Source: Spirochaetota bacterium
GTDB lineage: Bacteria; Spirochaetota; Spirochaetia; Treponematales; UBA12059
Direction: 5' to 3'
Assembly: GCA_003247225.1 (NCBI GenBank)
Contig: QKAK01000153.1
Span: 1-37,040 of the forward strand
DNA: 37,040 nt
The notes under the pieces are model-generated. The model saw nothing but the letters and a program-made list of their open reading frames with translations, did not search any database and was not told the origin of the DNA. The translations under genes and the position numbers were made by a program. This document shows, in pieces, positions 1-37,040 of the stretch (its first letter is position 1; each line of letters starts with the position of its first letter).

Positions 1-2
1 CC

Positions 3-599
3 ATGGCCGCCGTGGCCATGGCCGCCGTGGCCCTACTGGCCGGGTGCAGCCTCGATTACGGCGACGGCCTGGCGGAGGACCTCTCCGAGAGCGTGCCGGA
101 CACGGTCGTCTACGGCTTCTCGCATACCGTGATAGAGCGGGGCGTGCCGAGCTTCCGTATCGAGGCCGAACGGGCCGAGTCGTACCAGGCCAAGCGGCTG
201 ATGGTCCTGTCGGGCGTGCGCTTCAGCGAGTACGGCCGCGACGGCGTCGAGCTGCTATCCGATGGCGGCGCCGAGCGCGCGGTGTTCCATACCGATACCG
301 AGAGCGCCGAGCTGTCGGGCTCGGTGCGCTTCTACTACGCGCCCGACGGCCTCTCAGTGGAGTCGGGCTACCTCGAGTGGGACGGCGAGGCCCGCCGCCT
401 ATCGAGCCGGGCCGATACCGTCACGACGCTGCGCGACGACGACGGCTCTGGCCTGTCGGGCTCCGGCTTCTCGGCCGACGCCGCCAGCAGGTCCTTCGAG
501 TTCGGCAACCGCGCCGACGGGCGCTTCGTCGCCGCCGATGATAGCGTCGCCGCAGGTGACGCCGCCGATCCCGAGCAGGCCGAGGAGCCGTCGCGATGA
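3..599 (+). CDS. LptC-like LPS export lipoprotein (start may lie upstream of the window)
   Basis: Lipobox-like N-terminus (ALLAGCS); LptC-like beta repeats (RIEAERAESYQAKRLMVLSGVRFSEYG...); stop overlaps the next gene (ATGA); directly upstream of LptA- and LptB-like genes. Confidence 0.65.
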   Translation: MAAVAMAAVALLAGCSLDYGDGLAEDLSESVPDTVVYGFSHTVIERGVPSFRIEAERAESYQAKRLMVLSGVRFSEYGRDGVELLSDGGAERAVFHTDTESAELSGSVRFYYAPDGLSVESGYLEWDGEARRLSSRADTVTTLRDDDGSGLSGSGFSADAASRSFEFGNRADGRFVAADDSVAAGDAADPEQAEEPSR

Positions 600-1390
600 G
601 CCCTCGCCGCCCCGCCCTCGTCGCCGTTGCATTAGCCATAGCCCTGGCGTCCGCCGCGGCCGACGACTTCTCGTTCTCGGCGGACTCCATGTCCGGGGCC
701 ATGGCCAAGGGCCGCGAGCGGGCCGTGCTGGTCGGAAACGCGGTCGTCGTGTCGGGCGGCATGCGCATCACCGCGGACAGGATAGAGCTGTACGGCGACG
801 ACTTCAGGTTCGCCGAGTGCTCCGGCCGGGTCTCCGTGGTCGACGACGAGAAGGGCCTGCGGCTGACGACCGAGCGCCTGTTCTACGACCGGCGCGACAA
901 GCTGTCCAGGCTGACCGGCCCCTCGGTCATGGAGGACAGGCAGAACAAGGTCGTCATCAAGGGCGACTATATCGAGAACGACGACCAGCGGAAGATAGCG
1001 ATCGTGCAGGTAAACGTGCGCATCCTTAAGGAGAGCCTGTCGTGCCGAGCCGAGTTCGCCCGCTACGACCGCTCGGCCAAGTCGCTCGAGCTGTCCGGCT
1101 GGCCGACGGTGCGCCGCGACGGCGACCTGTACAGCGCCGAGACCATACTCGTCGACCTGGACACCGAGGATATCACGCTCGTCGGCTCGGTTTCCGGATC
1201 GGTCGCGGCCGGCAAGAAAGAGGCGGCGCCCGACGACGGCGCGGCCCCGGCGGTCGAGGGGACGGACGCCCCGCCGGACGCCCCGCCGGACGGCGGGGCC
1301 GAGGCGCCGCCGCCCGAGGGCGGCCCGGGGGCTCCTTCCGGCGACGGCCAGGATCAACCGCCGGCCCCGCCGGCCGGGGAGGCTCCATGA
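596..1390 (+). CDS. lptA: LptA/OstA-like periplasmic LPS transport protein with Pro/Ala/Glu-rich C-terminal tail
   Basis: OstA-like motifs (ADSMSGAMAKGRERAVLVGNAVVVSGGMRITADRIELYGDD); sits between LptC-like gene and lptB; overlaps lptB start. Confidence 0.75.
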   Translation: MSPRRPALVAVALAIALASAAADDFSFSADSMSGAMAKGRERAVLVGNAVVVSGGMRITADRIELYGDDFRFAECSGRVSVVDDEKGLRLTTERLFYDRRDKLSRLTGPSVMEDRQNKVVIKGDYIENDDQRKIAIVQVNVRILKESLSCRAEFARYDRSAKSLELSGWPTVRRDGDLYSAETILVDLDTEDITLVGSVSGSVAAGKKEAAPDDGAAPAVEGTDAPPDAPPDGGAEAPPPEGGPGAPSGDGQDQPPAPPAGEAP

Positions 1391-2142
1391 GCGACGCGAC
1401 GCCTACTCAAGCCGACGGCCACGTGCTCGAGGCCCGGGGCCTCAATAAGCGCTTCGGCCGCAAGGTGGCGGTCCGGTCGGTAGACTTCTCAATGCGAACG
1501 GGGCAGATAACCGGGCTGCTCGGGCCGAACGGCGCCGGCAAGACGACGGTGTTCTACATGATAGTCGGGTTCCTCAGGCCGAACGGCGGCACGGTATCCC
1601 TCGACCATCACCTCCTGTCGGCCCTGCCGATGTACAAGCGCGCCAGGCTCGGCATAGCCTACCTGCCGCAGGAGCCGTCGGTGTTCAGGAAGATGACCGT
1701 CGAGCAGAACGTACGGGCCATCCTGGAGACCAGGCCGGACCTGGACTCCCGTTCGAGGCAGCGGGCCCTCGACGAGCTGCTCGAGGAGTTCGGCATATCG
1801 TCGCTGCGCAGGCAGTACGCCTACACCCTGTCCGGCGGGGAACGCCGCCGTACCGAGATAGCCAGGGCGCTGGCAATAAAGCCAAAATTCCTGCTGCTCG
1901 ACGAGCCGTTCGCGGGCATCGACCCGATAGCCGTGCACGAGATCAAGGGCATCGTCCGCAGGCTGTCGGACAAGGGCATAGGCGTGCTGATCACCGACCA
2001 CAACGTGCGCGACACGCTCGAGATAACCCACGAGGCCCATATCATCAACAAGGGCGAGATACTCGTCTCCGGGGACCGGGACGCGATACTTGAATCGGAG
2101 CTGGCAAGGCAGATATACTTGGGCGAGACGTTCCGAATGTAG
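1387..2142 (+). CDS. lptB: LPS export ABC transporter ATP-binding protein LptB
   Basis: Walker A GPNGAGKTT, signature LSGGERRR, Walker B FLLLDEPFAGIDP, LptB-type YLPQEPSVFRKMTVEQN; ATG at 1387 overlaps the preceding stop (supplied ORF starts upstream at 1042). Confidence 0.93.
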   Translation: MSDATPTQADGHVLEARGLNKRFGRKVAVRSVDFSMRTGQITGLLGPNGAGKTTVFYMIVGFLRPNGGTVSLDHHLLSALPMYKRARLGIAYLPQEPSVFRKMTVEQNVRAILETRPDLDSRSRQRALDELLEEFGISSLRRQYAYTLSGGERRRTEIARALAIKPKFLLLDEPFAGIDPIAVHEIKGIVRRLSDKGIGVLITDHNVRDTLEITHEAHIINKGEILVSGDRDAILESELARQIYLGETFRM

Positions 2143-2189
2143 CCTTCTCACGCCGAGGGACGGGGTCCCGACGGCTTATCGTGCGAAAC

Positions 2190-2218
2190 TTGACGGCACG
2201 ATAGGCCCGTGCTACATT
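2190..2218 (+). promoter_or_regulatory. sigma70-like promoter for tatD
   Basis: TTGACG - 17 nt - TACATT. Confidence 0.6.
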
Positions 2219-2267
2219 GAAGTACCCGGTTACGGGCTCCCTCATCACTTATCCCAATGGAAGACAG

Positions 2268-3041
2268 ATGCGATACTTTGACACTCATGCCCACATCGGG
2301 CTTATCTACGATGATCCTATCGAGCAGCTGCTCGCCTGCCAGCAGGCTAAGCAGTACGGCGTCCAGCGGATCGTCAGCATATGCAACAGCCTCATGGATT
2401 TCTTCCAGGTCTACGAGAGCCTGAAGACGTCGGAGCACGTGTACCACGCGGCCGGCGTCTCGCCGTCCGAGGTGGCCTCTCCCGGCCGCGACTGGCGCGC
2501 CAAGCTCGACGAGGCGCTCAAGCTGCCCCGCGTCATCGCCGTGGGCGAGATCGGCCTGGACTACTACCATCGCTACGGCGACAAGGACAGCCAGATCGAG
2601 CTGTTCATCGACCAGCTGGACATCGCGGCCAAGCACGACCTGCCGGTCGTGATCCACAACCGCGAGGCCGGCAAGGACGTGCTCGACGTGCTGCGCGACC
2701 GCCTGCCCCCGGCCGGCGGCGTGCTCCACTGCTACTCCGAGAACGCCGAGTACGCCCTGCGCGCCCTCGACCTGAACCTGTACTTCTCGTTCGCCGGCAA
2801 CCTGACCTACAGGAACGCCAAGAACCTGCACGAGACCGTGCGCGTGCTGCCGCTCGACCGCATCCTGGTCGAGTCCGAGGCGCCGTTCATGGTGCCGGCC
2901 AAGTACCGCGGCAAGCGAAACAAGCCCGAGTACCTGCCGGCGACTGTCGACGACCTGGCCATGCTGCTCGACCTGCCGGTCGAGGAGGTGGCCGAGGCGA
3001 CCTACCAGAACGCATGCAGGCTGTTCCGCGTGCCCGAATGA
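2268..3041 (+). CDS. tatD: TatD family hydrolase / DNase
   Basis: MRYFDTHAHIG N-terminus, GEIGLDYY, VIHNREAGKDVLDVL, LVESEAPFM motifs; start trimmed to the ATG at 2268. Confidence 0.85.
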   Translation: MRYFDTHAHIGLIYDDPIEQLLACQQAKQYGVQRIVSICNSLMDFFQVYESLKTSEHVYHAAGVSPSEVASPGRDWRAKLDEALKLPRVIAVGEIGLDYYHRYGDKDSQIELFIDQLDIAAKHDLPVVIHNREAGKDVLDVLRDRLPPAGGVLHCYSENAEYALRALDLNLYFSFAGNLTYRNAKNLHETVRVLPLDRILVESEAPFMVPAKYRGKRNKPEYLPATVDDLAMLLDLPVEEVAEATYQNACRLFRVPE

Positions 3042-3080
3042 TACCGCGGGCCGGCTAGAGCGGCCGGCGGAGACGATAGG

Positions 3081-3110
3081 AGGCGCCCCGTAGCACGGGC
3101 GCCTTTTTTT
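3081..3110 (+). terminator. Rho-independent terminator after tatD
   Basis: AGGCGCCC...GGGCGCCT stem followed by a T run. Confidence 0.85.
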
Positions 3111-3135
3111 ACGCTACATTCTTCCCGGAGACACC

Positions 3136-4128
3136 ATGAACCTGCACGTACCGGTTCGCGTCGGGTCGTACACGACGCGCGGCAACCTGTTCCTGGCCCC
3201 GGTGGCCGGATACTCCGACGCGGCGTTCCGCTCGATCTGCGCCGACGCCGGCTGCGACCTGGCCTTTACCGAGATGGTCAGCTCCGAGGCGCTGACCCGC
3301 GGCCACCTGAAGACCGAGGTCCTGCTGGCCAGGGAGGACAACGAGCCCGACTACGCGGTCCAGCTGTTCGGCTCGAGGCCCGAGACGATGGCCGCGGCCG
3401 CCGTCATAGTCGCCGAGCGGTGGCGACCGGCGCTGATCGACGTCAATTGCGGCTGCCCGGTACCTAAGATAGTCAAGACCGGGGCCGGATCTGCCCTGAT
3501 GCGCGACCCGGAACGGATACGGGCCATCGTCGCCGCGATGACCGGCGCGGTCCGGACGCCCGTCACCGTGAAGATACGGCTGGGCTGGGACGATTCCAGC
3601 GTGAACTACCTCGAGGCGGCCGCGGCCGCGGTCGAGGGCGGCGCGTCCGCGGTCACGCTGCACGCGCGGACGAGGGAGCGGGGCTACGCCGGCACCGCCG
3701 ACCGCCGGGCGTTCTTCGCGCTGGCGGACGCGCTACCGGTGCCGGTGTTCGCGTCGGGCGACCTGTTCTCGGCTAAGGCCGCCGTGGATATCCTGTCCGG
3801 CGGCCGCGTCGCCGGAGTCATGTTCGCCAGGGGAGCGATGGGCGACCCGTTCATCTTCTCGAGGGCCCGAGCGGCCCTGGAGGGGCTGCCCGAGCCGGCC
3901 GAGACCGCCGCCGAGCGCATGTCGGTCGCGCGGCGCCACCTCGGGCTGTCCCTGCGCCATTACGGTGAGAGGACGGCCTGCGTCGAGTTCAGGAAACAGG
4001 CCTGCGCCTACCTCAAGGGCGTACCGGGCGGCGCCGAGCTGCGCAGGCTGGCCGTAGGCTGCTCGACCCTAGCCGATTACGACGGCTTCTTCGACGCCTG
4101 GGCGGCCGAGGCCGCCAGGCGCGCCTAG
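3136..4128 (+). CDS. dus: tRNA-dihydrouridine synthase
   Basis: APVAGYSDAAFRSIC, DVNCGCPVPKIVKTGAGSALM, VTVKIRLGW, LHARTRERGYAGTADR: Dus family hallmarks. Confidence 0.92.
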   Translation: MNLHVPVRVGSYTTRGNLFLAPVAGYSDAAFRSICADAGCDLAFTEMVSSEALTRGHLKTEVLLAREDNEPDYAVQLFGSRPETMAAAAVIVAERWRPALIDVNCGCPVPKIVKTGAGSALMRDPERIRAIVAAMTGAVRTPVTVKIRLGWDDSSVNYLEAAAAAVEGGASAVTLHARTRERGYAGTADRRAFFALADALPVPVFASGDLFSAKAAVDILSGGRVAGVMFARGAMGDPFIFSRARAALEGLPEPAETAAERMSVARRHLGLSLRHYGERTACVEFRKQACAYLKGVPGGAELRRLAVGCSTLADYDGFFDAWAAEAARRA

Positions 4129-5396
4129 TCGGTCGATCGCCGCTTGAGCCAGGCCTGGAGCCGCGCCTCGAGGATATCGTTCCGGTCGCCATCCGGGGGG
4201 TTGGGTCCGGTCTGCTCGAGCAGGAAGGGCAGCACGATCGCCTCCTTCATGGCCGGCCACTGGGCCGGGAGCACGTTCGGCGGCGATAGGTAGCCGGCGG
4301 GCGGCAGCTTGCCGAGCAGCGACGGATAATAGAGCGGGAAGAGCTTCTCGTTGACCGATCGTATGGCCGAGAAGCCGCCGGCGACGCCGAACGACGACTC
4401 GATCGAGCGATAGCGCTTGGCGTCCTCGAGGATGGCCCGCTGGGTCTCCTCGGAATAGAACCACTTGATGAACGCCTCGGCGGCCTGCCTGCCCTCGCCC
4501 TTCCTGCAGATCCCCGCGTAGACGATATCCTCCTCGACCGGGATCGAGTTCGATCGCGATAGCCAGCGGATGGCCAGCGACGCCCGGCGCTCCTCTGATA
4601 TCACGAAGAACTCGGACGAGCTCATCGCGGCGAAGCCGATGCGGCCTTCCTCGACGGACCGGTATTCCGGCAGGTAGAGGTACTTGAACTGGAATTCGTC
4701 TTCCTTGGCGGCGGAGCCGTTCGCGCGCTCCGACCAGGCGCGGATATAGGCGACGCTCGAGTCCAGGGCCTCGCGGTCCCACTTGAGCGGCGCGCCCTCC
4801 CTGAAGCCGGCGCCGAGCAGGCCGACGGCCGAGAACAGGAACTCCGGCGACCAGCGGGGCCCGAAGCCCATGTTCGTGACCGACGCCTTGGACGACTTGT
4901 TCAGCCCCGCCCCGAGCGACTCCAGGTCGGCGAGGTCGATGACGAAGCCGTCGGGCATCGACGGCTCGAGCCCGCGGTCGAACACGATAAGCGGCAGGTT
5001 GAACGACACCGGGAGCAGGATCTGCCGCCCCTCGTAGTTGCCGAGCTCGAGCAGCCCCGCGTAGAAGGAGCTGGGGTTGACGATGAGGTCGGAGAAGAGG
5101 TGGTCGAGCGCCTGGAAGCTCGACCGGGAGCGGGAACTCTTCAGGTAACGGCCTATCACGAGCGACGGCTTGTCGGCGCGCCGCTCGAGGGTCTCGGCGA
5201 CCCTTTCGTCGTATGACACGTTGACGCGGAAGCGATCCTGCTGCGTATTGAAGGCCGCCGCGTAGATGGCCATCTGCGGGACGTCGGTGAGCAGTTCCGC
5301 GACCGGAGTCTCCACGAGGCCGCAGGATGACAGGGCGATGCAGCACGCGGCCAGCAGGGTTCGCCGGGCCGGCTTGTCGATGGTCGCTTTCGTCAT
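4125..5396 (-). CDS. Extracellular solute-binding lipoprotein (family 1-like)
   Basis: Lipobox-like ALSSCGL after basic N-terminus; SBP-like body (FIKWFYSEETQRAILEDAKRYRSIESSFGVAGG); start trimmed to the ATG at 5396. Confidence 0.7.
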   Translation of the reverse strand: MTKATIDKPARRTLLAACCIALSSCGLVETPVAELLTDVPQMAIYAAAFNTQQDRFRVNVSYDERVAETLERRADKPSLVIGRYLKSSRSRSSFQALDHLFSDLIVNPSSFYAGLLELGNYEGRQILLPVSFNLPLIVFDRGLEPSMPDGFVIDLADLESLGAGLNKSSKASVTNMGFGPRWSPEFLFSAVGLLGAGFREGAPLKWDREALDSSVAYIRAWSERANGSAAKEDEFQFKYLYLPEYRSVEEGRIGFAAMSSSEFFVISEERRASLAIRWLSRSNSIPVEEDIVYAGICRKGEGRQAAEAFIKWFYSEETQRAILEDAKRYRSIESSFGVAGGFSAIRSVNEKLFPLYYPSLLGKLPPAGYLSPPNVLPAQWPAMKEAIVLPFLLEQTGPNPPDGDRNDILEARLQAWLKRRSTD

Positions 5397-5501
5397 GCGT
5401 CGAGAGTATCCTGGACCGCGGGCCTTGCTCAAGCGGACTATCCGTACCGAATCGATAGAATCCATATAGCGCCTCCAGGCATTAACCGGTATACTAAGGC
5501 C

Positions 5502-5978
5502 ATGCAGATCAAGACGCCCGAGGTCTACTCGATGATCGAGGCGATAGGGCATCACTACAAGAACAATATCTCGAACCGCTTCACCAGGGGAGCGCTATCG
5601 CTGCTGGTGCTCGATAACGCGACGTGGAACCAGATCGAGGAACTGACCGAGAAGTCGGATAACTACCGCTACCAGGGCTATCACCTGGACGAGCTGTACG
5701 GCCTGATACTCGCCATGGCCCGGTTCATCGCCGCCGCGAGGAAGCAGGGGGCCCAGACGCTCAGGTACGGCAGCGTCGACAAGCTGAACGCCCAGGATAG
5801 GGTGCTGCGCGACATGGTCGTCAACAACTTCGCGTCGAACCTGAACATACTGGCCGACTCGGTGAACAGGCTGTACGTCAAGGTCGTCGAGATCGACAAG
5901 GAGGCCGCCGCCGGCCGGCAGCCCGTCTATACCCGGTTCCCGGACCTCGGGGAGCTCGGCCGGTACCTCGTCGGGTGA
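5502..5978 (+). CDS. Hypothetical protein, 158 aa
   Basis: Intact ORF preceded by TATACT 7 nt upstream of the ATG; no family recognised. Confidence 0.7.
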   Translation: MQIKTPEVYSMIEAIGHHYKNNISNRFTRGALSLLVLDNATWNQIEELTEKSDNYRYQGYHLDELYGLILAMARFIAAARKQGAQTLRYGSVDKLNAQDRVLRDMVVNNFASNLNILADSVNRLYVKVVEIDKEAAAGRQPVYTRFPDLGELGRYLVG

Positions 5979-6009
5979 TAGTCGAGGACTTCGCGGCCGG
6001 CCGCGTATC

Positions 6010-6038
6010 TTGACATTATCGCGCCGTTTATTTACTAT
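6010..6038 (+). promoter_or_regulatory. Promoter of the tRNA-Ser/Arg cluster
   Basis: TTGACA - 17 nt - TACTAT, just upstream of the first tRNA. Confidence 0.75.
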
Positions 6039-6053
6039 TCGGTGCCTTGAGTT

Positions 6054-6138
6054 GGAGCGGTGTCCGAGCGGTTTAAGGAGGCGGTCTTGAAAACCGTTGT
6101 GCCGTAAGGCACCGGGGGTTCGAATCCCCCCTGCTCCG
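6054..6138 (+). tRNA. tRNA-Ser(TGA)
   Basis: Class II tRNA, loop CTTGAAA gives anticodon TGA; T arm GGGGGTTCGAATCCCCC; no encoded CCA. Confidence 0.93.
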
Positions 6139-6161
6139 TCGGACGCTTTCGGGCGCTAACT

Positions 6162-6249
6162 GGAGAGGTGCGAGAGTGGCCGAATCGGGCTCCCTGCTAA
6201 GGAGTTGTGCCTCTCAAGGGCACCGGGGGTTCGAATCCCCCCCTCTCCG
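6162..6249 (+). tRNA. tRNA-Ser(GCT)
   Basis: Class II tRNA, loop CTGCTAA gives anticodon GCT; acceptor GGAGAGG/CCTCTCC; no encoded CCA. Confidence 0.92.
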
Positions 6250-6295
6250 TAGATGTAAGAAGAGGGCCTTTTTGGTTGCCGATAGTCGTCGCGTC

Positions 6296-6423
6296 GGGGG
6301 ATTCGAACCGAATCCTCGCCGAGCGTAGCGAGGAAAAGGCGCCAGGACGGCGCCGAAAGAGGATGAGGTGGGTCGACGAAGCGCGTAGGACGCGCGCGAG
6401 GAGACCGAATCCCCTCCTCTCCG
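6296..6423 (+). repeat. tRNA-Ser-associated structured element, copy A
   Basis: GGGGGATTCGAACC...CCGAATCCCCTCCTCTCCG; internal hairpins; 3' end resembles the 3' end of tRNA-Ser(GCT); homologous to copies B and C. Confidence 0.88.
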
Positions 6424-6469
6424 TAGTATTTAATAGACGGGCCTTTATTAGGTCATTGGTCTTTAACAT

Positions 6470-6543
6470 GAGGTTATAGCTCAGCTGGATAGAGCGTCAG
6501 ATTGCGGATCTGAAGGTCGGAGGTTCGAATCCTCTTAGCCTCA
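6470..6543 (+). tRNA. tRNA-Arg(GCG)
   Basis: Full cloverleaf; anticodon stem TCAGA/TCTGA with loop TTGCGGA; Arg identity A20 in the D loop. Confidence 0.9.
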
Positions 6544-6553
6544 CTAGTTTTTT

Positions 6554-6640
6554 GGAGAGATGCGAGAGTGGTTGAATCGGGCGGTCTCGAAAACCGTTAA
6601 ACCCGCGAGGGTTTCGGGGGTTCGAATCCCCCTCTCTCCG
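6554..6640 (+). tRNA. tRNA-Ser(CGA)
   Basis: Class II tRNA, loop CTCGAAA gives anticodon CGA; acceptor GGAGAGA/TCTCTCC. Confidence 0.92.
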
Positions 6641-6689
6641 TAGAGCAAATGCGGAGACCGTCTGGTGAGAGGTCCTTTCGATGATCGAT

Positions 6690-6817
6690 GGGGATTCGAA
6701 CCGAGTCCCCGCCGACCAGCGGGAGGAATAGGCGCCAAGGATGGCGCCGCGAGGGGACGAGGCGGGTCGACGAAGCGCGCAAGGCGCGCGCGAGGAGACC
6801 GAATCCCCCTCTCTCCG
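6690..6817 (+). repeat. tRNA-Ser-associated structured element, copy B
   Basis: GGGGATTCGAACC...CCGAATCCCCCTCTCTCCG; last 17 nt identical to the end of the upstream tRNA-Ser(CGA). Confidence 0.88.
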
Positions 6818-6822
6818 ATAGG

Positions 6823-6846
6823 CCGCCCTCGCAGGCGGTTTTTTTT
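6823..6846 (+). terminator. Rho-independent terminator directly after element copy B
   Basis: CCGCC-CTCGCA-GGCGG followed by TTTTTTTT. Confidence 0.85.
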
Positions 6847-6882
6847 GAGCTTCGTAGGTAAGAATGGCTTCGTGGTTTCTTT

Positions 6883-6968
6883 GGAGAGATGTCCGAGTGG
6901 TTTAAGGTCCACGCTTGGAAAGCGTGCGTGCTCACAAGGCACCGGGGGTTCGAATCCCCCTCTCTCCG
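6883..6968 (+). tRNA. tRNA-Ser(GGA)
   Basis: Class II tRNA, stem CACGC/GCGTG with loop TTGGAAA gives anticodon GGA. Confidence 0.92.
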
Positions 6969-7027
6969 TCGTTGATATCGGCCGCAGCGAACGATTTACT
7001 GCGACTGTTTTCCTTTCCGTTGAGAGA

Positions 7028-7155
7028 GGGGGATTCGAACCGAGTCCCCGCCGACCAACGGGAGGAAAAGCCGGCAGGATGCCGGCGGAAGGGGATGAGG
7101 CGGGTCGACGAAGCGCGTAGGACGCGCGCGAGGAGACCGAATCCCCCTCTCTCCG
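7028..7155 (+). repeat. tRNA-Ser-associated structured element, copy C
   Basis: Outer perfect inverted repeat GAGAGAGGGGGATTCG/CGAATCCCCCTCTCTC (left arm starts at 7022); 3' end identical to the end of tRNA-Ser(GGA). Confidence 0.88.
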
Positions 7156-7207
7156 TCGTTATTACCGGCCGCCGCGAACGATTCACGGCGACTTTCTTCG
7201 AGCGCTG

Positions 7208-7307
7208 GTAGCCAGGCCCTACGCTATCGGTCGCCGCCTAACTCCGCCAGGTCCGGAAGGAAGCAACGGTAAGCGGTTGGCCGTTGTGCCGTAGTCAGCC
7301 TGGCTAC
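7208..7307 (+). ncRNA. ffs: Bacterial small SRP RNA (4.5S)
   Basis: Conserved CCAGGTCCGGAAGGAAGCAACGGTAAG core; GTAGCCAGGC/GCCTGGCTAC terminal stem; upstream of dnaX. Confidence 0.92.
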
Positions 7308-7332
7308 GAGCGCTCGAGGTTTCTTAGGCGGC

Positions 7333-7361
7333 TTGCCTCGCGCCACCCTCCGTGCTATCCT
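7333..7361 (+). promoter_or_regulatory. Promoter of dnaX (possibly leaderless transcript)
   Basis: TTGCCT - 17 nt - TATCCT, then 6 nt to the ATG at 7368. Confidence 0.6.
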
Positions 7362-7367
7362 CCGCTC

Positions 7368-9113
7368 ATGCCGTACGAGATAACCGCCACTCGAAAACGA
7401 CCCCAGACCTTCGACGATCTGGCCGGCCAGGACTTCGTGTCCACGACGCTCCGGGCCTCCATCGCGAGCGGCAGGATCGCCCACGCGTACCTGTTCTCCG
7501 GTCCGCGCGGCTGCGGCAAGACGAGTACCGCCAGGATACTCGCGAGGTCGCTCAACTGCGAGCGCGGCCCAACGGACAAGCCCTGCGGCGCCTGCGACTC
7601 GTGCCTGTCCATCGCCAAGGGCTCGTCGCTCGACGTGATAGAGATAGACGGCGCCTCGAATACGTCGGTGGAGAACGTCCGGCAGATCAAGGACGAGGTG
7701 CTGTTCCCGCCGAACTCGTCGAAGTACAAGATCTACATCATCGACGAAGTGCACATGCTGTCGAACAGCGCCTTCAACGCGCTCCTGAAGACGATAGAGG
7801 AGCCGCCGCCCTATATCGTCTTCATCTTCGCGACGACCGAGCTGCACAAGGTCCCGGCCACCATCAAGAGCCGCTGCCAGCAGTTCAACTTCAGGCTGTT
7901 CTCGCTCGACGTGATCAAGGGCCTCCTCCGGAGCGCCGCTGACGATATCGGGGTAGAGGCCGACGACGACGCGCTCCTGTGGATCGCCCGCGAGGCCACC
8001 GGATCGATGCGCGACGCGTACACGCTGTTCGACCAGGTAGCCTCGTTCTCGGACGGCCGCATCACCGCGGCCAAGATCCGCGATAAGCTCGGCCTCGTCG
8101 GGAGCGAGCGGATGGGCGCGTTGATGGGCCTCTGCGCGGCGGGAGACAGGAAGGCCGCGCTCGAGACCCTCGACGCCATACTCGACTCCGGCGTGTCGGT
8201 GGAGCAGTTCGCCTCCGACGCCGTCTCGTACGCCCGGTCCTTGCTGCTGATAGCGAGCGGGGTCGAGCGGGAGAGCCTCCTGGGCGCGCCGAGGTCGTCG
8301 TTCCCGGCCGCGCTGACCGAGGCTCTCGACGCGCCGCGCCTTGAGCGCGTGCTGTCGGGCCTGTTCGACCTGTACCGCGATATGCGCTATAGCGTCAACC
8401 CGCGCTGGGAGCTCGAGCTGGCCGTCTCGAGGCTATGCGCGATACGCGACTACGTGCCGCCGGCCGAGCTCTCGAGGACGGTCCGCGACATGAAGGCCGC
8501 CATCGTCGACGGCAAGGCGCCGGGCGCGGCGGCGGTGGGATCGGCGTTGCGCGACGCCGCGGGCCAGGCGCCGACATCCGCCGGCTCCGGCGCGGAATCG
8601 CCTCGGGCGGCGCCCGCGCCGGCTTTCCGAGCCGAGCCGGACGCCGAGCGGCCGGTCGAGGAGCAGAACCGGGCAGATCCGCGAGCGGCAGCGGCCTCCG
8701 GCCCGGACGTCGACGCCATCGATACCGCGGCGCTCAGGGCCTCGCTGCTGGCGGCCGTCGGGAAGAACAGGGTGGTCCTGTCGACCTGCCTGGAGCGTTC
8801 CGGCGACTGGGCCGTCGAAGGGGACAGGCTGGTCATCCATTGCCAGAACGGCTACGACGCGGGCGCGGTACTCGCCGACGCCGGCCTGCTGGCCAAGAAG
8901 GCGCTGGATATAACCGGCCGGCCCCTGCGCATCGAGCCTCGGGCGGCCGAGCCGGCCCCGACGCCGGCCCCTCCCGCGAGGTCGGGCGACGACGACGATA
9001 CGGACGACGGGGACGACGGGCCGGCGGACCCGGTAGGCATCGTCGAGAAGGTCTTCCGCGGCAGGCGCGTTTCGGCGCCGGCCGGTAACGAACGGAGCGA
9101 ATCATGGACATGA
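7368..9113 (+). CDS. dnaX: DNA polymerase III subunit gamma/tau
   Basis: GPRGCGKTSTARILARSLNC, zinc-module Cys residues, IYIIDEVHMLSNSAFNALLKTIEEPP; operon with ybaB and recR. Confidence 0.96.
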   Translation: MPYEITATRKRPQTFDDLAGQDFVSTTLRASIASGRIAHAYLFSGPRGCGKTSTARILARSLNCERGPTDKPCGACDSCLSIAKGSSLDVIEIDGASNTSVENVRQIKDEVLFPPNSSKYKIYIIDEVHMLSNSAFNALLKTIEEPPPYIVFIFATTELHKVPATIKSRCQQFNFRLFSLDVIKGLLRSAADDIGVEADDDALLWIAREATGSMRDAYTLFDQVASFSDGRITAAKIRDKLGLVGSERMGALMGLCAAGDRKAALETLDAILDSGVSVEQFASDAVSYARSLLLIASGVERESLLGAPRSSFPAALTEALDAPRLERVLSGLFDLYRDMRYSVNPRWELELAVSRLCAIRDYVPPAELSRTVRDMKAAIVDGKAPGAAAVGSALRDAAGQAPTSAGSGAESPRAAPAPAFRAEPDAERPVEEQNRADPRAAAASGPDVDAIDTAALRASLLAAVGKNRVVLSTCLERSGDWAVEGDRLVIHCQNGYDAGAVLADAGLLAKKALDITGRPLRIEPRAAEPAPTPAPPARSGDDDDTDDGDDGPADPVGIVEKVFRGRRVSAPAGNERSESWT

Positions 9114-9418
9114 GCGATATCATGAAGATGCTGAAGGACCCGCAGGCCCTCCAGCGGCAGGCCCTGGAAGCCCAGGAGCGCATGGCCGCCGTCAGCGCGG
9201 TCGGCTCGGCCGGGGGCGGGATGGTCCGCGTCACGCTGAGCGGTACGATGGAGCTCCTGAACGTCGAGATAGCTCCCGAGGCGATAGACCCGGCCGACCC
9301 GGCGATGCTCCAGGACCTGATCAAGGCCGCCCATAACGACGCTTCATACAGGGTAAAAGAGGCGCTGCAGGCTGACGTAGCGCGTAACCTCGGCTCGATG
9401 CCGGGCCTGGGCCGGTGA
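9104..9418 (+). CDS. YbaB/EbfC family nucleoid-associated protein
   Basis: Small ORF between dnaX and recR; VRVTLSGTMELLNVEIAPEAIDPADPAMLQDLIKAAHNDA. Confidence 0.92.
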   Translation: MDMSDIMKMLKDPQALQRQALEAQERMAAVSAVGSAGGGMVRVTLSGTMELLNVEIAPEAIDPADPAMLQDLIKAAHNDASYRVKEALQADVARNLGSMPGLGR

Positions 9419-10002
9419 AGGCCCTCGACGACCTCGTCGGCATCCTGGCCAGGCTGCCGGGCATAGGCCGGAAGAGCGCGGCCAGGATCGCCTTCCACGT
9501 CCTCAAGTCCGACGACCAATACGTCGCGCTCCTGGCGGAGCGTATCGGCTCGCTCAAGGAAAAGGTGCGCTTCTGCTCCGTCTGCGGGTCGTACACCGAG
9601 GACGATCCCTGCGAGGTCTGCTCGTCGCCGATGCGCGACCGGAGCCTGGTGTGCGTGGTCGAGCAGGCGCAGGACGTGCTGACCATCGAGGCCTCTCGCG
9701 AGTACCGTGGCGTCTACCACGTGCTCGGCGCCCTGATATCCCCGCTGGACGGCATAGGCCCCGACGCGCTCCGGCTCGACCGGCTGGTCGCCAGGGTGCG
9801 CGACCAGGGCGTAAGCGAGGTGGTCATAGCGACCAACCCGACCGTGGAGGGCGATACGACGGCCCTGTATATTAAGAAGGTGCTCGAGGGCAGCGGCGCG
9901 AGGGTGACGAGGCTGGCCACCGGCATCCCGGTCGGCGGCGACCTGGAATACGCGGACAAGCTTACCCTGGCCCGGTCGTTCCGCGGCCGAGTCGCGCTCT
10001 AG
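9415..10002 (+). CDS. recR: Recombination protein RecR
   Basis: LARLPGIGRKSAARIAFHVL, CSVCGSYTEDDPCEVCSSP zinc finger, Toprim VVEQAQDVLTIE. Confidence 0.96.
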   Translation: MKALDDLVGILARLPGIGRKSAARIAFHVLKSDDQYVALLAERIGSLKEKVRFCSVCGSYTEDDPCEVCSSPMRDRSLVCVVEQAQDVLTIEASREYRGVYHVLGALISPLDGIGPDALRLDRLVARVRDQGVSEVVIATNPTVEGDTTALYIKKVLEGSGARVTRLATGIPVGGDLEYADKLTLARSFRGRVAL

Positions 10003-10014
10003 CCGGCCGGCCCG

Positions 10015-11514
10015 CTAGGAGCCTATCTTCCGGTAGCAGGACTCGACGATGCCGTCGAGCCCGTCGAGCGAGAAGCCGAGCCCGGCGACGCGCTCCCTGT
10101 GCTCCGACGACTCCCAGTCCATGTACGCGTTGGCGTAGTTCCTCTCGATGAAGTCGTAGACGAGGTTCTCGGCCTGGTTCTGCGCTTCCCGGGATAGCCC
10201 GGGCCTCGATCGCCGCTTGCCGAGCTCCTCGCGTATGCTCGCGCGCACCTTCGCGAGGAAGATATCCTTGTACACGTCGTATGCGCGTCCCGAGAGCCGC
10301 CGTATCCGGTCGCTGATCGATCCCGTCGGCCTTCGGTCGTCGGGTACGGATACCGGCTTGACCGGGGCGGCCGGCCGTAGCCTCGGCCGCGCCTCGGCCG
10401 TAGGCCGTTCCGGCGCCTTATCGGAAGCGGGCGCCGGCTTGGCCCGGGCCGCGGCGGGCGTCTCGGGCTTCCGCGCGACGGGCCGCTTCGCCGCCCGCGG
10501 CTTCGGCGCCGGCCGTTCGGCCGCATCCGCCGTACCCGCCGGGGCCGGCCTCCGGGGCGCGGCCTGCCCGTACATGGCCGCCTTGACGCGGCGCCAGGCC
10601 GCCTGCATGTACAGGTCGCCCTGTACGGTATAGCTATAGCGGGTAGCGATGGTCGTGGCCACCATCGTCAGTATATCGTCGTCCTGGTACTTCTTATGCC
10701 GGCCGGTCTTGATGGCCTTGAACACCTCGTAGTGCTTCGTGCCGTACTTCTTCGAGTAGAGCCAGACGATGCGCTCGAAGGCCGGGTCGTCGACGCGGAG
10801 CCAGTACTTGTGGCACCAGGCTAGCACGAGGTCCTCGTCTCGCTCGAGGCCGGACGGGATCTCGACGCGCCGCGCGTCCTCCTCGTCGAACTCTATCTTG
10901 GACGGGTCGAAGAAGTTCTTCTCGCTCTCCTCGCGCCGTTCCCGGCGCCTGCGCTCCTCGGTGGCGACGCTCGCGGCGACGAAGTCCGTGCCCTCGTCCT
11001 CGGCGGCCTGGTCGTAGAACTGGCCCAGCAGGTACGCGGCGCGATCGGCCTCGGCTCGCCGGTGGCCGAGTATCCTCGCGTAGTCGGCGTAGGCCCAGGC
11101 CGCCTGCCTGGCACGCTCAGGGTCGTCCGGCAGCATCCTGGCCACGCGCTCGACGGCCTTGAGCACCTCGTAGGTCTTGCCCAGCTTGACGCCGGACAGG
11201 GGCTCGAGCAGCGCGTCTATGTTCGCGCGCAGGCGGGCGATGATGTCGTCGGCCCGCTCGCGCATGAGGCCGCGAAGGTACTCGGGGTAGGCCGGGGACC
11301 TGGTCCTGTACAGCTTGAGGAGGACGACGCGCCGGGCGTCGTCGGGGTAGCGGGGGCGGAGGCGGCTCCGGTACACGGCGAGCGCGTCGAGCATGCGCCC
11401 CGAAGCGCGCAGCTCGAAGTAGCGCTCGATGTCCGGATCCTCGCCGTAGCGTAACTCTGGGAAGACGCGCTCGAGTATATCGTCGCGAATCTCGTCCCGG
11501 GCTCTATCTTCCAT
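10015..11514 (-). CDS. Hypothetical protein, 499 aa, with Pro/Ala/Lys-rich linker
   Basis: Long intact ORF; helical N-terminal region, disordered linker (APRRPAPAGTADAAERPAPKPRAAKRP...), folded-looking C-terminus. Confidence 0.75.
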   Translation of the reverse strand: MEDRARDEIRDDILERVFPELRYGEDPDIERYFELRASGRMLDALAVYRSRLRPRYPDDARRVVLLKLYRTRSPAYPEYLRGLMRERADDIIARLRANIDALLEPLSGVKLGKTYEVLKAVERVARMLPDDPERARQAAWAYADYARILGHRRAEADRAAYLLGQFYDQAAEDEGTDFVAASVATEERRRRERREESEKNFFDPSKIEFDEEDARRVEIPSGLERDEDLVLAWCHKYWLRVDDPAFERIVWLYSKKYGTKHYEVFKAIKTGRHKKYQDDDILTMVATTIATRYSYTVQGDLYMQAAWRRVKAAMYGQAAPRRPAPAGTADAAERPAPKPRAAKRPVARKPETPAAARAKPAPASDKAPERPTAEARPRLRPAAPVKPVSVPDDRRPTGSISDRIRRLSGRAYDVYKDIFLAKVRASIREELGKRRSRPGLSREAQNQAENLVYDFIERNYANAYMDWESSEHRERVAGLGFSLDGLDGIVESCYRKIGS

Positions 11515-11569
11515 CGGGCGGCATTATACGCGGCCCTCGGGCGCGCTTCAAGCGAGCGGCGCCGGCCCC

Positions 11570-11603
11570 TAAAAAGAAAGGGCCGCCCCCGGAAGGGCGG
11601 CCC
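11570..11603 (-). terminator. Rho-independent terminator of flaB
   Basis: Minus strand GGGCCGCCC-TTCCGG-GGGCGGCCC followed by TTTCTTTTT. Confidence 0.85.
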
Positions 11604-11627
11604 TCGTCACGTCCGCGCGGCCGCTGC

Positions 11628-12488
11628 CTACTGGAGGAGCTGCAGTACCTGCTGGGTCTTCTGGTTGGCCTGGGCGAGCATCGCGTTGCCGGCCTGCGCG
11701 AGGATCTGGTTCTTGGTGAACTCGACCATCTCGCTAGCCATGTTCGCGTCGCGGATGCGGCTCTCGGCGGCTTGGAGGTTCTCCGCGCCGATATCGATGC
11801 CGCGTACCGCGTGCTCGAGCCTGTTCTGGTAGGCGCCCAGGTCCGCGCGCTGCTTGTTTACGGTCTTCAGGGCGGAATCGAGGACTCCGATGGACCTGTT
11901 GGAGCTGTCCGGATCGGACAGCGACAGGATGGAATCGTCTCCGACGTTCTTCACGCCGAGGCCCTTGGCGGTCATCGTGCCTATGTAGACGCGCTCCCGC
12001 TGGTCCATGTTGGCGCCGATGTGGAACCACATCGAGCCGGTGACGATGTTCTCTCCCGATTCGCGGGCGAAACGACCGGTAAGGACGTTCATGCCGTTGA
12101 ACTGGGCGTGGCTGGCGATGCGGTCGATCTCGTCGACGAGCTGAGAGACCTCTACCTGGATCTGCATGCGGTCCTCCGAGGTATAGATACCGTTGGAGGC
12201 CTGCACGGCGAGCTCGCGGAGGCGCTGGATGATGTCCTGCGTCTCCTGGAGGTAGCCCTCGGTGCTCTGGATGAACGAGATGCCGTTAGCGGCGTTCTTA
12301 GAGGCCATGTTCAAGCCCCTGATCTGCGAACGCATCTTCTCAGACACGGCGAGTCCCGAAGCGTCGTCGCCGGCGCGGTTGATCCGCAGCCCGGACGACA
12401 GCTTCTCCATGTTCTTCTCTACTCCGCTGTTCGTGACCCCTAGAGAGCGATTGGCGAACATCGCACTGAGGTTGTGATTAATGATCAT
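11628..12488 (-). CDS. flaB: Flagellin (periplasmic flagellar core protein, FlaB type)
   Basis: [75 protein letters not shown]-terminal [27 protein letters not shown]. Confidence 0.97.
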
Positions 12489-12527
12489 AACCCGATCTCC
12501 TTTCCATAGAAGCGACGGCCTACGGCC

Positions 12528-12552
12528 GTCTCGGCATCCGTGCCGAAATTTA
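12528..12552 (-). promoter_or_regulatory. Possible sigma28-like promoter of flaB
   Basis: Minus strand TAAA - 13 nt - GCCGAGAC; resembles TAAA-N15-GCCGATAA but the spacer is short. Confidence 0.4.
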
Positions 12553-12754
12553 CGTGTCGATTTCTCCGGTACGCTGCTCCGGGCCGCACCCGTGAACGTG
12601 AACCGAATAGGGTCCGCCCGTGGACGGAGCTAGGCGCTCGCGCGTTCGCTTCGCCTCCGTCCCGTAGCGGTCCCACACTTAAAGCTATCGGCGTTTGGCT
12701 CGCGGGCTTTAGCCCCGTTCGTATCTCGGCGGCGCCGAGCGGCCGGCGCTCGGC

Positions 12755-12783
12755 TTGTCCGGCTTCGCGGCGCGTGCTAGACT
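12755..12783 (+). promoter_or_regulatory. Possible promoter of the DRTGG/hydrogenase-like operon
   Basis: TTGTCC - 17 nt - TAGACT upstream of 12820. Confidence 0.5.
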
Positions 12784-12819
12784 CGCCCTGTCGCCGAACG
12801 AACGGGCGCTGGAGGATTC

Positions 12820-13179
12820 ATGAAGGTTCGGGATATCGTAGCTACCCTCGAGGGCGTTCTCTTGACCGGGGAGGCCCTGCTCGACTTGGATATCCAGGCC
12901 GCCTGCGGAGCCGACCTGATGAGCGACGTGATGGCGTTCGTCAAGGAGAACGTGGTGCTGCTGACCGGCCTGGTCAATCCGCAGTCCATACGCACGGCCG
13001 ACCTGATGGACATCAAGGTGGTCGTGTTCGTCCGCGGCAAGGTGCCGCCCAAGGATATGGTAGCCGAGGCGGAGCGCAACGGCATGGCGGTCGTCGCGAC
13101 CAAGTACTCGATGTTCCTGGCCTGCGGCCGGCTCTACGAGGCCGGCATCCACGGCGGCGGGACGCGCGACATCCGCTAG
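12820..13179 (+). CDS. DRTGG domain protein
   Basis: MKVRDIVATLEGVLLTGE...DLMSDVMAFVKENVVLLTGLVNPQSIRTADLMDIKVVVFVRGKVPP; typical stand-alone DRTGG domain in a hydrogenase-type context. Confidence 0.8.
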   Translation: MKVRDIVATLEGVLLTGEALLDLDIQAACGADLMSDVMAFVKENVVLLTGLVNPQSIRTADLMDIKVVVFVRGKVPPKDMVAEAERNGMAVVATKYSMFLACGRLYEAGIHGGGTRDIR

Positions 13180-13183
13180 GCCC

Positions 13184-13618
13184 ATGAAGTTCCGTTACGA
13201 GGTTTCCGGGGAGGACATGTCCCTGGCGGGCAAGGCGAGCGGCGAGGTCAAGCGCGCCCTCGGCCGGCTCGGGGTGAGCCCGGCCGCGATCAAGCGCACC
13301 GCCGTCTGCATGTACGAGGCCGAGATGAACATGGTGATCCACGGCGGGGGAGGGGTGGCCGAGGCCGAGCTCAGCCCGGACCGCATCGTCGTCACCCTGC
13401 GCGACTCGGGGCCGGGCATCCCGGACCTCGAGCTGGCCATGCAGGAGGGCTACTCGACCGCCCCCGAGTGGATACGCGAGATGGGCTTCGGCGCCGGCAT
13501 GGGCCTGCCGAACATGAAGCGCAATTCCGACGAGCTTCGCATCGACTCGGCGCCCGGCAGCGGCACGACCGTGACGATCATGGTGAGATTCGACCCGAAC
13601 GAAGGACCCGGGGCTTGA
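13184..13618 (+). CDS. RsbW-like ATP-binding protein (anti-sigma factor / serine kinase fold)
   Basis: HATPase motifs: EAEMNMVIHGGGG, VTLRDSGPGIPDLELAM, GFGAGMGLPNMKRNSDELRIDSAPGSGTTVTIM. Confidence 0.85.
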   Translation: MKFRYEVSGEDMSLAGKASGEVKRALGRLGVSPAAIKRTAVCMYEAEMNMVIHGGGGVAEAELSPDRIVVTLRDSGPGIPDLELAMQEGYSTAPEWIREMGFGAGMGLPNMKRNSDELRIDSAPGSGTTVTIMVRFDPNEGPGA

Positions 13619-14904
13619 ACGGGGCCAGCTTCCACTCGGTTACCCTCGATCCCGCGAAGTGCAAGGCCTGCACGACCTGCCTCCGTTTCTGCCCGACCGA
13701 GGCGATCCGGGTGCGCAAGGGGCGGGCCCATATCGCCGACGAGCGCTGCGTCGACTGCGGCGAGTGCATCCGCGTCTGCCCGAATAACGCCAAGAAGGCC
13801 GTATCCGATCCCCTGTCCGCCATCGAGCCGTTCGCCGTGCGCGTCGCGCTGCCGGCGCCTACCCTGTACGGGCAGTTCGACGAGCGCTTCTCCGTGGACC
13901 GTATCCTCTGCGGGCTGCTCGAGCTCGGCTTCACCGACGTGTTCGAGGTGGCCGAGGCCGCCGAGCTCGTATCCGACGCGGCGGCGGCCTGGATGGCCCG
14001 GGCCGGCGACGGGGGGCCGTGGCTGTCGTCGGCCTGCCCGGCCGTCGTCAAGCTGCTGCAGGTACGCTTCCCGAGCCTGCTCGACCGGCTCGCGCCCATA
14101 ATGTCGCCGATGGAGGCGGCCGCGCGACTGGTCAAGGAACGGCTCTACCCGGGGCGCGACGACGTCGGCGTGTTCTTCATATCGCCGTGCGCCGGCAAGG
14201 TCACGGTGTCGCGCTATCCCCAGGGCCTGTTCGAGTCGGCCGTCGACGGGGTAATCGCCATCAAGGATATCTACCTGCCGCTGAGGGCCGCCCTGCCCGG
14301 CGTGACGGAGCGGCCGATGCGCCGCGCGACCGCCCGGGGCGTAGCCTGGGCCCATATCGACGGCGAGAGCGACGCGCTCGCGGTGCCCAGGGCGATCAGC
14401 GTCAGCGGCATAGCGGACGTGATCGGCGTCTTCGAGGCGCTCGAGAACGGCAAGATGAAGGACGTAGCGTTCATCGAGGCGCTCGCCTGCCCGGCCGGCT
14501 GCGTCGGCGGGCCGCTGACGGTGGAGAATCCGTATATCGCCAGGGCTAGGATACGGTCGATGGAGCACCGATCGGCGGCGGCGCTCGAGCCGCGCTTCAG
14601 GGCGGAGGAGCTCGAGCTGTCGCTAGAGCGCGAGGTCTCGGCCAGGGCCGGGCTCGCGCTGGCTCCCGACATGCTCAAGGCCATGCTGCTGCTCGAGGAG
14701 ACCGAGCTGATCGCCGAGTCGCTGCCGGGGCTCGACTGCGGCTCGTGCGGCGCGCCGAGCTGTAGGGCCTTCGCCGAGGACGTGGCCAAGGGCGACGCCG
14801 TCATCACCGACTGCATCTTCAAGCTGCGCGAGAACCTCAGGAAGCTGGGCGAGGAGCTGATAGGCATGGAAGGCCCGCCGCCGGAACAGGGCGCGGGGCG
14901 ATAG
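13615..14904 (+). CDS. [FeFe]-hydrogenase-like protein: 2x[4Fe-4S] ferredoxin, H-cluster domain, C-terminal Fe-S domain (putative sensory type)
   Basis: CKACTTCLRFCP/CVDCGECIRVCP; SSACPAVVKLL, ISPCAGKVT, EALACPAGCVGGP (H-cluster L1/L2/L3-like); C-terminal CGSCGAPSCRAFAEDVAKGDAVITDC; TTG start overlaps the preceding stop. Confidence 0.85.
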   Translation: MNGASFHSVTLDPAKCKACTTCLRFCPTEAIRVRKGRAHIADERCVDCGECIRVCPNNAKKAVSDPLSAIEPFAVRVALPAPTLYGQFDERFSVDRILCGLLELGFTDVFEVAEAAELVSDAAAAWMARAGDGGPWLSSACPAVVKLLQVRFPSLLDRLAPIMSPMEAAARLVKERLYPGRDDVGVFFISPCAGKVTVSRYPQGLFESAVDGVIAIKDIYLPLRAALPGVTERPMRRATARGVAWAHIDGESDALAVPRAISVSGIADVIGVFEALENGKMKDVAFIEALACPAGCVGGPLTVENPYIARARIRSMEHRSAAALEPRFRAEELELSLEREVSARAGLALAPDMLKAMLLLEETELIAESLPGLDCGSCGAPSCRAFAEDVAKGDAVITDCIFKLRENLRKLGEELIGMEGPPPEQGAGR

Positions 14905-14909
14905 CCGCC

Positions 14910-15212
14910 CTACGCGTCGGCGGCGCGGGCCGTATCCGGCGCGGCCGACGCGGCCGGCGAGGCGCCGACCTCGCGTATGAAGCTGTACAGCAGGGAGTAG
15001 CCGTCCCTGGTCTTCCTCGCGAAGATCTGCTTGATCTTCTTGTCCTTGTCGGCCAGGGTATCGAAGCCGTAGATCTTCTCCCGCTCGCGGCCTTCGCCGG
15101 TCCTCCAGGCTACGGTCAGCGAGTACCTCGCCGTTAAGAGCGGCTGGCGGTCATGGATCGAGTAATAGCGGATGGGGCCTTCCGCGGACGGCCTATACAG
15201 CGTGATGATCAT
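14910..15212 (-). CDS. Hypothetical protein, WGR-domain-like
   Basis: IRYYSIHDRQPLLTARYSLTVAWRTGEGREREKIYGFDTLADKDKKIKQIFARKTRDGYSLLYS resembles the WGR pattern; start taken at ATG 15212. Confidence 0.5.
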   Translation of the reverse strand: MIITLYRPSAEGPIRYYSIHDRQPLLTARYSLTVAWRTGEGREREKIYGFDTLADKDKKIKQIFARKTRDGYSLLYSFIREVGASPAASAAPDTARAADA

Positions 15213-15311
15213 CGACCCGATTATCGACAGGATGGGCGATCTGCTCAAGCGGGCCTCCGACGGTTCTCGGAGCGTACTGTTTTAAAATCTCAATTATCTT
15301 TATAGAATAAT

Positions 15312-15340
15312 TTGACAAAACAACGGACCGCGATTATATT
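15312..15340 (+). promoter_or_regulatory. sigma70 promoter
   Basis: Consensus TTGACA - 17 nt - TATATT in an AT-rich island. Confidence 0.8.
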
Positions 15341-15434
15341 CTATCACTGCCTATTCACACCTTTCTCTTGAAAACGCTTGAAATGCTTTGCGTTTAGTGA
15401 TCAAACGCGCAAAGGCGATACGGGAGTGTCACCC

Positions 15435-16859
15435 TTGAACAAACGGGATTTTCCGCGGATACATTTCTACGACCAAGACTTCGTCGATATCTACGACCGT
15501 ACCTGGGCGTGGATCGCTGATTATTGGACCGGCTCCGGCCCCGACAGCGGCATCGGCGGCGGAAAATTCTTCTTCTACCCGCCGGAGAGGCGCCTGGATC
15601 AGCTCGAGCAGTCGTTCGCCTCGTTCTTCCTCGTCTATTCCAACAGGATCTATTCGGCGTCGAACGGCCTGGACGCGCTGTACTCCAAGCAGGAGGAGTC
15701 CGGGGCCATACGCTGGAAGTACGACGTCGATTCCGGGGCCCCGGTGCTCCCGCCGGAGAACCCCGAGGGCGTCAGCCTGCCCTTGTTCGCGTGGGCCGAG
15801 TACAACCTGTACCACAAGAGCGCCAACAAGAAGCGGGTCAAGGAAGTGATGCCCGTCCTGCAGCGCTACTACGCCTGGCTCGAGGCGACCTTCAAGCGGC
15901 CGAACGGCCTCTTCGAGGTGCCGGTCGCCGCCACCGGCATGGACAACTCGCCGCGCGACGGGGCGGCCTACCTGGTCGACTTCAACGCGGCGATGGCCGT
16001 CAACGCGCTGTACATGTCGGCGCTCGGCGACATCCTGAACGACAAGGAAATCAGCTTCCAGTACAAGCGGAACTATTTCTCGCTGAAGACCAGGATCAAC
16101 AACTTCATGTGGAACCTCGACGACGGCTTCTATTACGACGTCGACTCCGCCGAGCGGCAGGTGCGCACGAAGACGATAGGCGGCTTCTGGCCCCTGCTCG
16201 CCGAGATACCGAACGAGGAGCGCGCCGAGGCCATCATCGCGCACCTGACCGATCCCGCCACGTTCGGTACCGAGAATCCCTTCCCGACCGTGTCCGTCGA
16301 CAGCGAGCATTACGACAAGCGCGGCATGGGCTACAGGGGCTCCGTGCTGCCGCAGTTCACCTATATGGTCATCAAGGGCCTCGAGAAGTATAACCAGTGG
16401 GAGCTGGCTCGCGACTGCGCGATCCGCCACCTGTACTTCATGCTCGACTCGGCGCACCAGCACGGCGAGCACCGCCAGACGCTCTGGGAGGCGTACCAGC
16501 CCCAGAACGAGGGCAAGGCCGTCTGGCCGGACCGCGACGACTGGCCGCGGTCCCAGTACCTCGGCTTCGCCGGCCTGGCGACCGTGGCGATGATGATAGA
16601 GAATATCGTCGGCCTGTCCGTATCGCTGCCGCGCAAGACCGTTGACTGGATCATCCCGAACCTAGAGATCATGGGCATCGAGAACCTGAGCCTCAAGCGC
16701 AACATGGTCACGATACTGTCCAACAAGAGCGGCCGCGGATGGGAGATCCACATGGAATCGGAGAAGCTCTACTACTTCACGATCAACGTGATCGGGAAGA
16801 AGAAGAAGACTCTCCCGATCCCGTCCGGCAAGTGCTCGATGCTGATCGACAAGATCTAG
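15435..16859 (+). CDS. MGH1/trehalase-like (alpha/alpha)6 glycoside hydrolase
   Basis: Trehalase/MGH1-like blocks (RPNGLFEVPVAATGMDNSPRDG, MWNLDDGFYYDVD, GYRGSVLPQFTYMVIKGL, TLWEAYQPQNEGK); start probably TTG 15435 after GGGAG (ORF track uses 15378). Confidence 0.8.
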   Translation: MNKRDFPRIHFYDQDFVDIYDRTWAWIADYWTGSGPDSGIGGGKFFFYPPERRLDQLEQSFASFFLVYSNRIYSASNGLDALYSKQEESGAIRWKYDVDSGAPVLPPENPEGVSLPLFAWAEYNLYHKSANKKRVKEVMPVLQRYYAWLEATFKRPNGLFEVPVAATGMDNSPRDGAAYLVDFNAAMAVNALYMSALGDILNDKEISFQYKRNYFSLKTRINNFMWNLDDGFYYDVDSAERQVRTKTIGGFWPLLAEIPNEERAEAIIAHLTDPATFGTENPFPTVSVDSEHYDKRGMGYRGSVLPQFTYMVIKGLEKYNQWELARDCAIRHLYFMLDSAHQHGEHRQTLWEAYQPQNEGKAVWPDRDDWPRSQYLGFAGLATVAMMIENIVGLSVSLPRKTVDWIIPNLEIMGIENLSLKRNMVTILSNKSGRGWEIHMESEKLYYFTINVIGKKKKTLPIPSGKCSMLIDKI

Positions 16860-16860
16860 C

Positions 16861-16887
16861 CGCCCTCGGCGGGACGCCGAGGCGGCC
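16861..16887. terminator. Possible bidirectional terminator hairpin between convergent genes
   Basis: GCCGCC(C)TCGGCG-GGA-CGCCGAGGCGGC, no clear T run. Confidence 0.4.
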
Positions 16888-16896
16888 GGCCAGCGA

Positions 16897-17529
16897 TCAG
16901 TCCCGCGCCTTGACCGTCAGCGAGCCCATCATCGCGAAGCCCGACACCTCGACCCAGGTCTCGGCCCCGCGTATCTGCTGGTTCACTTCCTTGCCGGCGT
17001 TGCTCTCGCCCATGAACGCGAAGGCGTTGAGCTTGACCGGGAGGTCCCTCGGCACGATCACCTGGATCTCGCCCATCAGCGTGAACGCCTCGATCCTGAT
17101 CGGCCCGGGGGGCAGCACCGCCTCGCGCAGGTCGAGCCTGGTGGAGCCCATCACCGTGAACGCCGACACGCGGTCGCTCGATAGCCAGTCGCCGACCAGG
17201 CGCCTGTCGCCCATCACGCAGCCGGTGGTGATCGGCGCGGCGCCGACGATGGACGGGTCGAGGGCCCTGCGCGGCGAGAAGGCCGGCTCGGCCGACGGCC
17301 CGCGCTTGGCGGCGGGCCCGGCCCGTCTCGGTACCGGAAGGTCGGCCGATAGGGCGCGCAGGTCGTCGGTCCGCTTGGCCGCGTTGGCCGCCTCGGCCCT
17401 GCGCTCGTACTCGTCCATGTCGATGAGGTCGGCCGCGAAGGCCTCGGTCAGCCTATCGATCGTATCCTGCCGCATCGCGTCGAGCCCCCCGGGCCCGTCT
17501 TCCCTGTAATCGCTACCGCTCGTCGTCAT
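16897..17529 (-). CDS. DUF1707/SHOCT-like plus LiaF-like cell-envelope response domain protein
   Basis: MRQDTIDRLTEAFAADLIDMDEYERRAEAANAA and repeated FTVMGSTRLDL / FTLMGEIQVIVP / FAFMGES strands. Confidence 0.8.
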   Translation of the reverse strand: MTTSGSDYREDGPGGLDAMRQDTIDRLTEAFAADLIDMDEYERRAEAANAAKRTDDLRALSADLPVPRRAGPAAKRGPSAEPAFSPRRALDPSIVGAAPITTGCVMGDRRLVGDWLSSDRVSAFTVMGSTRLDLREAVLPPGPIRIEAFTLMGEIQVIVPRDLPVKLNAFAFMGESNAGKEVNQQIRGAETWVEVSGFAMMGSLTVKARD

Positions 17530-17662
17530 TCATACCCCCTATCCGGGCTTCGTTACGGACCCTTACGGCGTCCTCGCCGCTACCCCTTAGGCGTACGGCT
17601 CCGATCCCGAAGATATAATACCGCAAGAAACGCCCGCTCGCCTATCATAAGCTCCCGAACAA

Positions 17663-17682
17663 ATATGAATGAACGTTCATAT
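17663..17682. promoter_or_regulatory. Palindromic operator, TetR-type candidate
   Basis: ATATGAATGAACGTTCATAT containing perfect palindrome ATGAACGTTCAT (17669-17680), just upstream of the -35 box. Confidence 0.6.
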
Positions 17683-17695
17683 GGATAATTAATGC

Positions 17696-17724
17696 TTGAC
17701 AGGCTCTCGAAGCGGGGATACGCT
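17696..17724 (+). promoter_or_regulatory. Promoter of maoC-kal
   Basis: TTGACA - 17 nt - TACGCT. Confidence 0.65.
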
Positions 17725-17853
17725 TGTCCCAAAAGAAACTCCCTGCGCTAAATCCAGTTCAGTACGCCGCCTCCGCCCCGTTCGAACAGGATCGGCCGGT
17801 CCCTGCGTAGCCGCCTGGGGCGTTCGGCGCAAACGGGGTCCAAGGAGTGAGGA

Positions 17854-18285
17854 ATGAGCGACTCGGTACGCGGCTACTATTACGAGGAACTCGAGACGGG
17901 CATGTCGGCCTCGTTCTCGAAGACGGTGACGGAGGCCGATATCGCGGCCTTCGCCGGGCTGTCCGGCGACTTCAACCCGGTGCATATCGACGCCGAGTAC
18001 GCCGGGACGACGATGTTCAAGGGCCGGATAGCCCACGGCATGCTCTCGGCGGCGTTCATCTCGACCGTGTTCGGCATGCGGATGCCCGGGCCGGGCTGCA
18101 TCTACGTGTCGCAGTCGCTGAAGTTCAAGGCGCCCGTGCGCATCGGCGATACGGTCACCGCGCGCGTCGAGGTCGTCGGCCACGTCCCCGAGAAGAAGTT
18201 CGTCACGTTCAAGACTACCTGCTCGGTCGCCGGCAAGGCCGTGGTGGACGGCGAGGCGACCCTGATGGTTCCTTCCAAGGCGTAG
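17854..18285 (+). CDS. MaoC-like dehydratase ((R)-specific enoyl-CoA hydratase family)
   Basis: ADIAAFAGLSGDFNPVHIDAEYAGTTMFKGRIAHGMLSAAFISTVFGMRMPGPGCIYVSQSLKFKAPV. Confidence 0.9.
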   Translation: MSDSVRGYYYEELETGMSASFSKTVTEADIAAFAGLSGDFNPVHIDAEYAGTTMFKGRIAHGMLSAAFISTVFGMRMPGPGCIYVSQSLKFKAPVRIGDTVTARVEVVGHVPEKKFVTFKTTCSVAGKAVVDGEATLMVPSKA

Positions 18286-18363
18286 GGTGAGAGGTGATTC
18301 ACGCGGGTTGCCGACGGCGTTCGGCCGGCCCGCTTCTAGGTTCTTATCAAAGGAGCGGTACGT

Positions 18364-18750
18364 ATGGAGAAGGCGGTAATCAGGTTACGGATGGGCGCCC
18401 ATGACGCGCATTACGGCGGGGAGCTAGTCGACGGGGCCAAGATGCTCCAGCTGTTCGGCGACGTCGCCACTGAGCTGCTGATACGGCAGGACGGCGACGA
18501 GGGCCTGTTCGCGGGCTACGAGAAGGTCGAGTTCCTCGCCCCGGTGTTCGCCGGCGACTATATAGAGGCGTCCGGGGAGATCGTGCACGTCGGCAACTCG
18601 TCGCGCAAGATGACGTTCGAGGCCAGGAAGGTGATAGCCCCGCGCAAGGACCTGAACGACTCGGCCGCCGACGTGCTCGCCGAGCCGATCGTCGTCTGCC
18701 GCGCCACGGGCACCTGCGTCGTCCCGAAGGATAAGCAGCGCCGGGGCTGA
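18364..18750 (+). CDS. kal: 3-aminobutyryl-CoA ammonia-lyase (hotdog fold)
   Basis: [69 protein letters not shown]...[15 protein letters not shown], recognised as Kal-like from memory. Confidence 0.82.
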
Positions 18751-18796
18751 TCCGCGACGCGTCAGGCATTTAGTAAATTATATCGATATTAAATGC

Positions 18797-18825
18797 TTGA
18801 CAAATGCATGACACGGATCTAGTAT
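18797..18825 (+). promoter_or_regulatory. Promoter of crt-hbd-bcd-etfBA
   Basis: TTGACA - 17 nt - TAGTAT in an AT-rich gap with inverted repeat GCATTTA...TAAATGC. Confidence 0.7.
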
Positions 18826-18853
18826 CCTGGGGACAGGCTTGAAGGAGGCTTCG

Positions 18854-19633
18854 ATGCCGTATTCCTACTTCACTATAACCACCGAAGATCGCGTATCCGT
18901 CGTCACCATCCGCCGGCCCGAGGCGCTGAACGCGCTGTCCGGCGCCGTGCTGAGGGAACTGGACGCCGTCGTCGGCGAGCTCGAGCGCCTCGAGGAGTCG
19001 GACGCGGTCATCCTGACGGGCGAGGGCAAGGCCTTCGTGGCCGGCGCCGACGTCGCGGAGATGCGCGGGCTCTCGGCCGAGGAGGGCCGCGCGTTCGGCG
19101 AGTACGGCTCGCGCGTGCTCAGGAGGCTGGAGCTGCTCGGCAAGCCGGTCATCGCCGCCGTCAACGGGTTCGCCCTCGGAGGGGGCTGCGAGCTCGCGAT
19201 GGCCTGCGACATCCGCGTCGCGAGCGACAAGGCCAAGTTCGGGCAGCCCGAGGTCGGCCTCGGCATAACGCCCGGGTTCTCCGGCACGCAGCGCCTGCCG
19301 CGCCTGGTCGGGATAGCGAAGGCCAAGGAGCTCATCTATACCGGCGAGATGATCAAGGCCGACGAGGCCCTGGCCATAGGCCTGGTCTCCAAGGTCGTGC
19401 CGGCCGACGAGCTGATGGCGGCCTGCATGGAGCTGGCGCGCAGGATAGTCAAGAACGCGCCGAGGGCGGTCGCGCTGTCCAAGGCCGCGATCAACCGCGG
19501 CGTGGAGACGGACCTCGAGACCGGCATGGCGATCGAGCAGGGGCTCTTCGGGCTCTGCTTCGCGACCGCCGACCAGAAGGAGGGCATGGGCGCCTTCGTC
19601 GAGAAGCGGAGCCCTGCCTTCACCGGCGAGTAA
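18854..19633 (+). CDS. crt: Crotonase / enoyl-CoA hydratase
   Basis: [62 protein letters not shown] upstream. Confidence 0.92.
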
Positions 19634-19662
19634 CGGGAACAACGATACTAAGGAGCAACGAT

Positions 19663-20508
19663 ATGAAGGTAATGGTGCTGGGAGCCGGAACCATGGGATC
19701 GGGGATCGCCCAGGCGTTCGCCCTGTCCGGCTATCAGGTAATCGTGCGCGACCTCGAGCAGGCCTTCGTCGACAAGGGAATCGCCGGCGTCGCCAAGAGC
19801 CTCGATCGCATCGTGGCAAAAGGCAACCTGTCGGACGACGACAGGAAGGCCGCGCTCGCCAGGCTGACCGGCACGACCGACCTGGCCAAGGCGGCCGACG
19901 TCGACCTGGTCGTCGAGGCGGCGGTGGAGAACATGGCGATCAAGAAGGCGGTGTTCGCGGAGCTCGACGGCGTCTGCAAGCCGGGCGCCATCCTCGCCAC
20001 CAATACCTCGTCGCTGTCGATCACCGAGATAGCGTCCGCGACGAAGCGGCCCGACAAGGTGATCGGCATGCATTTCTTCAACCCGGTGCCGATGATGAAG
20101 CTCGTCGAGGTCATCAAGGGCCTGGCGACGAGCGACGAGACGAAGCGGACCGTCGTCGAGCTGTGCGGGAAGCTCGGCAAGACGCCGGTAGAGGTGAACG
20201 AGGCGCCGGGCTTCGTCGTCAACCGTATCCTCGTGCCTATGATCAACGAGGCCATCGGCATACTGGCCGACGGCGTCGCGAGCGCGGCGGACATAGACGC
20301 CGCGATGAAGCTGGGCGCCAACCACCCGATAGGGCCGCTGGCGCTCGCCGACCTGATAGGCAACGACGTCAACCTCGCGATCATGGAAACGCTGTACCAG
20401 GAATTCGGCGATACGAAATACCGTCCGCACCCGCTACTGCGCAAGATGGTCCGCGCCGGCCTGCTAGGCAGGAAGAGCGGAAAGGGATTCTTCGACTACA
20501 CGAACTAG
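19663..20508 (+). CDS. hbd: 3-hydroxybutyryl-CoA dehydrogenase
   Basis: [60 protein letters not shown]. Confidence 0.95.
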
Positions 20509-20584
20509 AACGACGGCCGCGGCCTTCCGGGCCGCGGCCCTATCGCCTATTCGCGACAGATCAACGACTCAGACAGGGGAAATC

Positions 20585-21724
20585 ATGGATTTTCTAATCG
20601 ACAAGGAGCACGCCCTGCTCCAGACCATGCTCCGGGACTTCGCCGAGGCCGAGGTTAAGCCGCTGGCGAAGGAAGTGGACGAGAGCGAGCGCTTCCCGAC
20701 CGAGACGGTCGCCAAGATGGCCCGGTTCGGCATGCTCGGCATGCCGTTCCCTAAGGAACTCGGCGGGGCGGGCGGCGACAACCTCGGCTATATCATGGCC
20801 GTAGAGGCGATGAGCAAGGTATGCGGCACGACCGGCGTGATCCTGTCGGCCCATACCTCGCTATGCGCCGCGCCGATCTACGAGTTCGGCACGCCCGAGC
20901 AGAAGGCCAAGTACCTGCCCCCGCTCGCCAGGGGCGAGAAGCTCGGGGCCTTCGGCCTGACCGAGCCGAACGCCGGCACCGACGCGGCCGGCCAGCAGAC
21001 GACTGCCGAGCTCAAGGGGGACCACTACCTGCTCAACGGCTCGAAGCTGTTCATCACCAACGCCGGCTACGCGGACGTGTACATCATCTTCGCGATGACC
21101 GACAAGTCCAAGGGCACCAAGGGCATCTCGGCGTTCATCGTCGAGAAGGAGATGCCCGGCTTCTCCATCGGCAAGAAAGAGGAGAAGATGGGCATACGCG
21201 GCTCGTCCACCTGCGAGCTGATCTTCGAGAACGTCAAGGTCCCGGTCGGGAACCTCCTCGGGGCCGAGGGCAAGGGCTTCGGCATAGCGATGAAGACCCT
21301 GGACGGCGGCCGCATCGGCATCGCCGCCCAGGCGCTCGGCCTGGCCCAGGGGGCCATCGACGAGACGGTCGCCTACGTCAAGGAGCGCCGGCAGTTCGGG
21401 AAGACGATAGGCCAGTTCCAGAACACCCAGTTCCAGCTGGCGGACATGCAGGCCAAGACCGACGCCGCCAGGCTGCTCGTGTACCGCGCCGCGTGCTGCA
21501 AGGACGCCAAGCTGCCGTACAGCGTCGAGGCGGCGACCGCCAAGCTGTTCGCGTCGGAGACGGCGATGGAGGTGACGACCAAGGCCGTCCAGCTCCACGG
21601 CGGCTACGGCTACACCCGCGAGTACCCGGTGGAGCGCATGATGCGCGACGCCAAGATCACCGAGATATACGAGGGCACCTCGGAGGTGCAGCGCATGGTC
21701 ATCTCGGCGAACATGCTCAAGTAA
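20585..21724 (+). CDS. bcd: Butyryl-CoA / short-chain acyl-CoA dehydrogenase
   Basis: [75 protein letters not shown]. Confidence 0.94.
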
Positions 21725-21752
21725 GAGCCGCGAGACGGAAGGAACGAACGAG

Positions 21753-22532
21753 ATGAATATCGTAGTTTGCATGAAGCAGGTCCCGGATACCACCGAGGTC
21801 AAGATCGACCCGGTCACCGGTACCCTGATACGCGAGGGCATCCCGAGCATCATCAACCCGGACGACAAGGGCGGCCTAGAGGCCGCGCTCGCGCTGAAGG
21901 ACGAGCTGGGCGCCAAGGTGACGGTACTGTCGATGGGGCCGCCGCAGGCGGACCTGGCGCTGCGCGAGGCGCTCGCGATGGGCGCCGACGAGGCCGTGCT
22001 GCTGTCCGACCGCGCCTTCGGCGGCGCGGACACCTGGGCCACCTCGACGACCATAGCGGCCGCCCTCAGGAAGCTCGGCTTCGACCTGATCGTCTGCGGC
22101 CGCCAGGCCATAGACGGCGACACCGCCCAGGTCGGTCCGCAGATAGCCGAGCACCTCGGCCTCCCGCACGTCAGCTACGTCAGCGAGCTCGAGGCGACGG
22201 AGGGCGCGGTCACGGTAAAGCGGGTCTTCGAGGACGGCTACCAGCGCATCAAGGTCAAGCTGCCCTGCCTGCTGACCGCGCTCAAGGACATGAACAAGCC
22301 GCGCTACATGTCGGTCGCCGGCATCTTCGACGCCTACAAGCGCGAGGTCAAGGTCTGGGGGCTCGCCGACATCGAGGTCGACCAGGACAACATCGGCCTC
22401 AAGGGCTCGCCGACCAGGGTCAAGAAGTCCTTCACGAAGGGCGTCAAGTCGGCCGGCAAGGTCTACGAGGTGGACGCCAAGGAAGGCGCTAGGATCATCG
22501 TCGAGGCGCTCAAGGAGAAGTACGTCATCTAA
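21753..22532 (+). CDS. etfB: Electron transfer flavoprotein beta subunit
   Basis: MNIVVCMKQVPDTTEVKIDPVTGTLIREG; GRQAIDGDTAQVGPQIAEHL. Confidence 0.95.
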   Translation: MNIVVCMKQVPDTTEVKIDPVTGTLIREGIPSIINPDDKGGLEAALALKDELGAKVTVLSMGPPQADLALREALAMGADEAVLLSDRAFGGADTWATSTTIAAALRKLGFDLIVCGRQAIDGDTAQVGPQIAEHLGLPHVSYVSELEATEGAVTVKRVFEDGYQRIKVKLPCLLTALKDMNKPRYMSVAGIFDAYKREVKVWGLADIEVDQDNIGLKGSPTRVKKSFTKGVKSAGKVYEVDAKEGARIIVEALKEKYVI

Positions 22533-22557
22533 GGCGGCGTACGACAGGAGAAACGCA

Positions 22558-23571
22558 ATGAACATATCCGATTACAAGGGCGTCATGGTCTTCGCCGAGC
22601 AGCGGCGCGGGACGGTCCAGAAGATAGCCTACGAGCTCCTCGGCGTCGGCCGGCGCATAGCCGATACCCTCGAGGAGCCGCTCTTAGCCCTGCTCGTGGG
22701 CCACGGCCTGCCCGACTCGGCCGCCGCCGAGCTGATAGCCCAGGGCGCCGACACGGTCGTCGTCGTGGACGACCCGGCCCTCGAGGTCTACATGACCGAG
22801 CCGTACGCCAAGGCGATGACCGCGGCGATAGAGCGCTACAAGCCGGGCATCGTGTTCACCGGCGCCACGACGATAGGCCGCGACCTCGCGCCGCGCGTGT
22901 CCGCCCGCGTCAGGACCGGCCTGACCGCCGACTGCACCGGCCTCGAGATCGAGGACGGCACCCGGAACCTGCTGATGACGCGGCCCGCCTTCGGCGGCAA
23001 CATCATGGCCACCATCGTCTGCCCGGAGCACCGGCCGCAGATGTCGACGGTGCGCCCCGGCGTGATGCGCCGCCTCGAGCGCGACGATTCCCGGAAGGGA
23101 AGCGTCGAGAAGCTGGCGGTCAAGATCGAGGCTAAGGATAAGAACGTCGAGATCCTCGAGGTGGTCGTCGAGAAGGCGGCCAAGAAGAACATCGAGGAAG
23201 CGAACGTGCTGATCTCCGGCGGCCGCGGCCTGGGGAACCTGGACAACTTCAACAAGCTCCAGGGCGTAGCCGACGAGCTCGGCGGCCTCGTATCGGCGTC
23301 GCGCGCGGTGGTCGACGCCGGCTGGGTCGGGCAGGACAGGCAGGTAGGCCAGACCGGCAAGACGGTGCGGCCCGACGTGTACTTCGCCTGCGGCATCTCC
23401 GGCATGATCCAGCACGTCGCCGGCATGGAGGACTCCGACTTCATCGTCGCCATCAACAAGAACTCGGCGGCGCCGATCTTCGAGTACGCCGACGTCGGAA
23501 TCGTCGCCGACATCAACAAGGTGGTACCGGCCCTCGTCGAGGAGCTCAAGGCCGCCAAGGCCGCTCGCTGA
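22558..23571 (+). CDS. etfA: Electron transfer flavoprotein alpha subunit
   Basis: VLISGGRGLGNLDNFNKLQGVADELGG...VSASRAVVDAGWVGQDRQVGQTGKTVRPDVYFACGISGMIQHVAGM. Confidence 0.95.
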   Translation: MNISDYKGVMVFAEQRRGTVQKIAYELLGVGRRIADTLEEPLLALLVGHGLPDSAAAELIAQGADTVVVVDDPALEVYMTEPYAKAMTAAIERYKPGIVFTGATTIGRDLAPRVSARVRTGLTADCTGLEIEDGTRNLLMTRPAFGGNIMATIVCPEHRPQMSTVRPGVMRRLERDDSRKGSVEKLAVKIEAKDKNVEILEVVVEKAAKKNIEEANVLISGGRGLGNLDNFNKLQGVADELGGLVSASRAVVDAGWVGQDRQVGQTGKTVRPDVYFACGISGMIQHVAGMEDSDFIVAINKNSAAPIFEYADVGIVADINKVVPALVEELKAAKAAR

Positions 23572-23600
23572 CGGGCGAGCTCGAGCCGTCGACCTGACTA

Positions 23601-23630
23601 GGCCGCCCCTACGGGGCGGCCTCTCTATTT
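23601..23630 (+). terminator. Terminator after etfA
   Basis: GGCCGCCCC-TAC-GGGGCGGCC followed by TCTCTATTT. Confidence 0.75.
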
Positions 23631-23669
23631 GTATTCGACCGAAGCGTTCGCGCGCCTTATACTGTGACC

Positions 23670-25373
23670 ATGGACAGACTCGTCGTCGAGCGCGTCGCGT
23701 ATAACTACTCCGTGGTGATCCTGGCGGTGTTCTTCTACTACACCGTCCGCGAGCGCTTCGCGTTCCGCGGGCGCGCGGCGAAGGGCGTTACGCTCGGCCT
23801 GGGTTTCGGCGCCGCCACCGCTATCTCCATCTTCCTCTCGGTGCCGGTGTGGACGGGAGTCCTGCTCGACTCGAAGATGATACTCGGGGCGCTCGCCGGC
23901 TTCTACGGCGGCTGGATAGCCGGCCTGGTAACCGTCGCGATCGCCGGGGCGGCGCGCTTCGCCGTCGGAGGCATGGGCGCGCTAGGCGGGGCCCTCGGCG
24001 TAGCGCTCTGCGTCGCGGTCGGCGCTTGGATGAGGCGACGCTCCTTCTATTCGACCGGGTGGCGTAGGATAGGAACGCTTGCCCTGCTAGGGGCGGCCGC
24101 GTCGGCCATCCAGGTAGCGGTGGCGTTCACGCTGCTGCTCTACGTCGACCTCGCCGAGACCATGCAGGTGATCCGGACGCTGGTAGCGCCGACGGCCCTC
24201 GTCTATACGCCCGCCACGCTGGCCGTCGGCCTTATGTTCGGCCTGTCCGACGATAGGTCCGCCACGAGGGCCGAGCTCGTCGAGGCCAGGAAGCGGCTCG
24301 AGGAGGCGAACGCGACGCTCGAGACGCGGATAGCGGAGCGTACGGCCGAGCTGAGCGCCAGCAACGGCAGCCTGCAGGCGGCTATGGCCGAGCTCGCCGA
24401 GACGCACGCCCGCCTCGCGCTGTCCGAGAAGCTGGCATCGCTCGGCCAGCTCGTCGCGGGGCTAGCCCACGAGCTCAACTCGCCGCTCGGGGCGATCACG
24501 AGCTCGGCCGCCTCGATCGAGGCGGATCTGCGCGAGTGCCCGCAACGGGCCATGACGGCCTACGCGTCGCTCGGCGCCGACGAGGCCGGGGCCTTCGAGC
24601 GTATCCTCGCGCGCGCGTTGTCCAAGGCTCCGGGGAAGCTGGCGGAGGCCGTCAGGCCGGACCGCGAAGCCGCTAAGGCCGCGCTCGGGGCCGGGGCCGA
24701 CGGCGCGACCCTGGAGATCGCGGCCGAGTTCGGCCTGCACGAATCGGGCGACGAGCTGCGCCTGCTCGCGTCGAGCGACCGGGGGCGTAGGGCGATAGCC
24801 GCCATAGGCGAGCTGGCGGCGATGAAGAATTCGTCCGACATCATATCCGTCGCGTCCGACAAGGCCGCGATGACGGTGCGGGCGCTGGGCTCGTACTCGG
24901 GCTCGTCTGTCGGCCGCCCGGCCGCGCCGGTCGATCCAGCCGCCTGCCTAGACGCCGCGGTATCGTTCCTCGAGGACGGCTTCAGGTACGGGGTCGAGCT
25001 GACGCGCGACTACGAGGCCGGGGTCGCGGCCTTGGTAGACGGCGACGGGCTCGTCCAGGTGGCGGTCAACCTGATACGGAACGCTCTCCAGGCGATGGAG
25101 TACAAGGGCTCGTTGCGCCTATCCGTACGGCGCGACGGCGATCGCGTCGTCGCGGCCGTCGCCGATACCGGGCCGGGCATACCCGAGGCCGTCCGCGGCC
25201 GCGTCTTCGAGCCGTTCTTCACCACGAAGGGCACGGGCGAGGGCATCGGGCTCGGCCTGGACGTCTGCAGGGCGATAGTGTCCGCCTACGGCGGCGAGAT
25301 CGATTTCGCTACCGGCCCCGCGGGTACGACGTTCAGGGTCCTGCTCCCGGCCAGCCCGTCCGGGGCCGCCTAG
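23670..25373 (+). CDS. Sensor histidine kinase with 5TM LytS-like membrane domain
   Basis: N-terminal multi-TM segment, coiled coil, HisKA LGQLVAGLAHELNSPLGAI, HATPase NLIRNALQAME / VADTGPGIPEAVRGRVFEPFFTTKGTGEGIGLGLD. Confidence 0.88.
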   Translation: MDRLVVERVAYNYSVVILAVFFYYTVRERFAFRGRAAKGVTLGLGFGAATAISIFLSVPVWTGVLLDSKMILGALAGFYGGWIAGLVTVAIAGAARFAVGGMGALGGALGVALCVAVGAWMRRRSFYSTGWRRIGTLALLGAAASAIQVAVAFTLLLYVDLAETMQVIRTLVAPTALVYTPATLAVGLMFGLSDDRSATRAELVEARKRLEEANATLETRIAERTAELSASNGSLQAAMAELAETHARLALSEKLASLGQLVAGLAHELNSPLGAITSSAASIEADLRECPQRAMTAYASLGADEAGAFERILARALSKAPGKLAEAVRPDREAAKAALGAGADGATLEIAAEFGLHESGDELRLLASSDRGRRAIAAIGELAAMKNSSDIISVASDKAAMTVRALGSYSGSSVGRPAAPVDPAACLDAAVSFLEDGFRYGVELTRDYEAGVAALVDGDGLVQVAVNLIRNALQAMEYKGSLRLSVRRDGDRVVAAVADTGPGIPEAVRGRVFEPFFTTKGTGEGIGLGLDVCRAIVSAYGGEIDFATGPAGTTFRVLLPASPSGAA

Positions 25374-25391
25374 CCCGGCCGGGGCTCGGCC

Positions 25392-26666
25392 CTATCGCCA
25401 GGCGAACCAGATGAACAGGCTCGACGCGAGCGTGGTCAGCGCGGTGAACGGGCCGGCCACCGCGAGCCATTCACGAAAGCTCACCGCGGCGCCGCGCTTC
25501 TTGAGCATGCCCACGGCGACGACGTTGGCGGAGGCGCCGAACGGCGTCAGGTTGCCGCCGAGGCACGAGCCCACGAGCAGGCCGAACATGTACAGCTCCG
25601 GCCGCAGGCCCATGCCGGAGGCCAGCTCCGCGGCTACCGGCAGCATCACGATGATGTACGGCACGTTGTCGATGAAGCCCGATAGCGCGACGGATACGAG
25701 CACGATGACCGCGAAGCCGGCCAGCACGCTGTCGCCGACGAGCCTGGCGAGGAAGGCGGAGAGGTCCTCGAGCAGGCCGGTCTCGGACACGGCGCCGACG
25801 ACGACGAAGATGCCGACCAGGAAGAGTATCGTCTCCCAGTCGAGCGACTTGACGAGGCGCCAGGCCTGGGCGCGGCCCTCCTTCATCACGCCGACGTACC
25901 AGGCCAGGCCGACGAGGCCGAGGGCGAAGACGAAGCCGCCCGACAGTATCGAGAAGCCCTCGAACAGGAACGAGATGACGGCGAGGCCGACGACGAGGGC
26001 CGCGAGCAGCAGGGTCGGGAACCACGACTTGACCCGCTCGTCCGGCAGGTCGACCTTGTCGTTCCTCATGCCGCGGTAGAAGAAATAGAAGTACGCCGCG
26101 CCTACGAGCATACCTATCTGCACGGCGAAGAATATGGACGCCTTGCCGTCCTTGAAGAAGAAGTCGTTGAACGAGTACCCGGCGAAGCCGGCGAAGATCA
26201 TCGACGGCGGGTCGCCTACCAGCGTCGCGGTGCCCTGGAGGTTCGACATGACCGCGAGGCCCATCATGAAGCGGCGCGGGTCTACCTTCATCTTATCGCT
26301 GAGCGCCAGCGCGATCGGCGCCATCACGAGCACGGTGGCGACGTTCTCGACGAAGGCCGACAGGAGGCCCGTCATGATCAGGATGAACACGACGCCCCAG
26401 CCCAGGTTCGGCGCCCTGGTGACTATGCCGTCGGCCAGCCGCGACGGCACGCGCGAGTAGATGAATAGGTCGGCTATGACGAGGCTGCCGACGTAGATGA
26501 GCAGCACGTTCCAGTTGATCAGCTCGCCGAAGATCACGGCGGGCGATACGACGCCGAGCGCGGCGACCGCGAGCGCCGCGCCGAGCGTGAACCAGGCCTT
26601 CTTGTGCGGGAAGGCTATCACGAGGCCGTACATGACGACGGCGATGGCGAGTACCAGGTATTTCAT
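25392..26666 (-). CDS. ArsB/NhaD (ion transporter superfamily, SLC13-like) permease
   Basis: Multi-TM; FVENVATVLVMAPIALAL, VGDPPSMIFAGFAGYSFNDFF, SGFIDNVPYIIVMLPVA, GSCLGGNLTPFGASANVVAVGML; start trimmed to ATG 26666. Confidence 0.85.
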   Translation of the reverse strand: MKYLVLAIAVVMYGLVIAFPHKKAWFTLGAALAVAALGVVSPAVIFGELINWNVLLIYVGSLVIADLFIYSRVPSRLADGIVTRAPNLGWGVVFILIMTGLLSAFVENVATVLVMAPIALALSDKMKVDPRRFMMGLAVMSNLQGTATLVGDPPSMIFAGFAGYSFNDFFFKDGKASIFFAVQIGMLVGAAYFYFFYRGMRNDKVDLPDERVKSWFPTLLLAALVVGLAVISFLFEGFSILSGGFVFALGLVGLAWYVGVMKEGRAQAWRLVKSLDWETILFLVGIFVVVGAVSETGLLEDLSAFLARLVGDSVLAGFAVIVLVSVALSGFIDNVPYIIVMLPVAAELASGMGLRPELYMFGLLVGSCLGGNLTPFGASANVVAVGMLKKRGAAVSFREWLAVAGPFTALTTLASSLFIWFAWR

Positions 26667-26699
26667 GCGCGTTTCTCCTTCGCGAGGCGCGGTCGCGCC

Positions 26700-26749
26700 T
26701 AAAAAAAAGGCCTTTCGCATGGGTCCGCGTAACGGGCGCATGCGAAAGG
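26700..26749 (-). terminator. Expression-platform terminator in the transporter leader
   Basis: Minus strand CCTTTCGCATG...CATGCGAAAGG (11-bp perfect stem) then CCTTTTTTTT; no minus-strand gene lies immediately upstream. Confidence 0.85.
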
Positions 26750-26856
26750 TCTTGTTTCCACCGAAGCCCCCTTAAGGCCGTGGCGGCCGTCCGACCAGGC
26801 TAACCCGTCCTCGGGCGCCGGCTGTTGATCCGGACGATGCAACTACTCCCCTCTCG
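26743..26856 (-). ncRNA. yybP-ykoY family (Mn2+-sensing) riboswitch aptamer
   Basis: Minus strand CGAGAGGGGAGTAG...GGATCAACAGCC...AACAAGACCTTTCG; GGGGAGTAG and CAAGACCTTT are family-defining; P1 CGAGAGG/CCTTTCG. Confidence 0.8.
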
Positions 26857-26867
26857 ATACGCCCGGA

Positions 26868-26896
26868 AGGATACGCGTATCGCGGCTCGAGGTCAA
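26868..26896 (-). promoter_or_regulatory. Promoter of the riboswitch-transporter transcript
   Basis: Minus strand TTGACC - 17 nt - TATCCT, placing the start close to the aptamer 5' end. Confidence 0.7.
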
Positions 26897-26982
26897 GACG
26901 CGCGGCCGACGGCCCGAGTGCGCCGCGGCCATTTGCCGTATCGGCGAAACCTTACTATAGTTCCGGATATGCGGAGGGAACC

Positions 26983-28197
26983 ATGTGCGATAGCTTCTAT
27001 CTGCCCGCCTCGCGGGGATCGTTCTTCGGCAAGAATTCCGACCGGCGCGCCGCCGAGCCCCAGGCGCTGCGCCTGGTACCCGGGCGCGAGCCGTCGTCGA
27101 CCGTGGCCTTCGGCGGACGGTCGTTCGAGCTTCCGGACGCCGGGCACGCGCTCGCCCTTTCCTGCCCGTGCTGGATGCCGGGCGCGGAGATGGGCCTGAA
27201 CGGCGCGGGCGTGGCGATCGGCAACGAGGCGGTGTTCAGCCGCTTCAAGGCGGCGCCCGACGGCGTCCTGGGCATGGACTTCGTGCGCGCGGCGCTGTCT
27301 TCGTCGTCGAGCGCCCGCGAGGCGCTCGAGGCGCTGATATCGTTGACGGAACGCTACAGCCAGGGCGGCAACGGCGCCTACAAGGGAAGGCTCGTCTATA
27401 ATAACTCCTACCTCGTCGTCGGGCCCGACGGGGCCTACGTCCTCGAGACCGCGGCCAAGCGCTGGGCCTGGAAGGAGGCCTCCGGCCCGACGGCCCTGTC
27501 GAACTCCTATTCCATAACGGACGACTATAAGCGCCTCGACGCCGAGACGCGCAAGGCCATAGCCCCGGTCAACGAGCGGATGGCCTGCCTCGACGAGGCG
27601 GACGCCGGGCGGATCGGCGAGAAGGGATCATGGAAGGCCTACGTCGAGGACCGCTTCATGAGCCGCTTCTCGGCCGGGGACGCGAGGCGCCGCGCGCTCG
27701 GCTCGCTATTGACGGCAGTCGCCGGGACCGGCGACAGGAAGGCGGCGATGGCCGCGCTCAGGGCGCACGCCGCGATAGACCCGGACCGCCCGTCGAGGAC
27801 GCGCAACGTCTGCGACCACGACCGGGACATCATGGGCAACCCGACCACCGGCTCGATGCTGGTCGAGTACCGCGCCGACGCGACCGTGCTGTGGTTCACC
27901 GGGGCCTCGTACGCCTGCGCCAACCTGTTCAAGCCGGTGCTGCTCTCGGGAGGCGAATTCGTCCCGCTGTGGACCGAGTACGATTACCGGGAAGGCTCCG
28001 ACGGCGGGGAGGCTTACTGGAAGGCGAGGCGGGCGGCGACGCGATCGCTATGGAGACGGCCCAGGGCCGGCCATGACGCGGCCCTCGCCGAGGCCCAGTC
28101 GGCCCTATCCGCCGCGGTCGACGACCCCGGACGCGCCAGGGACGGGGCGCCGGCCGTGAACGATATCGTCCGGGACTGGGACGCGCGACCGCTCTGA
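26983..28197 (+). CDS. Peptidase C69 / secernin-like (Ntn hydrolase) protein
   Basis: MCDSFYLPASRGSFFGKNSDRRAAEPQAL: N-terminal Cys2 nucleophile and GKNSDR motif. Confidence 0.85.
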   Translation: MCDSFYLPASRGSFFGKNSDRRAAEPQALRLVPGREPSSTVAFGGRSFELPDAGHALALSCPCWMPGAEMGLNGAGVAIGNEAVFSRFKAAPDGVLGMDFVRAALSSSSSAREALEALISLTERYSQGGNGAYKGRLVYNNSYLVVGPDGAYVLETAAKRWAWKEASGPTALSNSYSITDDYKRLDAETRKAIAPVNERMACLDEADAGRIGEKGSWKAYVEDRFMSRFSAGDARRRALGSLLTAVAGTGDRKAAMAALRAHAAIDPDRPSRTRNVCDHDRDIMGNPTTGSMLVEYRADATVLWFTGASYACANLFKPVLLSGGEFVPLWTEYDYREGSDGGEAYWKARRAATRSLWRRPRAGHDAALAEAQSALSAAVDDPGRARDGAPAVNDIVRDWDARPL

Positions 28198-28198
28198 G

Positions 28199-29059
28199 TC
28201 AGGCCGCGGGGCCGGGCCGCGGGATCCGCAGCTCCACCGTGGCGCCCGGCTCGTTGCGTAGCGACAGCGCGCCAGAGACCTGGACGGCCAGCGCCTCCAT
28301 CAGCGATATCCCGAGCGACTGGTCGGCGGGCAGCCCGCCGGCCAGTACCTCGGGCGGGAAGCCCGGCCCGTCGTCGCGTACCGCGACCGTGATCGACCCG
28401 TCGACCGACCTAATGGAAACGGACACCGAGACGGGGGCGTCGCCTCTCCGGCCGTACCTCGCCGCGTTCGAGCAGGCCTCGGCCGCCAGGATGCCGAACG
28501 ATACCGCGGCGTCGGCGCTGAGCGGGGTGTCGTCGCCGGATCCGCTCAGGCGCAGCTCTGACGGGATGAACCCGGCCGCGAAGGTCGAGGCCAGGCTCGC
28601 GGCGAAGTCGCCCGCGCGGATCGACGACATGTCGGGCGACGAGTTCAGGAGGTCCTGGGCCAGGGCTATCGAACGGATCTTGCGGTCGAGGTCGGCGATG
28701 CCGCGCTCGTCGATCGGGGTCAGCCTCATCAGGCTGAGGATCACCTGCAGGTTGTTCTTGACCCGATGGTTGATCTCGCGGAGCAGCGTCTCCTTCTCGC
28801 GGAGCCTGTCCCGCGCGTCGAGCTCCCGCTGGGCCGATACCGATACGATCGTCTCGAACTGCCGCTTCGAGAAGAAGAACAGGAGGGCGGTCGTGGCCGC
28901 GACGAAGAAGAGGCCCTTGGCGGTCTGGAAACTGGCCAGGCGGGCGTAGTCCTCGGCGAGCAGCGTTGCCAGCTTGTCGGAGAAGGCTATCCAGAGGAAG
29001 GCTATGGCCGCGTAGATCCCGGCGACCCGCAGGGCGAAATGCCGCGCTCGTGCTTTCAT
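28199..29059 (-). CDS. Membrane sensor histidine kinase (HisKA_2 type)
   Basis: TM helices, KETLLREINHRVKNNLQVILSLMRL, HATPase VAVRDDGPGFPPE. Confidence 0.88.
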   Translation of the reverse strand: MKARARHFALRVAGIYAAIAFLWIAFSDKLATLLAEDYARLASFQTAKGLFFVAATTALLFFFSKRQFETIVSVSAQRELDARDRLREKETLLREINHRVKNNLQVILSLMRLTPIDERGIADLDRKIRSIALAQDLLNSSPDMSSIRAGDFAASLASTFAAGFIPSELRLSGSGDDTPLSADAAVSFGILAAEACSNAARYGRRGDAPVSVSVSIRSVDGSITVAVRDDGPGFPPEVLAGGLPADQSLGISLMEALAVQVSGALSLRNEPGATVELRIPRPGPAA

Positions 29060-29109
29060 CTATCTCTCCGTACCGTCCACTATATCGATAAACGCTCGTC
29101 CCGGGTTTG

Positions 29110-30297
29110 TCAAATCTCCGGCGCCCCGACGACCTCGTCGCAGCCGTTGAAGGCGGCGAACGAGAGCAGCTCCGTCCCGAGCGCCGCGCGGAATTCGTCT
29201 ATGGACGCGCCGGGAATCTCCTCGGGCCGAGGGCGCAGGTCGGCGCGCTTGATGACGAGGGCCCTGCGCTTCCGGTCCGCCGCGGCGTCGACGAGGCCGG
29301 CGGGCCGGCCCCTCCAGATCACCGGCAACGCGAAGTACCCGAATTTACGCTTGCTCTCGGGCACGTAGCATTCGAGCGTGTACTCGAGGCCGAGCAGCCG
29401 GCGCGCCCGTTTCCTGTCGATGACGTAGTTGTCGAACGGCGACAGCAATCGGACGGGCCTATCGTCGGGCGAGGGCGGTCGTTCCAGCGCATCGGCCGAG
29501 ACCCAATAACGCCTAGCCTCGTCGCCCTCGAGCCTGGCCTCGACGATGGAGCCGGACTCCGCGGCCCGCTCCAGCGCCGCGCCGACCCCGGCCGTGGCGT
29601 CCTTCCGCTGGTAGGCGGCGTCGGCCGCGCAGAAGACGCCGTAGGCGCAGGCCGCGCGCCGCGCGTACCAATCGGCCATCTCGTCGTCGCTCGGCAAGCG
29701 GTCATCGACGCCGGGGGGTAGGACGCGCTCGGCCAGGTCGTACAGCTTCTGGAAGCCCGGCCTCCCGGCCACGAGGATGACGCCGGACATGAACAGGTAC
29801 TCGAGCGCGGCCTTGGCCGGCTTCCAGTCCCACCAGGGGCCACGGGGACCGTCGCCGGCGGCGAAGTCGCAGGACCTCAGCGGGCCCTCGGCCCGTATCC
29901 TGTCGAGCACGGCCTCGACCACCTTAGGGTCGGTCGGGAACCACTGGTGCCCGGTCTCGGCTATCCGCCGCATCCGCGGGAGGCAGTATCGGTAGTCCTC
30001 GATGGGCAGGTAGGCCGCCGCGTGGGCCCAGTACTCGAGCGCTCGCCTCGGCGCGCGCTCCAGCGCCGGTAGGCACTCGGGCCTATACGCGCGGTCCCCG
30101 CTCCAGAGCGCGTGGTGGTGTGCCCGCTCGACCACCGAGATGGTGTCTATCTGGACGTAGCCGAGCGACCGCAGCTGGGCGGCCGCCGATTCGACTGCGT
30201 CGGACGGATTATCGGAGCGGAACCTGGCCCTGTACGCGATGCCGATCGCGTCTGAGCGGCTCAGGCGAAGGACGCTCGCCGTCGACGGCTTCCTCAT
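29110..30297 (-). CDS. ycaQ: YcaQ/AlkX-like winged-helix DNA glycosylase
   Basis: LGYVQIDTISVVERAHHHALWSR-like (QxD motif), EYWAHAAAYLPIEDYRYCLPRM, LLSPFDNYVIDRKRARRLLGLEYTLECYVP. Confidence 0.85.
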   Translation of the reverse strand: MRKPSTASVLRLSRSDAIGIAYRARFRSDNPSDAVESAAAQLRSLGYVQIDTISVVERAHHHALWSGDRAYRPECLPALERAPRRALEYWAHAAAYLPIEDYRYCLPRMRRIAETGHQWFPTDPKVVEAVLDRIRAEGPLRSCDFAAGDGPRGPWWDWKPAKAALEYLFMSGVILVAGRPGFQKLYDLAERVLPPGVDDRLPSDDEMADWYARRAACAYGVFCAADAAYQRKDATAGVGAALERAAESGSIVEARLEGDEARRYWVSADALERPPSPDDRPVRLLSPFDNYVIDRKRARRLLGLEYTLECYVPESKRKFGYFALPVIWRGRPAGLVDAAADRKRRALVIKRADLRPRPEEIPGASIDEFRAALGTELLSFAAFNGCDEVVGAPEI

Positions 30298-30854
30298 GCG
30301 CGCCCGGGCTCCCCGACCGCCCGAATGAAGGTCTCGGCGTCGGCCCTCGAGAAGAAGACCAGGCTGACGACGCGGGGCCTATCCCGCGAGGCTAGGAACG
30401 ACGATACGGCCTCGTAGGCTACCTTCGCGGCGAGGGCCTTAGGGTAGCCGTAGACGCCGGTGGAGATAGCCGGGAAGGCGACGCGGTCCCAGCCGCGCGA
30501 CGCGGCGATCGATAGGGAATCCGCGTAGGCCGACGCGAGGATGGCCGGCTCGTCGGCTGTTCCGCCGCGCCAGATCGGCCCGACGGCGTGGATCACGCCT
30601 TTGACCGGAAGCCTGCCCGCTCCCGTCGCGACCGCCCTTCCGGCCGGCAGGCCCTCGGGCAACGGGCCGGCGCGGAGCGCCCGGCATTCGGCCATCAGCG
30701 CGGGGCCGGCCGCGCGGTGGATCGCGCCGTCGACGCCTCCCCCTCCGGCGAGCGCCGAATTGGCGGCGTCGACGATGGCGTCTCCTTCGAACAGCGTGAT
30801 ATCCCCGACGGCCACCTCGACGCGCCCGCCGAGGTACGAGCGTATGGTTTCCAT
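30294..30854 (-). CDS. Macrodomain protein (ADP-ribose / O-acetyl-ADP-ribose hydrolase family)
   Basis: VGDITLFEGDAIVDAANSALAGGGGVDGAIHRAAGPAL, VIHAVGPIWRGG, AFPAISTGVYGYPKALAAKVAYEA. Confidence 0.94.
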   Translation of the reverse strand: METIRSYLGGRVEVAVGDITLFEGDAIVDAANSALAGGGGVDGAIHRAAGPALMAECRALRAGPLPEGLPAGRAVATGAGRLPVKGVIHAVGPIWRGGTADEPAILASAYADSLSIAASRGWDRVAFPAISTGVYGYPKALAAKVAYEAVSSFLASRDRPRVVSLVFFSRADAETFIRAVGEPGRA

Positions 30855-30910
30855 GGCCGATAGTATATCGTATATACTGGCCGTATCCGATCGTGTCGCG
30901 AGGGATATAG

Positions 30911-31759
30911 ATGCTCCAGGAAGAAGGCTCCTATCCGCTCATAGAACCCTCCGACGACTTCCACGACTGCGCCGACCGCCTGGCCGCGTCCGGGGCCGAC
31001 GAATTCGCCTTCTTCCCGTTCATCGACCCCGACGCCGTCGAGCGGGCGGCGCTCGGCCGCTTCATGCCGATGGGGCTGAGCCTCGAGCTCGACGGCCGGC
31101 GCCGCGACCTGTTCCTGCCGAAGCTGCACCTCGAGCGCTGCCTGCTCGACCCCCGCGATACGCGAGTGACGGCGACCGCCCGGCGCGAGTCGCGGCGATA
31201 CTCGCTGAGCGTCAACCGCGCCTTCGGGACGGTGCTGTCGTCGTGCGTGGCGACCCACGGCGCCGACTGGCTGGTCGGCGACCTGACGCGGGCCTTCACG
31301 GCCCTCCACGCGCAGCGATCCCGGCGTCGCGTCGCCTTCGTATCCGTCGAGCTATGGGCCGCGGACGATGGCGGGCCGGACCCGGTCGCCGGCGAGATAG
31401 GCTACGCGGTCGGCCGCGCCTACGCCAGCCTGACCGGCTACACGGCCCGATCCGGCGCCGGCACGGTGCAGCTCGCGGCGCTCGGGGGCCTGCTCGCCAA
31501 GCTTGGCGTCAGGGTCTGGGACCTGGGCATGGCGATGGACTACAAGCTGGCCCTCGGCGGCAGGGCCCTGCCGCGGGAGCGGTTCCTGCCCGAGCTGGAC
31601 GGGGCGTACCGGGTCGACGGCGCGCCCGGCGACGCGGCGCTGAGGGCCGTATCCGGCTTCGCCCCGGCCAGGGCCCTGCTCGACGCCTCGGCGCCGCTAC
31701 CCGACGGCTTCCTTGCCGATTCGGCGAATCTAGCCGATACTGGAGACCATCATGAATAG
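30911..31759 (+). CDS. Leucyl/phenylalanyl-tRNA-protein transferase-like protein
   Basis: GEIGYAVGRAYASLTGYTARSGAGTVQLAALGGLLAKLGVRVWDLGMAMDYKLALGGRALPRERFLPEL resembles the Aat C-terminal half; SVNRAFGTVLSSCVA...WLVGDLTRAFTALH resembles the core. Confidence 0.7.
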   Translation: MLQEEGSYPLIEPSDDFHDCADRLAASGADEFAFFPFIDPDAVERAALGRFMPMGLSLELDGRRRDLFLPKLHLERCLLDPRDTRVTATARRESRRYSLSVNRAFGTVLSSCVATHGADWLVGDLTRAFTALHAQRSRRRVAFVSVELWAADDGGPDPVAGEIGYAVGRAYASLTGYTARSGAGTVQLAALGGLLAKLGVRVWDLGMAMDYKLALGGRALPRERFLPELDGAYRVDGAPGDAALRAVSGFAPARALLDASAPLPDGFLADSANLADTGDHHE

Positions 31760-32426
31760 TCTATTCGTTCTATACACGGCCTTAGCCGTATTCGGCGTCG
31801 GGGTGACCGTCGTCGACATGTTCGGCGTGTTCGAGCACGCGGGCGGCGACGACGCTTCGGGCGGCGACGACGCATCCGGCGGCGACGACGCATCCGGCGG
31901 CGACGACGCATCCGGCGGCGACGACGCATCCGGCGGCGACGACGCTTCGGGCGGCGATCATGCCGGACACGCGGACGGCAGGGGCGGCGGCTCCGTCGTC
32001 GCCTCCGCGGGGACCGGCACGAGGGCGGTCGCCAAGGCCATCGGGACCCTGCGCCTCGGCGTCTATTTCTCGCTCGGCGCCGGACCGACCGGCCTGTTCG
32101 CCCTGCTGACCGGGCAGCGGCCCGTCGCCAGCCTAGCTTGGAGCGCGGGCGCCGGCCTGTTCATCGCGGCGCTCTCGAAGGCGCTGCGCGCCTTTATCCG
32201 CAAGGACCTGGACTCGTCGATCAAGCCCGCCGAGTTCATCATGGACGAGGCCGTGGTCACGGTGCCTGTGCTGCCCGGCGAGATGGGAAAGGCGACGGTC
32301 CGCAGCTACGGCAAGGAGACCGAGCTGTACGTGCGGTCGAGGGACGCCGCCGCGGCCTTCCCGAAGGGCAGCGCCGTGCGCATCGTCGATTTCGACGACG
32401 ACTGCTACTGGATCGAGCCGGCGTGA
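31752..32426 (+). CDS. NfeD-like membrane protein with GGDDAS repeat insertion
   Basis: N-terminal TM, repeat, two TM segments, C-terminal OB-like VVTVPVLPGEMGKATVRSYGKETELYVRS...FPKGSAVRIVDFDDDCYWIEPA; directly upstream of flotillins. Confidence 0.75.
   Translation: MNSLFVLYTALAVFGVGVTVVDMFGVFEHAGGDDASGGDDASGGDDASGGDDASGGDDASGGDDASGGDHAGHADGRGGGSVVASAGTGTRAVAKAIGTLRLGVYFSLGAGPTGLFALLTGQRPVASLAWSAGAGLFIAALSKALRAFIRKDLDSSIKPAEFIMDEAVVTVPVLPGEMGKATVRSYGKETELYVRSRDAAAAFPKGSAVRIVDFDDDCYWIEPA
31842..31949 (+). repeat. 18-bp tandem repeat, six full copies
   Basis: GGCGGCGACGACGC(A/T)TC(C/G) x6 encoding (GGDDAS)6, followed by a degenerate GGDHAG unit. Confidence 0.95.
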
Positions 32427-32475
32427 TAGTCTATACGCGTATATGAATACGGTTAGATAAAAAGGAGGGGCAGGG

Positions 32476-33810
32476 ATGCTCAGCGAATTCTTCTCCAGCT
32501 TCCGGGGCGTACTGTTCGGGGGCCTCGGCGTAGTCGCCTTCGTGGCCCTGGTCGGGCTGCTCAAGGCGACCATACGCGTCGCCTCGCCGGACCGCATACT
32601 CGTCGTGACCGGCAGGAAGACCAAGCGTCACGGCCGCGAGTTCGGTTTCACGGTCGACCGCGGCCGGACGGTGGTCATTCCTTACTTCCAGGCCGTCGGC
32701 ACGCTCGACCTGGGCGTGTTCCCGATCAACGTGCGGGTCGAGGGCGTGAACAGCGCCAACGGCATCACGATGGGCGCCGACGCCACGGCCTGCGTCTGCA
32801 TCGACGACGACGACGAGGCGATGCTCTACAGCGCCGTCGAGCGCCTGATGGGCAAGGACGTGCGCCAGATCCACGAGCAGATCCAGCAGACCCTCGTCGG
32901 CAACTTCCGCGGCGCGCTCAACAAGGCCACGCCGCTCCAGGCGATAGGCATGGAGGACGTCAACTCCGACGACGGCAACGCGCCGGCCGACCTCGGGGAG
33001 CGGGCGCAGTTCCGCGCCGAGCTGTTCGCCGATATCAACTCGGACCTGCGCTCTTTCGGCATGAAGGTCGTCTCGGTGTCGCTCCAGAAGATCTGGGATA
33101 CCTCGAACTATATAGCCAACCTGGCCCAGAAGACGCTGGCCGAGAAGCGCCAGGCGGTAGAGATAGAGGAGTCGAGGCTGCGAGCCATAGCGGAACAGGC
33201 CGAGAGCGAGGCGCGCAAGCGCATCGAGGTGGCCAAGAGCCAGGCCGACGAGGCGATCATCAGCGCGCGCCAGGAGCTCGAGGTGTACCGCCGCGAGTCG
33301 TCGGGCCTGATCGAGGAGGCCAAGCTCAAGGCCGACCAGGCGATAGCCGAGGCGAGGAACGCCGGCGAGTCGGCGGTACAGGCCCAGCTCGTCGAGCTGC
33401 AGAAGCTGCGCAACCAGTCGGCCGTCACGCTGGTCGCGGCCGCACGCGAGGAGGCCGCCAGGATACTCGCCGAGGGCGAGCGCTCGGCCGTATCGATACG
33501 GCAGACGGCCCATAACGAGGTGCTCAAGTCCAAGTCCGGGCTGCTGGCCGCCTACGGCGACGACGCGTCGAGCGTCATGTTCCTGCAGCAGAAGCTGCCC
33601 GAGCTGTACGAGGCCTACATGGCCGCGACGGAGTCCGGGGCGGTGGACAACCTCGTCGTGATGAACGACGAGGAGGGCTTCTCGGGGGCGGTCAACCGCG
33701 GCCCGAGGGCCTTCGCCGACTTCCTGCGCACCTTCGCCGACGCGTTCGGCGTCGACGTGCGCTCGCTGGCCATGCCGGGGGCCGCCGCCTCCGAGGGGGT
33801 GTCGAAATGA
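32476..33810 (+). CDS. Flotillin / SPFH-domain protein (first paralogue)
   Basis: ASPDRILVVTGRKTKRHGREFGFTVDRGRTVVIPYFQAVGTLDLGVFPINV; long charged coiled coil; strong SD AAGGAGGGG. Confidence 0.9.
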   Translation: MLSEFFSSFRGVLFGGLGVVAFVALVGLLKATIRVASPDRILVVTGRKTKRHGREFGFTVDRGRTVVIPYFQAVGTLDLGVFPINVRVEGVNSANGITMGADATACVCIDDDDEAMLYSAVERLMGKDVRQIHEQIQQTLVGNFRGALNKATPLQAIGMEDVNSDDGNAPADLGERAQFRAELFADINSDLRSFGMKVVSVSLQKIWDTSNYIANLAQKTLAEKRQAVEIEESRLRAIAEQAESEARKRIEVAKSQADEAIISARQELEVYRRESSGLIEEAKLKADQAIAEARNAGESAVQAQLVELQKLRNQSAVTLVAAAREEAARILAEGERSAVSIRQTAHNEVLKSKSGLLAAYGDDASSVMFLQQKLPELYEAYMAATESGAVDNLVVMNDEEGFSGAVNRGPRAFADFLRTFADAFGVDVRSLAMPGAAASEGVSK

Positions 33811-35075
33811 TAGCGTTCGTAATCGCCCTGGGCGGGCTGGTAGGCGTCACGATCCTGATCCAGCTCCTGACCAATATGAAGATCGTCGGCGGCAACGAGC
33901 TCGGCATCGTGACCGGCTCCGGCGGCGCCAAGGGCTTCAGGACCCTGTCCGGCGGGCGGGCCTTCATCATCCCGCTCCTGCAGCGCTTCAGCAAGTTCGA
34001 CCTGACGCCCATTACGATAGAGGTGGTCGTCGACTCGGCGATCGCGGCCGGCATCGTGCCGCTCAACGTCAAGGCGACCGTCTCGTTCGCGATAGCCGGC
34101 AACGACACGGGCCGCTCGTACGCGGTGACGCGCATCCTGGACATCGCCTCCAACCGCGAGAACCTTACCAAGATAGCCGGCGACATAATCGAGGGCCACC
34201 TGCGCGATTCCATCGCGTCGATGACCCCCGAGCAGGTGATGAAGGACAAGGACATCCTCGTCGCCAAGATGATCAACGTCTGCAAGAACGACCTCGAGAA
34301 CATCGGGCTCGAGATAACGACGATGAACATCGCCGACGTCGACGACCACCGGCTGCCGGGCGTCGAGGAGCCGGACCTGTACATCGCCCTGCTCAAGCGC
34401 ATCCAGTCCGCCAACGCCGAGACCAAGGCCCGCAAGGCGCAGGCCGAGGCGCGGGCGTCCAGCGCCGAGCAGGCCGAGGCCAGGCGCGCGGAGACCGAGG
34501 TCAAGAACCTGGGCAACGAGCTGACGAGGCTCAAGGCCGAGGTCCGCGTGAAGCTGGCCGAGGAGGCGCAGCGCCAGAAGGTCGGGGTCGAGCAGGAGTC
34601 GGCCGGCGCCCGCGCGCGCGTCTCGGGCTACAAGGCCGAGCTCGAGGCCGAGAAGCAGAACATCGAGATGCTCAGGAACCGTTACCGGGCCGAGATCGTC
34701 ACGCCGGCGCTCGCCGAGAAGGAGAAGGCGATACTCGAGGCGAAGGCCGAGGTCGCCGGCTGGCGCGAGGTGGCCGAGGCGGAGCTGGAGCAGCTGGCGG
34801 TGACGCTCGAGACGATGAAGTCCGCCGGAACCGAGGCGAGGCGGGCCTGGATCATCGACAACTTCGAGAAGCTGTTCGAGCCGTTCGCCAAGACGCTCGC
34901 GCTCTATCCGACCGACCACGTCTCGGTGGTGACCGGCTCGGGCGGCGACCGGGAACCGATCTCCGCGATCCACCCGAACGCGGTGGCGGCCGCCCGCAAC
35001 GATATCGTCGCGGCCGCCCTCGAGGGCATGACCAAGCCGGCCGCGGGACTGGCCGACCTGGGCAGGAAGGGCTAG
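33807..35075 (+). CDS. Flotillin / SPFH-domain protein (second paralogue)
   Basis: VGGNELGIVTGSGGAKGFRTLSGGRAFIIPLLQRFSKFDLTPITIEV; coiled coil ETKARKAQAEARASSAEQAEARRAETEVK; start overlaps the upstream stop. Confidence 0.9.
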   Translation: MIAFVIALGGLVGVTILIQLLTNMKIVGGNELGIVTGSGGAKGFRTLSGGRAFIIPLLQRFSKFDLTPITIEVVVDSAIAAGIVPLNVKATVSFAIAGNDTGRSYAVTRILDIASNRENLTKIAGDIIEGHLRDSIASMTPEQVMKDKDILVAKMINVCKNDLENIGLEITTMNIADVDDHRLPGVEEPDLYIALLKRIQSANAETKARKAQAEARASSAEQAEARRAETEVKNLGNELTRLKAEVRVKLAEEAQRQKVGVEQESAGARARVSGYKAELEAEKQNIEMLRNRYRAEIVTPALAEKEKAILEAKAEVAGWREVAEAELEQLAVTLETMKSAGTEARRAWIIDNFEKLFEPFAKTLALYPTDHVSVVTGSGGDREPISAIHPNAVAAARNDIVAAALEGMTKPAAGLADLGRKG

Positions 35076-36625
35076 CGGGCGGCGGCCGCCTTGGCCGCCT
35101 TCGCGGCCCTGGCGGCGGCGAACCTCGGCTTGTCGGCGTACATGCGCCGGTCGGCTATCACGAGGAGCTCGGCCAGGTCGGGGTAGACCGGTCCCGAGCA
35201 GCCAACCGCGCCGACCGCCGCCGACAGCCGCACCGTCGCCGACCCGGCCGTGATGGTTGCCGCGCCGACGAGCCGCCTGAGCTTCCGGGCGGCGGCCGCG
35301 GCGCCATCCTCGTCGGTCTCCGGCAGCACGAACGCGAACTCGTCGCCGCCTAGGCGGCAGACCAGGTCGCATGACCGCAGCTCGTCGACGCATAGCCCGG
35401 CGACGAGCCTCAGCGCCTCGTCGCCGGCCTGATGGCCGTAGCCGTCGTTGATGCCCTTGAAGCGGTTCATGTCCAGTATGGCGAAGCCTATCGGCCGGCC
35501 GTGCCGCCTGGCCCGCTCGAGCTCTGCCTCGGCGACCTCGTAGAAGCGGCGGCGATTGGCTACCCTCGTCAGGTCGTCGAGCGAGGCGAGCTGGCTCAGC
35601 TTCTCCTGCAGGCTGACCTGGGCGCTGACGTCGTGCAGTATCAGGAGCGAACCGAGCTCGTCGCCGAAGCCTATCCTGAAGCGCGACAGGTGGGCCTCGA
35701 AGCGCCGCTCGTCGCCGTCTACCTCTACGGTCGCGGGTCCGGCGGAGGAGCCGTCGGCCAAGCCGCGCAGGCCGGGGCAGCGTGCCGCCAGGCCCTCGAG
35801 CTTCGGGGCCCGTTCGGCGCCGAGGTCCGGGAACAGGGCCGCCGCCGCCCGGTTGAAGTCCTCGGCGGAGCCTTCGTCGTCGAAGACTATCGCCGCGTCC
35901 CTCATGTGCTCGAAGACCAGGTCGCGAGCGATAGGATGCAGGTTGAACAGGCGGTACCTGAAGAATCCGGCGCCGTAGAGCAGCCCGGTCAGCGCGAACG
36001 CGATGGGGGCCAGGTCGAGCGGTATCGGCAGGACCCCGGCTATCGTCACCGCGTTGGCCGCGAGCGGGATCAGCGTGCCCGCGAGCATCAGGGTAGCCTG
36101 GAAGCGTCGCGAGCTCGTTCCTATCAGCGAATTCTTGGCGAAGACGGCCGCCCCGAACAGGAAGATCCCCGTTACGTAGACCCGATGGACGTAGAACCAG
36201 GGACCCGAGCGATATTCGAGGATGGCCAACCCGTCGCGCAGCGATACCGACATGTCCTGGTAGAGTAGGCCGTTACCGGAGGCCGTAGCGGCCATCGCTA
36301 TCGAGAGCGACGGGACCAGCGCCAAGAGCCAGGCCTGCCATGCCTTGGCGCGATACGACCCGACGTAGTCCATGATGATGAGGACCATCGACAGGACCAG
36401 GGCGGCGACGGCGGCGTATTCGAAGGGTAGGCATAGCAGGACGCCGGCCAGGCTTTCCTGATGGAGTTCAAGCATATAGACGAAGGAATAGGCAGTGATA
36501 GCGTAGCACATAGCCGGAAACGAGAAGGGCCGGCGCTTGCGGATCGAGCGCACCGTGCCAGCCAGGCCGATGAAGAGGCTGAGTAGGATCGACGCGACCA
36601 GCGATACTAGTACGATCGTTCTCAT
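35072..36625 (-). CDS. Membrane diguanylate cyclase: N-terminal 7TM sensor, PAS-like region, GGDEF
   Basis: Multi-TM N-terminus; LASLDDLTRVANRRRFYEVAEAELERARRHGRPIGFAILDMNRFKGINDGYGHQAGDEAL...CRLGGDEFAFVLPETDEDGA. Confidence 0.92.
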   Translation of the reverse strand: MRTIVLVSLVASILLSLFIGLAGTVRSIRKRRPFSFPAMCYAITAYSFVYMLELHQESLAGVLLCLPFEYAAVAALVLSMVLIIMDYVGSYRAKAWQAWLLALVPSLSIAMAATASGNGLLYQDMSVSLRDGLAILEYRSGPWFYVHRVYVTGIFLFGAAVFAKNSLIGTSSRRFQATLMLAGTLIPLAANAVTIAGVLPIPLDLAPIAFALTGLLYGAGFFRYRLFNLHPIARDLVFEHMRDAAIVFDDEGSAEDFNRAAAALFPDLGAERAPKLEGLAARCPGLRGLADGSSAGPATVEVDGDERRFEAHLSRFRIGFGDELGSLLILHDVSAQVSLQEKLSQLASLDDLTRVANRRRFYEVAEAELERARRHGRPIGFAILDMNRFKGINDGYGHQAGDEALRLVAGLCVDELRSCDLVCRLGGDEFAFVLPETDEDGAAAAARKLRRLVGAATITAGSATVRLSAAVGAVGCSGPVYPDLAELLVIADRRMYADKPRFAAARAAKAAKAAAAR

Positions 36626-36682
36626 GCTACGTTCCGGCTACCCTATCAGCATAGGCCGGCTTAGGCGGCGATGCAAGGCCGC

Positions 36683-37040
36683 CTAAGCCGAAATCGCTCG
36701 GATCGCTAGAACCTGTACGTGAACCGGCCCGAGATCGACGCCGGAGTTGGAGAACTCGGCTTTCTTGAAGCCGTAGAGCACGTCGTCGTCGATGGTCGAT
36801 ATACCCGAACCGGTCTCGATATGGACCGCCTCGAGCGTCGGCGTACCGTCCGGTCCAGGAGCCGAGACCTTGAACAGGATGACGACCGGCCTGAGCCTAT
36901 TGGACGTCTTATACTCGGCGTTCTTGACGTCGTAGCCGGCGTCCTCGAGCATGATCCAGAGGGACGGCCGCGACTCGTAGTCCGGCTGCCTGTTCTTCTT
37001 GAGCTTCCAGCCCGCTCCGGACTGTTCGTAGAACTTGGCG
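36683..37040 (-). CDS. Hypothetical protein, 5'-truncated by the window edge
   Basis: Frame stays open past the listed Met: ...AKFYEQSGAGWKLKKNRQPDYESRPSLWIMLEDAGYDVKNAEYKTSNRLRPVVILFKVSAPG... Confidence 0.7.
   Translation of the reverse strand, partial: AKFYEQSGAGWKLKKNRQPDYESRPSLWIMLEDAGYDVKNAEYKTSNRLRPVVILFKVSAPGPDGTPTLEAVHIETGSGISTIDDDVLYGFKKAEFSNSGVDLGPVHVQVLAIRAISA

Follow-up and report, generated by a model that had tools for sequence, protein, structure and literature searches.

Why should three tRNA-Ser genes in a single cluster each be followed by a short structured segment that ends in a copy of that gene's own 3′ end? The window, meaning the whole 37,040-nucleotide stretch of Spirochaetota DNA analyzed here, contains four tRNA-Ser genes and one tRNA-Arg, followed by an SRP RNA and a dnaX-like open reading frame (ORF). 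ARAGORN and Rfam place tRNA-Ser(TGA), (GCT), (CGA), and (GGA) and tRNA-Arg(GCG) where an earlier, sequence-only reading had put them, and the three homologous elements that it described behind tRNA-Ser(GCT), (CGA), and (GGA) are real (6293–6424, 6686–6818, and 7025–7156). These elements, A, B, and C, align with a mean column identity of 92%. The spacings first reported for them (174, 177, and 187 nt) are correct, measured start-to-start from the tRNA tail to its copy, and the tail copy is exact over 18 nt in B and C, with one mismatch to tRNA-Ser(GCT) in A. In each unit, a spacer leads into an inverted T-arm copy (INV); the conserved hairpin core follows, and the unit finishes with the tRNA 3′ end repeated in direct orientation (DIR). 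INV and DIR pair as a closing helix, P1, around the core. The features in the window are:

6162–6249, plus strand: tRNA-Ser(GCT), host of element A (ARAGORN, Rfam); its 3′ end, 6232–6249, is the copied part
6293–6424, plus strand: element A (covariance-model bounds)
6296–6309, plus strand: INV arm of A, GGGGGATTCGAACC, the 5′ strand of P1 and the reverse complement of the tRNA-Ser(GCT) T-arm
6406–6423, plus strand: DIR of A, the 3′ strand of P1, which repeats the tRNA-Ser(GCT) 3′ end but for one mismatch
6554–6640, plus strand: tRNA-Ser(CGA), host of element B (ARAGORN, Rfam)
6686–6818, plus strand: element B
6690–6702, plus strand: INV arm of B, GGGGATTCGAACC
6800–6817, plus strand: DIR of B, an exact 18-nt copy of the tRNA-Ser(CGA) 3′ end
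6824–6846, plus strand: intrinsic terminator after the DIR of B (from the comparison of empty and filled sites with genome G005)
6883–6968, plus strand: tRNA-Ser(GGA), host of element C (ARAGORN, Rfam)
6951–7012, plus strand: tail and trailer of tRNA-Ser(GGA), duplicated (partner copy 7138–7199)
7022–7041, plus strand: INV arm of C, GAGAGAGGGGGATTCGAACC, 20 nt, 100% complementary to the tRNA-Ser(GGA) tail
7025–7156, plus strand: element C, the reference copy
7051–7065, plus strand: P3a of C, hairpin CCGACC-AAC-GGGAGG, which contains tandem G.A pairs and is more conserved than any other stretch of the family
7070–7086, plus strand: P3b hairpin of C, GCCGGC-AGGAT-GCCGGC
7103–7138, plus strand: P4 arm of C, with outer pairs, an internal loop, and a GC-rich hairpin
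7138–7155, plus strand: DIR of C, an exact 18-nt copy of the tRNA-Ser(GGA) 3′ end

The INV arm of element A, 14 nt long, is 100% complementary to 6228–6241. In element C, the first base of the DIR pairs in P4 and the remainder closes P1. P3b is GGCGCC/GGCGCC in A and B, a compensatory difference from the GCCGGC/GCCGGC of C. The computed fold of element C has an energy of −70 kcal/mol, against −53.1 ± 3.9 in shuffles (z = −4.4). Duplication at this site extends beyond the tRNA itself, with the trailer of tRNA-Ser(GGA) repeated after element C to give a 62-nt direct repeat (6951–7012 and 7138–7199) that is 87% identical. Directly behind element C lies a small bacterial SRP RNA (7210–7308); elsewhere in the window, the ORF at 31752–32426 would encode a protein with tandem DDASGG repeats close to the N terminus. 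No Rfam family reaches threshold on A, B, or C, so the suggestion that the family is unnamed holds, and a search of Rfam for a known family at relaxed thresholds returned nothing beyond chance matches and hits driven by the tRNA.

A covariance model built from 45 diverse copies detects elements in 43 of 61 related genomes, with 17 copies in the genome of the window and 21 in one relative (G035). The sequence-only reading had counted a lack of homologues at tRNA loci of relatives toward its refutation, and the outcome in these genomes is strongly the opposite. By blastn, 35 of the 61 have matches, a few of the weakest being to the tRNA tail alone. An even sample of Spirochaetota gave 32 positive genomes out of 248, including members of other classes, and one of them (G247) has 26 copies. 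A scan of named genomes with the core pattern produced matches in Treponema, other spirochaetes, Omnitrophota, and Deltaproteobacteria; cultured carriers include Breznakiella homolactica and Brucepastera parasyntrophica. In three Deltaproteobacteria the model identifies 11, 10, and 9 copies; four Omnitrophota have 14, 4, 3, and 3, and one Nitrospirae (Nitrospirota) genome has 4, while an actinomycete genome is without a match to it. The core pattern also hit a Chloroflexi contig, by what looked like coincidence in coding sequence. No description of the family was found in the open-access literature.

The distinct copies number 222. A tRNA or tmRNA gene immediately precedes 150 of them on the same strand, and 48 stand in tandem behind another copy; the rest are at contig edges (4) or elsewhere (20). 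Every copy placed beside a tRNA is downstream of it and in the same sense. The proposed restriction to serine tRNAs falls away, however, as the hosts cover 34 anticodons and tmRNA, with tRNA-Sec in addition in one Deltaproteobacterium, and the genome of the window itself has copies at Pro, Ala, Gly, Lys, Glu, Cys, and Leu loci. Similarly, tRNA-Ser(TGA) is without an element in this genome, as noted before, but carries one in relatives. At six loci (L101, L117, L121, L038, L310, and L338), elements follow tRNA 3′ halves that start in the anticodon arm; these are probably halves displaced by island integration, and several of the 20 copies placed elsewhere are of this kind. Two Spirochaetaceae copies (L077, 1069–1195; L092, 2992–3127) consist of the core without a nearby tRNA or tRNA-like ends.

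Both ends of a unit are fitted to the gene that precedes it. The median exact direct match is 19 nt to the unit's own tRNA and 6 nt to other tRNAs, and for the inverted arm the corresponding medians are 13 and 6. Within the Ser clusters, the best fit is to the unit's own tRNA in 47 copies, is tied in 8, and is to another tRNA in 1. The DIR usually spans T-loop position 56 to the discriminator of the host tRNA (it starts at position 56 in 75 of 126), and its boundary in the identity profile is the mature tRNA 3′ end. The tRNA trailer is often repeated behind the DIR, with identity declining gradually past the tRNA end. In 23 copies whose duplicated trailers have decayed below 45% identity, the DIR is still 95% identical to the tRNA, with an exact match in 17. 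Because the DIR continues to match after the trailers have diverged to background, the copy must be kept in step by selection or conversion. The units, with a median length of 177 nt, thus constitute a cross-phylum family of tRNA-tail repeats, each fitted to its own tRNA.

The fold of the core is supported by covariation. Across helices P1, P2, P3a, P3b, and P4 of 45 copies, 390 cells are changed on both sides, compared with 126 ± 10 after shuffling, and slid controls drop to background; compensatory changes are present in P2, P3b, and P4. Tandem G.A pairs occur in the middle of P3a in 42–43 of the 45 copies, and this hairpin and the loops are conserved across phyla. On inspection, a hammerhead-like reading of the core was rejected; a reading of the loops as CsrA-like GGA motifs was also set aside, some loops being ACGA rather than AGGA. 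In the core helices, G-T pairs outnumber A-C pairs by 100 to 39, which points to the tRNA-sense strand as the folding strand. G.U (G-T) pairs are no commoner in the elements than other mismatches and make up 2.5% of pairs, against 4.7% in SRP RNA from the same loci, a scarcity that leans toward a fold at the level of DNA. It is no proof of one, since tRNA controls from the same loci range from 7.8% in the inner acceptor-stem pairs to 0.8% in anticodon stems, which are just as poor in G.U.

The closest known counterpart is the set of repeats at the E. coli tyrT locus (RtT, RF00391), known for decades as an isolated curiosity. E. coli K-12 has four RtT repeats behind tyrT and tyrV, with tandem 178-nt units after tRNA-Tyr, close to the family median of 177. 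Each repeats 19 nt of the tRNA 3′ end directly (AATCCTTCCCCCACCACCA) and has a 10-nt inverted arm (GGGGAAGGAT, or GGGGAAGGGT in one repeat) that pairs with the tail copy. Rfam draws RtT with two helices, one outer and one inner, and with two hairpins. The new elements share this anatomy, both as downstream units carrying a tRNA 3′-end copy and in the INV/DIR outer helix, inner helix, and two hairpins, and to this extent the sequence-only description of an rtT-like, tRNA-linked family was right. In addition, the first RtT hairpin has the tandem G.A arrangement C-GA-GC...GC-GA-G in three of four copies, for an expectation of 2% per shuffled copy. The two groups also differ. The E. coli locus that we read has a tRNA-Tyr host, as opposed to 34 anticodons and tmRNA; its P4 arm is reduced, and its core sequence is largely different. 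The RF00391 model scores the E. coli repeats at 133–138 bits and has no match in the window, its best match in the whole genome (E 4.5) falling in unrelated places, while the new model applied to the E. coli tyrT locus recovers the four repeats as its four best hits, all weak (E 0.01–0.05). Since the anatomy is the same but the elements lie outside the Rfam model, we call them "rtT-like"; common descent of the two is likely, though not proven. In Spirochaetota, Deltaproteobacteria, Omnitrophota, and Nitrospirota, the tyrT anatomy stands behind dozens of tRNA species as well as tmRNA and tRNA-Sec, and what had looked like a one-off of a single enterobacterial tRNA becomes a comparative problem. 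The tyrT-tyrV spacer of E. coli K-12 (L382, 1166–1282) contains the fourth RtT-like repeat, whose P2 is CCTTCG/CGAAGG in place of the GCTTCG/CGAAGC of the others.

Between orthologous filled and empty sites, the difference is a single whole unit, and both states leave the tRNA intact. In G005, the terminator comes directly after tRNA-Ser(CGA), without a unit, whereas in the genome of the window one unit precedes the same terminator. The reverse holds for tRNA-Ser(TGA), which is filled in G005 and empty here: the sequence after the G005 DIR is that found after the tRNA in the window, and the G005 repeat takes in 9 nt of the local trailer. Such pairs do not distinguish gain from loss, and the empty sites could all be losses. 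Occupancy varies widely across 27 Ser clusters, with the unit-bearing tRNAs changing between congeners. Arrays also occur, one of five near-identical units at tRNA-Pro of G247, with terminator-like hairpins between units, and another of 111-nt units at tRNA-Ser(CGA) of G030. Orthologous copies persist vertically (between-genome core identity is 94% for Pro, 94% for tmRNA, and 89% for Gln), so any recent mobility would be conjecture. A nearest-neighbor test found 26 of 80 copies nearest to a copy in the same genome, where 1 was expected; only 5 of these pairs join different amino acids, and bursts of spread within genomes are therefore rejected.

Considered together, these data lead us to favor, tentatively and at slightly under an even chance, a model in which the elements are rtT-like non-coding units of ∼175 bp that join the chromosome at the tRNA T-loop and leave without a scar. 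Entry at the T-loop would restore a full 3′ half to the tRNA and leave the second such half behind as the DIR; recombination between the tail copies would then remove the unit scarlessly. The match between INV and DIR in P1 suggests folding of the tRNA-sense strand, with the T-arm sequence as the joining site. On this view, the family would reside in chromosomes as a slow element, non-autonomous and specific for tRNA tails. Against this model, no tested enzyme gene tracks the elements and only one copy is adjacent to an integrase; orthologous copies persist vertically, gain at a new tRNA is not directly observed, and no viral or plasmid carriers turned up. The model also leaves the refitting of both arms to a new tRNA unaccounted for.

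The candidate movers were compared with the distribution of elements across the 61 genomes. Integron integrase has no significant association with them (Fisher p = 0.40): full-length IntI is present in 16 of 43 carriers and 9 of 18 non-carriers, leaving 27 of the 43 carriers without it, and the genome of the window has one. The elements resemble integron attC sites in being imperfect palindromes that form tandem arrays, but have no cassettes and are not tracked by IntI. The Y1 (TnpA_REP) transposase is likewise without association (Fisher p = 0.10), none being found in the window's own genome. As with REP/REPIN and other palindromic mini-elements, the units are small, non-coding hairpins in many copies per genome; they differ in lying behind tRNA and tmRNA genes, in having ends fitted to each host gene, and in being untracked by this enzyme. 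Reverse transcriptase, which a retroelement such as a group II intron or retron would call for, occurs in 15 of the 61 genomes, was not found in that of the window, and has no association (p = 0.75). The single integrase-adjacent copy is in G029, where a 394-residue tyrosine recombinase (PF00589; L296, 101–1285, contig C49) lies directly upstream of an element-bearing tRNA-Asp; relatives of this protein give partial matches in other genomes and stand beside no other copy among 230 loci scanned. Searches of phages, plasmids, and viral contigs turned up no carrier of the core, and in viral contigs a loose 14-base pattern gave only uninformative hits.

The main rival of the insertion model is a functional RNA. 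The unit would be transcribed in the pre-tRNA as a 3′ trailer. Enzymes of tRNA processing would free it by cleaving at the 3′ end of the tRNA and again at the DIR, with INV and DIR mimicking an acceptor/T-stem minihelix, and it would then have a regulatory or decoy role like that suggested for E. coli rtT RNA. The uniform downstream, same-sense placement of tRNA-adjacent copies, a DIR boundary at the mature 3′ end, the excess of G-T over A-C pairs that marks the tRNA-sense strand as folding, and the conservation of the G.A hairpin and loops across phyla all fit this idea, as does the annotation of E. coli rttR as a small RNA. Element B, which precedes the native terminator, is predicted to be co-transcribed with tRNA-Ser(CGA). 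However, 58 of 150 copies have a terminator-like hairpin in the spacer that separates them from the tRNA, compared with 32 in shuffled spacers, as at tRNA-Pro of G247, and all the copies concerned have spacers of at least 40 nt; judged from sequence, some copies could be transcribed, whereas for others this is doubtful. These hairpins, together with the rarity of G.U pairs relative to SRP RNA, weigh against the RNA part of the sequence-only proposal, and a set of unit-bearing tRNAs that shifts between congeners would be odd for a conserved regulator. We regard a functional RNA as unlikely, if still a serious contender.

Two further explanations were weighed. The elements could be passive local repeats, derived from an ancient tRNA-side hairpin and spread, lost, and homogenized by slippage, unequal exchange, and gene conversion alone, with neither dedicated mobility nor function. 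Tandem arrays with duplication of whole units, the persistence of orthologous copies without an enzyme gene that tracks them, and the gradual fall of identity past the tRNA end, as expected from conversion tracts or slippage, are consistent with this, yet it explains neither how the same core came to stand behind 34 anticodons, tmRNA, and tRNA-Sec, both arms being refitted, nor the conservation of that core from Spirochaetota to Omnitrophota with compensatory changes in P2, P3b, and P4; we consider it improbable. Alternatively, tRNA and tmRNA 3′ ends are classical targets of tyrosine-integrase islands, and the elements could be minimal relics of these, with the T-loop as att site. The tRNA 3′-end direct repeat, its T-loop boundary and extension beyond the tRNA end, and the intact tRNA are common to both. 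The elements differ from islands in having no integrase or cargo and a length of about 177 bp, and an inverted arm and conserved core of ∼95 nt are foreign to such islands; the tandem arrays of near-identical 180-nt units are a further point against this origin. With an integrase beside one copy only, and no phage or plasmid homologues, an island origin is very improbable, and annotators should be aware that direct repeats of a tRNA tail do not necessarily denote genomic islands.

The insertion model can be extended to a more specific and less likely form, in which the family is a new class of non-autonomous element, T-loop-specific for tRNA and tmRNA across several phyla. Such an element would recombine as a folded tRNA-sense single strand, rebuild the tRNA on entry, and refit both of its ends to every new host tRNA, and the E. 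coli tyrT repeats would be a surviving enterobacterial branch. The family offers clean tests, in its refitted ends, in the filled and empty sites of congeners, and in a core that is presumably recognized by a protein. Extra hairpins are present in the P3b loop at three loci (L023, 116–303; L031; and L062, from 2044 onward), representing either insertions into the element or longer variants of it.
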